NCBI GenBank assembly: GCA_021108035.1
Contig: JAIORQ010000066.1
Location: forward strand, 1 to 64,000
DNA from: Bacteroidales bacterium
GTDB lineage: Bacteria > Bacteroidota > Bacteroidia > Bacteroidales > JAADGE01
DNA: 64,000 nucleotides
Direction: 5' to 3'
Shown here: positions 1-64,000 of the stretch, piece by piece
Position numbering within the stretch: the first letter of the stretch is position 1
How the letters are laid out: each line of letters begins with the position of its first letter
Translations under genes and position numbers: made by a program
The notes under the pieces: generated by a model
Told to the model about the DNA's origin: nothing
Database searches by the model: none
The model's input: only the letters and a program-made list of their open reading frames with translations

Positions 1-73
1 TTTTCTACTTTAGAGTGAAAAACTATTTTTCAGCACCTCAAAAAGAAATTTAGCCATTAAAAAATCTAACAAT

Positions 74-205
74 GAGACCACTCCGAAAAGGTGCAAGGCA
101 ACTGATTTTGCAAAAAGTCAAAAAGTTATTAGGCATATAATCAGTTAATTAAGAAAGTTGCCATGCACCTTATTTATGCGTAATAATACTTTTCGGAGTG
201 GACTC
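74..205. mobile_element. MITE-like element, copy 1
   Basis: A 132-bp element with 17-bp terminal inverted repeats: GAGACCACTCCGAAAAG at the left end, and the right end reads GAGTCCACTCCGAAAAG on the other strand (one mismatch). It is flanked by the 6-bp direct repeat AACAAT at 68-73 and 206-211, a probable target-site duplication. A second inner pair, GGTGCAAGGCAACT near the left and its near-complement near the right, adds a second stem. The reverse complement aligns along its length with the copy at 3102-3232. It has no coding capacity, so it is probably moved in trans by a transposase not in this window. The right duplication merges into an ACAATGCA-rich run, so it is slightly less certain than in copy 2. 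Confidence 0.8.
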
Positions 206-211
206 AACAAT

Positions 212-249
212 GTAACAATTTAACAATGCAACAATGCAACAATGCAAAT
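212..249. repeat. ACAATGCA-type short tandem repeat
   Basis: The stretch between the MITE-like element and the isocitrate dehydrogenase stop codon is a degenerate run of AACAATG/AACAATT units, with AACAATGC three times in succession near 223-247. It is non-coding low-complexity sequence. Similar ACAAT-rich filler lies downstream of the aminotransferase gene (15380-15476). Confidence 0.6.
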
Positions 250-1443
250 TTACAATTTCGCAATCACCGCATCAGCCATTTCTTTCGTAGAAGCTGCACC
301 GTTTTTAACAACATCAGCTTTACCTCTCATTTTCATCATATCATAAGTTTTTATTTTTCCTTCTTCAATTATATCTGCAAGAGCTTTTCTGATTTTTACG
401 GCAATTTCTTTTTCATTAATGAAATCAAGCATCATACAAGCCGATTCTATCATTGCCATAGGGTTTACGATTGATGTATCATAATCGGCATATTTTGGAG
501 CCGAGCCGTGTGTTGGTTCAAAAACAGCAATACCGTCTTTTGACCATTGTGCACTGCAAGCAAAACCAAGACCTCCGATTAATCCTGCAAAACCGTCAGA
601 CACAATATCTCCGAACATATTTCCGGCAACAATTACGCCATAATCTTCCGGAACCTTTGTTAACCACATCATTTGAGCATCAATGTTGGTATTCCAAAGT
701 TCAATTTCAGGATAATCATTTTTTTGTATTTCCAATGCCATTTTATACATCATTCCGGAAGTTTCTCTGATTACATTCGGCTTTTCGCATAATGTAACAG
801 ATTTATAGCTGTATTCTTTTGCGTGATCAAATGCAGCACGTAAAATATTTTCGGTTCTTTCTTTTGAAAAAATCCTTGTAGAAACAGATACTTCTTCTAC
901 CGGTACATGTCCGAAATTCTTTTTAAACTTCGGATGCGACATCAAAGCATCATAAACCTTTGCATCCGGATTGCTCCATTCAACTCCGCCGTATAAACCT
1001 TCCGTATTCTGACGGAAAATAACAACATCAACCAAAGGTTCTTCAATATCTCCGTCTTTACCTCTTTTTACAAAGTTCAACGGATTACCTTTATATGTTT
1101 TGCAAGGGCGAGCACAAATCTCCAAATTGAAATGTTGGCGTAATCCCACTATCGGACTTGAATAAACTAATCCTTTGCTTTTTAATTCAGGAGCTAATTC
1201 TTCAAAGGCTTCGTCTTTTGGTTTTGAAGTAATGGCACCAAACAATGCAATTTTATGTTTTGCAATTAAATCAAGAGTCCTTTGCGGAAGCGGGTCCCCT
1301 TCTTTTTTCCAGAATTCCCATCCTATATCTCCTTCAACATAATCAGCTTCAAATCCTGCAGCATCCAATACTCTTAATGTTTCATCGAGAACGGCTTTTC
1401 CTATTCCGTCTCCCGGCATTGTTACAATAGTTCTTTTAGACAT
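250..1443 (-). CDS. icd: Isocitrate dehydrogenase (probably NADP-dependent)
   Basis: A 397-aa cytoplasmic decarboxylating dehydrogenase of the isocitrate/isopropylmalate family, which would convert isocitrate to 2-oxoglutarate in the TCA cycle. Visible landmarks are GDGIG at residues 11-15, the substrate-loop segment FRQNTEGLYGG at 143-153, the metal/substrate motif NMFGDIVSD, and EPTHGSAPKYA near residue 310. The Lys-Tyr pair after HGSAP matches residues that contact the 2'-phosphate of NADP in the E. coli enzyme; NAD-dependent relatives usually carry Asp-Ile there, so I favour NADP. The length is normal for the family. The start at MSKRTIV is the only sensible one, directly before the first beta strand. 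It is transcribed divergently from the C69 peptidase across a 116-bp gap. Family assignment is firm and cofactor choice is inference. Confidence 0.9.
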   Translation of the reverse strand: MSKRTIVTMPGDGIGKAVLDETLRVLDAAGFEADYVEGDIGWEFWKKEGDPLPQRTLDLIAKHKIALFGAITSKPKDEAFEELAPELKSKGLVYSSPIVGLRQHFNLEICARPCKTYKGNPLNFVKRGKDGDIEEPLVDVVIFRQNTEGLYGGVEWSNPDAKVYDALMSHPKFKKNFGHVPVEEVSVSTRIFSKERTENILRAAFDHAKEYSYKSVTLCEKPNVIRETSGMMYKMALEIQKNDYPEIELWNTNIDAQMMWLTKVPEDYGVIVAGNMFGDIVSDGFAGLIGGLGFACSAQWSKDGIAVFEPTHGSAPKYADYDTSIVNPMAMIESACMMLDFINEKEIAVKIRKALADIIEEGKIKTYDMMKMRGKADVVKNGAASTKEMADAVIAKL

Positions 1444-1574
1444 ATTATTTAATTTATTTGATTTTGTAAGTTATTAAAATTTCGTAAATTTATAAATTCT
1501 AAAATAAATTAACAATGAGATAAGTTATATTTTAAATTTTATATATTGTTTTACAACAAATGAATTATTGGTCT

Positions 1575-2993
1575 ATGAAAGTATTTATTAAAACTATAGT
1601 ATTTATCTTAATATCAGGAGCTGTATTCGCTCAAGAACAAGTTGATTGTTACACAATTATTGCCGGAAAAGATGCAAGTTTTGACGGTTCTGTTCTTGTA
1701 GGTCATAATGAAGATGACAGCGGTGAAATACTTGTTAATTGGTTTAAAGTGCCTGCAAGGAAATACAAAAACGATTCAATAACGTTATTAAACGGAACAA
1801 AAATAAAGCAAGTTAATAAAACCAATTCATATTTACGTTTTCAAGTTACAGGAGAAAAATTCGGAGATGCATATTTAAACGAACATTCACTCGTAATTTG
1901 CTCAAATGCTTGTAAATCAAAAGAAGATACGGCAACAGGAAATATCGGCTGTTATTTCAGAAGAATTTTGGCAGAAAGAGCCGGTAATGCTAAAGAAGCT
2001 GTAAAACTCGGAGGTAAACTTATTGAAGAACTTGGTTATGAATCTTCCGGAAGAACATATTGCATTGCTGATAAAAATGAAGCTTGGATGCTGGCAGTTG
2101 TAAAAGGCAAACGCTGGATTGCTCAAAGAATACCGGATAATCAAGTTGCAATTATTCCAAATTATTATACTATTCAAGAAGTTGATTTAAACGATACACT
2201 AAACTTTCTTTCTTCTCCGGACATCATTGAATATGCAACAGAAAGAGGATGGTATGATACTCAAAAAGAATTCAATTTCAGAGAAGTTTACGGAGACTCG
2301 CTTACAAACATCGGAAAATGGAATATCCCTCGACATCTTTCCGGTTTAAATCATTTTCAGGATAATCATTTCAGCAAAAATGATACATTAGCTTTCTCTT
2401 TCAAACCTGAAAAAAAAGTTACATTGGAAGATATTAAATCTATTTTATCAAATCATTTTGAAAAGACAGATTATTGCAGATTACCTGCAAACAATAACCC
2501 GCATGAAAACAAAGTCAGACCTGTATGCACTAAAAGCACACAATTTAGTTTTATTGCTCAACTTCGTTCGAATATGCCTGATGAAATAGGCTCCTTAATG
2601 TGGATATGTCCGTATAACGGATGTATTAATCCATATATTCCGATTTATTTCTGTATTAAAAATACACATGAATCATACAGACTTTCTACTGTAGAAGATT
2701 GTGAAGATATACATTTTCAGAATGATAAAAATAATTTGAAAGATTATCCTAATCATGCTTATTACATTTTTGCAAAATATACAGACTTCATTGAAAGTAA
2801 TTATTCCGAAAGAATTGTAGAAGCAAAAAAGTTCAAAATAAAAATTGAAAACGAATTGAAATCAAACCAAAATAAACTTGAAAAATCAGCATTAGAAGTA
2901 TATGAATCTTATCCCGATGATGTAAAAAAAATATTAACACCATATTGTAATTCCTTTTTTCAAAGAGTTTTAAAACATTATCAAAATGAATAA
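1575..2993 (+). CDS. C69 family dipeptidase, secreted
   Basis: A secreted N-terminal-nucleophile hydrolase of peptidase family C69 (dipeptidase A-like), likely cleaving dipeptides outside the cytoplasm. An in-frame ATG exists at 1560, but the ATG at 1575 (MKVFIKT) puts the basic n-region right before the hydrophobic core and is the better start, giving 472 aa. A signal peptide ends near VFAQ. It is followed by EQVDCYTIIAGKDASFDGS, in which the Cys (residue 25 from this start) is the expected catalytic nucleophile exposed by processing, and by GHNEDD, the family's conserved Asn-Glu-Asp. The C-terminus carries a Lys/Glu-rich helix before the final FFQRVLKHYQNE. It stands alone, divergent from icd. 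Substrate preference cannot be read from sequence. Confidence 0.85.
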   Translation: MKVFIKTIVFILISGAVFAQEQVDCYTIIAGKDASFDGSVLVGHNEDDSGEILVNWFKVPARKYKNDSITLLNGTKIKQVNKTNSYLRFQVTGEKFGDAYLNEHSLVICSNACKSKEDTATGNIGCYFRRILAERAGNAKEAVKLGGKLIEELGYESSGRTYCIADKNEAWMLAVVKGKRWIAQRIPDNQVAIIPNYYTIQEVDLNDTLNFLSSPDIIEYATERGWYDTQKEFNFREVYGDSLTNIGKWNIPRHLSGLNHFQDNHFSKNDTLAFSFKPEKKVTLEDIKSILSNHFEKTDYCRLPANNNPHENKVRPVCTKSTQFSFIAQLRSNMPDEIGSLMWICPYNGCINPYIPIYFCIKNTHESYRLSTVEDCEDIHFQNDKNNLKDYPNHAYYIFAKYTDFIESNYSERIVEAKKFKIKIENELKSNQNKLEKSALEVYESYPDDVKKILTPYCNSFFQRVLKHYQNE

Positions 2994-3101
2994 TTAAAAC
3001 AAGATAAATATTGTTCTATACTTCGTTACAAAGTCTTAGCGATTTTAAGTTCAAAAAGCAATTTTTACAAACTTCCGTTCAAAATAATAAATTTCTTTTA
3101 T

Positions 3102-3232
3102 GAGTCCATTCCGAAAAGTAATATCTTGCAAAAAAAGGTGCATAGCAACTTCTTTAATTGACTGCCAATAAGCCTGTTGTAGTATTGTATTTTTGCAGAA
3201 TCAGTTGCTTTGCACCTTTTCGGAGTAGTCTC
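3102..3232. mobile_element. MITE-like element, copy 2
   Basis: A 131-bp element homologous to the one at 74-205 but inverted relative to it. The ends are GAGTCCATTCCGAAAAG and, on the other strand, GAGACTACTCCGAAAAG. Inner inverted repeats GGTGCATAGCAACT and AGTTGCTTTGCACC are also present. It is flanked by a perfect 6-bp direct repeat TTTTAT at 3096-3101 and 3233-3238, the expected footprint of a cut-and-paste insertion. No ORF is present. Two independent insertions that both show 6-bp duplications define the element boundaries well. Confidence 0.85.
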
Positions 3233-3333
3233 TTTTATGGAATTATTGAAATTAATACATCTTTGTTAAAAATGTTGTAAAAATAATATGTTACAACAAA
3301 AAAACATGTTAAGAAAAATAACAAATTAATTTA

Positions 3334-3373
3334 CAATATTTTGAATAAATAATCAATATTTTGAATAACCAAT
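3334..3373. repeat. 20-bp direct duplication in the WD40-caspase promoter
   Basis: CAATATTTTGAATAAATAAT at 3334-3353 is repeated as CAATATTTTGAATAACCAAT at 3354-3373 (two mismatches, no spacer). The second copy contains the likely -33 TTTG box. It could be a paired regulator site or a promoter duplication. Confidence 0.6.
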
Positions 3374-3390
3374 CAAACAGTTTATATTTG
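3360..3390 (+). promoter_or_regulatory. Bacteroidota promoter for the WD40-caspase gene
   Basis: TTTG at 3360-3363, a 19-bp spacer, then TATATTTG at 3383-3390, matching the Bacteroidota sigma consensus TTTG-N19/21-TAnnTTTG exactly. It lies 22 bp upstream of the ATG at 3413. Confidence 0.7.
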
Positions 3391-3412
3391 AATAAATTTT
3401 AAAAACTAAAAT

Positions 3413-6400
3413 ATGAAAAACCTAAAAAACATTTTCTTCGTAATTATATTTCTATTCTCGTTAACATCATTTACTAATGCACAAGATAAAGAATTAGAGA
3501 TTGTTATACAGAGAGGTCATCAAGGAGCAGTTAAAGTTGCAGTTTTCAGTCCAAACGGAAAATTTCTTGTAACAGGAGGAAGAGACAAAACGGCAAAATT
3601 ATGGGAAGTTGCAACAGGCAGAGAAATGCGGACTTTTCAAGGACATGAAGGGACAATACTTGCCCTTTGTTTTTCTCCTGACGGAAAATTGATAGCTACA
3701 GGAAGTACAGATAAAAGTGTAAAACTATGGGATATTGAAACCGGTGAGTTAATAATGACTTTTAAAGATGAAGAAGACAAATCTTATTCTAAAATCGGTA
3801 TTACTTCAATTGCTTTTACATCTGATGCAAAACATATTGTAATCGGCGGGACTAGCAATAATTTAAAAATTTATCTTACTGAAACCGGTGAACTTATCAG
3901 AAAATTTAAAGTCTGCCCGAATATCGGAACAAATACAGGTGTCAAAATTCAAATCAGCAAAAATAACAAAGATATATTGGTTTCAGAAGATAATCGAAAA
4001 GCAGTTATTTATAATTTTGAAACAGGGGAGAAAAAGGCAACATATAAATCTGTTGAAAAAGGATCTTGCGGAGGATGCGGTACTATCGCAAAATACAGTT
4101 CAGATGAAAAATACATAATATCAGGCTGTAATAAAGGACCTTTAGTTTTATGGGATACTAAAAATGTAAAAAAAATTATGACTTTTATTGAAGAACAAGA
4201 AGATGTAAGTTCTGTTGATATTAGTCCTGACGGTACAAAGGTTTTAATTTCTGATGAGAATTCAATTTATATTTACAGTGTAAAATCAGGAAAACGCATT
4301 AAGACTGTTAAAGCCCATAAAAAAGAAATTATGTATGTTGAATTCAGTCCTGACAGCAAATATATTATTTCTGCAAGTAATGACGGCTCAGCGATTTTAT
4401 GGAAGACATCAACAGGAAAAAAGATAAGAACATTCATCGGTTTTTTAAATAAAAGCGATTACGGAACTAAACTTGACAGAGAAGAGTATTGGGAATTTTG
4501 GGCAAGAACGTATTTTGACTATAAAACAAGTGTAAAACTTAGTCCTGACGGAAAACATATGATTATCGGGAAAAAGGATTCTATTGCTAAAGTCATTGAA
4601 TTTGAAACGGGAAAAACAGCATTTAATTTAACAGGACATTCCGGAGCAGTAATTTGCTTTGATTTTTCTCCCAACGGTAAATATATAGCAACAGGAAGCA
4701 GTGATAAAACTGTAAAGCTGTGGAATGCTGCAAACGGAAAATTTATTAAAACAATAAAAGGACATTGGGGAATGATTTTTTCAGTTCATTTTGATAAGAG
4801 CGGAAAAAAATTGCTGACATCCGCTTATGACGGTGATGCTTATATTTGGAATGTTGAAACAGGAGAAGAAGAAAAATATTTCAAAGGAGTAAAAGCTTAC
4901 ACCTCTGATTTTTCCAAAATAGGAAATTATATTGTTACAGGTGGTTTTGATAAAACGTTTTCTTTTTGGGAAATTGATTCTAACGAAAAATTCAGAAAAT
5001 ATATTGGTCATACAGATGTTGTAACTTCATTTGATTTCAGTCATGACGGAAAAACTGTTGTGTCAGCTTCTTGGGATGATAAAGCTAATATTTTTGATGT
5101 TATTTCGGGTTTTCAAATTAATCAATTGATCGGGCATACCGGAAACATTAATACTGTGTTATATTCAAAATACGGTAAGTCTATTTTTACAGGAAGTTCA
5201 GACGGTACGATAAAAATGTGGGATTCAAAAACATGCAAAGAATTGAAGACATTTACAGGTCATAAGTCTGATGTAACATCTTTACAAATAACTCCTGATA
5301 ATCAAACATTAATTTCTTGCGATATTGAGGGAACTGTTAAAGTATGGGAAATAGTAAATTCAAAAGAAATCTATACATATTATCAATTATCAAGAAATGA
5401 TTGGTTCGTAAAATCAAGAGGTGGTTTTTTTGACGGAAATGCAGGGGCTAAAAAATACATCTTTTATGTTAAAGGAATGCAAACGTACAATGTTGATCAG
5501 TTTTTTGAAGATTTTTATCGTCCGGGATTATTACAAAATGCTTATCAAACAAGAGGCTTGATTAATGAAAATATTAATCTTTATGATTATTTACAAAAAT
5601 CACCTCCTCCGAGTGTAAAATTTAATACTTTTTATAACGACTCTGTGTTTAAAGAAGATTTTATTAATATTGAATTTCAAATTACCGACAACGGCGGCGG
5701 TGTCGATGAAATTAAGGTTATGCACAATGGTAAACGTATTTTTTTTGATTTCGTTGGAACTCAAAGAAAAAAAAGGGGGAAGAAAACATCTCAAGAAATT
5801 CAACTTTTGTTAGTACCGGGTAAAAATAAAATATCAATATCTGCTTTCAGTGAAGGAAGAATTGAATCAAACAATGCAGAACAAACTGTTATTTTTGAAA
5901 GTAATAAAAATTTATCTGATTGTTATATTCTTACCATTGGTATTGACAAGTATGAAAATGAAAGTTTAAATTTGAATTATGCAAAAGCAGATGCAAAATC
6001 TTTTTCATCAGTTATAAAAAAAAGAAGCAAAGGTTTATTTAATAATATGTATTTCTATGATCTTTTTGATAAAGATGCAAAAAAAATAAATATTATAAAT
6101 GCAATAAAAGAAATTGCAAGTAAAGCAAACCCCGAAGATGTATTTATATTCTATTATGCAGGTCACGGCAGTATGTTAGGTACAGATTTCTTTTTCATTC
6201 CTACAGATTGTATCAGATTATTTGATACAGAAATGCTTGAAAATAAGGCAATTATTGCCGATGTTATGCAAAATAATTTTAAAAAAATAAAAGCTCTTAA
6301 ACAGTTAATGATTTTAGATGCATGTCAATCAGGCGGTGCTACCGAAATTCTGGGACACAGAGGAGCAGGCAAAGAAAAAGCAATTGCCCAACTTTCAAGA

Positions 6401-6679
6401 AGTACGGGAATTCATGTATTAGCATCTGCCGGAAGTGAACAATTTGCCATAGAATTTAAAAGTCTCGGACACGGATTATTTACCTATGTCCTTTTGGATG
6501 CAATTAACGGAAGTGCAGACGGTTCACCTCTTGACGGAAAAGTAACAATCTATGAAATAAAATCTTACCTTGATGACCAAGTTCCTGAATATACAAAAAA
6601 ATTCAAAGGAATTAGACAATATCCTCAATCCTATTCCGGAGGAAATGATTTTCCTTTGGCAATAGAGGATAATAAGTAA
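3413..6679 (+). CDS. Secreted WD40-repeat protein with C-terminal caspase-like domain
   Basis: A 1088-aa protein. A signal peptide (MKNLKNIFFVIIFLF...TNAQ) is followed by 14 recognisable WD40 repeats over residues about 35-660, enough for two seven-bladed propellers. The best copies read GHEGTILALCFSPDGK and GSSDKTVKLWN. A linker with SPPPSVKF and DNGGGVDEIKV, probably an Ig-like fold, covers about 720-830. The C14 caspase/metacaspase-like domain begins at CYILTIGIDKY and carries both catalytic motifs: YYAGHGS (His918) and DACQSGG (Cys971). Fusions of this kind are known in bacteria with large genomes and their roles are mostly undefined. The signal peptide places this one in the envelope or outside. 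It is monocistronic, with a clear promoter (3360-3390) and terminator (6706-6743). Substrate and activating trigger are unknown. Confidence 0.85.
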   Translation: MKNLKNIFFVIIFLFSLTSFTNAQDKELEIVIQRGHQGAVKVAVFSPNGKFLVTGGRDKTAKLWEVATGREMRTFQGHEGTILALCFSPDGKLIATGSTDKSVKLWDIETGELIMTFKDEEDKSYSKIGITSIAFTSDAKHIVIGGTSNNLKIYLTETGELIRKFKVCPNIGTNTGVKIQISKNNKDILVSEDNRKAVIYNFETGEKKATYKSVEKGSCGGCGTIAKYSSDEKYIISGCNKGPLVLWDTKNVKKIMTFIEEQEDVSSVDISPDGTKVLISDENSIYIYSVKSGKRIKTVKAHKKEIMYVEFSPDSKYIISASNDGSAILWKTSTGKKIRTFIGFLNKSDYGTKLDREEYWEFWARTYFDYKTSVKLSPDGKHMIIGKKDSIAKVIEFETGKTAFNLTGHSGAVICFDFSPNGKYIATGSSDKTVKLWNAANGKFIKTIKGHWGMIFSVHFDKSGKKLLTSAYDGDAYIWNVETGEEEKYFKGVKAYTSDFSKIGNYIVTGGFDKTFSFWEIDSNEKFRKYIGHTDVVTSFDFSHDGKTVVSASWDDKANIFDVISGFQINQLIGHTGNINTVLYSKYGKSIFTGSSDGTIKMWDSKTCKELKTFTGHKSDVTSLQITPDNQTLISCDIEGTVKVWEIVNSKEIYTYYQLSRNDWFVKSRGGFFDGNAGAKKYIFYVKGMQTYNVDQFFEDFYRPGLLQNAYQTRGLINENINLYDYLQKSPPPSVKFNTFYNDSVFKEDFINIEFQITDNGGGVDEIKVMHNGKRIFFDFVGTQRKKRGKKTSQEIQLLLVPGKNKISISAFSEGRIESNNAEQTVIFESNKNLSDCYILTIGIDKYENESLNLNYAKADAKSFSSVIKKRSKGLFNNMYFYDLFDKDAKKINIINAIKEIASKANPEDVFIFYYAGHGSMLGTDFFFIPTDCIRLFDTEMLENKAIIADVMQNNFKKIKALKQLMILDACQSGGATEILGHRGAGKEKAIAQLSRSTGIHVLASAGSEQFAIEFKSLGHGLFTYVLLDAINGSADGSPLDGKVTIYEIKSYLDDQVPEYTKKFKGIRQYPQSYSGGNDFPLAIEDNK

Positions 6680-6705
6680 ATACGTTTAAAATTTGCAAAT
6701 AATTA

Positions 6706-6743
6706 ATGAGGGTTTCACTTTGAGTGAAGCCCTCATTTTTTTT
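6706..6743 (+). terminator. Rho-independent terminator of the WD40-caspase gene
   Basis: A 14-bp stem: ATGAGGGTTTCACT at 6706-6719, loop TTG, then AGTGAAGCCCTCAT at 6723-6736 (one G-T wobble), followed by eight T residues. It starts 27 bp after the stop codon. Confidence 0.85.
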
Positions 6744-6775
6744 ACGGTATATCGTAAACTTCTGCAGTTATCTTA

Positions 6776-6806
6776 TTCAAGCCTTCACTCCAAGTGAAGG
6801 CTTGAA
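6776..6806. repeat. Perfect 14-bp hairpin, CTTCACT/AGTGAAG family
   Basis: TTCAAGCCTTCACT, loop CCA, then AGTGAAGGCTTGAA: a perfect inverted repeat. It shares the CTTCACT/AGTGAAG core with the terminator 50 bp upstream and with the long inverted repeat at 49399-49467. It overlaps the last codons of the possible minus-strand ORF 6777-7046. It lacks a T-run on either side, so a terminator role is doubtful. Confidence 0.7.
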
Positions 6807-7046
6807 TGATTTTATAGAAGTTGTAACAAACTTTTTTCTTAACCAACGTGTTATATATACAATTAAAAATATCAATCCAAAATTAAATCCTAAAATGAGC
6901 AAAGCATTATTTTGTTCCGTGCTTTTAAAACAATCAGAAAAAGTAATAAACAATATAATTACAGAAACAGGAATAAGAAATAATGAAATAGTAAACATAT
7001 TTCTGAACCAAAAAGACAGGATTTCATAAAGAGATAGTTTATTCAT
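6777..7046 (-). CDS. Possible small two-helix membrane protein
   Basis: An 89-aa ORF with two strongly hydrophobic segments (about residues 18-36 and 48-66), positively charged flanks (ITRWLRKKF after the second) and a plausible start MNKLSLYEIL. I do not recognise a family. The C-terminal SLGVKA is encoded by the hairpin repeat at 6776-6806, as if the original end had been replaced by repeat sequence. A competing 101-aa ORF on the plus strand (6724-7029) looks less protein-like. It lies in the gap between the WD40-caspase gene and recQ. Confidence 0.4.
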   Translation of the reverse strand: MNKLSLYEILSFWFRNMFTISLFLIPVSVIILFITFSDCFKSTEQNNALLILGFNFGLIFLIVYITRWLRKKFVTTSIKSFKPSLGVKA

Positions 7047-7358
7047 AATTTATATATTTAAAAGCCAAAAGATAAGAAATTAAAACCAAAAAACAATTTC
7101 TTTGTAAAATTGTTAACAACTTTGTATTTTTCGCATCTTTCCGGTTTTTTATTTAATTTGCAAAAGATAACGATATATCGCAAACTTATGCGTATGTATG
7201 CAAAAGTTTAACCTATATCGTAATGAATAACATAAAAAAAACAATATATTTTTATCAAAAAAGTCAAAAGAAGCGACTTATAACGGCATTAAGCATTTAA
7301 ACATCAAAGATTTTTGTTTTGAAATATTAAAAAAATCAATTTAGAAAAATATATAACT
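7047..7358. other. Non-coding stretch upstream of recQ
   Basis: AT-rich sequence without a credible ORF. TATATCG recurs here (at about 7172 and 7212) and near 6748, including the palindrome CGATATATCG near 7169-7178, often followed by a CAAACTT-like string. I see no clear -33/-7 pair for recQ. Confidence 0.5.
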
Positions 7359-9509
7359 ATGTCCCCCGAAGCAGAAGCGAAACAAATACTAAAACAACAA
7401 TTCGGTTACGACAGTTTCAGGCCCGGGCAGGCTGAAATTATAAAAGCTGTTGTTGAAGACAAAAAAGATTGTCTTGTATTGATGCCTACAGGAGGCGGAA
7501 AATCAATAACATACCAAATTCCTGCATTAATAAATAACGGAATAACAATAGTTATTTCTCCTCTGATTGCTTTAATGAAAGACCAAGTAGAAGCATTAAG
7601 AGCAAACGGAATTGCTGCTGCATTCCTGAACAGTTCTTTAAGCCCTGATGAACAAAGATATATTGAAGATTCAGTATTAAACGGAAGTATAAAGTTACTC
7701 TATGTATCACCTGAAAAACTTGTCAGTGAAAGCTTTTCCCGGTTTCTTAACAATCTGAATATAAATCTGTTTGCTGTTGATGAAGCACATTGTATCTCTC
7801 AATGGGGACATGACTTTCGTCCGGAATACACGAGACTTAAAATCCTAAAAGAAAACTATCCGGAAATACCGGTTTTAGCTCTTACTGCAACAGCCGATAA
7901 AATTACTGCAAGAGATATAATAAAACAATTAAATCTGCAAGACCCCGAAAAATTTATTGCATCTTTCGACCGACCGAATATAAGTCTTAATGTTGCTTCG
8001 GGTATAAACAAATATGAAAAAATTAAAGCATTTATTAAAAATCGTCCGAACCAATCCGGAATTATTTATTGTTTGAGCCGAAAATCAACCGAACAAGTTG
8101 CTGCAAAATTAAAATCTAACGGCATAAATGCAGCACATTATCATGCCGGCATGGAAAGAGAAGAACGTTCAAAAGTTCAGGAAGAATTTATTAAAGATAA
8201 TGTTCCGATTATTTGTGCAACCATTGCCTTCGGAATGGGAATTGATAAATCAAATGTCCGCTGGATAATCCATTATAATATGCCGAAAAATCTTGAAAAT
8301 TATTATCAAGAAATAGGACGTTGCGGAAGAGACGGAACAAAAGCTCATACCATAATGTTTTACAGTTACAGAGATATTATGGTTTACAGAGGTTTTATTA
8401 ATGATGCTCCTTCAAACAAAGAAGTTGAACTTGCAAAACTCAATCGCATACAAGAATATGCAGAATCATTAACTTGCCGAAGGAAGATTTTATTAAGTTA
8501 CTTTGGAGAACATCTTGCCGAAGATTGCGGCAATTGTGATGTTTGCAAAAATCCGCCCGAACATTTTGACGGAACAATTGTTGCACAAAAAGCTCTTTCT
8601 GCATTACTTCGATTAAAAGAAAATGTTGGTATTAATATGTTGATTAATGTTTTAAGAGGTGCAGGCAGGCAGGATATCTTTGAACATGGTTACAATAATA
8701 TTAAAACATACGGAGCAGGCAAAGATATAAGTTTTGCAGATTGGCAACAATACATATTACAACTTCTGAATCAGGGACTAATTGAAATTGCCTATGACCA
8801 AAACCATGTTTTAAAATTGACCGAAGCAAGCAAAGATGTTTTGTTTAATATGAAAAAAATTAAGCTTGTAAAAGTTTCTGAAATTGAAAAGAAGAAACAA
8901 AAAACAAAAGAACCGAAGCAACTTAAACTTGTCAGTAAAACAAAACAGCTCAGCAACGAACTTTTTGAACTATTAAGAACAATAAGAAAAGACATTGCCG
9001 ATAAAGACGGTGTTCCTCCGTATATGATCTTTTCAAATGCCGTTCTCGAAGATTTAAGTTCAGAAAAACCTACTTCGATTGATGATTTAACAGATATTTC
9101 CGGAATTGGAGAATATAAAGCAAATAAATACGGTAAATATTTTGTTGGTGAAATAGTAAAATTTATAAAGGAAAAAAGTGCAGAAGGAGCAAAAATTAAG
9201 GGCAGCACATATTTGATAACTTATGATATGTTCCGGAAAGGAATGAGCGTTGAAGATATTGCAAAAGAAAGGAATTTACAAGTTACAACTATTTTCTCGC
9301 ATCTTGCTAATTCATACACTAACGGAAAAGACGTTGATATTAAAAGACTGATTACAGGAGATGAGCTTGCAGAGATAATACAGGCTATTAAAGAAAAAGG
9401 AACAGAAGAAGGCATGAGACCGATTTTTGATTATCTGAATGAAGAAATTGATTACGGAAAAATCAGGTTGGGAATTGCTTTTTATGAAAAAGAATTTAAT
9501 AAGAATTAA
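7359..9509 (+). CDS. recQ: ATP-dependent DNA helicase RecQ
   Basis: A 716-aa 3'-5' superfamily 2 DNA helicase involved in recombination and replication-fork repair. Order of parts: motif 0 [14 protein letters not shown], Walker A MPTGGGKS (Lys48), [15 protein letters not shown] (motif II with the RecQ aromatic loop), LALTATAD (motif III), GIIYCLSR (IV), and IGRCGRDG (VI). These are followed by the RecQ zinc site with [12 protein letters not shown] and CGNCDVC, a winged helix, an HRDC domain at about residues 530-610 ([13 protein letters not shown]), and a C-terminal helix-turn-helix segment (HTH_40 type, about 620-716). The architecture and length match typical Bacteroidota RecQ. The start at [16 protein letters not shown] is conventional. 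The gene stands alone. Confidence 0.95.
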
Positions 9510-9542
9510 TTTTTATATTTGTATTGAAAAACTAATAATTTT

Positions 9543-9590
9543 ATGAAAAAGAAGTTATTGAGCAGAATTACTCTTAATCCTATATTGTAA
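9543..9590 (+). pseudogene. Possible N-terminal relic of a DUF433 antitoxin gene
   Basis: A 15-codon reading frame encodes MKKKLLSRITLNPIL and then stops. LLSRITLNP is the typical opening of DUF433 antitoxin-like proteins, which continue with a motif such as EICHGKPCIRG. Nothing recognisable follows here, so this looks like a truncated remnant. A -7-like TATATTTG at 9514-9521 lies just upstream and may serve this relic or the next gene. The similarity is short, so chance is possible. Confidence 0.35.
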
Positions 9591-9607
9591 CATCTAATCT
9601 AAACAAC

Positions 9608-10405
9608 ATGAAAAATTTATTTATTTTATTCCTTTTAACAACAGGCATTCTAAATGCCCAAAACAAAACACCTGAAACTGTTTTCGTTGAAGGCGGAACT
9701 TTTAAAATGGGTATTGATGAAAGCAAATATTTTGATGAATTTCCTGACCATTATGTTACCGTCAATAGTTTTAATATCGGAAAATATGAAGTTACCATTG
9801 AAGAATATACAGGCTTTTGCAGAACAGCCGGTTTTGATTTACCGACAGGAGAGCCTAATATACCGGCAACAAATGTCAGTTGGGAAGAAGCCTTAATGTA
9901 TTGCAATTGGTTAAGCAGGCTGAACCGTTTAGATAAATGTTACAAAATAATTCGTGATGATAAGAAAAAAACTTTTAATGTTGAATTTGACAAAACTGCA
10001 AACGGTTATCGATTGCCTACTGAAGCTGAATGGGAGTATGCCGTAAGAGGCGGAATTAACAGAAAGAATTATGCTTACAGCGGCAGCAATAACGCAAGTG
10101 AAGTTGCTTGGTTTGCGGATACCGGCAGAATGTTACATCCCGTTGGTGAAAAAAAGCCGAATGATTTGGGATTATATGATATGACAGGAAATTGTCAAGA
10201 ATGGTGTTATGATGTATATCTGTTTGATTATTATAAAAACACTCCAAAAGAAAATCCGATTTGTGAAAAAGGAGCACTTGAAAGAGTCAGCAGAGGCGGC
10301 AGCTTCAACGGATATGAAGAATCATTGAGAATAACTAAACGATTATATAATGCTACTGATTTTAAAGACATAACTTTAGGATTCAGGGTTGCCAAAAACC
10401 AATAA
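9608..10405 (+). CDS. Secreted formylglycine-generating-enzyme-like (SUMF1) protein
   Basis: A 265-aa protein with a signal peptide (MKNLFILFLLTTGILNAQ) and one FGE-sulfatase/SUMF1 C-type-lectin-like fold. Family motifs in order: VFVEGGTFKMG, DEFPDHYVTVNSFNIGKYEVT, ATNVSWEEALMYCNWLS, YRLPTEAEWEYAVRGG, DLGLYDMTGNCQEWCYD, VSRGGSFN and GFRVAKN. True FGE oxidises a sulfatase Cys to formylglycine, but no sulfatase gene lies nearby. Many Bacteroidota members of this fold are gliding/secretion accessories (GldK/GldJ-like) or structural, so the enzymatic role is open. It is slightly short compared with catalytic members. It ends at a shared bidirectional terminator. Confidence 0.8.
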   Translation: MKNLFILFLLTTGILNAQNKTPETVFVEGGTFKMGIDESKYFDEFPDHYVTVNSFNIGKYEVTIEEYTGFCRTAGFDLPTGEPNIPATNVSWEEALMYCNWLSRLNRLDKCYKIIRDDKKKTFNVEFDKTANGYRLPTEAEWEYAVRGGINRKNYAYSGSNNASEVAWFADTGRMLHPVGEKKPNDLGLYDMTGNCQEWCYDVYLFDYYKNTPKENPICEKGALERVSRGGSFNGYEESLRITKRLYNATDFKDITLGFRVAKNQ

Positions 10406-10407
10406 CA

Positions 10408-10437
10408 AAAAAGCTGCATTATTAAATGCAGCTTTTT
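10408..10437. terminator. Bidirectional terminator between the SUMF1-like gene and wbpA
   Basis: AAAAAGCTGCATT, loop ATTA, then AATGCAGCTTTTT: a perfect 13-bp stem with A and T tracts on both sides. It starts 3 bp after the plus-strand stop and ends 4 bp before the minus-strand stop, so it serves both convergent genes. Confidence 0.85.
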
Positions 10438-10440
10438 CGT

Positions 10441-11730
10441 TTATAAACTCATATAGATTAAATCTTTTATTTTCCCTCGGTAAATACCTTTAATATCAAA
10501 AAGAATTCCGTTTTCTGATGAGTGTTCTTTAAAGAACGATTCCGGAAGGCTTTTGTATTCTTTATGATTTACTGCAACAATAACAGCATCATAATCTTTG
10601 TCAATATTATCTTTTAGGGTTATTGCGTATTCTTCAAAAACTTCTTCAACAGAAGCATAAGGATCTGTAACATCAACATTTACTTTATATGATTCAAGTT
10701 CTTTAACAATACCGGCAACTTTAGTATTACGAATATCACTGACATCTTCCTTGAATGTAATGCCCATTATTAACACTTTGGCATTTCGAATATTCTTTTC
10801 TTGTGCTGCAATTCTTTTTACTGTTTGTTTTGCAACATATCCGCTCATTGAATCGTTAACAAAACGACCGGAATTTATAATATGCGGATGATAACCTAAT
10901 TCTTTTGCTTTATGAACTAAATAATACGGATCAACACCAATGCAATGTCCTCCTACCAAACCGGGAAAAAATTTTAAAAAGTTCCATTTTGTTCCGGCAG
11001 CTTCAAGAACTTCAAATGTATTAATACCAAGTTTACTGAATATTATTGACAACTCATTCATTAAAGCGATATTAACGTCTCTTTGAGTGTTTTCAATAAT
11101 TTTTGCAGCCTCTGCAACTTTTATTGAACTTGCTCTGTGTGTACCGTTCTCAAGTACAATCTCATAGGTTTTTGCAATATTATCTAATGCTTTGGCATCA
11201 CAACCGGATACAACTTTTGTTATTTTAGTAAGTGTATTTACTTTATCACCCGGATTTATTCTTTCAGGTGAATATCCTACTTTGAAATCTTCAATATACT
11301 TCAAACCCGACACTTCTTCTAAAACAGGGACACAATCATCTTCCGTACAACCCGGATAAACAGTTGATTCAAATACAACATAATCACCTTTTTTCAAAAT
11401 TTTTGCTACAGTTCTGCTCGCATTTAACAGAGGAGACAAATCAGGTTGATTATGCTCGTTAATTGGTGTAGGTACTGCTACAATATGGAATTGAGCTTCT
11501 TTTAAATCATTTGGGTCGGAAGTAAATAATATATCAGTTCCTTTAAAATCTTCGGAAGAAAGTTCTTTACTCGGATCAATACTCTGTTTCATCATCTCAA
11601 CTCTTTCCTTATTGATATCAAACCCTATCACTTTTATTTTTTTTGCAAATTCAAGTGCAATCGGTAAACCTACATAACCTAAGCCGACTACCGACAGTGT
11701 TGCTTTTCGTCTAATAATTTTGTTATACAT
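10441..11730 (-). CDS. wbpA: UDP-N-acetylhexosamine 6-dehydrogenase (WbpA/WbpO/TviB type)
   Basis: A 429-aa cytoplasmic nucleotide-sugar dehydrogenase that oxidises C6 of a UDP-HexNAc to the uronic acid with two NAD+. It has the N-terminal Rossmann motif VVGLGYVGLP (residues 14-23), the ESTVYPG strand (121-127), GYSPERINPG (152-161) and the catalytic Cys263 in GGHCIGVDPYY. The C-terminal UDP-binding domain carries MGITFKEDVSDIRNTK. Its position with wbpB, wbpD and wbpE orthologues argues for UDP-GlcNAc as substrate, the first step toward UDP-2,3-diacetamido-2,3-dideoxyglucuronate. By sequence alone, UDP-GalNAc- or UDP-ManNAc-type activity cannot be excluded. It is the last gene of the minus-strand cluster, separated from wbpB by 230 bp that contain an 8-bp tandem array. 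Confidence 0.85.
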   Translation of the reverse strand: MYNKIIRRKATLSVVGLGYVGLPIALEFAKKIKVIGFDINKERVEMMKQSIDPSKELSSEDFKGTDILFTSDPNDLKEAQFHIVAVPTPINEHNQPDLSPLLNASRTVAKILKKGDYVVFESTVYPGCTEDDCVPVLEEVSGLKYIEDFKVGYSPERINPGDKVNTLTKITKVVSGCDAKALDNIAKTYEIVLENGTHRASSIKVAEAAKIIENTQRDVNIALMNELSIIFSKLGINTFEVLEAAGTKWNFLKFFPGLVGGHCIGVDPYYLVHKAKELGYHPHIINSGRFVNDSMSGYVAKQTVKRIAAQEKNIRNAKVLIMGITFKEDVSDIRNTKVAGIVKELESYKVNVDVTDPYASVEEVFEEYAITLKDNIDKDYDAVIVAVNHKEYKSLPESFFKEHSSENGILFDIKGIYRGKIKDLIYMSL

Positions 11731-11930
11731 AATTATTTAATATTTGATAATATTGAATTTAAAATTGTTCGTAGAATTCATTAAGTTCTGCTAAAGTTTT
11801 TAAAAAATGTCAAAAGTTGCTAAAAGTTGTCAAAAATTGTAATAAATTACTGTATTTTGTTAGAAGTTGTAAGATGTAATACCTTTTTTTCAAAATTTAT
11901 CTGTTTCCATTCAACTTAATCATTGTATCC

Positions 11931-11962
11931 ATTCTATCATTCTATCATTCTATCATTCTATC
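11931..11962. repeat. Four tandem ATTCTATC octamers
   Basis: The octamer ATTCTATC is repeated four times without spacers at 11931-11962, preceded by a degenerate copy, and runs into the wbpB stop codon. The surrounding 11731-11960 gap also has several GTCAAAA(G)TTG-like short repeats. The same octamer appears in an inverted arrangement at 28389-28443. Confidence 0.75.
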
Positions 11963-12899
11963 ATTTTAATAAAGGATGATAGTCTCCTTTCAGTCCCACG
12001 GGAACAGCATTTCTTATTTCGTAAACCGCTTGTACTGTTGGCCTTACAGCATCAATACCAAAGCCGTTTCCTTTTAAAATTTCTTGATAACTTAAAGTAT
12101 GTAAATCTGTAAAACCACCGCTGAATTCAATCTCTTTACCGTCAACTGTAATTGAACGATAAATTCTTTGTCCTTTTGCTTTAATATCAACCGGAATATT
12201 TTTATAATCAACACTTAAGAACCATCTTACATTCGCCTTTTCTAATTTTAGAAATCCTGCAGCTTTTTCTTCTTCAGAAATGTGTACAATATTTTCTTTT
12301 ACATTCCCGAATATCCATGTCAACATATCAAAAAAATGAACCCCGATATTGGTAGCTACTCCTCCGGATTTTTGATTTTCACCTTTCCAACTTATAAAAT
12401 ACCATTTTCCCCTTGATGTTAAATATGTTAAATCAATATCAAAAATTTTATCTTTCGGAGAATTATCAACTTCTTCTTTTAACTTAATAATATTAGGGTG
12501 CAATCTTAATTGCAGTATATTATTTATTTTTTGTCCGGTTTCTTTTTCAACATCACCCAAAGCTTCAACATTCCATGGATTCAAGACCATTGGTTTTTCA
12601 CAAATTGCATCTGCATGTTGTTTTAATGCAAACCTTATATGAGAATCATGTAAATAGTTAGGAGTACAGATACTTACATAATCAATGCTTTTATTTTCGT
12701 TATGACGTAATTTATCAATATGTCGATCAAAACGTTCAAATTCAGTAAAAAAATCAGCATCAGGAAAATAACTGTCAATAACACCTACACTGTCAAACTT
12801 ATCAAGAGCAGCTATTAAATTATTACCTGTTTCTTTTATAGCTTGCATGTGTCTGACTGCAATATAACCGGCAGCTCCTATTAAGGCAAAGTTTTTCAT
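11961..12899 (-). CDS. wbpB: UDP-GlcNAc-uronate 3-dehydrogenase (WbpB/WlbA, Gfo/Idh/MocA)
   Basis: A 312-aa NAD-dependent oxidoreductase of the Gfo/Idh/MocA family that oxidises the 3-hydroxyl of UDP-GlcNAc uronic acid. The start MKNFALIGAAGYIAVRHMQA carries the Rossmann GAAGYIA motif, and DSVGVIDSYFPDADFFTEFE and VSICTPNYLHDSHIRFAL are typical of WbpB/WlbA rather than general family members. The conserved EKP with Lys102 is the family's catalytic/cofactor Lys. The ATG overlaps the preceding DUF4435 stop codon by one base (TAATG on the minus strand), so translation is probably coupled. Downstream come an ATTCTATC array and wbpA. Confidence 0.87.
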   Translation of the reverse strand: MKNFALIGAAGYIAVRHMQAIKETGNNLIAALDKFDSVGVIDSYFPDADFFTEFERFDRHIDKLRHNENKSIDYVSICTPNYLHDSHIRFALKQHADAICEKPMVLNPWNVEALGDVEKETGQKINNILQLRLHPNIIKLKEEVDNSPKDKIFDIDLTYLTSRGKWYFISWKGENQKSGGVATNIGVHFFDMLTWIFGNVKENIVHISEEEKAAGFLKLEKANVRWFLSVDYKNIPVDIKAKGQRIYRSITVDGKEIEFSGGFTDLHTLSYQEILKGNGFGIDAVRPTVQAVYEIRNAVPVGLKGDYHPLLK

Positions 12900-13693
12900 T
12901 AATTATATATTTTTTTCTTTTTAAATTCTAATAATTCATTAACAAATCTATTCATATTTGTTTCTTTATTATTATCCTGTATTCCTATAGTATAACATAA
13001 ATCAAAAAGTTGATTTTTTGTGTATGTAACTTCTTCTTTGTTTATTCGTTCTTGAAATAATAACTCTAAAACTTGAAAAATAAATTTACCTCGTAATTTT
13101 TGAATATAATTATCATTAATTTCTATTACTGTTTCATTTTGAAAATTTTCTATACCTCTTTTTGAAATAAAATATTCAGTAAATTTATTTAATGCTTTGT
13201 TAAAAGTTTTTGTTGATAATATTGTAACTTCTGAAAATTCAGCATCATACCCTTCATCAGACTTAATTTTATTTACCTCAAAAGCAAACCAATAAATAAT
13301 TTCTTGAATTATCTTCTTAAACCTATCTTTTTCATTATCAGAAAAAAAGCCTTGAATTAAAGACTGACCATCTTCATAAAGATCATTCTCAATACTGTAT
13401 CCTTTTGTAAAAAATATTTCATTATACTTTTCAGGAACAGATGAGAAAACCCACATATCTTTATCAGCAATAAACATTATTTTTTTATTGCTTAATTCAT
13501 CTTTTCTGTCAAATATCTTTAATAATGTATTTCGTCCGCCACATTCTTGAAAAGAAACATATCTTGCTCCAATTTTATTTTGAAATTTTCTGTATATTAT
13601 AATATCATCTTTCCCTTCAATAAGCACAGTAGGTAAATTTGACCTTTTAAGTGTTTCAATTAATATATCGGGGGTAAGAGGATTCTGTCTCAT
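12899..13693 (-). CDS. DUF4435 TOPRIM-like protein, AriB-like (PARIS)
   Basis: A 264-aa cytoplasmic protein with the DUF4435/Toprim signature: TVLIEGKDDIIIYRKF puts the first acidic residue at Glu26, IMFIADKDMW gives the D-x-D pair at 77/79, and GYSIENDLYE follows. The rest is helical and unassigned. DUF4435 beside an ABC-type AAA ATPase is the hallmark of PARIS, in which the ATPase (AriA) holds the nuclease (AriB) until a phage anti-restriction protein releases it. Gene order, ATPase first, matches. It starts 1 bp after the ATPase stop and its own stop overlaps the wbpB start. It is somewhat shorter than the E. coli protein as I remember it. The sequence is visibly more AT-rich than the wbp genes, consistent with acquisition. 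The defence role is inferred. Confidence 0.65.
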   Translation of the reverse strand: MRQNPLTPDILIETLKRSNLPTVLIEGKDDIIIYRKFQNKIGARYVSFQECGGRNTLLKIFDRKDELSNKKIMFIADKDMWVFSSVPEKYNEIFFTKGYSIENDLYEDGQSLIQGFFSDNEKDRFKKIIQEIIYWFAFEVNKIKSDEGYDAEFSEVTILSTKTFNKALNKFTEYFISKRGIENFQNETVIEINDNYIQKLRGKFIFQVLELLFQERINKEEVTYTKNQLFDLCYTIGIQDNNKETNMNRFVNELLEFKKKKIYN

Positions 13694-13694
13694 T

Positions 13695-14753
13695 TTATTC
13701 GCATCCTTTATCTATATCCAAAATATGTTCTTTATCCGGGAATTGTGAATAAATAAACGGAGAATGTGTTGCAACAAAAAATTGATTGTTTGTTGACTGT
13801 TCCAATAATGTTGGAAAAAGAATTCTTTGCCAATCTGTATGTAAACTTAACTCCGGTTCATCAATAAAGATTGACGTATTATCTGAAAAGAAATTATAGC
13901 ATAAAAAACTTAACATTTGTTTTTCTCCGGCTGAAAGTTTATCTGAAACAATTGCATCTTTTGTTTCTCCGAGTGTTATAGATTTTGTAATTTCTATACT
14001 TTTATCTGAAAAAATTTCTTGGATTAAATCGGATAATACAGTAAAAGGTTTCATTAAAAGGTTTTTTTCTGCATCTGTTTTTTTAACAAGTTCTTCGATT
14101 TCTTTTAATATTTTTATATCATGAGGATTGTTTCTTGTTTTTTTTAAAATTTTTGCTGATTGTTCTTTTTCTTTTCTGCTGATTTGTTCTAAAACTTTTG
14201 TATATTTATCGTTTAATAAACTAATTATATCATTTGTTGATATTGATGCTATAAATTTGTTATCCGGATTAACAGTTATTCTTTGAGAAAGTTCCTTTAA
14301 AGCAATATTCAAATCACCTATATGACTTGTTATAACAAGGTTCGTATCATTTATAGAAAAACCTCCTTCAATTCTTCGAAAAGTAGGAAAAAACAAACTT
14401 TTGTCTTGATTATTTATTTTATATGATAAATCAGGTCTTAAAGCTCTAATGTTAGAATTCTCAAAATTAATTCCTTCTCCCTTTATATAATAAAAGCCTG
14501 ATACAAATTTTTCATTACTTTTTTCAACTATATTAAGTTTAGCTTCTGTATTATCTGATTTAAAATAAACATATTCAAAATTAATTTCACGGAATAGTTG
14601 TTCAATATTCCCGGAAGCCAAATACCATATTAATTTTAATATTGTTGTTTTTCCTGAACCGTTTTTTCCTGTAAATATATTAATATCAGGATGAAAATCA
14701 AAGTCAAAATCAAATTTACCGTTAAGTTTTTCTACTTTTATTTTATTAATCAT
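13695..14753 (-). CDS. ABC-type AAA ATPase (AAA_15/21), AriA-like (PARIS)
   Basis: A 352-aa SMC/ABC-class ATPase. Walker A is GKNGSGKTT at residues 29-37, a helical insertion with many Lys/Glu covers about 190-240, the ABC signature is KLSAGEKQML, Walker B is IFIDEPELSLH, and the H-loop is VATHSPFIYS. This is the OLD/AAA_15 layout with no nuclease domain fused. Instead, the DUF4435 partner is encoded 1 bp downstream. In PARIS the ATPase is the sensor and scaffold that sequesters the effector. It is shorter than E. coli AriA as I recall it, with most of the difference in the middle region, so it may be a divergent subtype. It begins 50 bp after wbpD and lies within an otherwise uniform sugar-biosynthesis operon. 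Confidence 0.7.
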   Translation of the reverse strand: MINKIKVEKLNGKFDFDFDFHPDINIFTGKNGSGKTTILKLIWYLASGNIEQLFREINFEYVYFKSDNTEAKLNIVEKSNEKFVSGFYYIKGEGINFENSNIRALRPDLSYKINNQDKSLFFPTFRRIEGGFSINDTNLVITSHIGDLNIALKELSQRITVNPDNKFIASISTNDIISLLNDKYTKVLEQISRKEKEQSAKILKKTRNNPHDIKILKEIEELVKKTDAEKNLLMKPFTVLSDLIQEIFSDKSIEITKSITLGETKDAIVSDKLSAGEKQMLSFLCYNFFSDNTSIFIDEPELSLHTDWQRILFPTLLEQSTNNQFFVATHSPFIYSQFPDKEHILDIDKGCE

Positions 14754-14803
14754 AGCAGATAATTTTTACGTAAAAATAATATAATTATCATTAAATTTGC
14801 AAA

Positions 14804-15379
14804 TTATAACTTTGTAACTTTATCATTTTCCAATTTGTATTTTTCATTGCTTTCCGGACAAACTGCAATCCCGACTTCATTAAAGTTTAGTCGATGTCCG
14901 AATTCGCTCATCCAACCAATTTGCTTTGCCGGATTTCCTACTACTAAAGCATACGGTTTAACTTCTTTAGTAATAACTGCACCTGCCCCTATAAAAGAAA
15001 ACTCTCCGATATTATTTCCGCAAACAATTGTAGCATTTGCACCTATTGATGCACCTTTCTTTACAATTGTAGTTTCATATTCTCCTCTTCTGACAACAGC
15101 ACTTCTTGGATTTGTAACATTAGTAAAAACCATTGAAGGGCCGAGAAAAACATCATCTTCACAAATTACTCCGGTATAAATTGATACATTATTTTGTATC
15201 TTTACATTATTACCAAGTATCACATCCGGAGAAACAACAACATTTTGGCCAATATTACAATTATTACCGATTTCACAATCAGACATAATATGTGAAAAAT
15301 GCCATATTTTAGTTCCGGCTCCAATTTTACAGTTATCATCAATAACCGCTGTTTCATGAGCAAAATAATTCTGTTTCAT
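14804..15379 (-). CDS. wbpD: UDP-3-amino-sugar N-acetyltransferase (WbpD/WlbB, LbH fold)
   Basis: A 191-aa left-handed beta-helix acetyltransferase with hexapeptide repeats from [14 protein letters not shown] through [17 protein letters not shown], ending in the acceptor-site segment [16 protein letters not shown]. It would acetylate the 3-amino group of UDP-2-acetamido-3-amino-2,3-dideoxyglucuronate using acetyl-CoA. The opening [20 protein letters not shown] and the length match WbpD/WlbB. It is separated from wbpE by 97 bp containing a GC-rich palindrome and from the PARIS-like ATPase by 50 bp. Confidence 0.87.
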
Positions 15380-15429
15380 TTTGTTACATTTTTACATTGT
15401 TACATTGTCTCATTGTTTTTAACAATTTA

Positions 15430-15451
15430 GCCTGCCTGCCGGCAGACAGGC
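15430..15451. repeat. GC-rich 22-bp palindrome between wbpE and wbpD
   Basis: GCCTGCCTGCC GGCAGACAGGC is an imperfect palindrome (one mismatched pair) of high GC content inside an AT-rich gap. Very similar CCTGCCTGCCGGCAGGCAGG elements recur in intergenic regions of Bacteroidota genomes. It could form an RNA hairpin between the two cistrons. Confidence 0.75.
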
Positions 15452-15476
15452 AATGCAACAATTCAGCAATGAAAAT

Positions 15477-16604
15477 TTAGTTTGCATATTCTAAAACTGT
15501 TTCTGAAATAAATTCGAGTTGTTCATTTTCCATTTCTGTATGCATCGGCAAAGATAAAACAGTTTTGCATAATCTCTCCGTAACAGGAAAATCATTTTCT
15601 TTATAAGCCAAATATTTATATGCTTTTTGAAGATGAAGAGGAAAAGGATAATAAATCATTGCAGGAATACCTTTAGAATTTAAATATTCTTTCATTTTGT
15701 CTCTGTCAATATCTTTCAATTGAACAGTATATTGATGAAAGACATGAGTAGATTGCTCATTTCTTTTAGGTATTATTATATTTGGGTGTCCTGAAAAAGC
15801 TGAATCATAATGATCTGCTACTTTTTGTCTGGCTTTTGCATAATCATCTAAATATTTTAATTTAACATTCAGTATTGCTGCTTGAACAGAGTCTAATCGT
15901 GAATTTACTCCTATTTCATCATGATAATATTTTATCTTTGATCCGTGATTAGTGATTTGTCTTAACTTGGCAGCCAAATCATCATCATTAGTATATAAAG
16001 CACCTCCGTCACCATATCCTCCGAGATTTTTTGAAGGGAAAAAAGAAGTTGTTCCGATATTTCCAATGGTTCCTGCTTTTTTTGTAACACCGTTTGAGAA
16101 TGTATAATCTGCACCAATAGCTTGTGCTGTATCTTCTATAACATACAATTTATGTTTATCTGCAATTTGCATTATTTTTTCCATATCAGCTGCTTGTCCG
16201 AATAAATGGACAGGTACAATTGCCTTAGTTTTTTGAGTAACAGCTTTCTCAATCTGAACAGGATCAAGATTAAAAGTTTCAGGGTCTGCATCAACAAACT
16301 TTAATTTAAGACCTAATAAAGCAACAACTTCAACTGTTGCAATAAAAGTAAAGTTTGCAGTAATTACTTCGTCCCCGGGTTTCAAACCCAAAGCCATTAA
16401 TGCAATTTGCAATGCATCGGTTCCGTTTGCACAAGGAATTACGTGTTTCACATCTAAATATTCTTCCAAGTTTTTTTGAAATTCCTTAACTTTAGGACCG
16501 TTAATAAAAGATGTTGATTCTATAACTTCTAATATTGAAGAATCAATTTCATTTTTGATCTTCAAATATTGGGTTTTCAAATCAACCATTTGGATTCTTT
16601 TCAT
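15477..16604 (-). CDS. wbpE: UDP-3-keto-sugar aminotransferase (WbpE/WlbC, DegT/DnrJ/EryC1)
   Basis: A 375-aa PLP-dependent sugar aminotransferase that would aminate the 3-keto group produced by WbpB, with glutamate as donor. Landmarks: MVDLKTQYLKIKNEID at the start, NGTDALQIAL (60-69) for phosphate contacts, Asp158 in VIEDTAQA for the PLP ring nitrogen, and Lys192 in FFPSKNLGGYGDGG as the Schiff-base lysine. The C-terminal GIPAMIYYPFPLHLQKAY is typical of this subgroup. It is the first gene of the wbp cluster, 63 bp downstream of the rny stop, with wbpD next. Confidence 0.88.
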   Translation of the reverse strand: MKRIQMVDLKTQYLKIKNEIDSSILEVIESTSFINGPKVKEFQKNLEEYLDVKHVIPCANGTDALQIALMALGLKPGDEVITANFTFIATVEVVALLGLKLKFVDADPETFNLDPVQIEKAVTQKTKAIVPVHLFGQAADMEKIMQIADKHKLYVIEDTAQAIGADYTFSNGVTKKAGTIGNIGTTSFFPSKNLGGYGDGGALYTNDDDLAAKLRQITNHGSKIKYYHDEIGVNSRLDSVQAAILNVKLKYLDDYAKARQKVADHYDSAFSGHPNIIIPKRNEQSTHVFHQYTVQLKDIDRDKMKEYLNSKGIPAMIYYPFPLHLQKAYKYLAYKENDFPVTERLCKTVLSLPMHTEMENEQLEFISETVLEYAN

Positions 16605-16667
16605 TCTAAAATTTTATATCTGAACAATCGGCTGTTGGGCTTTTAAAAGTTGTGTTTATCTGAAATT

Positions 16668-18227
16668 CTATTTTGCATAGTTTACAGCTCTGATTTCTCT
16701 TATCACAGTAATTTTAACCTGCCCGGGATATGTCATTTCTTCTTCTATTCGTTTAGCAATATTAAAAGAAATCGTTTCAATATCTTTATCAGATACTTTA
16801 TTACTTCCGACTATAACACGCAATTCTCTTCCTGCTTGAATAGCATATGTTTTTACCACTCCCTCTTCTTCTGCAGCAATATTCTCAAGTTTTTTAATTC
16901 TTTTAATATATGATTCAGCTACTTCTCTTCTGGCACCGGGTCTTGCTCCTGATATTGCATCACAAACTTGAACAATCGGTGAAATCAAACTGGTCATTTC
17001 TACCTCGTCATGATGAGCACCTATTGCGTTACAAATTTCAGGTTTTTCCTTAAATCTTTCAGCTAATTTCATTCCGTATATTGCGTGCGGTATGTCAATT
17101 TCTTCGTCAGGAACTTTTCCTATATCATGTAACAATCCGGCTCTTTTTGCAATTTTCGAGTTTAATCCAAGTTCAGAAGCCATTACAGCACACAATTTTG
17201 CAGTTTCTCTGGAATGCTGCAATAAGTTTTGACCATATGAAGATCTATACTTCATTTTTCCTACTAATCTCAATATTTCTCTGTGTAAACCGTGAATTCC
17301 GAGATCAATAGCTGTTTTCTTACCTGTTTCTAAAATTTCTTCTTCAAGTTGCTCTTTTGTTCTTGAAACAACTTCTTCAATTCTTGCAGGATGTATTCTT
17401 CCGTCGGTAACTAATTGATGCAATGCTAATCTGGCAACTTCTCTGCGTATGGGATCAAAACTTGAAAGGACAATAGATTCAGGTGTATCATCTACAATAA
17501 TCTCAATACCGGTAGATGCTTCCAATGCTCTGATATTTCTGCCTTCTCTTCCTATGATACGACCTTTCATATCATCATTTTCAATATGAAATACAGTTAC
17601 AGCATTCTCAATAGCGCTTTCTGTTCCGATTCTTTGAATTGTTCTTACAATTATTTTTTTAGCTTCCTTATTTGCAGTAATTTTTGCTTCTTCAATAATA
17701 TCATTTATATGTGACATAGCTTCGGTTTTCGCCTCTGCTTTCAATGATTTTACTATTTCTTCTTTTGCATCTGCAGCTGAAATGCCTGCAATATTTTCAA
17801 GCTTTTCTATATGTTTTTTATGAATTTTTTCAAGTTCATCAGTTTTTTTCTCAACAACTTCTAATTGTGCTGTTAAGTTTATTCTGATAGCATTATTTTC
17901 TTGTTTTGTAATTTCAAAATCTTTCACCTTACTTTTAAACTCATCTCTTCTAATATTTAAATTATTTTCAGATTGTTTTAACTTATTTTCAGCATTCAGA
18001 ATTATATTATTTTTTTCATTAATGGCATTTTCATGCTTTTCTTTTAATTGTAAAAATTTTTCTTTTGCTTGCAGAATCTTTTCTTTTTTTGTTACTTCTG
18101 CTTCTGTTTCTGCTTCTTTTACAATTTCATGTGCCTTTTTGTGTAATGCCTTAATTTTAAGGAAATACCCCAAAATAAAACCTATTATCGGCAGCAGAAC
18201 TACTAAAACTATCATTATATCTTCCAT
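16668..18227 (-). CDS. rny: Ribonuclease Y
   Basis: A membrane-anchored endoribonuclease of mRNA turnover, 519 aa from the start chosen here. The frame opens further upstream at 18278, but those extra residues lie in the 6S RNA/terminator region. The ATG at 18227 ([23 protein letters not shown]) places the single membrane helix at the N-terminus, as in the family. Next come a long Lys/Glu coiled coil (about 25-190), a KH domain with [22 protein letters not shown], and an HD domain with [11 protein letters not shown] and IGAHHDEVE, followed by [13 protein letters not shown]. The length agrees with other RNase Y proteins. It lies downstream of zapA and the probable 6S RNA and 63 bp upstream of wbpE. 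Confidence 0.93.
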
Positions 18228-18255
18228 ATTTTCAATTAATTTTAATTTTATTAAA

Positions 18256-18457
18256 TAAAAAAGCCCGCAGTTTCTCAAATATTTAAAAAAAGCTCCGATT
18301 AAGCATTAATGGAGTTGCCTTTTAGTTCAAACTTTCACTGCCTGTAAACAGGTTTTGACGAATCAAAATTGCGACCTGTTTTCCCTAAAAATGAGCTTTC
18401 TTACTCCAATTTTGTAAGTGTTGAGCTTAACAAATAGTTTTGAGAAAAATGCGGGCA
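18256..18457 (-). ncRNA. ssrS: Probable 6S RNA
   Basis: The minus strand can fold into one long interrupted rod of about 200 nt. The closing stem pairs GCCCGCA...TCTCAAA with TTTGAGA...TGCGGGC, inner stems pair TTAAGCTC with GGAGCTT and TTGGAGT with ACTCCA, and the tip has AAACAGG/CCTGTTT with an apical TTTTGA-TTCG-TCAAAA hairpin. The 3' strand of the closing stem is followed by a T-run, so it doubles as a terminator. Large unpaired stretches in the middle fit the 6S open-complex mimic that binds RNA polymerase. It lies directly downstream of zapA, the position of ssrS in many bacteria, and has its own promoter at 18482-18513. The transcript may begin some 20 nt before the closing stem. I have not matched it to a covariance model. 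Confidence 0.72.
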
Positions 18458-18481
18458 AATGTATGCCGTATTTATTTATAT

Positions 18482-18513
18482 CAAAGTTACGATTTATTAA
18501 CCGAATATACAAA
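18482..18513 (-). promoter_or_regulatory. Promoter of the probable 6S RNA
   Basis: On the minus strand, TTTG (18510-18513), a 20-bp spacer, then TAACTTTG (18482-18489), a perfect match to the Bacteroidota consensus. It sits about 25 bp upstream of the RNA's closing stem and overlaps the region just after the zapA stop codon. Confidence 0.75.
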
Positions 18514-18521
18514 TAATTGTA

Positions 18522-18815
18522 TTATTTATTTTGGCTAATATATTCCTCTAATTCAGTATTTATCTGTTTTAATTCTTCATTAAAAACTGCAAGATCATTA
18601 TTGAGCTCATTTTCAATATATTTTTTTGTATATTGTAATGCTGTCATAGCTAAAAGATCAACCATATCTCTTTCAGAGTATTTACCTCTGTATTGTGTTA
18701 ATTTATCATTTATGGTTTTTGCAGCTTTCCTGATAATTTCTTCTTCATTTCTTTCAATACGAAGAGGATAATATTTATCTCCTATATTAATTCTTATTGA
18801 AAGTTTATCGTCCAT
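18522..18815 (-). CDS. zapA: Cell division protein ZapA
   Basis: A 97-aa cytoplasmic protein that bundles FtsZ protofilaments. The N-terminal part SIRINIGDKYYPLRIERNEEEIIRKAAKTIN is the ZapA head domain, followed by a C-terminal helix (LKQINTELEEYISQNK) for tetramer coiled-coil formation. The length is typical. It begins 12 bp after the upstream coiled-coil gene, so the two form an operon, and is followed by the 6S RNA. Gene order zapA-ssrS is found in many bacterial lineages. Confidence 0.9.
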   Translation of the reverse strand: MDDKLSIRINIGDKYYPLRIERNEEEIIRKAAKTINDKLTQYRGKYSERDMVDLLAMTALQYTKKYIENELNNDLAVFNEELKQINTELEEYISQNK

Positions 18816-18827
18816 TATTTAGAGTTT

Positions 18828-19118
18828 CTATTCATTTAATAAACCAATGCTTTTATCAATTTCCCGCACTATCTTATTTATCTTATTTTTTACTTCTGTT
18901 TTATCTTCCTCAGATAAACTGATTGTTTTTGCTATTTTTAATATTTTTGATTTATTTTCAAGATCATTAATTATCTTATTTTTATCTTCAATTTCGTTTG
19001 TTAAAATTTTATTCTTTTCAGTCAAATCATTTACTAAGCATTTTTTTTCTTCATACACAGATAAAACTTGCTTTATAAAACTCTTAAGTTTATTTATTTC
19101 TGCAAATTTATCTTCCAT
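18828..19118 (-). CDS. Small coiled-coil protein upstream of zapA
   Basis: A 96-aa protein that is almost entirely heptad-like helix (LTEKNKILTNEIEDKNKIINDLENKSKIL), highly charged, with no signal peptide or membrane segment. A comparable coiled-coil gene often precedes zapA in Bacteroidota. By position and shape it may be a ZapB-like divisome partner, but there is no sequence proof. A -7-like TACTTTTG (minus strand, 19139-19146) lies 21 bp upstream, without a clear -33 box. Confidence 0.75.
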   Translation of the reverse strand: MEDKFAEINKLKSFIKQVLSVYEEKKCLVNDLTEKNKILTNEIEDKNKIINDLENKSKILKIAKTISLSEEDKTEVKNKINKIVREIDKSIGLLNE

Positions 19119-19204
19119 AATATAAAATATTCACAACACAAAAGTAATACAGTAATTTTAAAAATAAAAAATATATTTAACAGTATATGTTTTTTTAAAA
19201 AAAA

Positions 19205-19224
19205 GCTGCTCTGAAAAGAGCAGC
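19205..19224 (-). terminator. Terminator of the susC-susD-susE operon
   Basis: GCTGCTCT-GAAA-AGAGCAGC, a perfect 8-bp stem. On the minus strand it is followed by eight T residues. It lies 32 bp beyond the susE stop codon. Confidence 0.85.
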
Positions 19225-19256
19225 CTTTTACATATAAAAATTGTTTGCTTCACTTA

Positions 19257-20309
19257 TTATTTTGCGTTTTCCTCATTATATGAATAGGGGAATTCACTTA
19301 AATCAAGGGTTATAATTTTGTTTCCGGCATCTATGGGGATGTTATCACCATATTCTTCAGGAATCCCGTCAGCCGGTGCATCATCACCGTAATTAAGAGG
19401 ATCCCACGTATCGTTAGGACGAAATTTAAATTCGGCAGCATCAGTTGTTAGCTGAACAGTCCATAAATCATTAACCTGATCATAAGTCATATCAACATCC
19501 ACTGACCAATCATAAGGAGGTATTGCAGAGCCAATAACCCCCCAATGTGTTCCCATAACTTCTAAACTTAAATCGTACAAGTTAACTCTGAATCGGTAAT
19601 ATCCTATTGAATCTACAGTTATTGGATCCCCGGTTTGATCAAGATCATAAGTAGTAACTTGGTCATTATAGCTGTCAGATACATATCCAAAAACACGAGC
19701 TTGTTCATCTCCACCTTTAAGAGTAACCGACAGATTACCTGCACCTAACCAAACATAACCTTCATAAATTCCATCTTCATCAAGGTAATCATTTAGTAAA
19801 GCAAGTGATTTTAATTTTGTATCTACGGACATTATGAATAATGAATCCGGTGTATAAGGCGGATCATATGTTGTTGCACTTAAACTGATTATGTCAGAGT
19901 AACTTAATTCAGATTCGCCGCATTGAGCACCGACACGAATATCAACTTGACTTTCCGTACCTATTGGTAAGCCAAAATCTAATGTCATATATTTATTGAA
20001 ATTAAAAACAGTAACAGCTAAAGAATCAGTTGAAGTAGTTCCCATTATAGCCGGACTACTGAAATCACCTCCTGCTGCATCCATCTCAATTGTATATGTT
20101 ACTTCTGTAGCAACATTATATTCAGCCTCTTCCCACTTTAAAACGACAATTGTATCTTCTGAAGTTTCATCAGAAAAAACAAAATTGTTACTATCCGGCT
20201 GAACCAATACAGGTATTTGTTTGATTTCAAGTGCTTGAAAGTCTGTTTTTTCACAAGCAAAGAAAAAAAGAAGACCTGTAAATGTTAATATAAAAAAATA
20301 TTTTTTCAT
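19257..20309 (-). CDS. susE: SusE-like outer-membrane starch-binding lipoprotein
   Basis: A 350-aa lipoprotein. The signal MKKYFFILTFTGLLFFFAC places the lipid-bearing Cys at residue 19. The N-terminal Ig-like SusE domain (IPVLVQPDSNNFVFS...VVLKWEEAEY) is followed by two repeats with aromatic-rich beta strands (YEGYVWLGAG... and WGVIGSAIPPYDW...FKFRPND), the layout of SusE/SusF proteins that bind malto-oligosaccharides at the cell surface. It is the third gene of the susC-susD-susE operon, 68 bp after susD, and ends at a strong terminator. Binding preference for starch is inferred from the surrounding amylase and maltose genes. Confidence 0.82.
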   Translation of the reverse strand: MKKYFFILTFTGLLFFFACEKTDFQALEIKQIPVLVQPDSNNFVFSDETSEDTIVVLKWEEAEYNVATEVTYTIEMDAAGGDFSSPAIMGTTSTDSLAVTVFNFNKYMTLDFGLPIGTESQVDIRVGAQCGESELSYSDIISLSATTYDPPYTPDSLFIMSVDTKLKSLALLNDYLDEDGIYEGYVWLGAGNLSVTLKGGDEQARVFGYVSDSYNDQVTTYDLDQTGDPITVDSIGYYRFRVNLYDLSLEVMGTHWGVIGSAIPPYDWSVDVDMTYDQVNDLWTVQLTTDAAEFKFRPNDTWDPLNYGDDAPADGIPEEYGDNIPIDAGNKIITLDLSEFPYSYNEENAK

Positions 20310-20377
20310 TGTTTCAATTTTTTGTGTTCAAAAAAATTGAAAGTCATTACAGCATTTAAACTATAATGAACTTTCAT

Positions 20378-21985
20378 TTAATAACCCGGATTTTGTACCA
20401 AATTCGGATTTGCATTCATTTCTGCCGAAGGAATCGGAAAAACATTGTATTTGGCGTCAGTTGAAGTACCTTCTTGTACTTCTCCTTTCCATGACCACAA
20501 ATAACTATTTCCGGTAAACAAACCAAAACGAATTAAGTCAGTTCTTCTCTTTCCTTCCCAATAAAGTTCTCTTGCTCTTTCGTCCAAAATAAAATTAGGA
20601 TGATTTAATTGGACTGTTGAAATATTACCGCTTGCATCACCATAAGCTCTTTCTCTTAAATCATTGACATATCCCACAGCTGTTCCTGCATCACCACCAC
20701 CACCTCTCAAATGAGCTTCAGCATACATAAGATAAACATCTGCTAAACGGAACATTGGAAAATCAATATCCATAAAAGTCAAATTTGAACCGGCAACGGT
20801 GTCTGTTCCGGTATATATAACGTTTCTATATTTATCAATTGCATAACCATCTGTAAATGAACCAACATCATTAATTTCCAAATTTTGACCGTCTGTATAG
20901 AACTTAGCCCTTCCGTCAATATCACCTGTAACATCAGGAAACAAGCTGACAAATTCAGGTGTAACTCTATGTCCACCCCATCCACCGTCAACTCCGTATT
21001 CTGATTCACAAACATCATTCATAGTACCTCCGATTCCGGCATGAACAATAAAAGTTGTACCGCCATAAGAAAATGAGCTTATTCCGTCATGAGGAATTCC
21101 AAAAATGATTTCGGGACTTGTATGATTATTTGCCAAGAACATATCTTGATAGTTATCGTCCAATGAATAAGTAGAGTTAATAACTTCATTACAATAAGTT
21201 ATACAATCCGAGTATCTGTCAGAACTGACATATACTTGTGCATTCAAATAAATCTTAGCCAATAGTGTCCAAGCAGCAACACGATCAATTCGTCCGTATT
21301 CATTAGCCCCGGATGCCTTAAGCAAATCTTTCACTTCCAAAAGTTCATCTTCAATATATTTAAACAGTTCAGCTTTACTGATTTGTTCCGGTAAAAATGC
21401 TCCGGTTGCATTTTCTTCCGTAACGAAAGGAACGCTCCCGAACATATCCAATGCATGCCAATAACTGAAAGCTCGTAAAAACCTTGCTTCATTTTTATAT
21501 TCCTGAATCAAAGTTTTATCGGCATCAGAAAAACCACGTTCATCAAGCTTTTCATCAGAAGATTCTCGAATAAACTCATTACAAAGAGTAATTTGGTAAA
21601 AGATTCGATAATACATCATTTCAACAAAATCACTACCCGATGTCCAAGCTTGATAATTGAATTCAGGTAATCCGGGATCTCCCCACGCAACAACTGCTTC
21701 ATCAGTCGGAATTTCCTGATGTACCCATAATTGTCTTAAATACGATGAAAAACCCTCATCGGCCACATCAATATCAGGCAAACCGGCAGGACCTTGTTGA
21801 CCTGTTAAAGTAAGACCGGCATAAACTTTTGCAAGAAATTGTTTGTATGCGGTCGCATCTTCAAATAAACCTGCTGACGTAACTTCATCTTCATCTAAGG
21901 GCACAGTATCAAGAACTTTCAGACAAGAAGACATTAGAGTTGTCAGTATGATTAAAGTTATAATATTAAAAATTATTTTCTTCAT
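20378..21985 (-). CDS. susD: SusD/RagB family glycan-binding lipoprotein
   Basis: A 535-aa surface lipoprotein that caps the SusC transporter and captures oligosaccharide. The lipobox is LMSSC with Cys21. The body has the all-helical TPR-like SusD fold: an opening CLKVLDTVPLDEDEVTS, the central ARFLRAFSYWHALDMFGSVPFVTEE, and the C-terminal family signature AEAHLRGGG...YVNDLRERAYG...LDERARELYWEGKRRTDLIRFG. The length is normal. It starts 18 bp after the susC stop, so the pair is co-transcribed. Confidence 0.95.
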   Translation of the reverse strand: MKKIIFNIITLIILTTLMSSCLKVLDTVPLDEDEVTSAGLFEDATAYKQFLAKVYAGLTLTGQQGPAGLPDIDVADEGFSSYLRQLWVHQEIPTDEAVVAWGDPGLPEFNYQAWTSGSDFVEMMYYRIFYQITLCNEFIRESSDEKLDERGFSDADKTLIQEYKNEARFLRAFSYWHALDMFGSVPFVTEENATGAFLPEQISKAELFKYIEDELLEVKDLLKASGANEYGRIDRVAAWTLLAKIYLNAQVYVSSDRYSDCITYCNEVINSTYSLDDNYQDMFLANNHTSPEIIFGIPHDGISSFSYGGTTFIVHAGIGGTMNDVCESEYGVDGGWGGHRVTPEFVSLFPDVTGDIDGRAKFYTDGQNLEINDVGSFTDGYAIDKYRNVIYTGTDTVAGSNLTFMDIDFPMFRLADVYLMYAEAHLRGGGGDAGTAVGYVNDLRERAYGDASGNISTVQLNHPNFILDERARELYWEGKRRTDLIRFGLFTGNSYLWSWKGEVQEGTSTDAKYNVFPIPSAEMNANPNLVQNPGY

Positions 21986-22003
21986 TTTTTTAAATTTTTC
22001 AGA

Positions 22004-24988
22004 TTAAAAATCAAGGTTAACACCTAACATAAATATTCTGGGTCTCGGATAAATGTTATTATCAATACCGGAGAAAACCTCAGGGTCTAATCCTTCATAT
22101 TTAGTATAAGTCAACACATTTTGAACTGTTAAGGAAACTCTTCCCTTCAATTTTGAATCAAATAAGTTGTCAAAAGAATATCCGACACTAACATTATCTA
22201 ATTTAAGGAAAGAAGCATCAGTTACATAATAATCAGAAGTAAGTTGATAATCGCTTAGATTTACAAATCCTATATCGGTTATTGCTGAAGGAGTGTTATT
22301 TAAATATCCTGCAGAATTATACAGGTTTTCATAGAATGCAGTTGAAGAATTAACATTATTGTAAACAAAGTTTCCAATATTAATACGTCCTGAAAAACTG
22401 AAATCTATATTTTTATAAACCAATTTAGTGTTAAATCCCATAAAAAAATCAGGTTTAGAACTCTTATAATAATACTTATCTTCTTCATTAACAATCCCGT
22501 CTTCATTTCTGTCAACAAAAGCTCCCTCTATCGGATAACCGTCAGCATCATATAGTTGCTCAAAAACAAAAAAAGTATTTGGAGAATATCCTGTGAAATG
22601 CCTTTGAACAGTGTTACCAATACCACCTGAAATACCTCCTTCAGGAACTCCTGTATAAGAAGAATCAGTAACAGCAGTCAATTTAGTAATCTCGCTTTGA
22701 TTATATGTAAAGTTGAATCCCAGTTCCCAAAATAAATCTTCTTTAACAACAGGACGAACGTTAATCGTAAACTCAATCCCTTGATTTTCCAAGTTGCCAA
22801 TATTGCTCAATATGGTATTATTAAAGTTTGACCCTGCCGGTACCGGTATTAAGTTAATCAAATCATCTGTTAACCTTTTATAAAATTCCAGTGATCCTGC
22901 AATTCTGTCTTTATATAACCCAAAATCTAATGCTATGTTATAAGTAGTTGTTTCTTCCCATTTAAGCAATTGATTATATGCTTCAGGACGTAATGTATTA
23001 AGATATACATCTCCAAAAGGATACATGGCTGTGTTTTCACTGTATGTGTATCTTGCAAGATAAGGATAATCACCTTGATTGATATTTTGCTGACCGGTTA
23101 CACCATAACCAATTCTTAATTTCAAGTCTGAAATCAAACTTACGTTCTTAAAAAATTCTTCTTCATTAATTTTCCATGCGAATGCAGTTGATGGAAATAA
23201 TCCCCATCTGTTTTCCGGAGCAAATCGAGATGTTCCGTCATATCGCAGAGAAGCAGTTAGTAAATAGCGGTTTTTAAAAGAATAATTTATACGTCCGTAG
23301 AATGATATCAGATAATATTCAGTATTATAATCCGTATCAACCGTGTCGGCATTACCTACATAATTTGTACTGAAATTAGAGCCTTTTCTGTAAATATGTT
23401 GAAATGAATATCCCCCCATTAAATCAAGTTTACTTTCTATTGATGATATATCTTTTGAATAATTCAAATAAGCTTCTAACAATTCATTTCCTTTTGTTTC
23501 ATCATACACACTGTTATATCCGCTGTTTGTTCCGGAAGGATCATAATCAAATCCTGCATTATCCGGAACAATATTCGTCCCGTTACTTTCTGAATAATCA
23601 TAAGCTAAATTCACGTTAGCTTTTAGATCAGGCAAAAATTGCAATTTATAATCAAGTTGCAAATTACCCAATAGACGATTTACAGTTGAAATATTTTCTC
23701 TTTGTTCTAATAGTGCTACAGGATTTTTCGTTGCAATAGTTATTGGATTACCTTCGCCGGATGTCCATACATAATAACCTCCGAAATCATTTCCTTCATC
23801 AAAGACCGGTTGTGTAGGGTCAAAACTAACAGCAGATCCAACAGCTCCTCCGTCAGCAAAACGGTTATTTATGTTCATTCCCTTTACATTCAAGTTTACA
23901 CTGAGATGATTGTCAAGAAATCTGGGGCTTAAAGAAAGAGCACCGGTTATTCTGTCAAGTGTACCGGTTTTTAAAATTCCCTCTTGATCAGAATAACCCA
24001 CAGAAACTCTGAATGGTAAAAAATTATATGCACCTGAAAATGCAACATTGTGATCATGATTAATTGCTGTTTGGAAGATTTCTTCCTGCCAATCAGTATT
24101 TTCATTTCCAAGCAAATCAAGAGCTGATTCGCCAATAATTCCTTCATTAACTTGTTCTTGAAGAATTGTTCTGTATTCATTTGCAGAAAGTACATCTAAT
24201 TTTTTTGGTAAAGTACTGACAGATACATTTCCGTTATAACTAATTTTGTAAGGACTACCCAATTTTCCCTTTTTGGTTGTAATAATAATTACACCATTTG
24301 ATGCACGTGAACCATAAATAGCTGTTGCAGATGCATCTTTTAGTATAGTAAAAGTCTCGATATCATTTGGATTTATTATATTTAAAGGGTTTCTCATGCC
24401 TGCAACACCTTCATTATCAATTGGTACACCATCAATTACAATTAACGGATCGTTGATGGCTGAGAGTGATGACCCGCCTCGAATTCGAATAACAGACCCT
24501 TCGCCGGGAGCACCACCGCCGGATGTTATCTGTACTCCTGATGTTTTCCCGGAAATCAAATCCTGTGGAGATATTATCGCACCTTGGTTAAAATCATCAG
24601 AACTTACTGTTGAAACAGAACCGGTTGCATCTTCTTTCTTTATTTCCCCATAACCGATTACTACAACTTCCCCAATTTCTGAATCAGAAAATTGCAACAA
24701 ACAATTTATAACATTTCCTGTAATTTCAACTTCTTGAGTTTCCATACCTATATATGTAAAAACAAGTGTTGTTGCTTCATCAGGAACAGTTATTGAGTAT
24801 TTACCGGTTGCGTCCGTCATCGTACCTGTAGTTGTACCTTTTACTATGACACTTACTCCGGGAATAACTTCACCGTCAGTTCCTGTTACAGTTCCCGTAA
24901 TATTTCTTTGTCCGTAAGTAAAATTTACAAACAGTAAGAAAGTTATTACAGGAACCAACTTCGTAATAAAAAACTTTTTTAGTTTCAT
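22004..24988 (-). CDS. susC: SusC/RagA TonB-dependent outer-membrane transporter
   Basis: A 994-aa outer-membrane beta-barrel that imports malto-oligosaccharides with SusD, powered by TonB-ExbBD. It has a signal peptide ending TYGQ, then a carboxypeptidase-regulatory-like domain (RNITGTVTGTDGEVIPGVSVIVKGT, about 28-105), the TonB-box region (VVVIGYGE), a plug with the SusC signature RGGSSLSAINDPLIVIDGVP, and the barrel ending in MLGVNLDF with the C-terminal Phe. It is the first gene of the operon. A promoter at 25072-25102 and a LacI-type operator at 25124-25149 precede it, and the LacI gene is divergent. Confidence 0.96.
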   Translation of the reverse strand: MKLKKFFITKLVPVITFLLFVNFTYGQRNITGTVTGTDGEVIPGVSVIVKGTTTGTMTDATGKYSITVPDEATTLVFTYIGMETQEVEITGNVINCLLQFSDSEIGEVVVIGYGEIKKEDATGSVSTVSSDDFNQGAIISPQDLISGKTSGVQITSGGGAPGEGSVIRIRGGSSLSAINDPLIVIDGVPIDNEGVAGMRNPLNIINPNDIETFTILKDASATAIYGSRASNGVIIITTKKGKLGSPYKISYNGNVSVSTLPKKLDVLSANEYRTILQEQVNEGIIGESALDLLGNENTDWQEEIFQTAINHDHNVAFSGAYNFLPFRVSVGYSDQEGILKTGTLDRITGALSLSPRFLDNHLSVNLNVKGMNINNRFADGGAVGSAVSFDPTQPVFDEGNDFGGYYVWTSGEGNPITIATKNPVALLEQRENISTVNRLLGNLQLDYKLQFLPDLKANVNLAYDYSESNGTNIVPDNAGFDYDPSGTNSGYNSVYDETKGNELLEAYLNYSKDISSIESKLDLMGGYSFQHIYRKGSNFSTNYVGNADTVDTDYNTEYYLISFYGRINYSFKNRYLLTASLRYDGTSRFAPENRWGLFPSTAFAWKINEEEFFKNVSLISDLKLRIGYGVTGQQNINQGDYPYLARYTYSENTAMYPFGDVYLNTLRPEAYNQLLKWEETTTYNIALDFGLYKDRIAGSLEFYKRLTDDLINLIPVPAGSNFNNTILSNIGNLENQGIEFTINVRPVVKEDLFWELGFNFTYNQSEITKLTAVTDSSYTGVPEGGISGGIGNTVQRHFTGYSPNTFFVFEQLYDADGYPIEGAFVDRNEDGIVNEEDKYYYKSSKPDFFMGFNTKLVYKNIDFSFSGRINIGNFVYNNVNSSTAFYENLYNSAGYLNNTPSAITDIGFVNLSDYQLTSDYYVTDASFLKLDNVSVGYSFDNLFDSKLKGRVSLTVQNVLTYTKYEGLDPEVFSGIDNNIYPRPRIFMLGVNLDF

Positions 24989-25071
24989 TAGTTAATAAAT
25001 TAAATTAAAAAAAAAATCACACAGCAGTTTAAAATCGTTCAGAAAACAATAAATATTTTCTTTCAAACATC

Positions 25072-25102
25072 TAAAGTTATGTAATAAATCATTAATATCA
25101 AA
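25072..25102 (-). promoter_or_regulatory. susC promoter
   Basis: On the minus strand, TTTG (25099-25102), a 19-bp spacer, then TAACTTTA (25072-25079). The last base deviates from TAnnTTTG. The same TAAnTTTA form precedes the other LacI-site genes, suggesting a weak promoter that needs help. The 5' leader is roughly 80 nt. Confidence 0.65.
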
Positions 25103-25123
25103 GCCAATACATAACAATTTTAT

Positions 25124-25149
25124 TGCAAACGAAACCGCAAACGTTTGTG
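25124..25149. promoter_or_regulatory. LacI-family operator A (susC/lacI intergenic)
   Basis: A half-site TGCAAACG (25124-25131) is followed by the palindrome CGCAAACGTTTGTG (25136-25149), with the CAAACGTTTG core typical of LacI/CcpA-family operators. The 26-bp sequence is identical to operator D at 58184-58209. It begins 44 bp beyond the susC -7 box, upstream of the -33 box, and 86 bp before the lacI start, so it could activate susC and autoregulate the regulator. Confidence 0.85.
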
Positions 25150-25235
25150 TAGTTTTAAAACATATATAATTTTCTTAATAATTTAACAATTGTTGTTTTT
25201 TTAATGACAAAAAAAATGTCTAAATTAGTAGCCTT

Positions 25236-26249
25236 ATGCGAAGTTTACAAGTTACAATAAAAGACATTGCTAAACAGTTAGGAATTTCGGCATCTACAGT
25301 GTCAAGAGCTTTAAAAGATCACCCTGATATCAGTGAAAAAACAAAAATCAAAGTAAAAGCCCTTGCTAAAGAGCTTAATTATAAACCAAATGCAATTGCC
25401 CTCAGTCTGCAAAGCAGTAAAAGCAATATTATAGGTATTATTGTGCCTCAAATTGTTCATCATTTCTTTTCTACCGTTATAAGCGGAATTGAAGAATACG
25501 CCGGCAAAAAAGGATATAATGTATTAATATGCCAATCGAATGAATCGGTTGATAAAGAAATTATAAATACACAAACCTTAATTTCAAGTCGAGTTGACGG
25601 AATTATAGTTTCAAGAACCAAAAATACAGAAGACTTTAAACACTTCAGAAATATTCAGAACAGCTTTATCCCTTTAGTATTTTTTGACAGAACTTGCCAT
25701 GGTTTAAAAACAGATAAAGTTATAATTGATGATTATAAAGCTGCTTATGAAGCTACCGAGTATTTGATTAGTACCGGGTGCAAGAACATTGTTCATTTTT
25801 CAGGACCTGAAAACCTAAAAATCAGTTCAAAACGAATGTGGGGTTTCAGAGATGCATTAAAAAAAAACAGTATCCCTTTTAAAGAAGAATATATCATTAA
25901 TGCAGATAATCTGGAAGACGGACAAAATGAAACAGAAAAACTTATTCGTAATAATAAAATTCCCGACGGAATATTTGCCGTAAACGACATGACAGCAGCC
26001 GGAGCAATTAATGCATTAAAAAAAAATAATATAAAGATTCCGGATAAAGTTTCGGTAATTGGATTTACAAACGGACTTATATCTGCAATAACTGACCCAC
26101 CTCTGACAACTGTTGAACAAAACGGTTATATAATGGGTTGTAAATCAGCAAAATTACTAATTAACAGAATAGAAAATATTGATGCTCCTTTAATTTCTGA
26201 AATTATACCTACAAAATTAATTATCAGAGATACTACAAAAAAAAATTAA
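25236..26249 (+). CDS. LacI-family transcriptional regulator of the starch/maltose locus
   Basis: A 337-aa DNA-binding regulator. The N-terminal HTH reads VTIKDIAKQLGISASTVSRALKDHPDIS, with the hinge helix KPNAIALSLQSSKS inserting into a central CpG-like step. The periplasmic-binding-protein-like effector domain starts at NIIGIIVPQIVHHFFS and includes RVDGIIVSRT, IPDGIFAVNDMTAAGA and VIGFTNG. The effector is probably maltose or a related sugar, inferred from its genes. It is divergent from susC with operator A in between. Four matching operators in this window suggest it runs the whole locus, and their placement upstream of the -33 boxes suggests an activator. Confidence 0.92.
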   Translation: MRSLQVTIKDIAKQLGISASTVSRALKDHPDISEKTKIKVKALAKELNYKPNAIALSLQSSKSNIIGIIVPQIVHHFFSTVISGIEEYAGKKGYNVLICQSNESVDKEIINTQTLISSRVDGIIVSRTKNTEDFKHFRNIQNSFIPLVFFDRTCHGLKTDKVIIDDYKAAYEATEYLISTGCKNIVHFSGPENLKISSKRMWGFRDALKKNSIPFKEEYIINADNLEDGQNETEKLIRNNKIPDGIFAVNDMTAAGAINALKKNNIKIPDKVSVIGFTNGLISAITDPPLTTVEQNGYIMGCKSAKLLINRIENIDAPLISEIIPTKLIIRDTTKKN

Positions 26250-26264
26250 ATATTTCGTTTTTAT

Positions 26265-26290
26265 CGCAATCGTTTGCAATAGTAGTTTGC
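26265..26290. promoter_or_regulatory. LacI-family operator B (upstream of the MFS gene)
   Basis: The palindrome GCAATCGTTTGC (26266-26277), one base from the perfect core, with a further TTTGC half-site at 26286-26290. It is the weakest of the four sites. It lies upstream of the putative MFS promoter, two helical turns further away than in the other three. Confidence 0.6.
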
Positions 26291-26332
26291 TTATAAATAT
26301 ATGATTTATAGGTAATAATATAGGAAAAAACA

Positions 26333-26364
26333 TTTGCAATTTCATTTTTTTTATCGTAATTTTA
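26333..26364 (+). promoter_or_regulatory. Candidate promoter of the MFS transporter gene
   Basis: TTTG at 26333-26336, a 20-bp spacer, and TAATTTTA at 26357-26364, the same TAAnTTTA type of -7 box seen at the other LacI-site genes. It leaves a leader of about 90 nt before the ATG at 26460. Confidence 0.5.
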
Positions 26365-26459
26365 CTTCGCAGTATTAAAAATTTATTAAGAACAATATTT
26401 TCTTTCCTTATGCTGAATATTATATTCGGTGTGTAATAGTATACTTTAATTTTTATTGT

Positions 26460-28370
26460 ATGAAAACAAAACCAAAATTAAATTTTTGGCAGATTTGGAA
26501 TATGAGTTTCGGATTTCTCGGAATTCAATTCGGATTTGCTTTACAAAATGCTAATGTCAGTAGGATTTTTGAAACCCTTGGTGCTAATATCGATGATATT
26601 CCAATTTTATGGATCGCTGCTCCTGTTACAGGATTAATTATACAGCCCATCATAGGACATTGGAGTGACAGAACATGGGGAAAACTCGGACGAAGAAGAC
26701 CTTTCTTTCTTGTTGGGGCAATATTAGCATCAATAGCTTTAATTATTATGCCTAATTCTCCGGTTCTGTGGATTGCTGCCGGGATGTTATGGATAATGGA
26801 TGCTTCTATAAATGTTTCAATGGAACCGTTCAGAGCTTTTGTAGGCGACATGTTGCCTTCGGAACAAAGAACAACCGGTTTTGCCATGCAAAGTTTCTTT
26901 ATAGGAACAGGTGCTGTTGTTGCATCTTTACTTCCGTATATGATGACTAACTGGTTTGACATTTCAAATACTGCTGCTGAAGGTCATATACCTGATTCAG
27001 TAAAATTTTCTTTCTATATCGGAGCAGCAGCTTTTATAATTGCCGTTTCATGGACAGTTTTCAGGACAAAAGAATATTCACCGGAAGAATTAAAGGAGTT
27101 TGAAAAAAAGACAGACAAAGTATCTGAAACAGAAGATAGTACTGATATTAAAATTCACATAAAAAAATCTAATAAACTCGGTTTAATATTCCTTTCTATA
27201 GGAATATTACTTAGTATAGCCTTAAAATTTATGGCTGTTAACTTGGAAGTTTATATTTTATCATTCGGACTAATAATTTTTGGTATTCTTGAATTGATCT
27301 CTGCATTTTTTCAAAAAAATAAGAATAAAAACGGTCTGACAGAAATTTTCAATGACCTGAATAATATGCCTTTAACTATGAGACAATTGGCAGTAGTTCA
27401 ATTTTTTTCATGGTTTGCTTTATTTGCAATGTGGATATATACAACGAACGGAGTTACAGCTGATAAGTACAATATGAAGATTGATTCTGAAATGCTTAAT
27501 TTCCTAAAAACAGAACTGAAAAATAATCAACCGGATATAAATACAGATGAACAAAAAATTAAAGATATTTCAGAAGAGTTGGAAATATACAAGAAAAAAA
27601 TTTCAGAAGAAAAGACTGTTAGTGCTAATGTTAATTTGGTAAAATTTTATTTGAATAACAGAATATTTAATGAAAAAGATCTTGTAAATCAAATAAAAAA
27701 CAGTCTTCATTCATATTCTTCGAAAGAAACGGATTACGAATCAGCAGTAAAAGAAATAAATGACTTAGCATCTGTTAATAATCCTGATATAAGTTTTAAA
27801 ACAAGCTCATTTATAAATAAGCTGCTTTTAGAAAACAAAATTAATCTTTCCGCATATTCAATCGGAAAGTTTTCTAGATACACCCGATTGAAAGAAATAA
27901 GAGAGGAATATAATATAGGAGCAAATTGGGTTGGTGTAGGTTTTGGTGTTTATAACGGATTTGCAGCAGTATTTGCATTTTTGCTGATTTTACTTGCTCG
28001 CTTAACAAACAGAAAAATAACACATATGATATCTTTACTGGTAGGGGGTTTAAGCTTTATTATGCTTTTTTTCATTCAAGACACTTCATATTTGTTACTT
28101 GCACCTTTTATAGGTATCGGATTAGCATGGGCAAGTATATTATCAATGCCTTATGCAATTTTAACAGGTTCCCTTCCGGCAAATAAAATGGGGGTTTTCA
28201 TGGGAATATTCAATTTCTTTATCGTAATACCTCAAATTCTTGCTGCAAGTATTTTAGGATTTTTGGTAAAAAGTGTATTTGCCGGAGAAGCAATTTATGC
28301 ATTAATATTAGGTGGAATATCTCTTGCTGTTGCTGCATTTCTGGTACTGATTGTAAAGGACGATAATTAA
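26460..28370 (+). CDS. MFS maltose/disaccharide importer with large periplasmic insertion
   Basis: A 636-aa inner-membrane carrier of the SLC45/GPH-like group of the major facilitator superfamily. The start MKTKPKLNFWQIWNMSFGFLGIQFGFALQ and the loop IGHWSDRTWGKLGRRRPF are typical. Six helices precede a charged cytoplasmic stretch (200-238), two further hydrophobic helices lie at 240-285, then LAVVQFFSWFALFAMWIYTTN. Relatives are about 450-500 aa and have only a short loop here before GANWVGVGFGVYNG. This protein has some 147 extra residues (about 338-484), hydrophilic and helical. By topology the insertion faces the periplasm. It is likely the maltose importer that feeds the GH65 phosphorylase. 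pgmB follows after 96 bp. Confidence 0.85.
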   Translation: MKTKPKLNFWQIWNMSFGFLGIQFGFALQNANVSRIFETLGANIDDIPILWIAAPVTGLIIQPIIGHWSDRTWGKLGRRRPFFLVGAILASIALIIMPNSPVLWIAAGMLWIMDASINVSMEPFRAFVGDMLPSEQRTTGFAMQSFFIGTGAVVASLLPYMMTNWFDISNTAAEGHIPDSVKFSFYIGAAAFIIAVSWTVFRTKEYSPEELKEFEKKTDKVSETEDSTDIKIHIKKSNKLGLIFLSIGILLSIALKFMAVNLEVYILSFGLIIFGILELISAFFQKNKNKNGLTEIFNDLNNMPLTMRQLAVVQFFSWFALFAMWIYTTNGVTADKYNMKIDSEMLNFLKTELKNNQPDINTDEQKIKDISEELEIYKKKISEEKTVSANVNLVKFYLNNRIFNEKDLVNQIKNSLHSYSSKETDYESAVKEINDLASVNNPDISFKTSSFINKLLLENKINLSAYSIGKFSRYTRLKEIREEYNIGANWVGVGFGVYNGFAAVFAFLLILLARLTNRKITHMISLLVGGLSFIMLFFIQDTSYLLLAPFIGIGLAWASILSMPYAILTGSLPANKMGVFMGIFNFFIVIPQILAASILGFLVKSVFAGEAIYALILGGISLAVAAFLVLIVKDDN

Positions 28371-28388
28371 ATAATGAGCGAATAAGTG

Positions 28389-28443
28389 AATGATAGAATG
28401 AGATAATAAATAAATGGATAAACTTATTCAAAATTCTATCATT
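28389..28443. repeat. Inverted AATGATAGAAT / ATTCTATCATT repeat
   Basis: Two perfect 11-bp arms (28389-28399 and 28433-28443) are separated by 33 nt, in the gap between the MFS gene and pgmB. The arms are built from the same ATTCTATC unit as the tandem array at 11931-11962. There is no T-run, so it is probably not a terminator. Confidence 0.55.
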
Positions 28444-28466
28444 ATATCATTCAAAATTAATATTTT

Positions 28467-29123
28467 ATGATAAAAGCATGCATATTTGATTTAGACGGTG
28501 TAATTGTTGATACAGCAAAGTATCATTATTTGGCATGGAAAGAACTTGCAAGAGGATTAAGTTTTGATTTTACTGAAAAGGATAATGAACGTCTAAAAGG
28601 TGTCAGCAGAATGAGATCTCTTGAAATATTATTGGAAATCGGGAAAAAAGACATTTGTGAAGAAACAAAATTGAAATATTCCGACAGTAAAAACAAAAGG
28701 TATCTGGAATATATTTTAAAAATGACACCTGATGAGGTATTACCCGGAGTTATTGACTTCTTGAACGAACTAATAAGCAGGAATATTAAAGTTGCATTAG
28801 GTTCAGCCAGCAAAAATGCAATGACTATATTAAATCAAATTAAACTAACTGATTATTTTGAAGTTGTTGTTGACGGTACAAAAGTAAGTAAAGCAAAACC
28901 GGATCCGGAAGTATTTTTAAAAGGTGCAGAAGCATTAGGTATAACACCAAAAGAATGCATAGTTTTTGAAGATGCCGAAGCCGGGATTGAAGCAGCTGTT
29001 ACAGGGGGTTTTAAATGTGTCGGCATCGGTTCACTTGATATTCTTGGTAAAGCTGATTATGTTATGCAGGGATTTGAAAACGTAAAATTTTATGATATAA
29101 TCAGAAAAATTGAGAATGAATGA
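28467..29123 (+). CDS. pgmB: Beta-phosphoglucomutase
   Basis: A 218-aa cytoplasmic HAD-superfamily enzyme converting beta-glucose-1-phosphate to glucose-6-phosphate. It has the motif I nucleophile FDLDGVIVDTAKYHYLAWKE (Asp8, acid/base Asp10), a helical cap, LKGVSRMRSLEIL with the cap-domain Arg, the motif II serine in ALGSASKN, the motif III lysine in KAKPDPEVFLKGAEALG, and the EDAEAGIEAA acidic pair. These cap and core residues are the beta-PGM subtype rather than a generic phosphatase. It sits between the importer and the GH65 phosphorylase that makes its substrate. Confidence 0.93.
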   Translation: MIKACIFDLDGVIVDTAKYHYLAWKELARGLSFDFTEKDNERLKGVSRMRSLEILLEIGKKDICEETKLKYSDSKNKRYLEYILKMTPDEVLPGVIDFLNELISRNIKVALGSASKNAMTILNQIKLTDYFEVVVDGTKVSKAKPDPEVFLKGAEALGITPKECIVFEDAEAGIEAAVTGGFKCVGIGSLDILGKADYVMQGFENVKFYDIIRKIENE

Positions 29124-29127
29124 ATTA

Positions 29128-29202
29128 AAAATTAGTGATTTAGTGAATTAGTAAAATTAGTGATTTAGTGAATTAGTAAAATTAGTGAATTAGTAATTTA
29201 GT
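29128..29202. repeat. Three tandem 25-bp repeats
   Basis: The unit AAAATTAGTGATTTAGTG followed by AATTAGT occurs at 29128-29152 and identically at 29153-29177, with a diverged third copy at 29178-29202. It is non-coding and lies just after the pgmB stop codon. The unit is itself built of ATTAGTGA/ATTTAGTA words. Confidence 0.85.
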
Positions 29203-29312
29203 AAAAACAATAAATGACGAAAAAAGTAAATGAGTGACGGAAATAATATAGTTTACAAAAACATTAATCTCTAATTTCAAAATTAATTCTCTTATTCAAA
29301 ATTAGATAAAAC

Positions 29313-31619
29313 ATGAAACAATATATAAAACATAATCCTTGGAAAATAATTGAAGAAGGATTATTACCCGAATATAACAAAGTATCTGAAAGTATTTTCA
29401 GTCTGGGTAACGGAAAAATAGGTCAAAGAGGAAATTTTGAAGAATATTACAGCGGAGAAACATTAAGAGGAAATTATATATCAGGTGTATATTATCCGGA
29501 TAAAACTCGTGTAGGTTGGTGGAAAAACGGTTATCCCGAATATTTTGCAAAAGTATTAAATGCACCGGATTGGACAGGAATAAAAATCTCAATCAACGAA
29601 AAAAAATTAGACTTACATACATGCAAAATAACTGACTTTAAGCGTGTTCTGAATATGAAAAAAGGCTATTTCAGAAAACGTTATACAGCTGAATTTCCGG
29701 ACGGAAAAAAGATAAAAATAAAATCTAAACGTTTTTTAAGTATTGTTAATGATGAACTTGGAGTAATTAAGTATTCCGTTGAACCTGTTAATTTTGAAGG
29801 AAAAATTGAAGTATTATCAGATATTAATGCAGATATAATTAATCAGGATTCAAATTATGATGAGAAATTTTGGGTTGAAATTGAAAAATCAACAACTGTA
29901 AAACCTTATGTGATTTCTGAAACAAAAAAGACTTTTTTCAGGATTTGTACGGCAATGGATGTAATTGCTGAATTTGACGGGAAAGAAATTCCTTTATCTA
30001 ATCTTAAAAAAGTTGAAAAAGAGAAATATGTCGGAATAAAATTCACACTTCCGGTAAAAAAAGGAAAAACAACAAGATTGTTCAAGTTTGCAAGCATAAC
30101 ATCATCAATGAATTATGACAAAAATAATCTTGCCAAAGAGGCTTATGACGTATTGGAATATGCAAACGATAAAGGTTATGAAGCTTTATTATACGAACAA
30201 GAAGAAGCATGGAAAAAAAAATGGGAAGAAAGCGATATTGTTATTAAAGGAGATATTTCTGCTCAACAAGGAATTCGTTTCAACATCTTTCAATTGAATC
30301 AAACATACACAGGTCAAGACGAACGACTTAACATAGGCCCGAAAGGATTTACCGGAGAAAAATACGGCGGAAGTACATATTGGGATACCGAAGCATATTT
30401 ATTACCTTTTTATTTAAGCACTGCTGATGAAAAAGTCGCAAAACAACTTCTGAAATATCGTTATAATCATCTTGATAAAGCTATTGAGAATGGTGAAAAA
30501 CTCGGATTTAATACAGGAGCAGCACTCTATCCTATGGTTACCATGAACGGAGAAGAATGCCATAACGAATGGGAAATAACATTTGAAGAAATTCACAGAA
30601 ACGGAGCCATTGCATTTGCTATATTTGATTATGTGAATTATACCGGAAACAAAACATATATTGCAAAGTATGGTTTAGAGGTTTTAATAGGAATTTCAAA
30701 ATTTTGGGCACAACGCATAAACTTCTCTGAAGAAAAACAAAAATATGTGATGTTGGGTGTTACAGGACCAAATGAATATGAAAACAATGTAAACAACAAT
30801 TGGTACACAAATACAATTGCCTGCAAAACAATGAAATATACGGCAAAATCTATTGAATATGTAAAACAAAATCATCCGAAAGAATTTAAAAAAATTATTC
30901 AAAAAACTAAATTTAATGCTGATACAGAATTAGCAAATTGGGAAAAAATATACAATAACATGTATTTCCCGTATGATGAAAAACGTAAAGTATTCTTGCA
31001 GCAAGACGGATTTTTAGACAAAGAACTGAAACCTGTTTCAACTTTATCACATCTTGAACGCCCTATTCATCAACATTGGTCTTGGGACAGAATTTTGCGT
31101 TCTTGCTATATCAAACAAGCCGATGTTTTGCAAGGTCTATACTTTTTTGAAGATGATTATGACATTGAAACTATTCGTCGTAACTTTGATTTCTATGAAC
31201 CTCTGACTGTGCACGAGTCGTCGCTGTCTTCCTGTGTTCATTCTATACTTGCTGCAAAAATCGGGGATAAAGAAAAGGCTTATAATTTTTATTTAAATGC
31301 TGCACGTTTGGATTTAGATGATTATAATAATGATACTGAAGACGGTTTGCACGTAACAAGCATGGGCGGTACATGGATGACAATTGTAAAAGGTTTCGGC
31401 GGAATGCGAATTAAAGATAATAAATTGAGTTTTGCACCTTTCATTCCGGAGCAATGGCAATCTTATTCATTTAAAATTAGGTTTAGAGGTACATTATTAA
31501 ATATTGAAGTTTCTAAAAAAGGCATTCAAATTGAAAATGAAAGTAATAAAAATGTTGAGATAATTTTGTTTGATGAAATTCAAGAAATTAAGAAGAAAAA
31601 TGTTTTTGAAACGAAATAA
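29313..31619 (+). CDS. GH65 maltose phosphorylase
   Basis: A 768-aa cytoplasmic glycoside phosphorylase: maltose plus phosphate gives glucose and beta-glucose-1-phosphate. The N-terminal beta-sandwich spans about 1-270, with the family opening ESIFSLGNGKIGQRGNFEE. The (alpha/alpha)6 barrel carries KGFTGEKYGGSTYWDTEAYLLP, NGEECHNEWEITFEEIHRNGA and TGPNEYENNVNNNWYTN, in which Glu488 aligns with the general acid of characterised maltose phosphorylases. HESSLSSCVHS supplies the phosphate-binding His and Ser residues. Among GH65 activities, maltose is favoured by the pgmB and amylase context, but trehalose or kojibiose cannot be fully excluded. It has no signal peptide. It lies 189 bp after pgmB. 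Confidence 0.9.
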   Translation: MKQYIKHNPWKIIEEGLLPEYNKVSESIFSLGNGKIGQRGNFEEYYSGETLRGNYISGVYYPDKTRVGWWKNGYPEYFAKVLNAPDWTGIKISINEKKLDLHTCKITDFKRVLNMKKGYFRKRYTAEFPDGKKIKIKSKRFLSIVNDELGVIKYSVEPVNFEGKIEVLSDINADIINQDSNYDEKFWVEIEKSTTVKPYVISETKKTFFRICTAMDVIAEFDGKEIPLSNLKKVEKEKYVGIKFTLPVKKGKTTRLFKFASITSSMNYDKNNLAKEAYDVLEYANDKGYEALLYEQEEAWKKKWEESDIVIKGDISAQQGIRFNIFQLNQTYTGQDERLNIGPKGFTGEKYGGSTYWDTEAYLLPFYLSTADEKVAKQLLKYRYNHLDKAIENGEKLGFNTGAALYPMVTMNGEECHNEWEITFEEIHRNGAIAFAIFDYVNYTGNKTYIAKYGLEVLIGISKFWAQRINFSEEKQKYVMLGVTGPNEYENNVNNNWYTNTIACKTMKYTAKSIEYVKQNHPKEFKKIIQKTKFNADTELANWEKIYNNMYFPYDEKRKVFLQQDGFLDKELKPVSTLSHLERPIHQHWSWDRILRSCYIKQADVLQGLYFFEDDYDIETIRRNFDFYEPLTVHESSLSSCVHSILAAKIGDKEKAYNFYLNAARLDLDDYNNDTEDGLHVTSMGGTWMTIVKGFGGMRIKDNKLSFAPFIPEQWQSYSFKIRFRGTLLNIEVSKKGIQIENESNKNVEIILFDEIQEIKKKNVFETK

Positions 31620-31966
31620 GGATAAATTATTTGCCTATTTTTTATCTGTTTAGAAAATTAATCGGCATATATTTCACTCTATATTAAAATATATTGGCTG
31701 ATTTTTTAATAATCGGCAAAATATTAAGCGAATAATTTTTCTCGTTGGGAAATATATCAGCTAATTTTTCATCAGTTTTAATAAATAATCGGCTTATTTT
31801 TAAATGCCTCAAAATAAACCGGCAAGTTTGGTGTCTAAAATTAGCTTTGAGTGAATTAATTGTTTAAAAAGGACACAGATTTATTACGATTTTTATGATA
31901 AAAAAAATTATATAATAATTATAGAGTTACTCTGTTGATAATCATATAAACAAAAAACAAATCAAT
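31620..31966. other. Non-coding gap between the GH65 and GH13 genes
   Basis: No ORF is convincing. The word AATCGGC recurs at 31660, 31711 and 31787, with CCGGC at 31819 and partial inverse copies (GGCTGATT near 31696, TCAGCTAATT near 31757). These look like degenerate repeats or scattered regulator sites. No clear promoter or terminator was recognised. Confidence 0.4.
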
Positions 31967-34351
31967 ATGAAAAATCTAATTCCAATTCTGTTGCTGTCAA
32001 TAATATTTTATGCAACATCCTGTAAAAACAGTGAAGATAATAATGTTCAAGAATTCAAATTCCCTGATGAGAATTTCATAATCGGTCTTGCAAGCCCAAT
32101 TAATTTTGAAACTGATACAACAATCATCTTCATAAAAGATTATGTTCCGCAAGATGTTTCAATTTTTGAAATAAAAACCCATGAAGCTATTCAATATGAA
32201 CTTTCGGAAGACAGCTTGCAATTGAAATTAAAAGTTATTTCAGACGATTTACCAAAATTAAGTTTCCTGAAATTAAATTTCGGATGGGTTGAACATTCAA
32301 TCTTGTTGAAAAAATCAAATAAGATAAAACATAAAATCACCTTTAATCCGAAAGGAAAAAAATACAGAACAGTTCAGATTAAAGGAGAAATGAATGCTTG
32401 GAATCCAAATAATACAAACCTTTCATTAAATAACGGTATTTGGGAAACAGAATTTGAAATTGAACCCGGAACATACCAATATTTATTTGTTGTTAACGGA
32501 AGAGAAATACTTGACCCGGAAAATCCCGAAAAAATAAGCAACGGAATGGGTGGTTTTAATTCAGTTTTAAAGGCAGGCATTGTAGATGAAAGCAAACTTC
32601 CTGTAATTTTTTCTGCAAGTTACGGACCTAATGTCATCAATATCACTTTTAAAAACAATATTTCTGAATTATTGGCAACATACAGAAATTTTGAATTAGA
32701 TAAAAGTTTCTTCAATATAAGAGAAGATACCTTTCAAATCGTTATTCCGGCAGATGAAAACAATCATGACAGGGCATATATAAGAATATGGGCATATAAT
32801 GATTACGGCATTTCAAATGATTTGCTGATACCGATACAAAACGGGCAAGTTTTGACTGATGCAAAAGATTTAACAAGAACAGATTTTAATTCTGCCGTAC
32901 TTTATAATGCTTTTGTTGACCGATTTAATGACGGAGATGCTTCAAATAACAGACCGACAAAAGACAGAGCAATACATCCGAGAGCAAATTTTCACGGCGG
33001 AGATATTATCGGTATTACAAAAAAAATTGAAGACGGTTATTTTGAAGATTTGGGCATAAACACTCTTTGGATCTCTCCCATTGTCAAAAATCCCGAAGGT
33101 GCTTGGGGTATGTATCCTAATCCGAAAACAAAATTTTCAGCTTACCACGGATATTGGCCAATTTCATTTACTCTGATTGACGACCGCTTCGGAACAGAAG
33201 AAGAATTTAAAAAATTAGTTGAAACAGCTCATAAACACAATATGAATGTATTACTGGATATTGTTGCTAATCATGTTCATAAAAATCATCCGGTTTATCA
33301 AGAACATAAGGATTGGGCAACAAATTTATATCTGCCCGACGGAACATTAAACACCGAACGTTGGGACGACCACAGATTAACAACATGGTTTGATGTTTTC
33401 TTGCCGACTCTTGATCTTTCAAAGCCGGAAGTATATAATATGCTGTCAGACAGTGCCGTATATTGGATTGAAAAATATAATTTGGACGGTTTCAGACATG
33501 ATGCAACCAAACATATACCTGAAATTTTTTGGCAAACATTAACTCAAAAAATTAAAACAAGAATTGTCATTCCTCAAAAAAGAAAAATCTTTCAAATAGG
33601 TGAAACCTACGGTTCTCCTGAATTAATAAGCAGTTATGTAAATACCGGCCAATTGGATGCACAATTTGACTTCAACGTTTATGATGCTGCGGTTGCAGCA
33701 GTAACCGGCAACAGCTCTTTCGAAAACTTGGCAAGGGTTTTAAAAACCAGTCAAAAATATTACGGTTCAAATCATTTAATGGGCAACATTACCGGAAATC
33801 AAGACAGAGGTCGATTTATTTCATATGCTTCAGGAAGTTTGCGTTTTGACGAAGATGCTAAACTTGCAGGTTGGACAAGAGAAGTCGGTGTTTTGGATAC
33901 TGTCGGTTATAAAAAATGTGCTGTTTTAAATGCAATAGTTTCTACTATTCCGGGAATACCGGTAATATTCTACGGAGATGAAATTGGTATCCCCGGCGGA
34001 AACGACCCCGATAATCGCAAAATGATGCGTTTTGATAATCTTATTAAAGAAGAACAAGAACTTAAAAACATTACAAAAACCTTACTGCACTTCCGTAAAA
34101 GTTCATTGCCGTTGATGTACGGAGATTTGCAAATAATTGAAGCAAATGAAGATGTGTTTATTTTTTCAAGATCATATTTTAATGAAACGGTATATATTAT
34201 TATCAATACAAATAATGAAGAAAAAGCATTAAATATTATTACGAAAGAAAAAGAATTAATATCTCTGTTTAAAACAGATTTTGCTATCAATAATAATAAA
34301 ATTGAAATAAAACTTAAAGGAAATTCTTTTGAAGTATTATCTAATAAATAA
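31967..34351 (+). CDS. GH13 alpha-amylase, lipoprotein
   Basis: A 794-aa lipoprotein with lipobox ATSC (Cys19), likely periplasmic or on the outer membrane. N-terminal beta domains include a CBM48/E-set-like module (VQIKGEMNAWNPNNTNLSLNNGIWETEFEIEPG). The catalytic (beta/alpha)8 barrel begins near AVLYNAFVDRFNDGD and has all four GH13 regions: DIVANHVH, GFRHDATKH (nucleophile Asp512), IGETYG (acid/base Glu546) and GNQDRGR (Asp613, with Gln in place of the usual His before it). It ends with a short beta domain. It would cleave alpha-1,4-glucans for the maltose pathway. A long inverted repeat follows the stop codon. Confidence 0.88.
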   Translation: MKNLIPILLLSIIFYATSCKNSEDNNVQEFKFPDENFIIGLASPINFETDTTIIFIKDYVPQDVSIFEIKTHEAIQYELSEDSLQLKLKVISDDLPKLSFLKLNFGWVEHSILLKKSNKIKHKITFNPKGKKYRTVQIKGEMNAWNPNNTNLSLNNGIWETEFEIEPGTYQYLFVVNGREILDPENPEKISNGMGGFNSVLKAGIVDESKLPVIFSASYGPNVINITFKNNISELLATYRNFELDKSFFNIREDTFQIVIPADENNHDRAYIRIWAYNDYGISNDLLIPIQNGQVLTDAKDLTRTDFNSAVLYNAFVDRFNDGDASNNRPTKDRAIHPRANFHGGDIIGITKKIEDGYFEDLGINTLWISPIVKNPEGAWGMYPNPKTKFSAYHGYWPISFTLIDDRFGTEEEFKKLVETAHKHNMNVLLDIVANHVHKNHPVYQEHKDWATNLYLPDGTLNTERWDDHRLTTWFDVFLPTLDLSKPEVYNMLSDSAVYWIEKYNLDGFRHDATKHIPEIFWQTLTQKIKTRIVIPQKRKIFQIGETYGSPELISSYVNTGQLDAQFDFNVYDAAVAAVTGNSSFENLARVLKTSQKYYGSNHLMGNITGNQDRGRFISYASGSLRFDEDAKLAGWTREVGVLDTVGYKKCAVLNAIVSTIPGIPVIFYGDEIGIPGGNDPDNRKMMRFDNLIKEEQELKNITKTLLHFRKSSLPLMYGDLQIIEANEDVFIFSRSYFNETVYIIINTNNEEKALNIITKEKELISLFKTDFAINNNKIEIKLKGNSFEVLSNK

Positions 34352-34355
34352 TTCA

Positions 34356-34403
34356 AGCCACGAATGCACGAATATGTTTTTTATCATTCGTGCATTCGTG
34401 GCT
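34356..34403. repeat. 18-bp inverted repeat (GCCACGAATGCACGAAT type)
   Basis: AGCCACGAATGCACGAAT at 34356-34373, a 12-nt loop, and its perfect complement at 34386-34403, followed by AAAAAA on the plus strand. It starts 4 bp after the amylase stop codon and could end its transcript. Closely similar palindromes occur dispersed in other Bacteroidota genomes, so it is probably a repeat-family member. Confidence 0.8.
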
Positions 34404-34658
34404 AAAAAATCTAATAAGTATGTAATATTGAGTATCGGGTACACAATTAACTATGGAAAATTTAATAAAAATAACTGTTTTTCAAAAATATGTATGGAAA
34501 AATTCGTAATCTGCCGAAATTATTCTTGAAAAATTGTATTTTGATACTTATTCATGGTATAAATCCACAGACTTTTATTTTGTGCATTTAGCATATACAC
34601 TATAAAACTAATGAGCTATATTGAAAGATTATCACAATAAAACAATAGTGGATTGCAC

Positions 34659-34757
34659 TTAACCATGTTAAACGAAGTGTCTAATATGATTTTAACTATG
34701 TTAAATGAAGTATAAATTATCAATTTAACTATGTTAAAAGAAGAATGTATTTGCAAT
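34659..34757. repeat. Three 33-bp repeats with TTAAC-ATGTTAA palindromes
   Basis: Copies start at 34659, 34692 and 34725, exactly 33 bp apart. Each begins TTAACYATGTTAAAYGAAGT or close to it, while the last 12-13 bp of each unit are unrelated. The conserved part holds the palindrome TTAAC-TAT-GTTAA. The third copy overlaps the -33 box of the following gene. This pattern fits a cooperative operator array rather than random duplication. Confidence 0.8.
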
Positions 34758-34781
34758 ATTCAATATAAATATTTATATTTG
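34750..34781 (+). promoter_or_regulatory. Promoter of the DUF4143 ATPase gene
   Basis: TTTG (34750-34753), a 20-bp spacer, then TATATTTG (34774-34781), an exact Bacteroidota consensus 28 bp before the ATG. The -33 box lies inside the third 33-bp repeat, so a bound protein would occlude it. Confidence 0.75.
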
Positions 34782-34809
34782 TATTAAAATATTGTAAATT
34801 ACAATAACC

Positions 34810-36099
34810 ATGTTACACAAAAGAAAAATATCATCAATAATAATTGAAGAACTAAAAAAATCTCATGAGATTATAGTTTTATTCGGTACAAGGCAAACAG
34901 GCAAAACAAGTTTAACGAAACTTATATCTAATGAATTCGGAAAATCTAAAAATAAAATTTTCTATTTTGATTTTGAAGATAAAACATACAGAAACCTTTT
35001 TGATATAAAGGAAAGTGGAATTGAAACAATAAAGAATATATTAAAAATTGAAGGAGTTGACATAAAAAAAAAGAACTTAATAATTTTTGATGAAATTCAA
35101 TTATTAGATGACCCTTCAAATTTATTAAAATTATTGCATGACCATTTTTCGAAACAAAAAATAATAGCAACCGGCTCATCAAGTTTACAGATAAAACATA
35201 AATTCACCGACTCACTTGCCGGAAGAAAAAAGACTTTTAAAGTTGAACCATTAAATTTTGATGAATTTTTACTATTTAAAGGTGAAGATAAATTATTGAA
35301 TATCAGAAATATAATAAGAGAAGAAGGATACAATAATAATCTGAAACACATTATTGATGCAAGCAAAGATACTTTTATAAACTTATTTGAGGAATACATA
35401 ACTTACGGCGGTTATCCGGAAGTTGTTCTGTCAAATTCAAAAACTGATAAAATAAATAAACTTAAATCAATATCGAACGCATACATACAAAAAGATATTC
35501 GCGAATTTGCAAATATTGACAATATTGATGCATATAATAATTTGATTAAATATATTGCAATTAATTCCGGAAACTTGATAAATATTTCGTCTGTCAGTAA
35601 CACACTCGGAATGGCAAAAGAAACTGTAAATAAATACATTAACCTTTTAAAAGAAACATTTATCATTGATAAGCTAATGCCTTTTTACACCAACAAAACA
35701 AAAGAAATATCTAAAAATTACAAACTGTATTTTAAAGATAACGGTGTCAGAAATTTGCAATTATTGAACTTTAATTTACCTGAAAACAGAACAGATAAAG
35801 GCATTTTATATGAAAATCATGTATTCAATACATTGGAAAACAATAAAGATGCTTTGATGAAAAACTATTTTTACAGAACACAACTTAAAACAGAAATTGA
35901 CATTATAAGCAAAACAGAAGATAAAATAAAATTAATTGAAGTTAAGTCATCAGATTACAAGAAAAATGTGAGAGCTTTTACAGCTTTTGAGGGAAAATAC
36001 AGTAAAACACTGAACATAACCGGTAAAATTATAATTAACAAATCATATTTTGATATAAATGAAGACATATCATATATTCCGGCTTATTTGCTTTATTAA
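34810..36099 (+). CDS. AAA ATPase with DUF4143 C-terminal domain
   Basis: A 429-aa cytoplasmic P-loop ATPase. Walker A is LFGTRQTGKTSLTK, Walker B LIIFDEIQLLDD and sensor ATGSSSLQIKHKFTDSLAGRK. The DUF4143 region follows with ITYGGYPEVVLS and a winged-helix-like part (NISSVSNTLGMAKETVNKYINLL). The C-terminal segment LKTEIDIISKTEDKIKLIEVKSSDY has the spacing of a PD-(D/E)XK nuclease-like core. This family is abundant in bacteria and archaea and its function is largely unknown. It has no evident link to starch use and interrupts the amylase genes, ending 21 bp before the next one. Its own repeat-controlled promoter suggests an inserted, self-regulated gene. Confidence 0.85.
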   Translation: MLHKRKISSIIIEELKKSHEIIVLFGTRQTGKTSLTKLISNEFGKSKNKIFYFDFEDKTYRNLFDIKESGIETIKNILKIEGVDIKKKNLIIFDEIQLLDDPSNLLKLLHDHFSKQKIIATGSSSLQIKHKFTDSLAGRKKTFKVEPLNFDEFLLFKGEDKLLNIRNIIREEGYNNNLKHIIDASKDTFINLFEEYITYGGYPEVVLSNSKTDKINKLKSISNAYIQKDIREFANIDNIDAYNNLIKYIAINSGNLINISSVSNTLGMAKETVNKYINLLKETFIIDKLMPFYTNKTKEISKNYKLYFKDNGVRNLQLLNFNLPENRTDKGILYENHVFNTLENNKDALMKNYFYRTQLKTEIDIISKTEDKIKLIEVKSSDYKKNVRAFTAFEGKYSKTLNITGKIIINKSYFDINEDISYIPAYLLY

Positions 36100-36120
36100 A
36101 AACCACATAAATTCAATAAA

Positions 36121-37509
36121 ATGAAAAAATCAATTTTCTATATCTTAATTCTTGCATTTATATTCAGTTCATGCAACAGTCAAACTAATGAAGACAATAA
36201 GACTGATAAAAAAGACAGTACAAAGCTGACGGTTTATCAATATCCTGAACGAATTGACAAATCAAATATATACGAAGTAAATATCCGTCAATACACACCG
36301 GAAGGAACTTTTAAAGCTTTTGAAACTCATATTCCGAGATTAAAAGAAATGGGTGTTGACATCCTTTGGTTGATGCCGATATTCCCTATTTCCGAAAAAA
36401 ACAGAAAAGGTACAATGGGATCTTATTATGCCGTTGCAGATTACAAAAAAGTAAATCCCGAATTCGGTACAAAAGATGATTTACGGAGCATTATTAAAAC
36501 AGCTCACGAAAATGATATGCTTGTTATTCTTGATTGGGTTGCCAATCATACAGGTTGGGATAATACTTGGATTACTGAACATCCTGATTGGTATACACAA
36601 GACAGCCTCGGAAACATTGTTTGTACAGTCGGAACTGATTGGACAGATGTCGCCGATTTGAATTACGACAATAAAGATATGCGAAAAGCAATGACAGATG
36701 CTCTAAAATATTGGGTTAAAGATTTTGATATTGACGGTTATCGTTGCGATGTTGCCGGAATGGTGCCAACAGATTTTTGGAATAATGTAAGAACAGAATT
36801 AGACAAAATTAAACCGGTTTTTATGTTAGCAGAAGCCGAACAATTAGATTTACACGAAAAAGCATTTGATATGGGATACGCATGGAACTTTCACCACATT
36901 ATGAATGAAATTGCAAAAGGCAATAAAAATGCAAAAGATTTAAGAGAATATTTTGAAAAAGCACAAGATGAATATCCTCAAAAAGTTAACAGAATGACTT
37001 TCACTTCAAATCATGATGAAAATTCATGGAACGGAACCGTATTTGAACGTATGCCGAAAAGCTATAAAACTTTTGCTGTTTTATCTTTTGTTGTTCCGGG
37101 CATGCCGCTGATATACAGCGGACAAGAAGCAGGCTTGGATGAACGTTTAGAATTCTTTGAAAAAGATACCATTGAATGGAAAGAGCATGAAATGAAAGAT
37201 TTATATACAAAACTTATTACTCTTAAAAATGAAAACAAAGCTTTATGGAACGGTGAAGCAGGAAGTTCGGCACATTTTATTAACACTTCAAACAAGGAGC
37301 AAATTTTTACATTTAAACGAAAAAAAGATGATAACAGAATTTTAGTTATGATGAACCTTTCATCGAAAAATGCTAAATTCAACTATATGGAAAAAGATTT
37401 TGAAAGGTTTTATACAGACTATTTTTCAGGAGAAGATATGTCTGTAAAACCGCATGAACATTATATTTTGAAACCTTGGGAATATAAAGTATTAATTGAA
37501 AAAAAATAA
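36121..37509 (+). CDS. GH13 alpha-amylase, lipoprotein (short form)
   Basis: A 462-aa lipoprotein (lipobox FSSC, Cys18) followed by a Lys/Asp-rich linker and a bare GH13 barrel. The catalytic regions are DWVANHTGWDN, GYRCDVAGM (nucleophile Asp210), MLAEAEQ (acid/base Glu238) and TSNHDENSW (Asp299). The opening YEVNIRQYTPEGTFKAFETH is typical of a Bacteroidota subgroup of small surface or periplasmic amylases. It lacks an added carbohydrate-binding module. It begins 21 bp after the DUF4143 ATPase gene and is followed by a REP palindrome that may end the transcript. Confidence 0.88.
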   Translation: MKKSIFYILILAFIFSSCNSQTNEDNKTDKKDSTKLTVYQYPERIDKSNIYEVNIRQYTPEGTFKAFETHIPRLKEMGVDILWLMPIFPISEKNRKGTMGSYYAVADYKKVNPEFGTKDDLRSIIKTAHENDMLVILDWVANHTGWDNTWITEHPDWYTQDSLGNIVCTVGTDWTDVADLNYDNKDMRKAMTDALKYWVKDFDIDGYRCDVAGMVPTDFWNNVRTELDKIKPVFMLAEAEQLDLHEKAFDMGYAWNFHHIMNEIAKGNKNAKDLREYFEKAQDEYPQKVNRMTFTSNHDENSWNGTVFERMPKSYKTFAVLSFVVPGMPLIYSGQEAGLDERLEFFEKDTIEWKEHEMKDLYTKLITLKNENKALWNGEAGSSAHFINTSNKEQIFTFKRKKDDNRILVMMNLSSKNAKFNYMEKDFERFYTDYFSGEDMSVKPHEHYILKPWEYKVLIEKK

Positions 37510-37517
37510 TTAATAAA

Positions 37518-37550
37518 AGACTTTCCAAGTTTTAAAAACTTGGAAAGTCT
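37518..37550. repeat. REP-like palindrome, copy 1
   Basis: A perfect 33-nt palindrome with 16-bp arms (AGACTTTCCAAGTTTT and complement) around a single base. It sits between the amylase stop codon and the REP-associated transposase start, and is identical to copy 3 on the other side of that gene. Confidence 0.9.
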
Positions 37551-37568
37551 AAAAAGGAAATAACTATT

Positions 37569-38234
37569 ATGTCAACACATTATTTTAAACCGCTTATTCC
37601 CGATAATTTTTTCCATATCCTAAACAGAGGAAATGATAAATCCAAAATTTTCTTCAAAAAAGAAAACTATGATTATTTTTTGAGAAAATATGATGAATAT
37701 TTATCGGATTATTTAACGACTTATGCTTATTGCTTACTTGGCAATCATTTTCATTTTTTAGTCAAACTAAATACTGCAAGACAAATATTGCAAACAGCAA
37801 AAAAGTCAGATGATATTCCTAATAGACTTTCCAAGTCTTTGAGACTTGGAAAGTCTGATTTACCGGAAATTACAGGTTTAATAATCAGTAATCAATTCCG
37901 AAAATTTTTTATGGCATATGCAAAAGCAATTAACAAGCAAGAAAGCAGAACAGGAAGTTTATTTCAAAAGAATTTTGAACGCTTGATTATTAATGATTTG
38001 CAATATTTGAACAATGTGATGCAATATATCCATTATAATCCTGTACATCACGGATTTACTGATGATTATAAAGACTATCCGTACAGTTCTTATGAACGAA
38101 TAATGAAACCAAAACCATCGAAACTGCCTAAAAATGAAATTCTTGAAAATTTCAAAGGAAAAGAAAACTATATTCAATTTCATTCCGAAAACCATTCATT
38201 TAAGATTATTGAAAAATATATTGTCGAATTATAG
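37569..38234 (+). CDS. REP-associated tyrosine transposase (RAYT, Y1/HUH family)
   Basis: A 221-aa single-strand transposase of the IS200/IS605-related Y1_Tnp family. It opens with YFKPLIPDNFFHILNRGNDKSKIF. The HUH metal site is HFH at residues 60-62 (LLGNHFHFLVKL), and the C-terminal helix NNVMQYIHYNPVHHGF with DYPYSSYERI supplies the candidate catalytic Tyr. It is flanked on both sides by identical 33-nt palindromes (37518-37550 and 38233-38265), the REP-RAYT arrangement. The second palindrome overlaps its stop codon. A third palindrome lies inside the gene (37824-37856) and is translated in frame as SKSLRLGKSD. The gene is intact. RAYTs are usually domesticated single-copy genes that mobilise REP elements. 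Confidence 0.88.
   Translation: MSTHYFKPLIPDNFFHILNRGNDKSKIFFKKENYDYFLRKYDEYLSDYLTTYAYCLLGNHFHFLVKLNTARQILQTAKKSDDIPNRLSKSLRLGKSDLPEITGLIISNQFRKFFMAYAKAINKQESRTGSLFQKNFERLIINDLQYLNNVMQYIHYNPVHHGFTDDYKDYPYSSYERIMKPKPSKLPKNEILENFKGKENYIQFHSENHSFKIIEKYIVEL
37824..37856. repeat. REP-like palindrome, copy 2, inside the transposase gene
   Basis: AGACTTTCCAAGTCT, loop TTG, then AGACTTGGAAAGTCT: a perfect 15-bp stem within the RAYT coding sequence, kept in frame. Confidence 0.9.
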
Positions 38235-38265
38235 ACTTTCCAAGTTTTAAAAACTTGGAAAGTCT
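38233..38265. repeat. REP-like palindrome, copy 3
   Basis: Identical in sequence to copy 1 (33 nt, 16-bp arms). It overlaps the last two bases of the RAYT TAG stop codon and ends 14 bp before the next gene's start. Confidence 0.9.
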
Positions 38266-38279
38266 CCTAACAAACAAAC

Positions 38280-40136
38280 ATGAAAAAACTAATCATCATC
38301 ATCCTATTATTTGCAACATCAACAGTCTTTGCACAAAAGATAAATCTTGAACGTGTTGAACCGCCAAATTGGTGGGTTGGTATGAAAAATCAAACCGTTC
38401 AATTGTTAGTTTACGGTGAAAATATTTCATTAACAGATATATCAATCAGTTCCGAAAAAGTCAAACTTCAAAAAATTCATAAAATCGAAAATCCGAATTA
38501 TTTGTTTTTGGATGTTGAAGTTCTTTCGAATGCAAAACCGGGTAGTTTTGACATTGTATTTTCAAAAGGCTTGACAATTATAAAACAAAAGTATGAATTA
38601 AAAGAAAAATCAAGCAGAATCAGAGGGTTTTCAAGTGCAGACCTAATATACTTACTGATGCCGGACAGATTTGCTAACGGAAACCCGAAAAATGACTTTC
38701 CAAGTTTTTCCAACTTGGAAAGTCTGCCAATTTTAGAAAAGCCGGACAGAAATGATCCTGACGGTCGACACGGAGGTGATATTCAAGGTGTTATTGAACA
38801 TTTGAATTACATCAAGGAATTGGGAGTTACGACATTATGGCTCAATCCGACTTTGGAAAATAATAATCCTGCATATTCTTATCACGGTTATGCGATTACT
38901 GATTTTTATAAAACCGATCCTCGTTCCGGCACAAATGAGGATTATAAAAGGCTCTCCAATGAGTTGCATAAAAAAGATATGAAACTGATAATGGATATGA
39001 TCTTTAATCATTGCAGCAGCAATCATTGGTGGATGAAAGACCTCCCGATGAAAGACTGGGCAAACACAAATCCTGATTATCGTTCAAATTTCAGAGGCAG
39101 CACTATTGCTGATATTCATGCATCAAAAGATGATCAAAAACGAATGACGCAAGGTTGGTTTGACAACCGGATGCCGGATTTAAACCAACACAATCATTAT
39201 TTAGCAACTTATCTGATTCAAAACAGTATTTGGTGGATTGAATATGCTGATCTTGACGGAATCAGAATGGATACACAACCCTACCCTTTTAAAGATTTTA
39301 TGTCAGCTTGGGCAAAACAAGTTCGTGAAGAATATCCGGATATCACATTATTGGGAGAAACTTGGTTGCAAAAACCTGCATTTACGGCTTATTTCAGCGG
39401 GAACAGTCCAATATCCGGAGACTATAATTCACATTTGAATTCAATAACCGATTTTCCTCTATATTATGCAACTCGTGATGCTTTTAACCAAAATGACGGA
39501 TGGACAGATGGTTTATCAAGCATATATTACATTTTAGCACAAGATTTCCTTTACGAAAACGCAAATAATAATGTTATCTTTTTGGATAATCATGATTTGA
39601 ATCGATATTTTACTTCCGTTGGTGAAGATGTGAATAAGTTGAAAATGGGTTTAGCATTCTTATTGACTTCAAGAGGTATTCCTATGCTTTATTACGGAAC
39701 AGAAATATTAACAACCGGACACGAGCATAAAGGACACGGACATATCAGAACTGATTTTCCCGGAGGTTGGAAAAATGATAAAATCAATGCTTTTACAAAA
39801 GAAGGACGCACAAAAGAACAAAACAAAATATGCAACTACATCAAAACTATTGCAGATTGGCGTAAAACAAATAAAGCCGTTACCGAAGGTAAACTATTGC
39901 ATTTCGTACCTGAAAATAATGTTTATGTTTTTTTTCGATATACAGATAATGAAGCCGTCATGGTATTATTAAACAATCATAACTCTCAAAAAAGAACCGT
40001 AGATTGTAAACGATTTAATGAAATTTTGAAAGAATATTCCAAAGGAAAGAATATCTTAACAGATGAAATTATTGACATCTCAAAAACAATAACAATTAAT
40101 AAGAAATCGGCATTAATTATTGAGTTAGAAAAATAA
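38280..40136 (+). CDS. SusA-like neopullulanase/cyclomaltodextrinase (GH13)
   Basis: A 618-aa periplasmic enzyme with a signal peptide (MKKLIIIILLFATSTVFAQ). The N-terminal beta domain (VEPPNWWVGMKNQTVQLLVYGENI) is that of cyclomaltodextrinases/neopullulanases. The barrel starts at ADLIYLLMPDRFANGNP and carries DPDGRHGGDIQG, DMIFNHCSSNH, GIRMDTQPY (nucleophile Asp331), LLGETW (Glu360) and DNHDLNR (Asp439). It should break imported malto-oligosaccharides to maltose and glucose. An oddity: residues 139-149 (DFPSFSNLESL) are encoded by a REP-like palindrome inserted between NPKN and the KPDRNDPDGRHGG segment, lengthening a surface loop without breaking the frame. It starts 14 bp after REP copy 3. 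Confidence 0.9.
   Translation: MKKLIIIILLFATSTVFAQKINLERVEPPNWWVGMKNQTVQLLVYGENISLTDISISSEKVKLQKIHKIENPNYLFLDVEVLSNAKPGSFDIVFSKGLTIIKQKYELKEKSSRIRGFSSADLIYLLMPDRFANGNPKNDFPSFSNLESLPILEKPDRNDPDGRHGGDIQGVIEHLNYIKELGVTTLWLNPTLENNNPAYSYHGYAITDFYKTDPRSGTNEDYKRLSNELHKKDMKLIMDMIFNHCSSNHWWMKDLPMKDWANTNPDYRSNFRGSTIADIHASKDDQKRMTQGWFDNRMPDLNQHNHYLATYLIQNSIWWIEYADLDGIRMDTQPYPFKDFMSAWAKQVREEYPDITLLGETWLQKPAFTAYFSGNSPISGDYNSHLNSITDFPLYYATRDAFNQNDGWTDGLSSIYYILAQDFLYENANNNVIFLDNHDLNRYFTSVGEDVNKLKMGLAFLLTSRGIPMLYYGTEILTTGHEHKGHGHIRTDFPGGWKNDKINAFTKEGRTKEQNKICNYIKTIADWRKTNKAVTEGKLLHFVPENNVYVFFRYTDNEAVMVLLNNHNSQKRTVDCKRFNEILKEYSKGKNILTDEIIDISKTITINKKSALIIELEK
38694..38724. repeat. REP-like palindrome, copy 4, inside the SusA-like gene
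   Basis: GACTTTCCAAGTT, loop TTTCC, then AACTTGGAAAGTC: a 13-bp perfect stem. It is translated in frame as DFPSFSNLES, in a different reading frame from copy 2. Confidence 0.9.
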
Positions 40137-40206
40137 AGTTTACAGCCGAAAATTACCGGTAAAACTATTTTATAAAATCCTCCTGCGGTTAACCAATACT
40201 AAAAAA

Positions 40207-40230
40207 ATCAGCTCAAAAATTTGAGCTGAT
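40207..40230. terminator. Bidirectional terminator between convergent genes
   Basis: ATCAGCTCAAA and TTTGAGCTGAT form an 11-bp stem around two bases, with A-run and T-rich flanks. It lies 70 bp after the SusA-like stop and 55 bp before the minus-strand stop at 40285. Confidence 0.75.
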
Positions 40231-40284
40231 TTATAAATTTTGAATATCTCTTGAAAGTTCTGAAACAATCAAAAAAGATAAAAA

Positions 40285-43200
40285 CTATTCAATAATCAAT
40301 TTTTTAGTTTTTATTTCATTTCCGATATTAACTCTTACAAAATAAAATCCTTTTTTAAGTCCGGAAACATTTATTTTATTTTCATTATTCAAATTTGTTA
40401 TTGTTTGTTCAAAAACAACTTGTCCGTGAATATTAATTAATTCAATTAAAACATTTTGAATATCATAATTTGAAAATTTTAAATTAAAAGTTCCGTTGCA
40501 CGGATTTGGAAAAATATTAATATTAAAATCTTCATTAGTCGTTAAATTCGGTTCAATACCGGTCGGAACATGACCGAACCAATCTAATGCTTCTTGTATC
40601 ATAGTATTGATATCAGCATCAGTAAACTGGGATATATCAAAACTGGTAAAGAATGATTTATAAATAAGGTTATCTAACCAAACAGCACAACTTTTGCCTT
40701 TTGCATAAGCATTTCCGCTGTGAGGTCCGTCTTCAAACAAGAATGAATTATAAGAGCTGATATCAGGATTAGTAACTTCATCGTTATAATATTCCAAGCA
40801 TGTTCCGTTACTAATTACATCGGGGCTGTTAGAATAAACGTTTAATTCCACACCTTCTGTTCCTATCGGAGAATCAGCCACACCAATTATGCTGCCGTCA
40901 GAATAATCATATATCTCGGGACCGCCTATTCCGTCAGTTCCGCCACCGTTTCCTGTTGGAATATGTCTGCCGCGTAAATATGCATAATAGAACTTCATTA
41001 AAGGTCTGTCATACAAATTATAACTATATAAAACATAAGCATTATCTGAAATATCATCTGCTGCCGTAAAGATATTTTTCGGATTTTCGTTTGTTCCGAG
41101 ATCAAGGAAATTATATAAAGCTAAACAGAGAGTATCTTCTGAATCACTGTGTCCAATTGAATTTCCGTACATAAATATTGTTTTATATGAATCGGGGAAC
41201 TTGTATTGGTTATATTCTTCCCAGTTATAAAAATCATAATTTATTCCAAATGCATTAAAACCGGCAGTAAATTTTGAAAATTCTAAACCTGTGTAATCTT
41301 GGTAACCCGGAACTGTACCCGGATGAACGAGAAGAAGGTCTATATTGTCAGTAGGTAATATTTTAAATGAAAAATAATTACTTGGAGCATCTGCCGGCAA
41401 AGTTCCTCTGTTTTGTGCAGGAGAATCATCAGTAACTGCAAAATAATAATTTACTGTTGTGCTTTTAGATATTTCGGGTAATTGATAGATGAAAGTATTA
41501 AATGATTTACCTGCAGAAGCAATCGCTTGCCATCCGTTGCCGATATTATAATAAAGAGAGTCATACAGTATTTCTGCCATATCGGTTACTTCAACAGTTA
41601 TTTCAGGTGTAGTATCGAACGTATTACCTCTTTCATATTCGTAATCAAAATAAGGTGCATATAAATCTTCTCCCTGAAAAAATTTAATTGCAAGTTCGTC
41701 GGTAAGAAGGTTTCCTAATGGTTCTACACCTATGTAAGTCTGGTTTTCAACAATCTCAAACAAATAAGATAATCCAATATCTGTATTATCATTTTGAATA
41801 CCGATTGTTGAACTTCTTCCGTTATCGTGTGGACAAGCACTTCCTGTTTGACCAATTGCTACATCTTTATATTGAAAAATTATATCGCCGTTTTCGTGAA
41901 ATATTGCTTCAAAACAAAGAGTAGTGTCTGTAACCGTACCGTAACAGAACCTAAAATTATGCCATTCAACAACGCAATAACGGTCCGGTGCAGTACCGAA
42001 AGTTTGGAAATAAATATCTCCGGTACCTTCATCTGCATGTAAATCATCCCAATAAACTGCAATTAGAGCCGGCATTGAGGAAAAACCGGGTATAGGAAAC
42101 ATGTAATTAAACATATTTCCGTCGTAATTCCATCCAACATTAGGATAATGATTATACCAAGTATTGTCAGTAAGAAGGATTTCGCCGTTAGTATCTACAT
42201 AAAAATCAGTCCTGTCGATTCCGTAATACGGAAAAGAAAAGCCAAAAGGAATTGGTGGAGACATATTATCATCGCCCGAAAAAGTAACACCGGGTTCGTA
42301 CATAATTGCAGATTCTCCGGTTTCACTTATTTCTATCCAGTTATAAACAGGTCCTCCGTCTTCTTGGCTGTCAATCCATTCATAACCCATAGCATCAGGA
42401 CCGCCTGTTCCGTAATGTATAACTACTTCTGTTTCTATAATCATTGTATCATTATCGGGATTTTGATCTCCTGTAAGGGCTGTCCAAATTTTTACTGTAT
42501 AAGTTCCGATTTCATCGGGTGTCCATGCTCCTGAAAACGAAACTTGGTCGATTGCACCTGCAGCAATTCCACCGGAATAAGAACTCAATGCAGAATATGC
42601 AAGAACTGCCAATGTATCTCGAATTTCACAATTAAGTTGAAAACTTTCTGTAATATCATCGGTACCGAAATTTTTAATTGTAAAAGTCGGAATTATTTCT
42701 GTACCTGTAAAGGTATAATCTGTCGGAATTTCAATTGAAAGCACACCAACATCATTTGCCGCAATTTCAGTAACAATTACATCAACATCATCTGATGCGG
42801 TTGCTTTTCCTAATCCGTCGTCAACTTCAAAAGTAAGAGTTTCTGTACCGAACCAACCGGGAGAAGTAAAAGTTACTTCAAAACCGTCAATTGCTGCAAG
42901 TACATTTGTATTTCCTGTTACTGATAAAGTTGAAATATCAGGATTAATAACTTCAATGTATTGTGAAAAGTCCACTATTAATTCATCGTCTTGTTCAAAA
43001 GTGAAGTTATCAGGAAGAATAATTGTAGGTGCAAGCTGTCCTACTTTTACATCATCAACAATTAGAGCGTAACTGTCTTGATTCCACTCAATTGCAAGAT
43101 AAATATTTTGCCCTGCATAAGCAGATAAATCATAAGAATATAATGAATAGGAATTGTCAAGACCGATAACACTTTCTAAAGTTACGGTAAAATCTCCTGT

Positions 43201-43566
43201 TGCATTTCCAGTAGCGGAAAGTTTAACATTCATGTCTTCTACTCCATACCATGATCTTCCATAAAAATTAAAGAAATCACCGGCTTCAATTGTTACTTGT
43301 GGTGTTATTAACCAATCATGTCCGCCACTTTCAGTACATTTTACACTTGCCATCCAAGCTCCTGTATGTGCATAAGCATCTTCTAATGCCTCCCACTGTT
43401 TTCCGTCACCGTCAATATCATATATTGTCCAACCTGCGGGTATTACTCCGCCTTCAAATCCTTCATCAATTTTCCAGATTTTGTTTTGTGCTTTGACTGA
43501 TAAAGACAGAAAAAAAATAAAAAAAGTAAAAGAGAATAATAAGGTTGTAAATTTTGTATTTTTCAT
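40285..43566 (-). CDS. Large T9SS-secreted protein, function unknown (paralogue 1)
   Basis: A 1093-aa secreted protein. After the signal peptide comes a MAM/choice-of-anchor-J-type beta module (EGGVIPAGWTIYDIDGDGKQW...WLITPQVTI), a short Ig-like segment, a CARDB-type domain (PTFTIKNFGTDDITESFQLN), and a beta region (WIDSQEDGGPVYNWIEI...FGFSFPYYGIDRTDFYVDTNGEI). A roughly 290-residue alpha/beta-like module follows, starting IDLLLVHPGTVPGY and ending DINTMIQEALDWFGHVP. The last 80 residues are a type A T9SS sorting domain (NIFPNPCNGTFNLKF...GLKKGFYFVRVNIGN...KLIIE). The next gene upstream is a close paralogue. I recognise no catalytic motif. The LLLVHPG module might be a degenerate peptidase or amidotransferase-like fold, but that is a guess. 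Confidence 0.8.
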   Translation of the reverse strand: MKNTKFTTLLFSFTFFIFFLSLSVKAQNKIWKIDEGFEGGVIPAGWTIYDIDGDGKQWEALEDAYAHTGAWMASVKCTESGGHDWLITPQVTIEAGDFFNFYGRSWYGVEDMNVKLSATGNATGDFTVTLESVIGLDNSYSLYSYDLSAYAGQNIYLAIEWNQDSYALIVDDVKVGQLAPTIILPDNFTFEQDDELIVDFSQYIEVINPDISTLSVTGNTNVLAAIDGFEVTFTSPGWFGTETLTFEVDDGLGKATASDDVDVIVTEIAANDVGVLSIEIPTDYTFTGTEIIPTFTIKNFGTDDITESFQLNCEIRDTLAVLAYSALSSYSGGIAAGAIDQVSFSGAWTPDEIGTYTVKIWTALTGDQNPDNDTMIIETEVVIHYGTGGPDAMGYEWIDSQEDGGPVYNWIEISETGESAIMYEPGVTFSGDDNMSPPIPFGFSFPYYGIDRTDFYVDTNGEILLTDNTWYNHYPNVGWNYDGNMFNYMFPIPGFSSMPALIAVYWDDLHADEGTGDIYFQTFGTAPDRYCVVEWHNFRFCYGTVTDTTLCFEAIFHENGDIIFQYKDVAIGQTGSACPHDNGRSSTIGIQNDNTDIGLSYLFEIVENQTYIGVEPLGNLLTDELAIKFFQGEDLYAPYFDYEYERGNTFDTTPEITVEVTDMAEILYDSLYYNIGNGWQAIASAGKSFNTFIYQLPEISKSTTVNYYFAVTDDSPAQNRGTLPADAPSNYFSFKILPTDNIDLLLVHPGTVPGYQDYTGLEFSKFTAGFNAFGINYDFYNWEEYNQYKFPDSYKTIFMYGNSIGHSDSEDTLCLALYNFLDLGTNENPKNIFTAADDISDNAYVLYSYNLYDRPLMKFYYAYLRGRHIPTGNGGGTDGIGGPEIYDYSDGSIIGVADSPIGTEGVELNVYSNSPDVISNGTCLEYYNDEVTNPDISSYNSFLFEDGPHSGNAYAKGKSCAVWLDNLIYKSFFTSFDISQFTDADINTMIQEALDWFGHVPTGIEPNLTTNEDFNINIFPNPCNGTFNLKFSNYDIQNVLIELINIHGQVVFEQTITNLNNENKINVSGLKKGFYFVRVNIGNEIKTKKLIIE

Positions 43567-43661
43567 AATTTTATAAAATTAAAAATTGATTTTTAAATTA
43601 AAATTCAGTTAATTTACGAAAATTTAACTAATAATAAGTTTATATATTAAAAATAAAAAAA

Positions 43662-43678
43662 GGGAACATAAAGTTCTC
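43662..43678. terminator. Weak hairpin with flanking A/T tracts
   Basis: GGGAAC-ATAAA-GTTCTC with A7 on one side and T7 on the other, just downstream of the minus-strand stop at 43698. On the minus strand the stem has one mismatch, so termination there is plausible but not strong. Confidence 0.5.
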
Positions 43679-43697
43679 TTTTTTTAGTAATACATCA

Positions 43698-46600
43698 TTA
43701 TTTATTAATTATAATTCTTTGCGTAACAAAAATTTTATCATTAGTGAATATTAAAATGTAAATTCCCTGTTCTGCAATATTAACAGTATTAGTATTATTG
43801 TTAAGAACTTGTGTTTTAACAACTTTACCTGCAATATCAATTATTTCGAGATTGAAAGTTTCGTTAACACTTACATTAAATACTCCGTTTGAAGGATTCG
43901 GGTAAATGCTTATTCCGTTATCTGATAATTCATTAACACTTACCGGTGTCATGTGAACAATTTCAGTAATTGCTGTACCGGCAACAGTAACGGAATGCCC
44001 TGTATAGTCATCAAAACCTGTTGCAGTAACTGTATAAGGATATGTTCCGTCTTCAAGGCTAATAGTGGCAATACCGCCTGCGGCTGTTGTTATAGTGTTA
44101 CTGTTTATTAAAATTTCAGCACCGTCAATTGCATTTGTTCCGTCACTAACATTGAAAGTAACTATATAATACGGATTTGGAGATACCGTAACAGTAACTG
44201 TCCAGTTTTGTGTAGTGAGACCATCTCCGGCAGTTACAGTATAAGTAACAGGGCTTGTAAAATCGTTAGGAGTTGTACCGCTGACTTGTGTAACACTGCT
44301 GACCTCAGCAACAGCTCCTGCGGAAAGTTCAAATTCAGCAATTAAAGCAGTAACATCAGTACCGTTAAAAACTTCAATATTTACTGTATGTGCAACATCA
44401 TCAATATTTGCTGCACCTGTTTGTTCCGGAAATGAATAAGTTAAAATATCAGTAGCAGTACTTTGCTCATAACCAAACCAATCCAAAGCTTCCTGAATCA
44501 TATTATTTATATCAGCATCACTTGTAAACTGTGAAATATCAAAACTTATAAAGAACGATTTATATATTAAGTTATCTAACCAAATTCCGCAACCGTTACC
44601 TTTTGAAAAAGCATCTCCGCTGTGAGGCCCGTCTTCAAAAAGGAATGAACCCCAAGAGCTGATTTCCGGATTAGTAACTTCATCTTCATACCATGACGGG
44701 CAACTTCTATTATAAATATTATCCGGGCTGTTAGAATAAACAGGAATTTCAAGTTCAAATGTTCCGATAGGAGAACCGCTCATACCAATTATACTGCCGT
44801 CTGAATAATCGTAAATATCAGGACCGCCAATTCCGTCAGTTCCTCCGAAATAGGGAGGATTTTCTTGAGGAATGTATCCGCCTCTTATATATGCCGAATA
44901 AAATTTGTTAATACTTCTGTTGTTTGGCAAAGCGTGTACAGCACCCGGGAGACCATCGGATGCAGTAAATATATTTTTCGGATGTTCGTTAGTTCCTGTA
45001 TCAAGAAAATCCATTAAAGCTAAACCGAGAGTATCTTCTTCGTCCCCGTGTCCCATACTTCTTCCGTACATAAATATTATATCATAATTGTCTGTAAAAC
45101 GAAATTCATCATATTCTTCCCAATCGTATATATCGTAAACAATACTTTTACTGTCAAATACTTCTGTATATTTATCAAATTCCTTATTATCATAATCCTG
45201 ACTTCCTGAATAAGCAAGAAGGACTTTTACATCGTTTGATGTAGGCAGAATTTGAATTGAATAGTATTCTGCAGGAGCATTTTCAGGTAAAGTTCTTCTA
45301 AGATTTTCACCGGAATTATCATCAGCAGCAAAATAATAATCTACTACTGTACTGTTCGGAATTTCGGGAAGTTCATAATAATACATATTCGGCTCCTCAA
45401 AACTTGAATGTGTAACAGCCTGCCATCCTGAACCTGTATTATAATAAAGTGAGTCGTAACGAACCCCTGTCATATCTGATATATTTATCTCAAATTCGGG
45501 AGTATTATCAAAAGTATTACCGCTAATATCATAACTAAAAACAGGAGGCTGGTTAGTACAATAAAATTTTATTGCAAGACTATCATTAAGCAGGTTTCCT
45601 ACAGGATCAACACCAAGATAATTGAATTCATCGTCAAGAAGTTCGAATAAATAGCTTAGCCCTATATCATAAGTATCATTTTGTATTCCTATTGTGCAGC
45701 TTTGTCCGTTATCGTGCGGATATACGGTTCCTGTTTGTCCTATTGCTACATCTTTATACTGGAATTTCATTTCTCCGTTTTCATAAAAAATAACTTCAAA
45801 AGTAAGACTTGTATCTTCAACCGTACCACCGTCAAATCTGAGATTATTCCACTGTACAACACAGTAGCGATCAGGTTCTGACCCAAAAGTTTGAAAATAA
45901 ACATCTCCTGTACCTTCGTCAGCAATTAAGTCGTCCCAGTAAACAGCAACAAGTGCAGGCGCATAAGCATTACCAGGCAATTGTTCATAATGGTTAATCA
46001 TATTACCGTCATGATTCCAACCTACATTAGGATAACTGTTATACCAATTATTGTCGCCGAGATAAATTTCGCCGTTTGTATCAACATAAAAAGATGTACG
46101 ATTAATACCGTAAAAAGGAAAATCAAAACCAAAATCAATAGGTTCAGAGAAATTATCATCGCCGTAAAAAGTCGGCATTCCTCCATACATAATTGCAGAT
46201 TCGCCTGTTGTGCTGATTTCAATCCAATCATACTCAGGGCCTCCGTCAACTTCACTGTCAATCCATTGATAACCGAACGCATCGGGACCGCCTGTGCCTT
46301 CATGTTGAACAACTTCAGTTTCAGTAATTATTGTATCATTTTCGTTATTTTCATCACCTGAAAGAACTGTCCAAATTTTTACAGAATAAATTCCGATTTC
46401 ATCCGGTGTCCATGCTCCTGCAAAAGAAACTTGGTCAGTTTCACCTACCAAAAGCCCGGCGGAATATGAACTTAGTGCAGAATAAGCAAGAACTCCCACT
46501 GAATCCCTGATTTCGCAATTAAGTTGAAAACTTTCTGTAATATCAGAAGTACCAAAATTTTTAATTGTAAAGGTCGGAAAAACTTCTGTCTCAATAAAAC

Positions 46601-47207
46601 AATATTGTTCGGGAATTTCAACAGAGAGCATTCCGACATCAGCACTTCCTGTTTCATAAGCATCAACTGAAATATCATCTAAATTCCAAGCATCTGCGTA
46701 CCCGTTTGCAGATGTATGAACAAAAGCAATATAAACAGTTTCACCTGCATAATCAGGTAAATCATTAAGTAAAACCTGAGTCCATGCAGAAGGAGTGTCT
46801 TCGGGATTAGTGTATACTGTATCTGTAAAATTCTCAGGAGCTGTACCTGTTGTAGATATCATAACATATTCAGGACCGTCATTTGCATATCCCCAAGTTG
46901 TTTTTTCCCAAAAAATTATTTCAATATAATGACTTGCCGGGACAGCAATTGCCGATGTTATAAGCCATTCTTCCATAGCATAACCTCCCTCTCCGTCTTG
47001 TGAAAATGCTTTGGAAGCACCGGAGTGAGGAGTGGAAGTGCTTTGCATCCATGTCTCACCTGCGGTTTGATCTCCAAGATTAAGTACTGTCCAACCTGTA
47101 GGCGGAAAAGCATCTTCAAAACCTTCGGTTAATATATTTGTTTGTGCATTAGCGGAATAAATAAATATCAATAATATTAAAACCGGTAAAATATATAATT
47201 TTCTCAT
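43698..47207 (-). CDS. Large T9SS-secreted protein, function unknown (paralogue 2)
   Basis: A 1169-aa secreted paralogue of the 40285-43566 product with the same module order: signal peptide, MAM/choice-of-anchor-J-like domain (EGFEDAFPPTGWTVLNLGDQT), CARDB-type domain (PTFTIKNFGTSDITESFQLN), the FGFDFPFYGINRTSFYVDTNGEI beta region, and the LLAYSGSQDYDNKEF...ADINNMIQEALDWFGY module. It differs by two inserted beta domains before the tail: a DUF5018-like domain (VTYTVTAGDGLTTQNWTVTVTVS) and a carboxypeptidase-regulatory-like repeat (GAEILINSNTITTAAGGIATIS). The T9SS type A tail is IYPNPSNGVFNVSVNE...IIINK. Tandem duplication followed by domain gain is the simplest history. The role is unknown. 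Confidence 0.8.
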   Translation of the reverse strand: MRKLYILPVLILLIFIYSANAQTNILTEGFEDAFPPTGWTVLNLGDQTAGETWMQSTSTPHSGASKAFSQDGEGGYAMEEWLITSAIAVPASHYIEIIFWEKTTWGYANDGPEYVMISTTGTAPENFTDTVYTNPEDTPSAWTQVLLNDLPDYAGETVYIAFVHTSANGYADAWNLDDISVDAYETGSADVGMLSVEIPEQYCFIETEVFPTFTIKNFGTSDITESFQLNCEIRDSVGVLAYSALSSYSAGLLVGETDQVSFAGAWTPDEIGIYSVKIWTVLSGDENNENDTIITETEVVQHEGTGGPDAFGYQWIDSEVDGGPEYDWIEISTTGESAIMYGGMPTFYGDDNFSEPIDFGFDFPFYGINRTSFYVDTNGEIYLGDNNWYNSYPNVGWNHDGNMINHYEQLPGNAYAPALVAVYWDDLIADEGTGDVYFQTFGSEPDRYCVVQWNNLRFDGGTVEDTSLTFEVIFYENGEMKFQYKDVAIGQTGTVYPHDNGQSCTIGIQNDTYDIGLSYLFELLDDEFNYLGVDPVGNLLNDSLAIKFYCTNQPPVFSYDISGNTFDNTPEFEINISDMTGVRYDSLYYNTGSGWQAVTHSSFEEPNMYYYELPEIPNSTVVDYYFAADDNSGENLRRTLPENAPAEYYSIQILPTSNDVKVLLAYSGSQDYDNKEFDKYTEVFDSKSIVYDIYDWEEYDEFRFTDNYDIIFMYGRSMGHGDEEDTLGLALMDFLDTGTNEHPKNIFTASDGLPGAVHALPNNRSINKFYSAYIRGGYIPQENPPYFGGTDGIGGPDIYDYSDGSIIGMSGSPIGTFELEIPVYSNSPDNIYNRSCPSWYEDEVTNPEISSWGSFLFEDGPHSGDAFSKGNGCGIWLDNLIYKSFFISFDISQFTSDADINNMIQEALDWFGYEQSTATDILTYSFPEQTGAANIDDVAHTVNIEVFNGTDVTALIAEFELSAGAVAEVSSVTQVSGTTPNDFTSPVTYTVTAGDGLTTQNWTVTVTVSPNPYYIVTFNVSDGTNAIDGAEILINSNTITTAAGGIATISLEDGTYPYTVTATGFDDYTGHSVTVAGTAITEIVHMTPVSVNELSDNGISIYPNPSNGVFNVSVNETFNLEIIDIAGKVVKTQVLNNNTNTVNIAEQGIYILIFTNDKIFVTQRIIINK

Positions 47208-47280
47208 AATACTACTTTAAATGAATAAATATAAAATCTAATCAATATTACAATAATATTATTCAAAAATCAATACAAAA

Positions 47281-47308
47281 TACTTACGAATTGATCAATT
47301 CGTAAGTA
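47281..47308. terminator. Perfect 28-bp palindrome, probable terminator
   Basis: TACTTACGAATTGA and its exact complement form a 28-bp palindrome without spacer, 8 bp after the TPR/HTH gene's stop codon. On the minus strand it is followed by a T-rich stretch. It could alternatively be a dimeric-protein binding site upstream of the T9SS paralogue. Confidence 0.65.
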
Positions 47309-47316
47309 AAGATTGC

Positions 47317-49203
47317 TTATATATTTATCTTATTATTAACCGTTTGTATGAATACGGAAGGGGTTACTCCTGTATATTTTTTAAACACAGGATTAAAGCT
47401 TGATACTGATTTAAAACCTGATTCTTTTGCAATAGCTTCTATTGAAAATATTCTGTTTTTATTCTGATCTGATAAACCTGACATTGCTTCTTTTATTCTG
47501 TATTCGGTTAAAAACTCAGTATATTTTTTTCCGTATTTATCGTTTATTATCTGTGATAAATAAAACCTGTTTGTAGATAATCGTTTTGCAAGTTTTTCAA
47601 GTGTTAAGTCATGTTTTATGAAAATCTTTTTATTATCAAATAATTTTTCAAGTTTTTTAATTATCTTTTCTTTATCATCATCAGAAACAGATATTTTAGA
47701 ATCAATGTCGAAAGGACTTGTTTGTATTTGTCCTTTAATTTTTTTTACTTCTTCTTCTTTATCTAATAAATCTAAATTTTTCTTTACAAGATATTTATAA
47801 GCATTATTCTTTTTTTTGTATTGTATCAGTACTATAATAACAGAGATTACAGTAAAAATAAATGCAACCAAATAAATATTAAGTATTTTTTGTTGTTGTG
47901 ATATTTCAGATTGTTTTAAATTGTTTTCGTATAATAATGTCAGATTTTCCTTTTCTAATTTTTCATTTTCAAATTTTTCTTCAATTTGAGCAATTTTTTG
48001 AGTTTTTTCAATATTAAATAAACTGTCTTTAAGTTCTGATGCTTTCATATATGTATCGTAAGCATCTCTATATTTACCCGTTGACCTGTAAATAACAGCA
48101 AGTTGTTCAATTGATGTTCGTTTTTTATTAAGTTCGTTTACTTCAGTAAAAATATTAATACTGTTTATGCAATGCTTTTCTGCAATAAGGAATTTTTTAT
48201 GTTTTGTTTCAATTTGAGAAATTTTATAATAAATATCTGCAATACAATTTTTATCTCCTATTTGCTCACATATCTTAAGCGATTTTTCATAATATTCCAT
48301 TGCCGTTTTATATTGTCCGAGTAAAAAATATACTGTTCCTATACTGTTATAATTTGCCGATATTCCGTTTAAATCTTTGTTTTCTTTATCTAATTCAACA
48401 GCTTTATTATAATTTTGTAATGCTTCATCATATTTTTTTTGTTTGTAATAAATTTCAGCAATATTAGTAAGACAAATACTTTGGCCTCTTGTTTCGTTAA
48501 GTTTTATAAAAATATCAAATGCTGTATTCATATAATTTAAAGCTTTTTTATATTCTTTAAGTTCTATATATGTACAAGCTATATTCAAATTACAACGTGC
48601 AATATCTCTCGGGCTTTTTATTTCATTAAAAATTTTTATAGCTCTCAAGCTGTTTTCAACAGCTTTTTCGTAATACCCCATATTTGTATTAACCATAGAT
48701 ATATTATTAAAATACAGAGCCTTTTGTCGAATAAAATTATTTTTTTCGGCAATTTTATAAGCTTTAGAATAATATTTTAATGCTTGTTGATTTTCGCCTA
48801 TAAAAAAAGCCATAATTGCAAGATTATTATATGATTCCATAATTCCTTCCCGGTCATCAATTTCTATACAGCGTTCTAATGAAATATTCAGTAAACTGTC
48901 GGCAAGAGGATAATCATTTAAAAAAACAGCTATTATGCCTTTTAATCTGTATGCATCCGCAATTCCCTTTTTATAATGAATTTGTAAAGATTTTTTTAAT
49001 GCCAAATCGGAATACAGCAGTGCTGTATCAAGATTGTAATGTTTAAATTCATATGCTAATTTAACTTGAGAATTAATTAAACTTGTATCGTGCTTTGAAT
49101 TATTAATTCTTATTTTAAGGCTGTCAACAATCCTTTGGTTTTGCGAAAAAACCGTATTTGTAATAAATATTATTAAGACAATAATTATATTTTTGATTTT
49201 CAT
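47317..49203 (-). CDS. TPR-repeat membrane regulator with AraC-type HTH
   Basis: A 628-aa protein with a signal/anchor at the N-terminus (IKNIIIVLIIFITNTVFSQ), then about eight TPR units (for example YYNKAVELDKENKDLNGISANYNSIG and YYEKSLKICEQIGDKNCIADIYYK), a coiled coil, one membrane helix near 440-462 (IYLVAFIFTVISVIIVLIQYKKK) and a cytoplasmic AraC/HTH_18 domain at the C-terminus (LEKLAKRLSTNRFYLSQIINDKYGKKY...SIEAIAKESGFKSVSSFNPVFKKYTG). The layout puts a sensor outside the cytoplasm and DNA binding inside. It precedes the T9SS paralogues and lies beside the amylase operon, so it may control either. A -7-like TAATTTTG (minus strand, 49232-49239) lies just upstream. Confidence 0.88.
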   Translation of the reverse strand: MKIKNIIIVLIIFITNTVFSQNQRIVDSLKIRINNSKHDTSLINSQVKLAYEFKHYNLDTALLYSDLALKKSLQIHYKKGIADAYRLKGIIAVFLNDYPLADSLLNISLERCIEIDDREGIMESYNNLAIMAFFIGENQQALKYYSKAYKIAEKNNFIRQKALYFNNISMVNTNMGYYEKAVENSLRAIKIFNEIKSPRDIARCNLNIACTYIELKEYKKALNYMNTAFDIFIKLNETRGQSICLTNIAEIYYKQKKYDEALQNYNKAVELDKENKDLNGISANYNSIGTVYFLLGQYKTAMEYYEKSLKICEQIGDKNCIADIYYKISQIETKHKKFLIAEKHCINSINIFTEVNELNKKRTSIEQLAVIYRSTGKYRDAYDTYMKASELKDSLFNIEKTQKIAQIEEKFENEKLEKENLTLLYENNLKQSEISQQQKILNIYLVAFIFTVISVIIVLIQYKKKNNAYKYLVKKNLDLLDKEEEVKKIKGQIQTSPFDIDSKISVSDDDKEKIIKKLEKLFDNKKIFIKHDLTLEKLAKRLSTNRFYLSQIINDKYGKKYTEFLTEYRIKEAMSGLSDQNKNRIFSIEAIAKESGFKSVSSFNPVFKKYTGVTPSVFIQTVNNKINI

Positions 49204-49231
49204 CCGAAAAAAGTTATATCAAAATTTAATT

Positions 49232-49239
49232 CAAAATTA
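49232..49239 (-). promoter_or_regulatory. Candidate -7 box of the TPR/HTH regulator
   Basis: TAATTTTG on the minus strand matches TAnnTTTG and lies 29 bp upstream of the ATG. No clear TTTG box is seen at the expected distance. Confidence 0.35.
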
Positions 49240-49398
49240 TAAAAAAATAATGATGAAAAAAAGGTTTACATATATACAACGTGAGTATTTTGTTAAACAG
49301 CAAAAAAGGTTGGCAAAAAGTCTTTATTGTATATAAATAAAGGGGATATTAGAAAAAATTTTAATTATTTTTTTTTATAAAATTACCTAAAATCCGCA

Positions 49399-49467
49399 AG
49401 TCAAGGCTTCACTCTTTAATAATCAGACATTTAAGATAAAAATATTAGTGCAAGTGAAGCCTTGACT
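49399..49467. repeat. Long inverted repeat, CTTCACT/AGTGAAG family
   Basis: The 15-bp arms AGTCAAGGCTTCACT (49399-49413) and AGTGAAGCCTTGACT (49453-49467) are perfect complements across a 39-nt loop. The arm core matches the hairpins at 6706-6743 and 6776-6806. This is the main content of the 334-bp gap between the TPR regulator and the T9SS amylase. Confidence 0.8.
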
Positions 49468-49513
49468 ATCAACTTTTTAAATATTTTATTGCGAATTTAT
49501 GGAATTATAAAAA

Positions 49514-49531
49514 AGGCTGTCTTTGCAGCCT
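49514..49531 (-). terminator. Terminator of the T9SS amylase operon
   Basis: AGGCTG-TCTTTG-CAGCCT, with six T residues following on the minus strand and seven on the plus strand. It lies just downstream of the minus-strand stop at 49538. Confidence 0.75.
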
Positions 49532-49537
49532 CTTTTT

Positions 49538-52500
49538 TTACATCTTAACAATTTTTAAAACTTCTGTCTCACCTGCTTTTTCAGACTTTACAATGTAAAT
49601 TCCCGGTCTTAAAAAACTCAAATCAATCTTATCATTACTTTCCGGAATTAATTCATAAACGATATTTCCTTGTATATCAAAAATTTGAATTAAATTATAA
49701 GTTTCAAGTTTATCAATTGTAATAAAATCTTCAACTATACTCGGTTTTATTAATAAGTTATCGTAAGATTGCATAACTTCATCTGTATAATCGCTTCTTA
49801 CGGCATCGCCTTGCGACTTAGTTTCGGAAACAGCAACAGGTGTTACTTCAAACATAATATACTTCCCGACTTCAGCAGAAGTTAAGGTATATGTTGTATC
49901 TTCAGCTCCGGAAATAAGTTCAGTTCCTGCTCCGTTTGCTGCTTCTGCTGTGTACCACTGAAAGATAGATTCCCCTTCCGGATCATCATCTTTATCTGTA
50001 AAAATATAACTTGCATGAAGTGTTTCACCAACTGACAATTCACCGGTAATAACAACATTACTTGCAACAGGAGCTGTTTGAATTCCGGGTATATCAGGTA
50101 AATCTAATCTTACAGATGTCAATATTTTATACTCCCCCGGAGCTAATGTAAAACTTGAAGCACTGCTGTATTCTTCTTGAGTATAATAATCGAACCAAGT
50201 ACTTGAAGAAGATAAGTTCGGAATACCGTAATGTTCCTCAACATCAAAGTTTCCGTATATTACCACATCCATAGTCGTATGAAACAGATTTATTTGCTTT
50301 AAATCATCGTCCAAATCAAGTTCATAATCATCAGTGGCAAAAGTTTCATGTTCTTTCTTTAAATTAATAAAAACACTGAAAAATTTATACAGATCATTTC
50401 GATTTTCTTCATCATAATAATTCCATAATATCGGTTTCTCACATACTCTGCACGGATCATCAATGCTTACATCATATCCGAGTTCTTCAAATTGCCAAAT
50501 CATTTTCGGTCCGGGAATCGTAAAAAAGAATGCACCTGCAAGTTCTGCTCTTTTTAAGGCAGTTACAGTATCTCTTGTATTATAAGTTCCGGAAGAATTA
50601 CCGTAATTTAAATTTCTGTACATCATACGCTCTTCATCGTGACTTTCCATATAACTGACCAAATTAGGATTATTCCATTCTCTTTCTTGATACGATGCCC
50701 AAGAAAAATCCCATCCGCTCCCCCATCCCATGGATGCTTGTGCATAACTATAGGTAACATTTCCCCAAATCATCATATTGTAATCAGATAATTCATTTTC
50801 TTCGGAGTTATCAGCAAAATGTTCTAAAATTACATAAGCTTTCGGACTTGCTGCCCAAACAGTATCAGCAATATCTTTCAAAATTGCAATTCGTGAAGCA
50901 TCATATGCCGTACCTTCACCCGGAGTATTGGTAAAACCTTTTGTAAAATCAAAACGAAATCCGTCGAATTTATATTCATTCAACCAATATTTTACTACTC
51001 TTGATACAAATATTTTTGTATCGGCACTTTCGTGATCAAAATCATAACCCCAAGAATATGAAGTGTTTGGAGATGTTTCATTATACCAAGGATTTTCAGG
51101 AGTAGGTTGCCCCCAACTTCCTGCATTAGGATCAAAATATAACTGAACCAAAGGACTTTGCCCGTATGAATGGTTTAAAACAATATCCATAATAACAGCT
51201 ATATCATTTTGATGACATATATCAATGAATTCTTTCAATTTATCTTTTGTACCGTAATATTTATCCGGAGCAAAATAAAATGAAGAATTATATCCCCAAC
51301 TGCTGTTTCCTTCAAACTCATTAACAGGCATTAATTCCACCGCATTAATTCCAAGGTCTTTCAAATAACTTATTGTATCAATTAATGTTTGATAATCATG
51401 AGCAGCAACGAAATCTCTAATTAAAAGTTCATAGATTATTAAATCTTCATTATCAGGCCTTACAAAATCATCATCTGCCCAAGTATATGGTGTTTGTGCC
51501 GTTTGAAAAACAGATGCAATACCGGATGTTTTATCGCTCGGATAATCAATTAAATTCGGATAAGTAGTATTACTGATGTAAGAATCATTCCACGGATCGG
51601 ATAATTTGTCTGCGTATGGATCAGCAATTATTATTGTTCCGTCAACAATATATTGATATATATATTCAACACCGGATGTAAGTCCTGTAAGTGTAACCCA
51701 ATATCTGTTACCGTCAGTTGTTTGTTTCATTTGGTTTGATAAAGACAAGTCCCAATCATCAAAACTTCCTTTAACAAAAGAAAATTCTTTAAAAGGTGCA
51801 TACAAAACAAGCGTTACAGTATTATCATCAATATAATTAATCCCGTCAACTAAATCCGAAGAAGGTAAATCTTCAATCACATTATCACCTCTTACAAAAA
51901 AGAAAGTTTCTTTTTCAATTGTATCAGTACCGTCAGTTGCTGAAATCTTTACAGTATTTATTCCGGGATTAACGGCATTATAATCATAATCCAGTTCACT
52001 GCCGGTTTGTGTCGTAATTTCAATATCATTAACAAACAAAGTCATTTCATTTGCAAAAAGAGCAACAGCATTAATATTAACTATTCCGGGAGAATATATT
52101 GCCGTAGAGTCAGGTGAAATTATACTAATGTCTTCTCCGGAAAAAACATCAACAAAAATATCCGCAGATTGCATACTTCCGTCTGCACTTCTGAATACGA
52201 AACACATTTCGGTAACAATTTCTCCTCCTGAAACACTGTAATAATCATTAATTGACGGAGATATTTCCAATTCATATAAATCAGTCCCGATTCTGTTCAA
52301 TTTTGCTTCCGGAATATTTTCATTCCATCCTGCAATTACATTTTGCCATTGCCCCTGCCCTTCAATTGTTACGCCTGTATGCGCATACAAATCTCCGGTA
52401 TAACCGATTAAATTACAATCGCATAATGATGCATCAAAAGTTACGATTACACTTTCACTCGAAATCGGAAATTCCGGATCTGTTGTTACTACTTGTGCAT

Positions 52501-52549
52501 TTAAAGAAAGAATAAACAGAACTGAAAATAATGTTAAGATATATTTCAT
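49538..52549 (-). CDS. T9SS-secreted GH13 amylase
   Basis: A 1003-aa extracellular alpha-glucanase. After the signal peptide comes a beta domain shared with the upstream amylase (VTTDPEFPISSESVIVTFDASL...YTGDLYAHTGV), an Ig-like segment (IISPDSTAIYSPG), a CBM48/E-set (TLVLYAPFKEFSFVKGSFDDWDLS), and a GH13 barrel with DIVLNHSYG, GFRFDFTKG (nucleophile Asp534), LEHFADN (Glu576) and MESHDEER (Asp638). A further beta domain precedes a T9SS tail ending ILKIVKM. It is the third gene of a minus-strand operon, 34 bp after the tail-fibre-like gene. The transcript probably starts at the LacI-controlled promoter near 57330. Confidence 0.9.
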   Translation of the reverse strand: MKYILTLFSVLFILSLNAQVVTTDPEFPISSESVIVTFDASLCDCNLIGYTGDLYAHTGVTIEGQGQWQNVIAGWNENIPEAKLNRIGTDLYELEISPSINDYYSVSGGEIVTEMCFVFRSADGSMQSADIFVDVFSGEDISIISPDSTAIYSPGIVNINAVALFANEMTLFVNDIEITTQTGSELDYDYNAVNPGINTVKISATDGTDTIEKETFFFVRGDNVIEDLPSSDLVDGINYIDDNTVTLVLYAPFKEFSFVKGSFDDWDLSLSNQMKQTTDGNRYWVTLTGLTSGVEYIYQYIVDGTIIIADPYADKLSDPWNDSYISNTTYPNLIDYPSDKTSGIASVFQTAQTPYTWADDDFVRPDNEDLIIYELLIRDFVAAHDYQTLIDTISYLKDLGINAVELMPVNEFEGNSSWGYNSSFYFAPDKYYGTKDKLKEFIDICHQNDIAVIMDIVLNHSYGQSPLVQLYFDPNAGSWGQPTPENPWYNETSPNTSYSWGYDFDHESADTKIFVSRVVKYWLNEYKFDGFRFDFTKGFTNTPGEGTAYDASRIAILKDIADTVWAASPKAYVILEHFADNSEENELSDYNMMIWGNVTYSYAQASMGWGSGWDFSWASYQEREWNNPNLVSYMESHDEERMMYRNLNYGNSSGTYNTRDTVTALKRAELAGAFFFTIPGPKMIWQFEELGYDVSIDDPCRVCEKPILWNYYDEENRNDLYKFFSVFINLKKEHETFATDDYELDLDDDLKQINLFHTTMDVVIYGNFDVEEHYGIPNLSSSSTWFDYYTQEEYSSASSFTLAPGEYKILTSVRLDLPDIPGIQTAPVASNVVITGELSVGETLHASYIFTDKDDDPEGESIFQWYTAEAANGAGTELISGAEDTTYTLTSAEVGKYIMFEVTPVAVSETKSQGDAVRSDYTDEVMQSYDNLLIKPSIVEDFITIDKLETYNLIQIFDIQGNIVYELIPESNDKIDLSFLRPGIYIVKSEKAGETEVLKIVKM

Positions 52550-52583
52550 TTTATTATTTTGATTATTTTATATTTTTTTTTAT

Positions 52584-53420
52584 TTATGGTTGTGCAGGTC
52601 TGACTAATAAATATGCACTGTTAAATTTAAGGCTGCCACCTCCGTCTGATGATTTTTTTCCGTTTAAATGTATTTCCCAAGCATTAGTTCCCGCACTCCA
52701 AGTTTTCCATTCGCTTGTTACAACAGCTCTGTACGGTGTACCGTTGGTTTGTCCCCAAGTCCAAGAATCGGAGTTTGAAACAGGAATTACACTAACAACA
52801 GAAGAACCATTCCAATATTGTGCTTTGAGTTGAAATTCATTTCCGTTACCGTTAGCTTCTGTCAGTCTTATTACAAGTTTAACTTCAATATTCCCGTTTG
52901 ATTCATATACAGAAGGTTCTATGCCTGAATCACAATTTGATAAATCTTGTAAAGTGGTATTTGTAACATCATATACACTTCCTGATTGCCACAGAGGTAT
53001 TACAGAAAAATAATTTCTTGCTGTTGCATCACCGGCAACTGAAAGTTCCATATTCGGAGAGACAGTTCCTATACCGACGCTGTCACTTGTGTTAGTCAAA
53101 TATGTATTTGTACCTTGCCTTGTCCAAAGATTATTTGCTTCATTACCGATATAAAGCCATGAAGAACCATTATAATAATAAAAACCTTCGGTATTATCAG
53201 TTTGATAAACCATTAATCCTTGTACCGGAGAAGCAATGCTAGTTCTTTCTGTTTCAAGCATTCTGGGAATCAGCATCCCTCTTGATGTTGAAGTAATATC
53301 CAACATTGATGACCCGTCAGGGACTGCCCCGTCTGTATTTATTGCAACTTGAGAATAAGCTGTAACAGTTATAAAAGTAATGAAGATAAAACTAATAAAA
53401 TATGAATAATAAAATTTCAT
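52584..53420 (-). CDS. Secreted tail-fibre-like protein within the amylase operon
   Basis: A 278-aa protein with a signal peptide (MKFYYSYFISFIFITFITVTAYS). It continues QVAINTDGAVPDGSSMLDITSTSRGMLIPRM, a motif widespread in Bacteroidota surface proteins that resembles phage tail-fibre shafts, then FYYYNGSSWLYIG and VGIGTVSPNMELSVAGD. The C-terminal 130 residues (from SVIPLWQSGSVYDVTNTT) form a beta-rich domain with several Trp that could bind sugar. I do not recognise this domain. No T9SS tail is visible. It is packed between two T9SS amylases with 12-bp and 34-bp gaps, so co-expression is almost certain. Confidence 0.75.
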   Translation of the reverse strand: MKFYYSYFISFIFITFITVTAYSQVAINTDGAVPDGSSMLDITSTSRGMLIPRMLETERTSIASPVQGLMVYQTDNTEGFYYYNGSSWLYIGNEANNLWTRQGTNTYLTNTSDSVGIGTVSPNMELSVAGDATARNYFSVIPLWQSGSVYDVTNTTLQDLSNCDSGIEPSVYESNGNIEVKLVIRLTEANGNGNEFQLKAQYWNGSSVVSVIPVSNSDSWTWGQTNGTPYRAVVTSEWKTWSAGTNAWEIHLNGKKSSDGGGSLKFNSAYLLVRPAQP

Positions 53421-53432
53421 GCTCCTGATATT

Positions 53433-56400
53433 TTAGTTATTTTTAATAATTACTTTTTTATAAATAAGCTCTTCTCCTATATCAAATCGAAGAATATATA
53501 GTCCGCTCTTAATTTCAGAAATATTAATTGAATTTTGACCGGATTTTGTTTGAACCTTTTTTATCATCTTACCGGAAATATCAAATATACAAATATTATT
53601 TATATCTTTAATTTTGAAATATAATTTATCTTTTGCCGGATTAGGATAAATAAAGATTTCTTCAGAACTGACAGTTTCTATATTTGATTCGCCTAATATA
53701 ATATTAATTATATGATCTTGATTCGGCATTTGCACGGTAGCAGATTGCGAATAATATCCGGTTTTAGAAACAGTATAAGTTAATTCGATATCTGTACCGA
53801 AAATAAAACCGACATTTCCTGAACCGGCAGTATAATTTGAACTATAATTGTGTATTTCAACAAGTGCATCATTTAAATTTTCATTATTCGTATTTTTTAC
53901 ATTAAATGTTAAGTTTGCATAGGGTTTTCCCAAATCTGTGTCTGTAAATACATAAAAATCACCCGGTTCATAATATATTGAATGACCGCCGGCATCAGTT
54001 ACATTTATTTCTTCTCCTGTAAAATAATTATACCAAGTTCCGGTATGTTGGAAATTAGGAGTCATATTGAACGAAGATGCAGCAAAGTTACCTGTAATTG
54101 AGACATTTAAAGAAGCGTGACTAATCCACATCTTTTTTCCGAGACCGCTTTGATCCTGCCCGAAAGTTCCGTTCCTGAATGCTTCATTTTCAGTTTTCAG
54201 TTTTGCCATTCCGGCATAAGTCCAATATAATTTTTGTCTTCTTTGATCTTGCATATATTCCCAATGAATTGGTTTAGCAGATGTTCGACAATCATTACTG
54301 TAGGTTCCGTCTGAACAAAGTTCTATACTTTCATCGTAACCTGTTTCACCGAATTGCCAAATCATTTTAGGACCGGGAATTGCCATATAAAAAGGTATAA
54401 CAGCTTCAATTCTTTGAAGAGACACAGTTGTATCTCCCGAAAAACCGTTACCGTATGCAAGATTTCGGAACATAAGTCTTTCTTCATCATGGCTTTCCAT
54501 AAAAGGAATTAAATTAGGATAAGTAAAACCTCTTTCAGAATAAGTTGCCCAAGAAAAATCGTGATTAGTGTCCCAACCCATGGTACATTGATTAAATTGT
54601 TCATTATGTACTCCCCAAAGTAAACATCCGGTATTAGCAAGAACAACTTCTTCATCATTATTTGCAAAATGTTCTAAAATAAAATAAGCATCGGAATTAA
54701 CAGATTTAACATGGTTGTAATAATCTGTAATAATATCAATTCTTGATTGGTCATATTGACTCCATGCTCCTACATCGCCGGAATAAATTTGTGTAAATCC
54801 TTTTGATAAGTCAAAGCGAAAACCGTCAATCTTATATTCTGTCATCCAGTAAGTTAAATTATCTTTTATTAAATTACGTGTGTATATGCTTTCATGATCA
54901 AAATCATAACCAATGCTGTAAGGATGAGTAGCTTCTTGATTAAACCAAGGATTATTTACGGCAGGCATTTCATTTTCATCATCCCAATACATTTGCACAA
55001 AGGAAGAACCTCCGTACATGTGATTATAAACAACATCAAGTATAACTGCTATTCCTCTTTGATGACATTCATCAATAAAAGTCTTGTAATCATCTTTTGT
55101 TCCGTATGCTTTATCAAGTGCAAAATAAAAATTAGGTGCATATCCCCAACTGTCGTTTCCGTCAAATTCATTTACGGGCATTAATTCAACAGCATTCACA
55201 CCGAGATTTTGAAGATAATCCAAAGTATCAATAACACCTTTTATATCTCGGCTTTCAACAAAATCTCGTATTAATAATTCATAAATAATTAAATTAGATT
55301 GCGTTTCATTTATAGCAACAGGTGTAAAATCATTAATAACCCAACTAAATTCATCTTGATCTGTTTCAAGTACGCCTACAATTCCTATTGTTTGATCCCA
55401 AGGATAGTCTTTTAAGTTTGGATAAGTCGTTTCCGGAATGTATCTATCATTCCACGGGTCAAGAACTTTATCGCAATACGGATCGGTAAGTTTCAGTTCT
55501 CCGTCAATATAATACTGATATGCATATTCAACACCGGAAGTTAAGCCGGTTATTGTTGCCCAAAAATATTGTCCGTCGGGCGTTCTTTTCATATATCCTT
55601 CATCACTTGCTGTCCAATTATTAAAATCACCGATTACAAAAGCAAATTCTTTCGCAGCCGGCGGATCATGAAGAACCAAAGTTACTGTATTATCATTAAT
55701 ATAGTTTATGCCCTTATGTACACCTGACGGCAAGTCTTCAATCACAACATCACCTCTGATGAAGAAAAAAGTAGTATCATAAGCATGTGAACTTCCGTCA
55801 TCAGCATCGGCAATAATTTCATGCATTCCGACATCATAATCTCCGGTATTCAATGCATACATAGTTTCAAGAGCATTATCTTGATGTACTAAAACATCAT
55901 CTATGTAAACAGAAATTGTTGTTGCATCCATAGCCGCTACACAAACAGGTATTAAACTGTTTAAAGGTACTAAAGGGTCTTTTTTATTCGGACTCAATAA
56001 TTTTACATGTAAACCTTCATCATAAACATCAATGTAGATATCGCTTCCGTCGGCACTTCTAGCAACATAAAAATTATCAGGCTCTTCCGGAATAATCGGT
56101 TCGCCGCTTCTGATTACCATTGCGATTTTATAAATCTCCTCTCCTTCCGGAACATCGTAGTACTCTCTTATATTTGCTGTTGAAAGTTCATATAAATCAG
56201 TTCCGATATTAGTAAACATTGTTTCCGGTGTATTTTCACCCCATTCAGTAACAACATATAACCAATCGTTATTCCCGCTGCTTTCAGAAGTTATGACACC
56301 TGTATGTGCATAAACATCCCCTTCATAACCGGCAAGTCCTCCGTTTCCGAGTGTTGCATCAAAAGTAATTGTTACCGGACCTTCTTGAAGCGGAAAAACA

Positions 56401-57284
56401 GGATCAGTTGTTAAAACGCCTGTTTGTCCTTCACATGTTAATTCTTCGCCTACTGTATATGTAAAAAAATCACCGCTGTTTTTATCAAAATTAATTGTAA
56501 TCAAATCAAAATCTTGCGTTGGTGCATTATCAACAGTTGAAAAAATATAATATTCAATTTCAGTTTCATCAATTTCTGCACTAATAGTTCCGGTACCGGA
56601 AATTCCCGTAAAATTTACTGTCAATAAATTTGAACTTGTCCAATTATCTGTTGTATATCTGATATAAAAATATTCATCTGTTGCTTTTTCATGATTTAAT
56701 TCTACGGTTATTTCAACATCATCAGAAGAAGTCGGCATCATCGGGTTTTGTGAAACAGATGTTATCTCTGCCGGCTCGGAAGAGGTTTGCATAAAAATCG
56801 CACGAGTATCTTCATATCCGGTATTTTCAAAATTCATTGTGTACCATTTATCATTTGATAATGTAATATTATTTGGAGATGGTTCAGGAATAGGCGAACC
56901 TGTATTATTATCACCATAAATATATGTCTGAATTAAATTTAATGTAACATTAATATCTCCCCATTGATTTAACCAAATATTACTTGTAGGTCCACTTGTA
57001 AATTTATATTGATAGCTCCCACTGATAACATCACCTCCACTTGCAGCAACATGGAATTTTGTTTGATAGACAGAACTTAATTCAGTCATCAATTTAACTT
57101 TTCCTCCGGATGTTTGAGCTTCTCCGGCAAAAACAAGATTTGTCGGAGGATTAGTCCAAGAATCCCAATCACCGGGCATATTCAAACCTTCGGGAACATA
57201 AATTTGTGCTGAACTATATTCTGTCCAAAAAGATGAAAATGTAGTAATTAAGAAAAATATGAGGTAAGTTTTTATCTTTTTCAT
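53433..57284 (-). CDS. Very large T9SS-secreted GH13 amylase
   Basis: A 1283-aa extracellular enzyme. Order: signal peptide, an N-terminal beta domain (IYVPEGLNMPGDWDSWTNPP...FENTGYEDTRAIFMQTSSE), an Ig-like domain, a domain shared with the 1003-aa amylase (GYEGDVYAHTGVITSE), a CBM48/E-set (TLVLHDPPAAKEFAFVIGDF), and a GH13 barrel with DVVYNHMYG, GFRFDLSKG (nucleophile Asp825), LEHFANNDEE (Glu871) and MESHDEER (Asp933). A carboxypeptidase-regulatory-like domain follows, then a T9SS tail (IYPNPAKDKLYFKIKD...YKKVIIKNN). It heads an operon with the tail-fibre-like protein and the second amylase. LacI operator C lies 92 bp upstream of its start, which ties it to the susC regulon. Confidence 0.9.
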   Translation of the reverse strand: MKKIKTYLIFFLITTFSSFWTEYSSAQIYVPEGLNMPGDWDSWTNPPTNLVFAGEAQTSGGKVKLMTELSSVYQTKFHVAASGGDVISGSYQYKFTSGPTSNIWLNQWGDINVTLNLIQTYIYGDNNTGSPIPEPSPNNITLSNDKWYTMNFENTGYEDTRAIFMQTSSEPAEITSVSQNPMMPTSSDDVEITVELNHEKATDEYFYIRYTTDNWTSSNLLTVNFTGISGTGTISAEIDETEIEYYIFSTVDNAPTQDFDLITINFDKNSGDFFTYTVGEELTCEGQTGVLTTDPVFPLQEGPVTITFDATLGNGGLAGYEGDVYAHTGVITSESSGNNDWLYVVTEWGENTPETMFTNIGTDLYELSTANIREYYDVPEGEEIYKIAMVIRSGEPIIPEEPDNFYVARSADGSDIYIDVYDEGLHVKLLSPNKKDPLVPLNSLIPVCVAAMDATTISVYIDDVLVHQDNALETMYALNTGDYDVGMHEIIADADDGSSHAYDTTFFFIRGDVVIEDLPSGVHKGINYINDNTVTLVLHDPPAAKEFAFVIGDFNNWTASDEGYMKRTPDGQYFWATITGLTSGVEYAYQYYIDGELKLTDPYCDKVLDPWNDRYIPETTYPNLKDYPWDQTIGIVGVLETDQDEFSWVINDFTPVAINETQSNLIIYELLIRDFVESRDIKGVIDTLDYLQNLGVNAVELMPVNEFDGNDSWGYAPNFYFALDKAYGTKDDYKTFIDECHQRGIAVILDVVYNHMYGGSSFVQMYWDDENEMPAVNNPWFNQEATHPYSIGYDFDHESIYTRNLIKDNLTYWMTEYKIDGFRFDLSKGFTQIYSGDVGAWSQYDQSRIDIITDYYNHVKSVNSDAYFILEHFANNDEEVVLANTGCLLWGVHNEQFNQCTMGWDTNHDFSWATYSERGFTYPNLIPFMESHDEERLMFRNLAYGNGFSGDTTVSLQRIEAVIPFYMAIPGPKMIWQFGETGYDESIELCSDGTYSNDCRTSAKPIHWEYMQDQRRQKLYWTYAGMAKLKTENEAFRNGTFGQDQSGLGKKMWISHASLNVSITGNFAASSFNMTPNFQHTGTWYNYFTGEEINVTDAGGHSIYYEPGDFYVFTDTDLGKPYANLTFNVKNTNNENLNDALVEIHNYSSNYTAGSGNVGFIFGTDIELTYTVSKTGYYSQSATVQMPNQDHIINIILGESNIETVSSEEIFIYPNPAKDKLYFKIKDINNICIFDISGKMIKKVQTKSGQNSINISEIKSGLYILRFDIGEELIYKKVIIKNN

Positions 57285-57325
57285 TTTACATTAGTGTATA
57301 TAAATAATTATTTTTTGGAATGATG

Positions 57326-57333
57326 TAAAATTA
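57326..57333 (-). promoter_or_regulatory. Candidate -7 box of the T9SS amylase operon
   Basis: TAATTTTA on the minus strand, 43 bp from operator C. This is the same spacing (43-45 bp) as at susC and the small T9SS gene. A -33 TTTG box is not evident. Confidence 0.5.
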
Positions 57334-57376
57334 CCCAATAAATATAAATATATAAGGATTTGAAATGATTAATTTT

Positions 57377-57402
57377 TGCAAACGAATTCGCAAACGTTTG
57401 CA
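57377..57402. promoter_or_regulatory. LacI-family operator C (T9SS amylase operon)
   Basis: TGCAAACG (57377-57384) followed by the near-perfect palindrome CGCAAACGTTTGCA (57389-57402). It differs from operators A and D at two bases of the spacer and in the final two bases. Confidence 0.85.
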
Positions 57403-57417
57403 AGCATATAAACAAAA

Positions 57418-57440
57418 AAGCCCGTAAAGAATACAGGCTT
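57418..57440 (-). terminator. Terminator of the small T9SS gene
   Basis: A 9-bp stem, AAGCCCGTA (57418-57426) against TACAGGCTT (57432-57440), with one wobble pair. On the minus strand it runs into six T residues. It separates the small T9SS gene from the amylase operon, so the latter needs its own promoter. Confidence 0.8.
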
Positions 57441-57461
57441 TTAAAATAAATGCAGTAAAAA

Positions 57462-58100
57462 CTATTCAACAATTAGTTTTTGAATTAATATTCCTTCAAC
57501 TGTAGATAATTTAACAATATACATACCTGATGCAAAATCCGATAAATTAATTGAATTTCCATTACCATATAAAACTACTTTCCCGGATATATTCATAACT
57601 TCAAAATCAACTTCAGACGATAATGTAAAAACTCCGTTTGAAGGATTAGGATGAATTGTGAAAACCTCACTTGTTACATTAATACCTGAACCACCAATAA
57701 TAATATGTTGGTCAGGAGTTTTGTTATCTCCTGTTCCGTCATCTGCTTTTACAAGAAATCCAATATCTGTAACACCTGTAGTACCACCATTCAATGTTGT
57801 CGGTATAAAAGTGAACGAATAAGTTCCGTCAAGATTATCAGTCATTTGCATAGCAGGATCAGAATCTTCCCAAGTTCCGTTCGGATAAGTTCCGCTTACA
57901 TCATCCCACATCCAAATGTAAAGGTCACCCGTTGTCCATGTATATGTCAGGCAATCTAATGTAGTAGTTAAAATAATTTGTGCATTTTCATCAGTAACAG
58001 TTACAGGATCTGTTACCCAAGTGATATTATCACATTGTTGCGCATATGATACATTAATTAATGTAACAATAACAATCAAAATTGTAAATAATTTTTTCAT
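57462..58100 (-). CDS. Small T9SS-secreted protein, putative starch-binding
   Basis: A 212-aa secreted protein with a signal peptide (MKKLFTILIVIVTLINVSYAQ), one beta-sandwich domain of about 110 residues and a T9SS type A sorting domain (HPNPSNGVFTLSSEVDF...GMYIVKLSTVEGILIQKLIVE). The central domain is rich in Trp and Asp (YTWTTGDLYIWMWDDVSG, NGTWEDSDPAMQM) and ends DIGFLVKADDGTGDNKTPDQHI. It resembles the YTGDLYAHTG...MCFVFRSADG modules at the N-termini of the two T9SS amylases, which suggests a free-standing version of that domain. It has its own promoter and LacI operator D. A glucan-binding role is inferred from regulon and similarity. Confidence 0.75.
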   Translation of the reverse strand: MKKLFTILIVIVTLINVSYAQQCDNITWVTDPVTVTDENAQIILTTTLDCLTYTWTTGDLYIWMWDDVSGTYPNGTWEDSDPAMQMTDNLDGTYSFTFIPTTLNGGTTGVTDIGFLVKADDGTGDNKTPDQHIIIGGSGINVTSEVFTIHPNPSNGVFTLSSEVDFEVMNISGKVVLYGNGNSINLSDFASGMYIVKLSTVEGILIQKLIVE

Positions 58101-58130
58101 AATATTTATATTTTTAATTAAACAATATTA

Positions 58131-58164
58131 TAAAGTTACGAATATAAGTTTAATAATTAGCAAG
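58131..58164 (-). promoter_or_regulatory. Promoter of the small T9SS gene
   Basis: On the minus strand, CTTG (58161-58164), a 22-bp spacer, and TAACTTTA (58131-58138), the same -7 sequence as at susC. The operator begins 45 bp beyond the -7 box. Confidence 0.55.
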
Positions 58165-58183
58165 TAAATAACTATTATTTTTC

Positions 58184-58209
58184 TGCAAACGAAACCGCAA
58201 ACGTTTGTG
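58184..58209. promoter_or_regulatory. LacI-family operator D (small T9SS gene)
   Basis: TGCAAACG (58184-58191) and CGCAAACGTTTGTG (58196-58209), identical over 26 bp to operator A, 34 kb away. Confidence 0.85.
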
Positions 58210-58630
58210 ATGATTTTAAAAGTCTTAATAAATTTTATTAAGACTTTTAGTATTAAAAAATAACCAAATATTTTAATACTTACATATGAAGAAATCTTAA
58301 AGTATTAGTTATAAATCGGATAAAAAAATGAAGTAAATTATTATTAGAAAATATCTATCTTTCTTTACATGTAAAATTATTTAAACAACTCCCTTATTAA
58401 CAAATAATTAACATAAAAAATACCCCATCCTTCTAATACAGTGCATTTTACATTTTTTTTTATTTTTTTTTATTTTTTTTTATTTATTAATTTGTTGAAA
58501 ACTATTCAAATAGATTTTTTTTGAAAAAATCAAGTAAAAAACCATTTTTTTATATAAAAAAATTTTCTCAAATTTACATTCCCGAATTTTCAAATATTAT
58601 TAAATAACTTTTGTAAATATAAAACCATAA
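58210..58630. other. AT-rich region upstream of dnaA with phased T-tracts
   Basis: No ORF. Runs of eight T residues recur at 58453, 58463 and 58473 (unit TATTTTTTTT, exactly 10 bp), with more T/A tracts to 58570. Tracts in phase with the helix imply curved DNA. I looked for TTATCCACA-type DnaA boxes and saw no convincing cluster, so an origin is not supported here. Confidence 0.55.
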
Positions 58631-60055
58631 ATGACAAAAAATCATCAAGAAATTTGGCAGAATTGTGTAACAGTAATAAAAGACAATTTACCTGAAGTAA
58701 CTTTTAATACTTGGTTTAAACCGATTATTCCGGAAAAACTTGAAGGTAATGTCTTAACAATTAACGTTCCGAGCCAATTTTTTTATGAATTTTTAGAAGA
58801 GCATTATATAGATCTGTTAAAAAAAGTATTAAAAAAGGAATTAGGAAGCAATGCTAAACTGAAATACAGCATTATATTAGATAATTCAAACTTCACAAAC
58901 TCAAAAGTTCTGTATCCCGGAAATATAGGTGTTAATTTGACAAACCCTTCAATAAAGGTACCTCTTAAGAGTAATGCCTCAATAAATCCGGATATTTTAC
59001 CGGGTATTAAAAAAGTTCATGTTGATTCTTACCTTAATAATTACTATTGTTTTGAAAACTTTATTGTAGGAACATGTAATAATATTGCTGTTGCAGCCGG
59101 AAAAATGATTGGCAGTAAGCCGGGAAATAATCCTTATAATCCGATTTTTATTTGGGGGAAATCCGGAATGGGTAAAACTCACTTGGCTCAAGCAATTGGT
59201 ATTGAAGTAAAAGAAAATTTCGGAGAAAGTAAAATTGTTTTATATGTATCGGCACGAAGATTTGAAATGCAATTCACTAATGCTGCCAGAAAAAATACAC
59301 GAAACGATTTTTTGCATTTTTACCAAATGATAGATGTGTTAATAATTGATGATGTTCATGAGTTTGCAGGTAAACCCGGAACACAAGATACCTTCTTTCA
59401 TATTTTTAATCATTTACATCAATCAGGCAAACAATTGATTCTAACTTCAGACAGAGCACCTTCGGAACTTAAAGGGCTTGAAAACAGACTAATATCAAGA
59501 TTTAAATGGGCATTAACAACCGAACTTCAAGCTCCTGATTTTGAAACAAGAGTTACCATTCTAAAGAAAAAAGCAGAAAAAGAAGGTATCAATATCTCAA
59601 ATGAGATCATTAACTATATTGCAGAAAATATTACAGGAAGCATAAGAGAACTTGAGGGAGCTTTAATTTCTTTATTAGCACATGCAACCCTAATTAAAGA
59701 AGATATCTCGTTTGAATTTGCAAAAACAAAAATTGATCATCTTTCAAGGAAACCAAAAAAAGAAATTACCATAAAACATATTCAAAAAGTTGTTTGCGAT
59801 TTTTATAATATGAATATTGAAGCTATCCAATCTAAAAACAGAAAAAGAGAAATTGTTCAAACTCGTCAGATAGCAATGTATTTTGCAAAAAAATTCACCA
59901 AATATTCGTTGTCAACAATAGGTGCAGAAATCGGCGGTAAAAATCATGCTACTGTATTATATGCCGATAAGGTAATAAAAGACCAATTGAGTTATGATAA
60001 AAACCTCCAATCACAAATTGAAGATATTGAGAAACGTATTGAAACTTATAAGTAA
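58631..60055 (+). CDS. dnaA: Chromosomal replication initiator DnaA
   Basis: A 474-aa cytoplasmic initiator. Domain I (WQNCVTVIKDNLPEVTFNTWFKPI) is followed by a linker and the AAA+ domain, with Walker A IWGKSGMGKTHLAQAIG, Walker B VLIIDDVHEFAGKPGTQDTFFHIFN, sensor 1 ILTSDRAPSELKGLENRLISRF and sensor 2 NITGSIRELEGAL. The C-terminal DNA-binding domain IV has RKREIVQTRQIAMYFAKKFT and the signature IGGKNHATVLYADKVI. The length is standard. The start MTKNHQEIWQNC is well placed. It is not followed by dnaN in this window, as is common in Bacteroidota. Confidence 0.97.
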   Translation: MTKNHQEIWQNCVTVIKDNLPEVTFNTWFKPIIPEKLEGNVLTINVPSQFFYEFLEEHYIDLLKKVLKKELGSNAKLKYSIILDNSNFTNSKVLYPGNIGVNLTNPSIKVPLKSNASINPDILPGIKKVHVDSYLNNYYCFENFIVGTCNNIAVAAGKMIGSKPGNNPYNPIFIWGKSGMGKTHLAQAIGIEVKENFGESKIVLYVSARRFEMQFTNAARKNTRNDFLHFYQMIDVLIIDDVHEFAGKPGTQDTFFHIFNHLHQSGKQLILTSDRAPSELKGLENRLISRFKWALTTELQAPDFETRVTILKKKAEKEGINISNEIINYIAENITGSIRELEGALISLLAHATLIKEDISFEFAKTKIDHLSRKPKKEITIKHIQKVVCDFYNMNIEAIQSKNRKREIVQTRQIAMYFAKKFTKYSLSTIGAEIGGKNHATVLYADKVIKDQLSYDKNLQSQIEDIEKRIETYK

Positions 60056-60322
60056 AACCTTCCGATATTTTATTATAATCCCAAACTCTGCAATTCATCC
60101 TCTAACTCAACAAACATACAATAATTCAGGTGATCAATAATATAATTTGTCACTCAACTATCAGAATATTTTATTATCAGCACTGAATTTAGTCTGCATT
60201 ATTCATAAAAATTAAAAAAATTGTTTATTTTTTGAAAAAATTATGAGAAATGTATCTCTAAATTTTAATAAAATATTTACTTTTGAAAGACCAATTTTCC
60301 GAAATTATAAAAATAAAATATT
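60056..60322. promoter_or_regulatory. Gap after dnaA with a candidate promoter for the ligase gene
   Basis: AT-rich sequence without ORF. TACTTTTG at 60278-60285 matches the -7 consensus and lies 37 bp before the ATG at 60323. The -33 box is not clear. No terminator hairpin was found for dnaA. Confidence 0.35.
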
Positions 60323-62443
60323 ATGAGTAAAAAAAAGAAAACAAGTAACAAAAAAACGGGTTTGCCTGTTATTATATTCTTTATAATTTTAATTCTGATT
60401 ATACCTAATATATATTTAAAAACTGCATTAGACAGGCATTTAGAACCAAGATTATTTGCTCTTACTTTATTCATGTTTGTTATTCTGTTTTTTACAATAT
60501 TCGGTAAAAAAACAAAACTTAACACTCTCGATTTCAGCATATTAAAAAATCCTTTCATAATAATATATTTTTTGTATGTAATTATTACAGGAATTTCTGT
60601 CTTTGTTGCTGTAAATAAATTTGAGGCTGTTCATGAATTTTTGAAAATATTCACTTTTTTTATTCTTTTTTTATACATAATATTATTTATAGCACCGTTT
60701 GAAGAAAGTAAAATTCACTTAACAAAAATTGTAGTTGTGTTATCAATAATAATATCTTTAATTGGGATAGTGCAATATTTGAAGATATTTGAAGAAATGG
60801 GTTTTGGAATTAAAACAGCTTATAAAGTTACCGGAAATTCAGCACATAAAAATCTATATTCACAACTCTTGTTTTTAACTTTTTCTTTCTCATTATTCGG
60901 AATATATTATTTCAAAGATATTTGGAAAAGACTTTCATTTATTGCCGCTCTTGCAAACATATTGTTAATAACACTGTTAATGACCAGATCTGTATGGCTT
61001 GCAATAATTGTTGCATCAATTTCGACAATATCAGTCTTTCTTTTTTCAGATTTAAAGAAAAATCTTATAAATGAAAAAATAAAACCATTTTTAATATCAA
61101 CAGGAATAATCGTTGGTTCTGCTTTGATTGTTTTTATATTAGTCTCACAAGCAGATTCAAAAAAAACTATTGGCTCACATATTAAAGAAGGAACTGATTT
61201 CAGTTCGGGAAACACATTTCACCGACTTAATTTATGGGAGAAAAGCATTTCATTAGCAAAAGAAAAACCTATACTGGGTGTAGGTGCCGGAAATTGGAAA
61301 ATTAATATTGTTACCAAGGGTACAAGTATTTCTTCAAAATCAGGTTGGAAAAATGCCGTCAGAGCTCACAGTGATTATTTATGGGTACTTACTGAAACCG
61401 GAATAGTCGGTTTTTTATTATATCTGTTACTTTTTATTATTCCCCTGTATTTTGTTATAAGATTTCTTAAAAAGGCTAAAGACAAAGATAAAAAAGTTTT
61501 TATGCTTATTTTATTTTTTGCAATTACAGGTTTCGCTGTTTACTCAATTTTTAGTTTTCCAAAAGAAAGAATTGAATTGCAAATTTTGTTAAATACAATC
61601 TTTTCTTTTGTTATTTATGAGTATTATAAACTTACAGAAAAAGATATCAATAAGAATAAAAATACTAAGAAAATTCCGTATAAAACTTTTGGAATTATAT
61701 TATTATTCGTTACATTATTTGCCGGAATTTCAAGCTATAAAAGAATAAAAGCTGAAATAGGGGTTCAAAAAATATTAAAATTTCAAAAACAGAACAAACA
61801 TAATGATGTAATTACTACAGTTGATAATATTTATTCTCCTTTTTCAACTTTAGATTATGCCGCTAACTCAATTTTGTTCTATAAAGCAATTGCATCTGAC
61901 AAGATAAATATTCCAATAAATAAAGTTACAAATTTATTTCTTGAATCATTAGAAGACCATCCGTATAATATTCGATCATTAAACGGTTTAGTATATATTT
62001 ACCAAAAAAGTAAAAATTTTCCGGAAGCAGAAAAATACTGTAAAAAAGCTTTGGAATATACTCCCGGAGATTTAAATATGACTCTTAATTATGCAAAAAT
62101 TAAAGAACAAATGTACGGATTAGATTCTGCTTACATTGAAATACAAAAAATCAAACCAAGAAAAAAAAATAAAAGTTACAGAGGATTTTTGAATCATTTA
62201 TTGAAAAAGAAGATAAATGATTTAATAAAGCAAATACAAAACGTTAGCCTGAAGAAAAAACTTGTAAAAAAAGCAGGACAGGATAAATTCTTATATGAAA
62301 CTTATATTTTGTCTAAAAATGAGAAAATTGATTTTGAAAAAGTATTACTGAAAAAAGTATTAAATAAAATGAAAAACCAACAAGATGTTATAAATGACAG
62401 CTCTGTTCAGATATTAATTAATGAATATCAAATCAGTTTATAA
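60323..62443 (+). CDS. O-antigen ligase/polymerase-like membrane protein with TPR tail
   Basis: A 706-aa inner-membrane protein of the Wzy/WaaL superfamily. A basic N-terminus (MSKKKKTSNKKTG) is followed by about 12 hydrophobic helices and a large periplasmic loop with the Wzy_C features FHRLNLWEKSISLAKEKPILGVGAGNW and AHSDYLWVLTETG. The C-terminal soluble part (about 460-706) holds TPR-like repeats (LEDHPYNIRSLNGLVYIYQKSKNFPEAEKYCKKALEYTPGDLNMTLNYAKI), a common addition in Bacteroidota members. It would polymerise or ligate surface polysaccharide. Its stop codon abuts the ATG of the glycosyltransferase, so both are one operon, perhaps using the sugar made by the wbp cluster. Confidence 0.83.
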   Translation: MSKKKKTSNKKTGLPVIIFFIILILIIPNIYLKTALDRHLEPRLFALTLFMFVILFFTIFGKKTKLNTLDFSILKNPFIIIYFLYVIITGISVFVAVNKFEAVHEFLKIFTFFILFLYIILFIAPFEESKIHLTKIVVVLSIIISLIGIVQYLKIFEEMGFGIKTAYKVTGNSAHKNLYSQLLFLTFSFSLFGIYYFKDIWKRLSFIAALANILLITLLMTRSVWLAIIVASISTISVFLFSDLKKNLINEKIKPFLISTGIIVGSALIVFILVSQADSKKTIGSHIKEGTDFSSGNTFHRLNLWEKSISLAKEKPILGVGAGNWKINIVTKGTSISSKSGWKNAVRAHSDYLWVLTETGIVGFLLYLLLFIIPLYFVIRFLKKAKDKDKKVFMLILFFAITGFAVYSIFSFPKERIELQILLNTIFSFVIYEYYKLTEKDINKNKNTKKIPYKTFGIILLFVTLFAGISSYKRIKAEIGVQKILKFQKQNKHNDVITTVDNIYSPFSTLDYAANSILFYKAIASDKINIPINKVTNLFLESLEDHPYNIRSLNGLVYIYQKSKNFPEAEKYCKKALEYTPGDLNMTLNYAKIKEQMYGLDSAYIEIQKIKPRKKNKSYRGFLNHLLKKKINDLIKQIQNVSLKKKLVKKAGQDKFLYETYILSKNEKIDFEKVLLKKVLNKMKNQQDVINDSSVQILINEYQISL

Positions 62444-63409
62444 ATGTCAACACCTGTATTGAGCATTGTAATGCCGGTTTATAACAGAGAAAGGTATATC
62501 GCAGCTTCAGTAAAGAGCATTTTATCGCAAACTTTTTCTGATTTTGAGTTCATTATTGTAAATGACGGTTCAACAGATAAAACCGAAGAAAAAATTAAGA
62601 GTTTCAAAGATGAAAGAATTATTCTGATTAACAATGAGCAAAACAGAGGTATTGTTTATTCCAGAAATAAAGGGCTTTCGGTTGCAAAAGGGAAATATGT
62701 GGGGATGTTTGATTCTGATGACACAGCATATCCAAATAAATTTGAAGACCAAATCAATTTTTTGACAAATAATCATGATATTGGAATGGTTGGCTCTTGG
62801 GTAAAACATATTGATGAAAACGGAACTGTTCTGAAAAACAAATGGAAACTTAAAGCAAAATCGAAATTTATTCCGGCAATAATGCTTTTTCGTAATTATT
62901 TTGTGCAATCAACAGTAGTTATAAGAAAAGATGTAATACCGGAGGCAGGCTATTCCGAAGGCTTCGATATTGTTGAAGATTCAAAAATGTGGTTTGATGT
63001 ATCTTTAAAAAGTAAAGCAGCAAACATTCAAAAATATCTTTTATACTACCGAGTACATACCGGCGGAGTTTCAAATACCGGAAGCGAGAAGCACATAAAA
63101 AACTCAAAGAAACTTTTTAAATATATTTTTAGTTATCTTCAAATAAATCCAACTGAAAAAGAGTTAAACTTACATTATTTGATTAAAAATCAAAAGAAAA
63201 TCAATACAATAAAAGAATTGAAAGGAGTTGAACAATGGTTATTGAAAATCGCAAATCAAAACAAAATATTGCAAATATATGACCAAAAGGCTCTTAAAAA
63301 AGTAATATTTAACAGATGGATAAAAAGTTGTAACAAAGCAAAATCACTTCATATTAAAATGATATTGCTTTTACTGAAATCTAAACTTACAAGATATATA
63401 TTCTTATGA
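62444..63409 (+). CDS. Family 2 glycosyltransferase
   Basis: A 321-aa cytoplasmic or membrane-associated GT-A glycosyltransferase. It opens PVLSIVMPVYNRERYIAASVKSILSQTFSDFEFIIVNDGSTDKTEE (nucleotide-binding strand and first Asp) and continues with NRGIVYSRNKGLSVAKGKYVGMFDSDDTAYPNKFE, where DSDD is the metal-binding DXD motif. The acceptor side includes VEDSKMWFDVSLKSKA. The basic C-terminal third probably contacts the membrane. It starts immediately at the stop codon of the ligase-like gene. The sugar transferred cannot be predicted. Confidence 0.9.
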   Translation: MSTPVLSIVMPVYNRERYIAASVKSILSQTFSDFEFIIVNDGSTDKTEEKIKSFKDERIILINNEQNRGIVYSRNKGLSVAKGKYVGMFDSDDTAYPNKFEDQINFLTNNHDIGMVGSWVKHIDENGTVLKNKWKLKAKSKFIPAIMLFRNYFVQSTVVIRKDVIPEAGYSEGFDIVEDSKMWFDVSLKSKAANIQKYLLYYRVHTGGVSNTGSEKHIKNSKKLFKYIFSYLQINPTEKELNLHYLIKNQKKINTIKELKGVEQWLLKIANQNKILQIYDQKALKKVIFNRWIKSCNKAKSLHIKMILLLLKSKLTRYIFL

Positions 63410-63440
63410 AATCAATAATTAACAATAAAAATTTGCATAA

Positions 63441-63470
63441 CAAAAGGTGAGACGCCGTCTCACCTTTTTG
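63441..63470 (+). terminator. Terminator after the glycosyltransferase gene
   Basis: AAAAGGTGAGACG, one base, then CGTCTCACCTTTT followed by T: a perfect 13-bp stem ending 14 bp before the next ATG. The GGTGAGACG core is GC-rich against its surroundings and resembles a dispersed repeat. Confidence 0.8.
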
Positions 63471-63483
63471 AAAGTCCTTAAAA

Positions 63484-64000
63484 TGAGTGAATTAATAACT
63501 AATAAAAGCTATAACAAGCTACTTTCTAAAATTGGAAGTACTTATATCCAAGCAAAGGAAAATGCAATAATTGAAGTAAATATTGGATTGGTAAAAGCAT
63601 ATTGGGATATTGGCAGTTACATTATAGAATACGAACAGAAAGGTAAAATAAAAGCCGACTATGGAGATAAACTTATTTTACAATTATCAAGTGATTTAAA
63701 ATTAAAATATGGCAAAGGTTTTAGTAAGAGCAACTTGATATATATGAGATTGTTTTACGTTAAATATCCTAAGTTTGAATTAGTATCTAAAAAGCTTTTT
63801 TGGTCTCATTATTTTGAGTTACTAAAACTTGATGATGATTTGGAGCGGAATTTTTACCAACAACAAACAATACATGAAAATTGGTCTGTAAGAGAATTAA
63901 AACGCCAAAAGAAAAAATCATTATTTCACAGATTGGCATTGAGTAAAAATAAAAAAGGGATATTAGAACTTGCAAAGAAAGGTCAAATTATAGAAAAAGA
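63484..64000 (+). CDS. DUF1016 (YhcG/PDDEXK-type) protein, 5' part
   Basis: An open frame of 172 codons running off the window end, beginning MSELITNKSYNKLLSKIGST. The segment IEVNIGLVKAYWDIGSYIIEYEQ and then YGDKLILQLSSDLKLKYGKGFSKSNLIYMRLFY, followed by SWSHYFELL-like FWSHYFELLKLDDD and ENWSVRELKRQKKKSLF, is the DUF1016 N-terminal domain. Complete members are about 330-380 aa and end in a PD-(D/E)XK nuclease-like domain, missing here. Such genes often accompany restriction-modification or other mobile defence genes, which would lie to the right of this window. It is intact as far as visible. Confidence 0.85.

Follow-up and report, generated by a model that had tools for sequence, protein, structure and literature searches.

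A REP-like palindrome in frame within the lengthened loop of a SusA-like GH13 gene, beside a RAYT gene, in Bacteroidales

In a Bacteroidales genome (G000), a SusA-like GH13 protein has a lengthened loop that probably derives from a 33-nt REP-like palindrome of the neighbouring RAYT's family, of which a copy would have entered this variable part of the susA-like gene. The stretch analysed (the window) spans 64,000 nucleotides. The palindrome was identified from its letters, the loop is longer than in close relatives, which lack the palindrome at this place, and the palindrome recurs in this loop within the genus, beside a RAYT gene. The features concerned are as follows.

37518-37550: palindrome copy upstream of the RAYT gene, 33 nt
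37569-38234, + strand: RAYT (REP-associated tyrosine transposase-like HuH protein), 221 aa, with HFH at 60-62 and Y153 in YIHYNP
37824-37856: palindrome copy within the RAYT ORF, in another frame than the GH13 copy, coding RLSKSLRLGKS
38233-38265: palindrome copy over the RAYT stop codon
38280-40136, + strand: SusA-like GH13 cyclomaltodextrinase/neopullulanase, 618 aa (Pfam Alpha-amylase, Cyc-maltodext_N and Cyc-maltodext_C)
38694-38724: palindrome copy in the GH13 gene, with a 31-nt core, 12-nt arms and the 7-nt centre TTTTCCA, coding DFPSFSNLESL

By its three-domain profile and closest solved structures, the GH13 product is placed with the SusA/GH13 cyclomaltodextrinases, and a starch-degrading activity is predicted for it. 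The three best distinct solved relatives include SusA (9fyz) and a cyclomaltodextrinase (1h3g). Among solved GH13 homologues, the loop is variable in sequence, and its length differs by one or two residues. The stretch around it presumably lies near the calcium site (N-x-N-x-x-N-D ... G-G-D). An AlphaFold model of the protein from 4 sequences had a pLDDT of 43. The neighbouring long genes at 40285-43566 and 43698-47207 of the window are a diverged tandem duplication, with 72-85% DNA identity in the listed blocks.

The palindrome in the GH13 gene reads GACTTTCCAAGT TTTTCCA ACTTGGAAAGTC, and both 12-nt arms are perfect. It lies in frame, starts at the codon of Asp139, and its peptide directly precedes DPDGRHGGDIQG. 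A preliminary description had reported a 31-nt palindrome in frame in a SusA-like gene, its peptide just before this motif and its frame different from that of the RAYT copy; letters, arms, Pfam profiles and solved relatives all agree with that reading. A pattern search returned 4 copies in the window and 6 in the G000 genome, with none for the reversed pattern in either. A scan of genome_contigs gave at least 120 stretches with the palindrome, with 135 copies among the matches listed. In these 135 copies, all from other genomes, the base preceding GACTTT was A at 94% of ends (both ends counted), so the element is 33 nt long, AGAC...GTCT, or 11 codons, with the 31-nt core of the GH13 gene inside it. 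In the susA copy of G000, the leading A is replaced by T, the third base of an Asn codon common to the aligned relatives. Folded as single-stranded DNA, the 33-mer gave -13 kcal/mol (z -6.7). One first-order Markov shuffle of the window contained no palindrome with arms of at least 13 nt; the same shuffling produced none for 331 kb of G305 and 2 for a further 393 kb of G000. The GT[AG]G tetranucleotide of classical REPs is absent at the foot of the hairpin, which is AGAC...GTCT. Inverted repeats at 6705-6737, 6773-6809 and 49377-49489 of the window have common AGTGAAGSCYT-like arms and are perhaps a further palindrome family.

Loop length, counted from PDRF to HGGD, could be read for 92 of the 95 homologues examined (L385, L388 and L407 were unreadable). 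These 95 comprised 8 loops from the genus, the nearest outgroup (L018) and 86 order-level homologues, mostly the highest-ranked, a few being passed over, from a pool of 158 matching genomes plus 5 added genus genomes. The loop had 33 residues in 81 of the 92 and 31-35 in 89; all 89 were palindrome-free, and their longest perfect arm was 10 nt. Only three loops exceeded 35 residues, exactly the three with the palindrome, all in the genus of the window.

G000 (window): palindrome-bearing loop of 40 aa
G297 (L109, JAJRUH010000013.1): palindrome-bearing loop of 39 aa
G204 (L115, JAADGE010000041.1): palindrome-bearing loop of 37 aa

The alignment thus bears out the earlier proposal of a loop that is extended relative to SusA homologues, and a loop of equal length with unrelated DNA was found in none of the 92. 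The same description credited the palindrome with adding 11 residues. It does code for 11, but the loop is only 7 residues longer than in empty homologues. Within the genus, 9 of 14 genomes have a susA-like gene, 8 are readable in the loop part, and 3 of these 8 carry the palindrome. The closest relative found, G301 (92% nucleotide identity to G000), has the short loop. Because only the long loops carry the palindrome and the closest relative has a short one, we take the loop to be palindrome-derived, though not through clean insertion. An ancient loop lost in relatives was also considered and rejected: several independent losses would be needed, each restoring the 33-residue spacing. We likewise reject, as vanishingly improbable, a loop built by point changes and small indels in which the palindrome is coincidental. 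Solved homologues do vary here, yet all 24 arm letters match the copies flanking the RAYT gene, the reversed pattern found nothing, and no such palindrome occurs in the other 89 loops.

The three occupied loops also record what was lost. Although 11 codons entered, net growth was only 7 residues in G000, 6 in G297 and 4 in G204, a net target loss of 12-21 nt across all three cases. In G000, the codons after Asn-Asp are replaced by the element, and Ile-Leu-Glu-Lys comes next; in G204, Glu-Lys directly follows the palindrome. The G297 palindrome lies five codons further on than in the other two, and the equivalent of Ile-Leu-Glu-Lys-Ala is missing. Letters shared with the likely empty site occur at one junction each: for G000 and G204 these are GAC, from the ND codons, and for G297 TTGGAAA, after which the register is unchanged.

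On a tree built without the loop, parsimony gives three changes of the palindrome trait. Within the genus, the susA loop was hit at least twice, and three times by parsimony: G297 requires its own event, though G000 and G204 could share one through exchange. Import of the G000 palindrome loop by recombination from a relative is unlikely in our estimation, for all that several features point that way. G000-G301 identity dips to 74-86% in windows around the loop, compared with 89-100% downstream of column 720; G000 and G204 have the left junction and a derived EKPDRN in common; and across columns 240-405 G000 is slightly closer to G204 than G301 is (66.0% vs 61.1%). This order reverses in columns 480-600 (70.8% for G000-G204 vs 77.5% for G301-G204), columns 600-720 are equal at 80.0%, and exchange would still require an original insertion.

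In the adjacent RAYT, H60-F61-H62 and Y153 were invariant across 10 aligned proteins, and Y153 is the putative catalytic Tyr by its match to the published Y motif. The AlphaFold model had a pLDDT of 85, and its best PDB match was 4er8, a RAYT-REP hairpin structure (E 2.8e-8, TMt 0.70). NF047646, the sole NCBIfam match at E up to 1, scored 61.9 bits (E 5.9e-17), under its curated cut-off of 80; a Pfam profile search gave no match to Y1_Tnp. The gene is flanked by its own palindromes, and further copies lie elsewhere in the genome.

Across the G000 genome, palindromes track RAYT loci. Counting the window RAYT itself, the genome has nine matches to it, two of which are parts of a single locus. 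Among the seven other loci, L008, L009 and L011 repeat the arrangement of palindromes upstream, inside and downstream with different arms, L012-L014 have palindromes with their own arms in or near the gene, and one (L010) has no palindrome. From these patterns we infer that the RAYT mobilises the palindrome. A RAYT gene stands upstream of susA in 6 genus loci, 3 of them with the insert. Neither a RAYT in the flanks nor an insert was seen at 28 other susA loci (G303 and G304 of the genus and 26 at order level); flanks were checked up to 1.5 kb, some being shorter, and the loci are related and thus not independent. The nearest outgroup, L018, was left out of this count as its upstream flank has only 269 nt. 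The G297 susA copy, with its AAGTTTTAAAAACTT centre, mismatches the palindromes inside and behind its adjacent RAYT gene. Since these nearest copies have left arms of the CCGAGT type, they were not, in their present form, the template of the susA copy. Separately, a Saprospiraceae MAG (L158:1270-2434) has seven AGACTTTCC palindrome copies within 1.2 kb around a RAYT gene, some in an open 370-aa frame.

The element is widespread. Hosts among the matches listed were mostly Bacteroidota, with some Chlorobiota, one Fodinibius and one Thermoanaerobaculia genome. Of the 135 listed copies, 91 are intergenic; 10 others lie at the edge of a gene, 10 fall within weak ORFs, and 24 are contained in ORFs of at least 200 aa, the last to be compared with a coding fraction of 0.87. 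Where the 3' end of a neighbouring gene lay in the fetched stretch, 44 of 72 intergenic copies were within 20 nt of it. By these positions the element resembles classical REPs: a short palindrome, mostly extragenic and often beside stop codons. At up to 3 mismatches, the 33-mer had 5-39 copies in each of 11 genomes searched whole (reversed control, 0); the family was present in 11 of 14 genus genomes, with 1-8 copies each, and in none of 6 other genomes of the order. In the fetched genus loci, copies that belong neither to a RAYT nor to susA lie 4-15 nt from a gene 3' end; a few of these overlap reverse-strand ORFs that are short or extended at the N terminus and may be spurious. One copy between convergent genes, groES-like and nadB-like by eye, sits at the same place in two species (G000:C83, L006:1501-1531; G298:C119, L335:1501-1533). 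Because of this shared position, some intergenic copies are perhaps old and perhaps retained as terminators. Two remote G000 copies had no same-place match in G301. The exact palindrome had no match in viral_contigs, leaving phage carriage without support.

The 24 copies in strong ORFs include 2 in susA (G297 and G204), 3 in RAYTs and 3 in the doubtful 370-aa ORF of L158, and those of L112 and L113 represent one homologous site. They read DFPSFxNLESL in 14 cases, RLSKxxKLGKS in 9 and TFQVFK... in 1. As this last frame is free of stops in 18 of the 24 copies, its rarity suggests selection on the peptide, unless it reflects small numbers. Of 20 carrier proteins scanned, 17 had a Pfam match at E up to 0.001 (L144 and L170 below the curated cut-off). 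Carriers identified in this way include PheRS-beta, a Mur ligase, a class I tRNA synthetase, PFOR, a heavy-metal (P-type) ATPase and restriction enzymes. The palindrome had been put forward as a source of new loops, and as a description of sequence this holds: in other genomes, unrelated proteins have it in frame as well. Palindromes inside ORFs of at least 200 aa numbered 10 across 331 kb of G305 and 7 across 457 kb of G000, three of the latter within RAYTs; these densities are biased upward and not a fair rate, the contigs having been picked for RAYTs or known copies. In 200 kb of E. coli K-12, used as a control, there were none in such ORFs and 2 in weaker ones. Two palindromes from two other families are in frame in a G000 ORF of 1511 aa counted from its first start (L312:961-5532, minus strand), where they code DLTGFENLSG and NFAKGSNFGKV.

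Four other carrier loops were compared with relatives. In PFOR, the net gain was 11 residues over two empty homologues of 78-79% identity; one relative (L257) has another palindrome, ACTCTAACAGGGCTTcAAGCCCTGTTAGAGT, at the same place, and another (L263) has a loop of similar length with no palindrome. The Mur ligase loop is 7 residues longer than the commonest linker. Its relatives L193-L195 carry AAGTTTACTAAACCT-type palindromes at the same site and in the same frame, and L198 and L199 reach equal length without a palindrome. The AAGTTTACTAAACCT type occurred in 3 of 6 searched genomes at 1-2 copies each, and the RAYT query found nothing beside the remote Mur-type palindrome copies in G321 and G323 (L254, L255). 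We do not claim a swap of one palindrome for another in the Mur ligase, as arm-to-arm correction of an imperfect palindrome would also explain the data. In PheRS-beta, the palindrome replaces a linker of near-equal length (net +1 to +3 aa), and relatives show no different palindrome at that place. The P-type ATPase loop is 7 to 8 residues longer than the short form, in a gene with three different in-frame palindromes; relatives L266, L268 and L269 have longer loops (59 vs 43) without a palindrome. A further relative, L265, has a 71-nt perfect palindrome with 35-nt arms, in frame, at or beside the site of the 33-nt palindrome of L058. Altogether, for 3 of the 4 compared loops, relatives have some other palindrome in the same position or next to it. 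Judged by these alignments, palindromes are one source of loop change among others in the four proteins, and the susA set is the clean case.

The course of events that we favour begins with a copy of the RAYT-family palindrome entering the variable loop of the susA-like gene. The frame would survive, as the element is 11 codons long and stop-free in that frame, disrupted genes presumably being lost. About four target codons (12 nt) would be lost at or after entry, so that the G000 loop grew by 7 residues and not 11. If the RAYT does the copying, it may act on the single-stranded hairpin by HuH Y1 chemistry, and the short junction identities may assist. HuH Y1 insertion, as in IS200/IS605, is not by itself expected to delete target bases, and the net loss in all three susA cases therefore counts against simple Y1 insertion. 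Insertion of the element into coding sequence, as first described, holds for the palindrome-derived loop and needs amending for the lost target codons, with movement by the RAYT a probable rather than an observed step. The main rival, which we consider possible but doubtful, is copying independent of the RAYT, in which fork or break repair switches template at the hairpin via short identities and replaces a few target bases. It would account for the codons missing in every susA event, for the one junction per event on shared letters and for the near-equal replacement in PheRS-beta. It fits poorly with the PFOR gain of exactly 11 codons and with palindromes following RAYT loci in G000, and 3-nt identities such as GAC are weak. 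Returning to the element as a RAYT-family palindrome, we tentatively suggest that in Bacteroidota, palindromes of about 33 nt linked to RAYTs act as a ready reserve of 11-codon cassettes. These may repeatedly enter and partly replace the same tolerant loops in both metabolic and housekeeping proteins, with families alternating at one loop, by hairpin-guided replacement and not clean transposition, so that the elements would partly drive loop evolution.

Intragenic REPs with GTAG or CGTC tags were the subject of a 2013 study, reportedly by Di Nocera et al. Passages of PMC3733652 (2013) place such REPs within ORFs of many known proteins, tRNA synthetases included, describe different REPs at about one site in two Xanthomonas recB genes, and discuss flexible linkers or loops. 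The present element is likewise a short palindrome inside protein ORFs; unlike those passages' REPs, it has neither tag, is symmetric with AGAC/GTCT ends, has few copies in the genome (6), and is accompanied by loss of target codons. In its account of TnpAREP subclass 2.4, PMC6006769 (2018) describes REPs in frame inside the transposase gene in Cyanobacteria and Bacteroidetes. Of the motifs given there (NH[IFV]H, WQ and YIxNNP), NHFH of the window RAYT fits, with FQ for WQ and YIHYNP for YIxNNP. The element described here lacks the GT[AG]G foot, and its case concerns a metabolic gene next to the RAYT. Rickettsia palindromic elements (Ogata et al. 2000, 2002; via PMC10969869 and PMC3733652) also lie in frame in many unrelated protein genes. 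They are about 150 bp according to PMC10969869, and the passages on them name no RAYT; the present element has 33 nt and an adjacent RAYT gene. No paper on the AGAC...GTCT family was found among the matches listed from the open-access literature. In the parts of these sources that bear on the matter, intragenic REPs (PMC3733652) and REPs within RAYT genes (PMC6006769) are already known. New here is the AGAC-footed 33-nt element, found widely across Bacteroidota, which recurs beside its RAYT in a single loop and is accompanied by lost target codons.

The repeated hits on one loop and the lost target codons deserve attention. According to a passage of PMC8266576, the mechanisms of REP dissemination are poorly understood, and the missing codons bear on how REPs spread. 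With empty sites in close relatives, the susA loops are well-bracketed cases of new protein segments from mobile DNA in bacteria. The process is countable across thousands of genomes, given the 11-codon length of the element and the sequence tags of its families.
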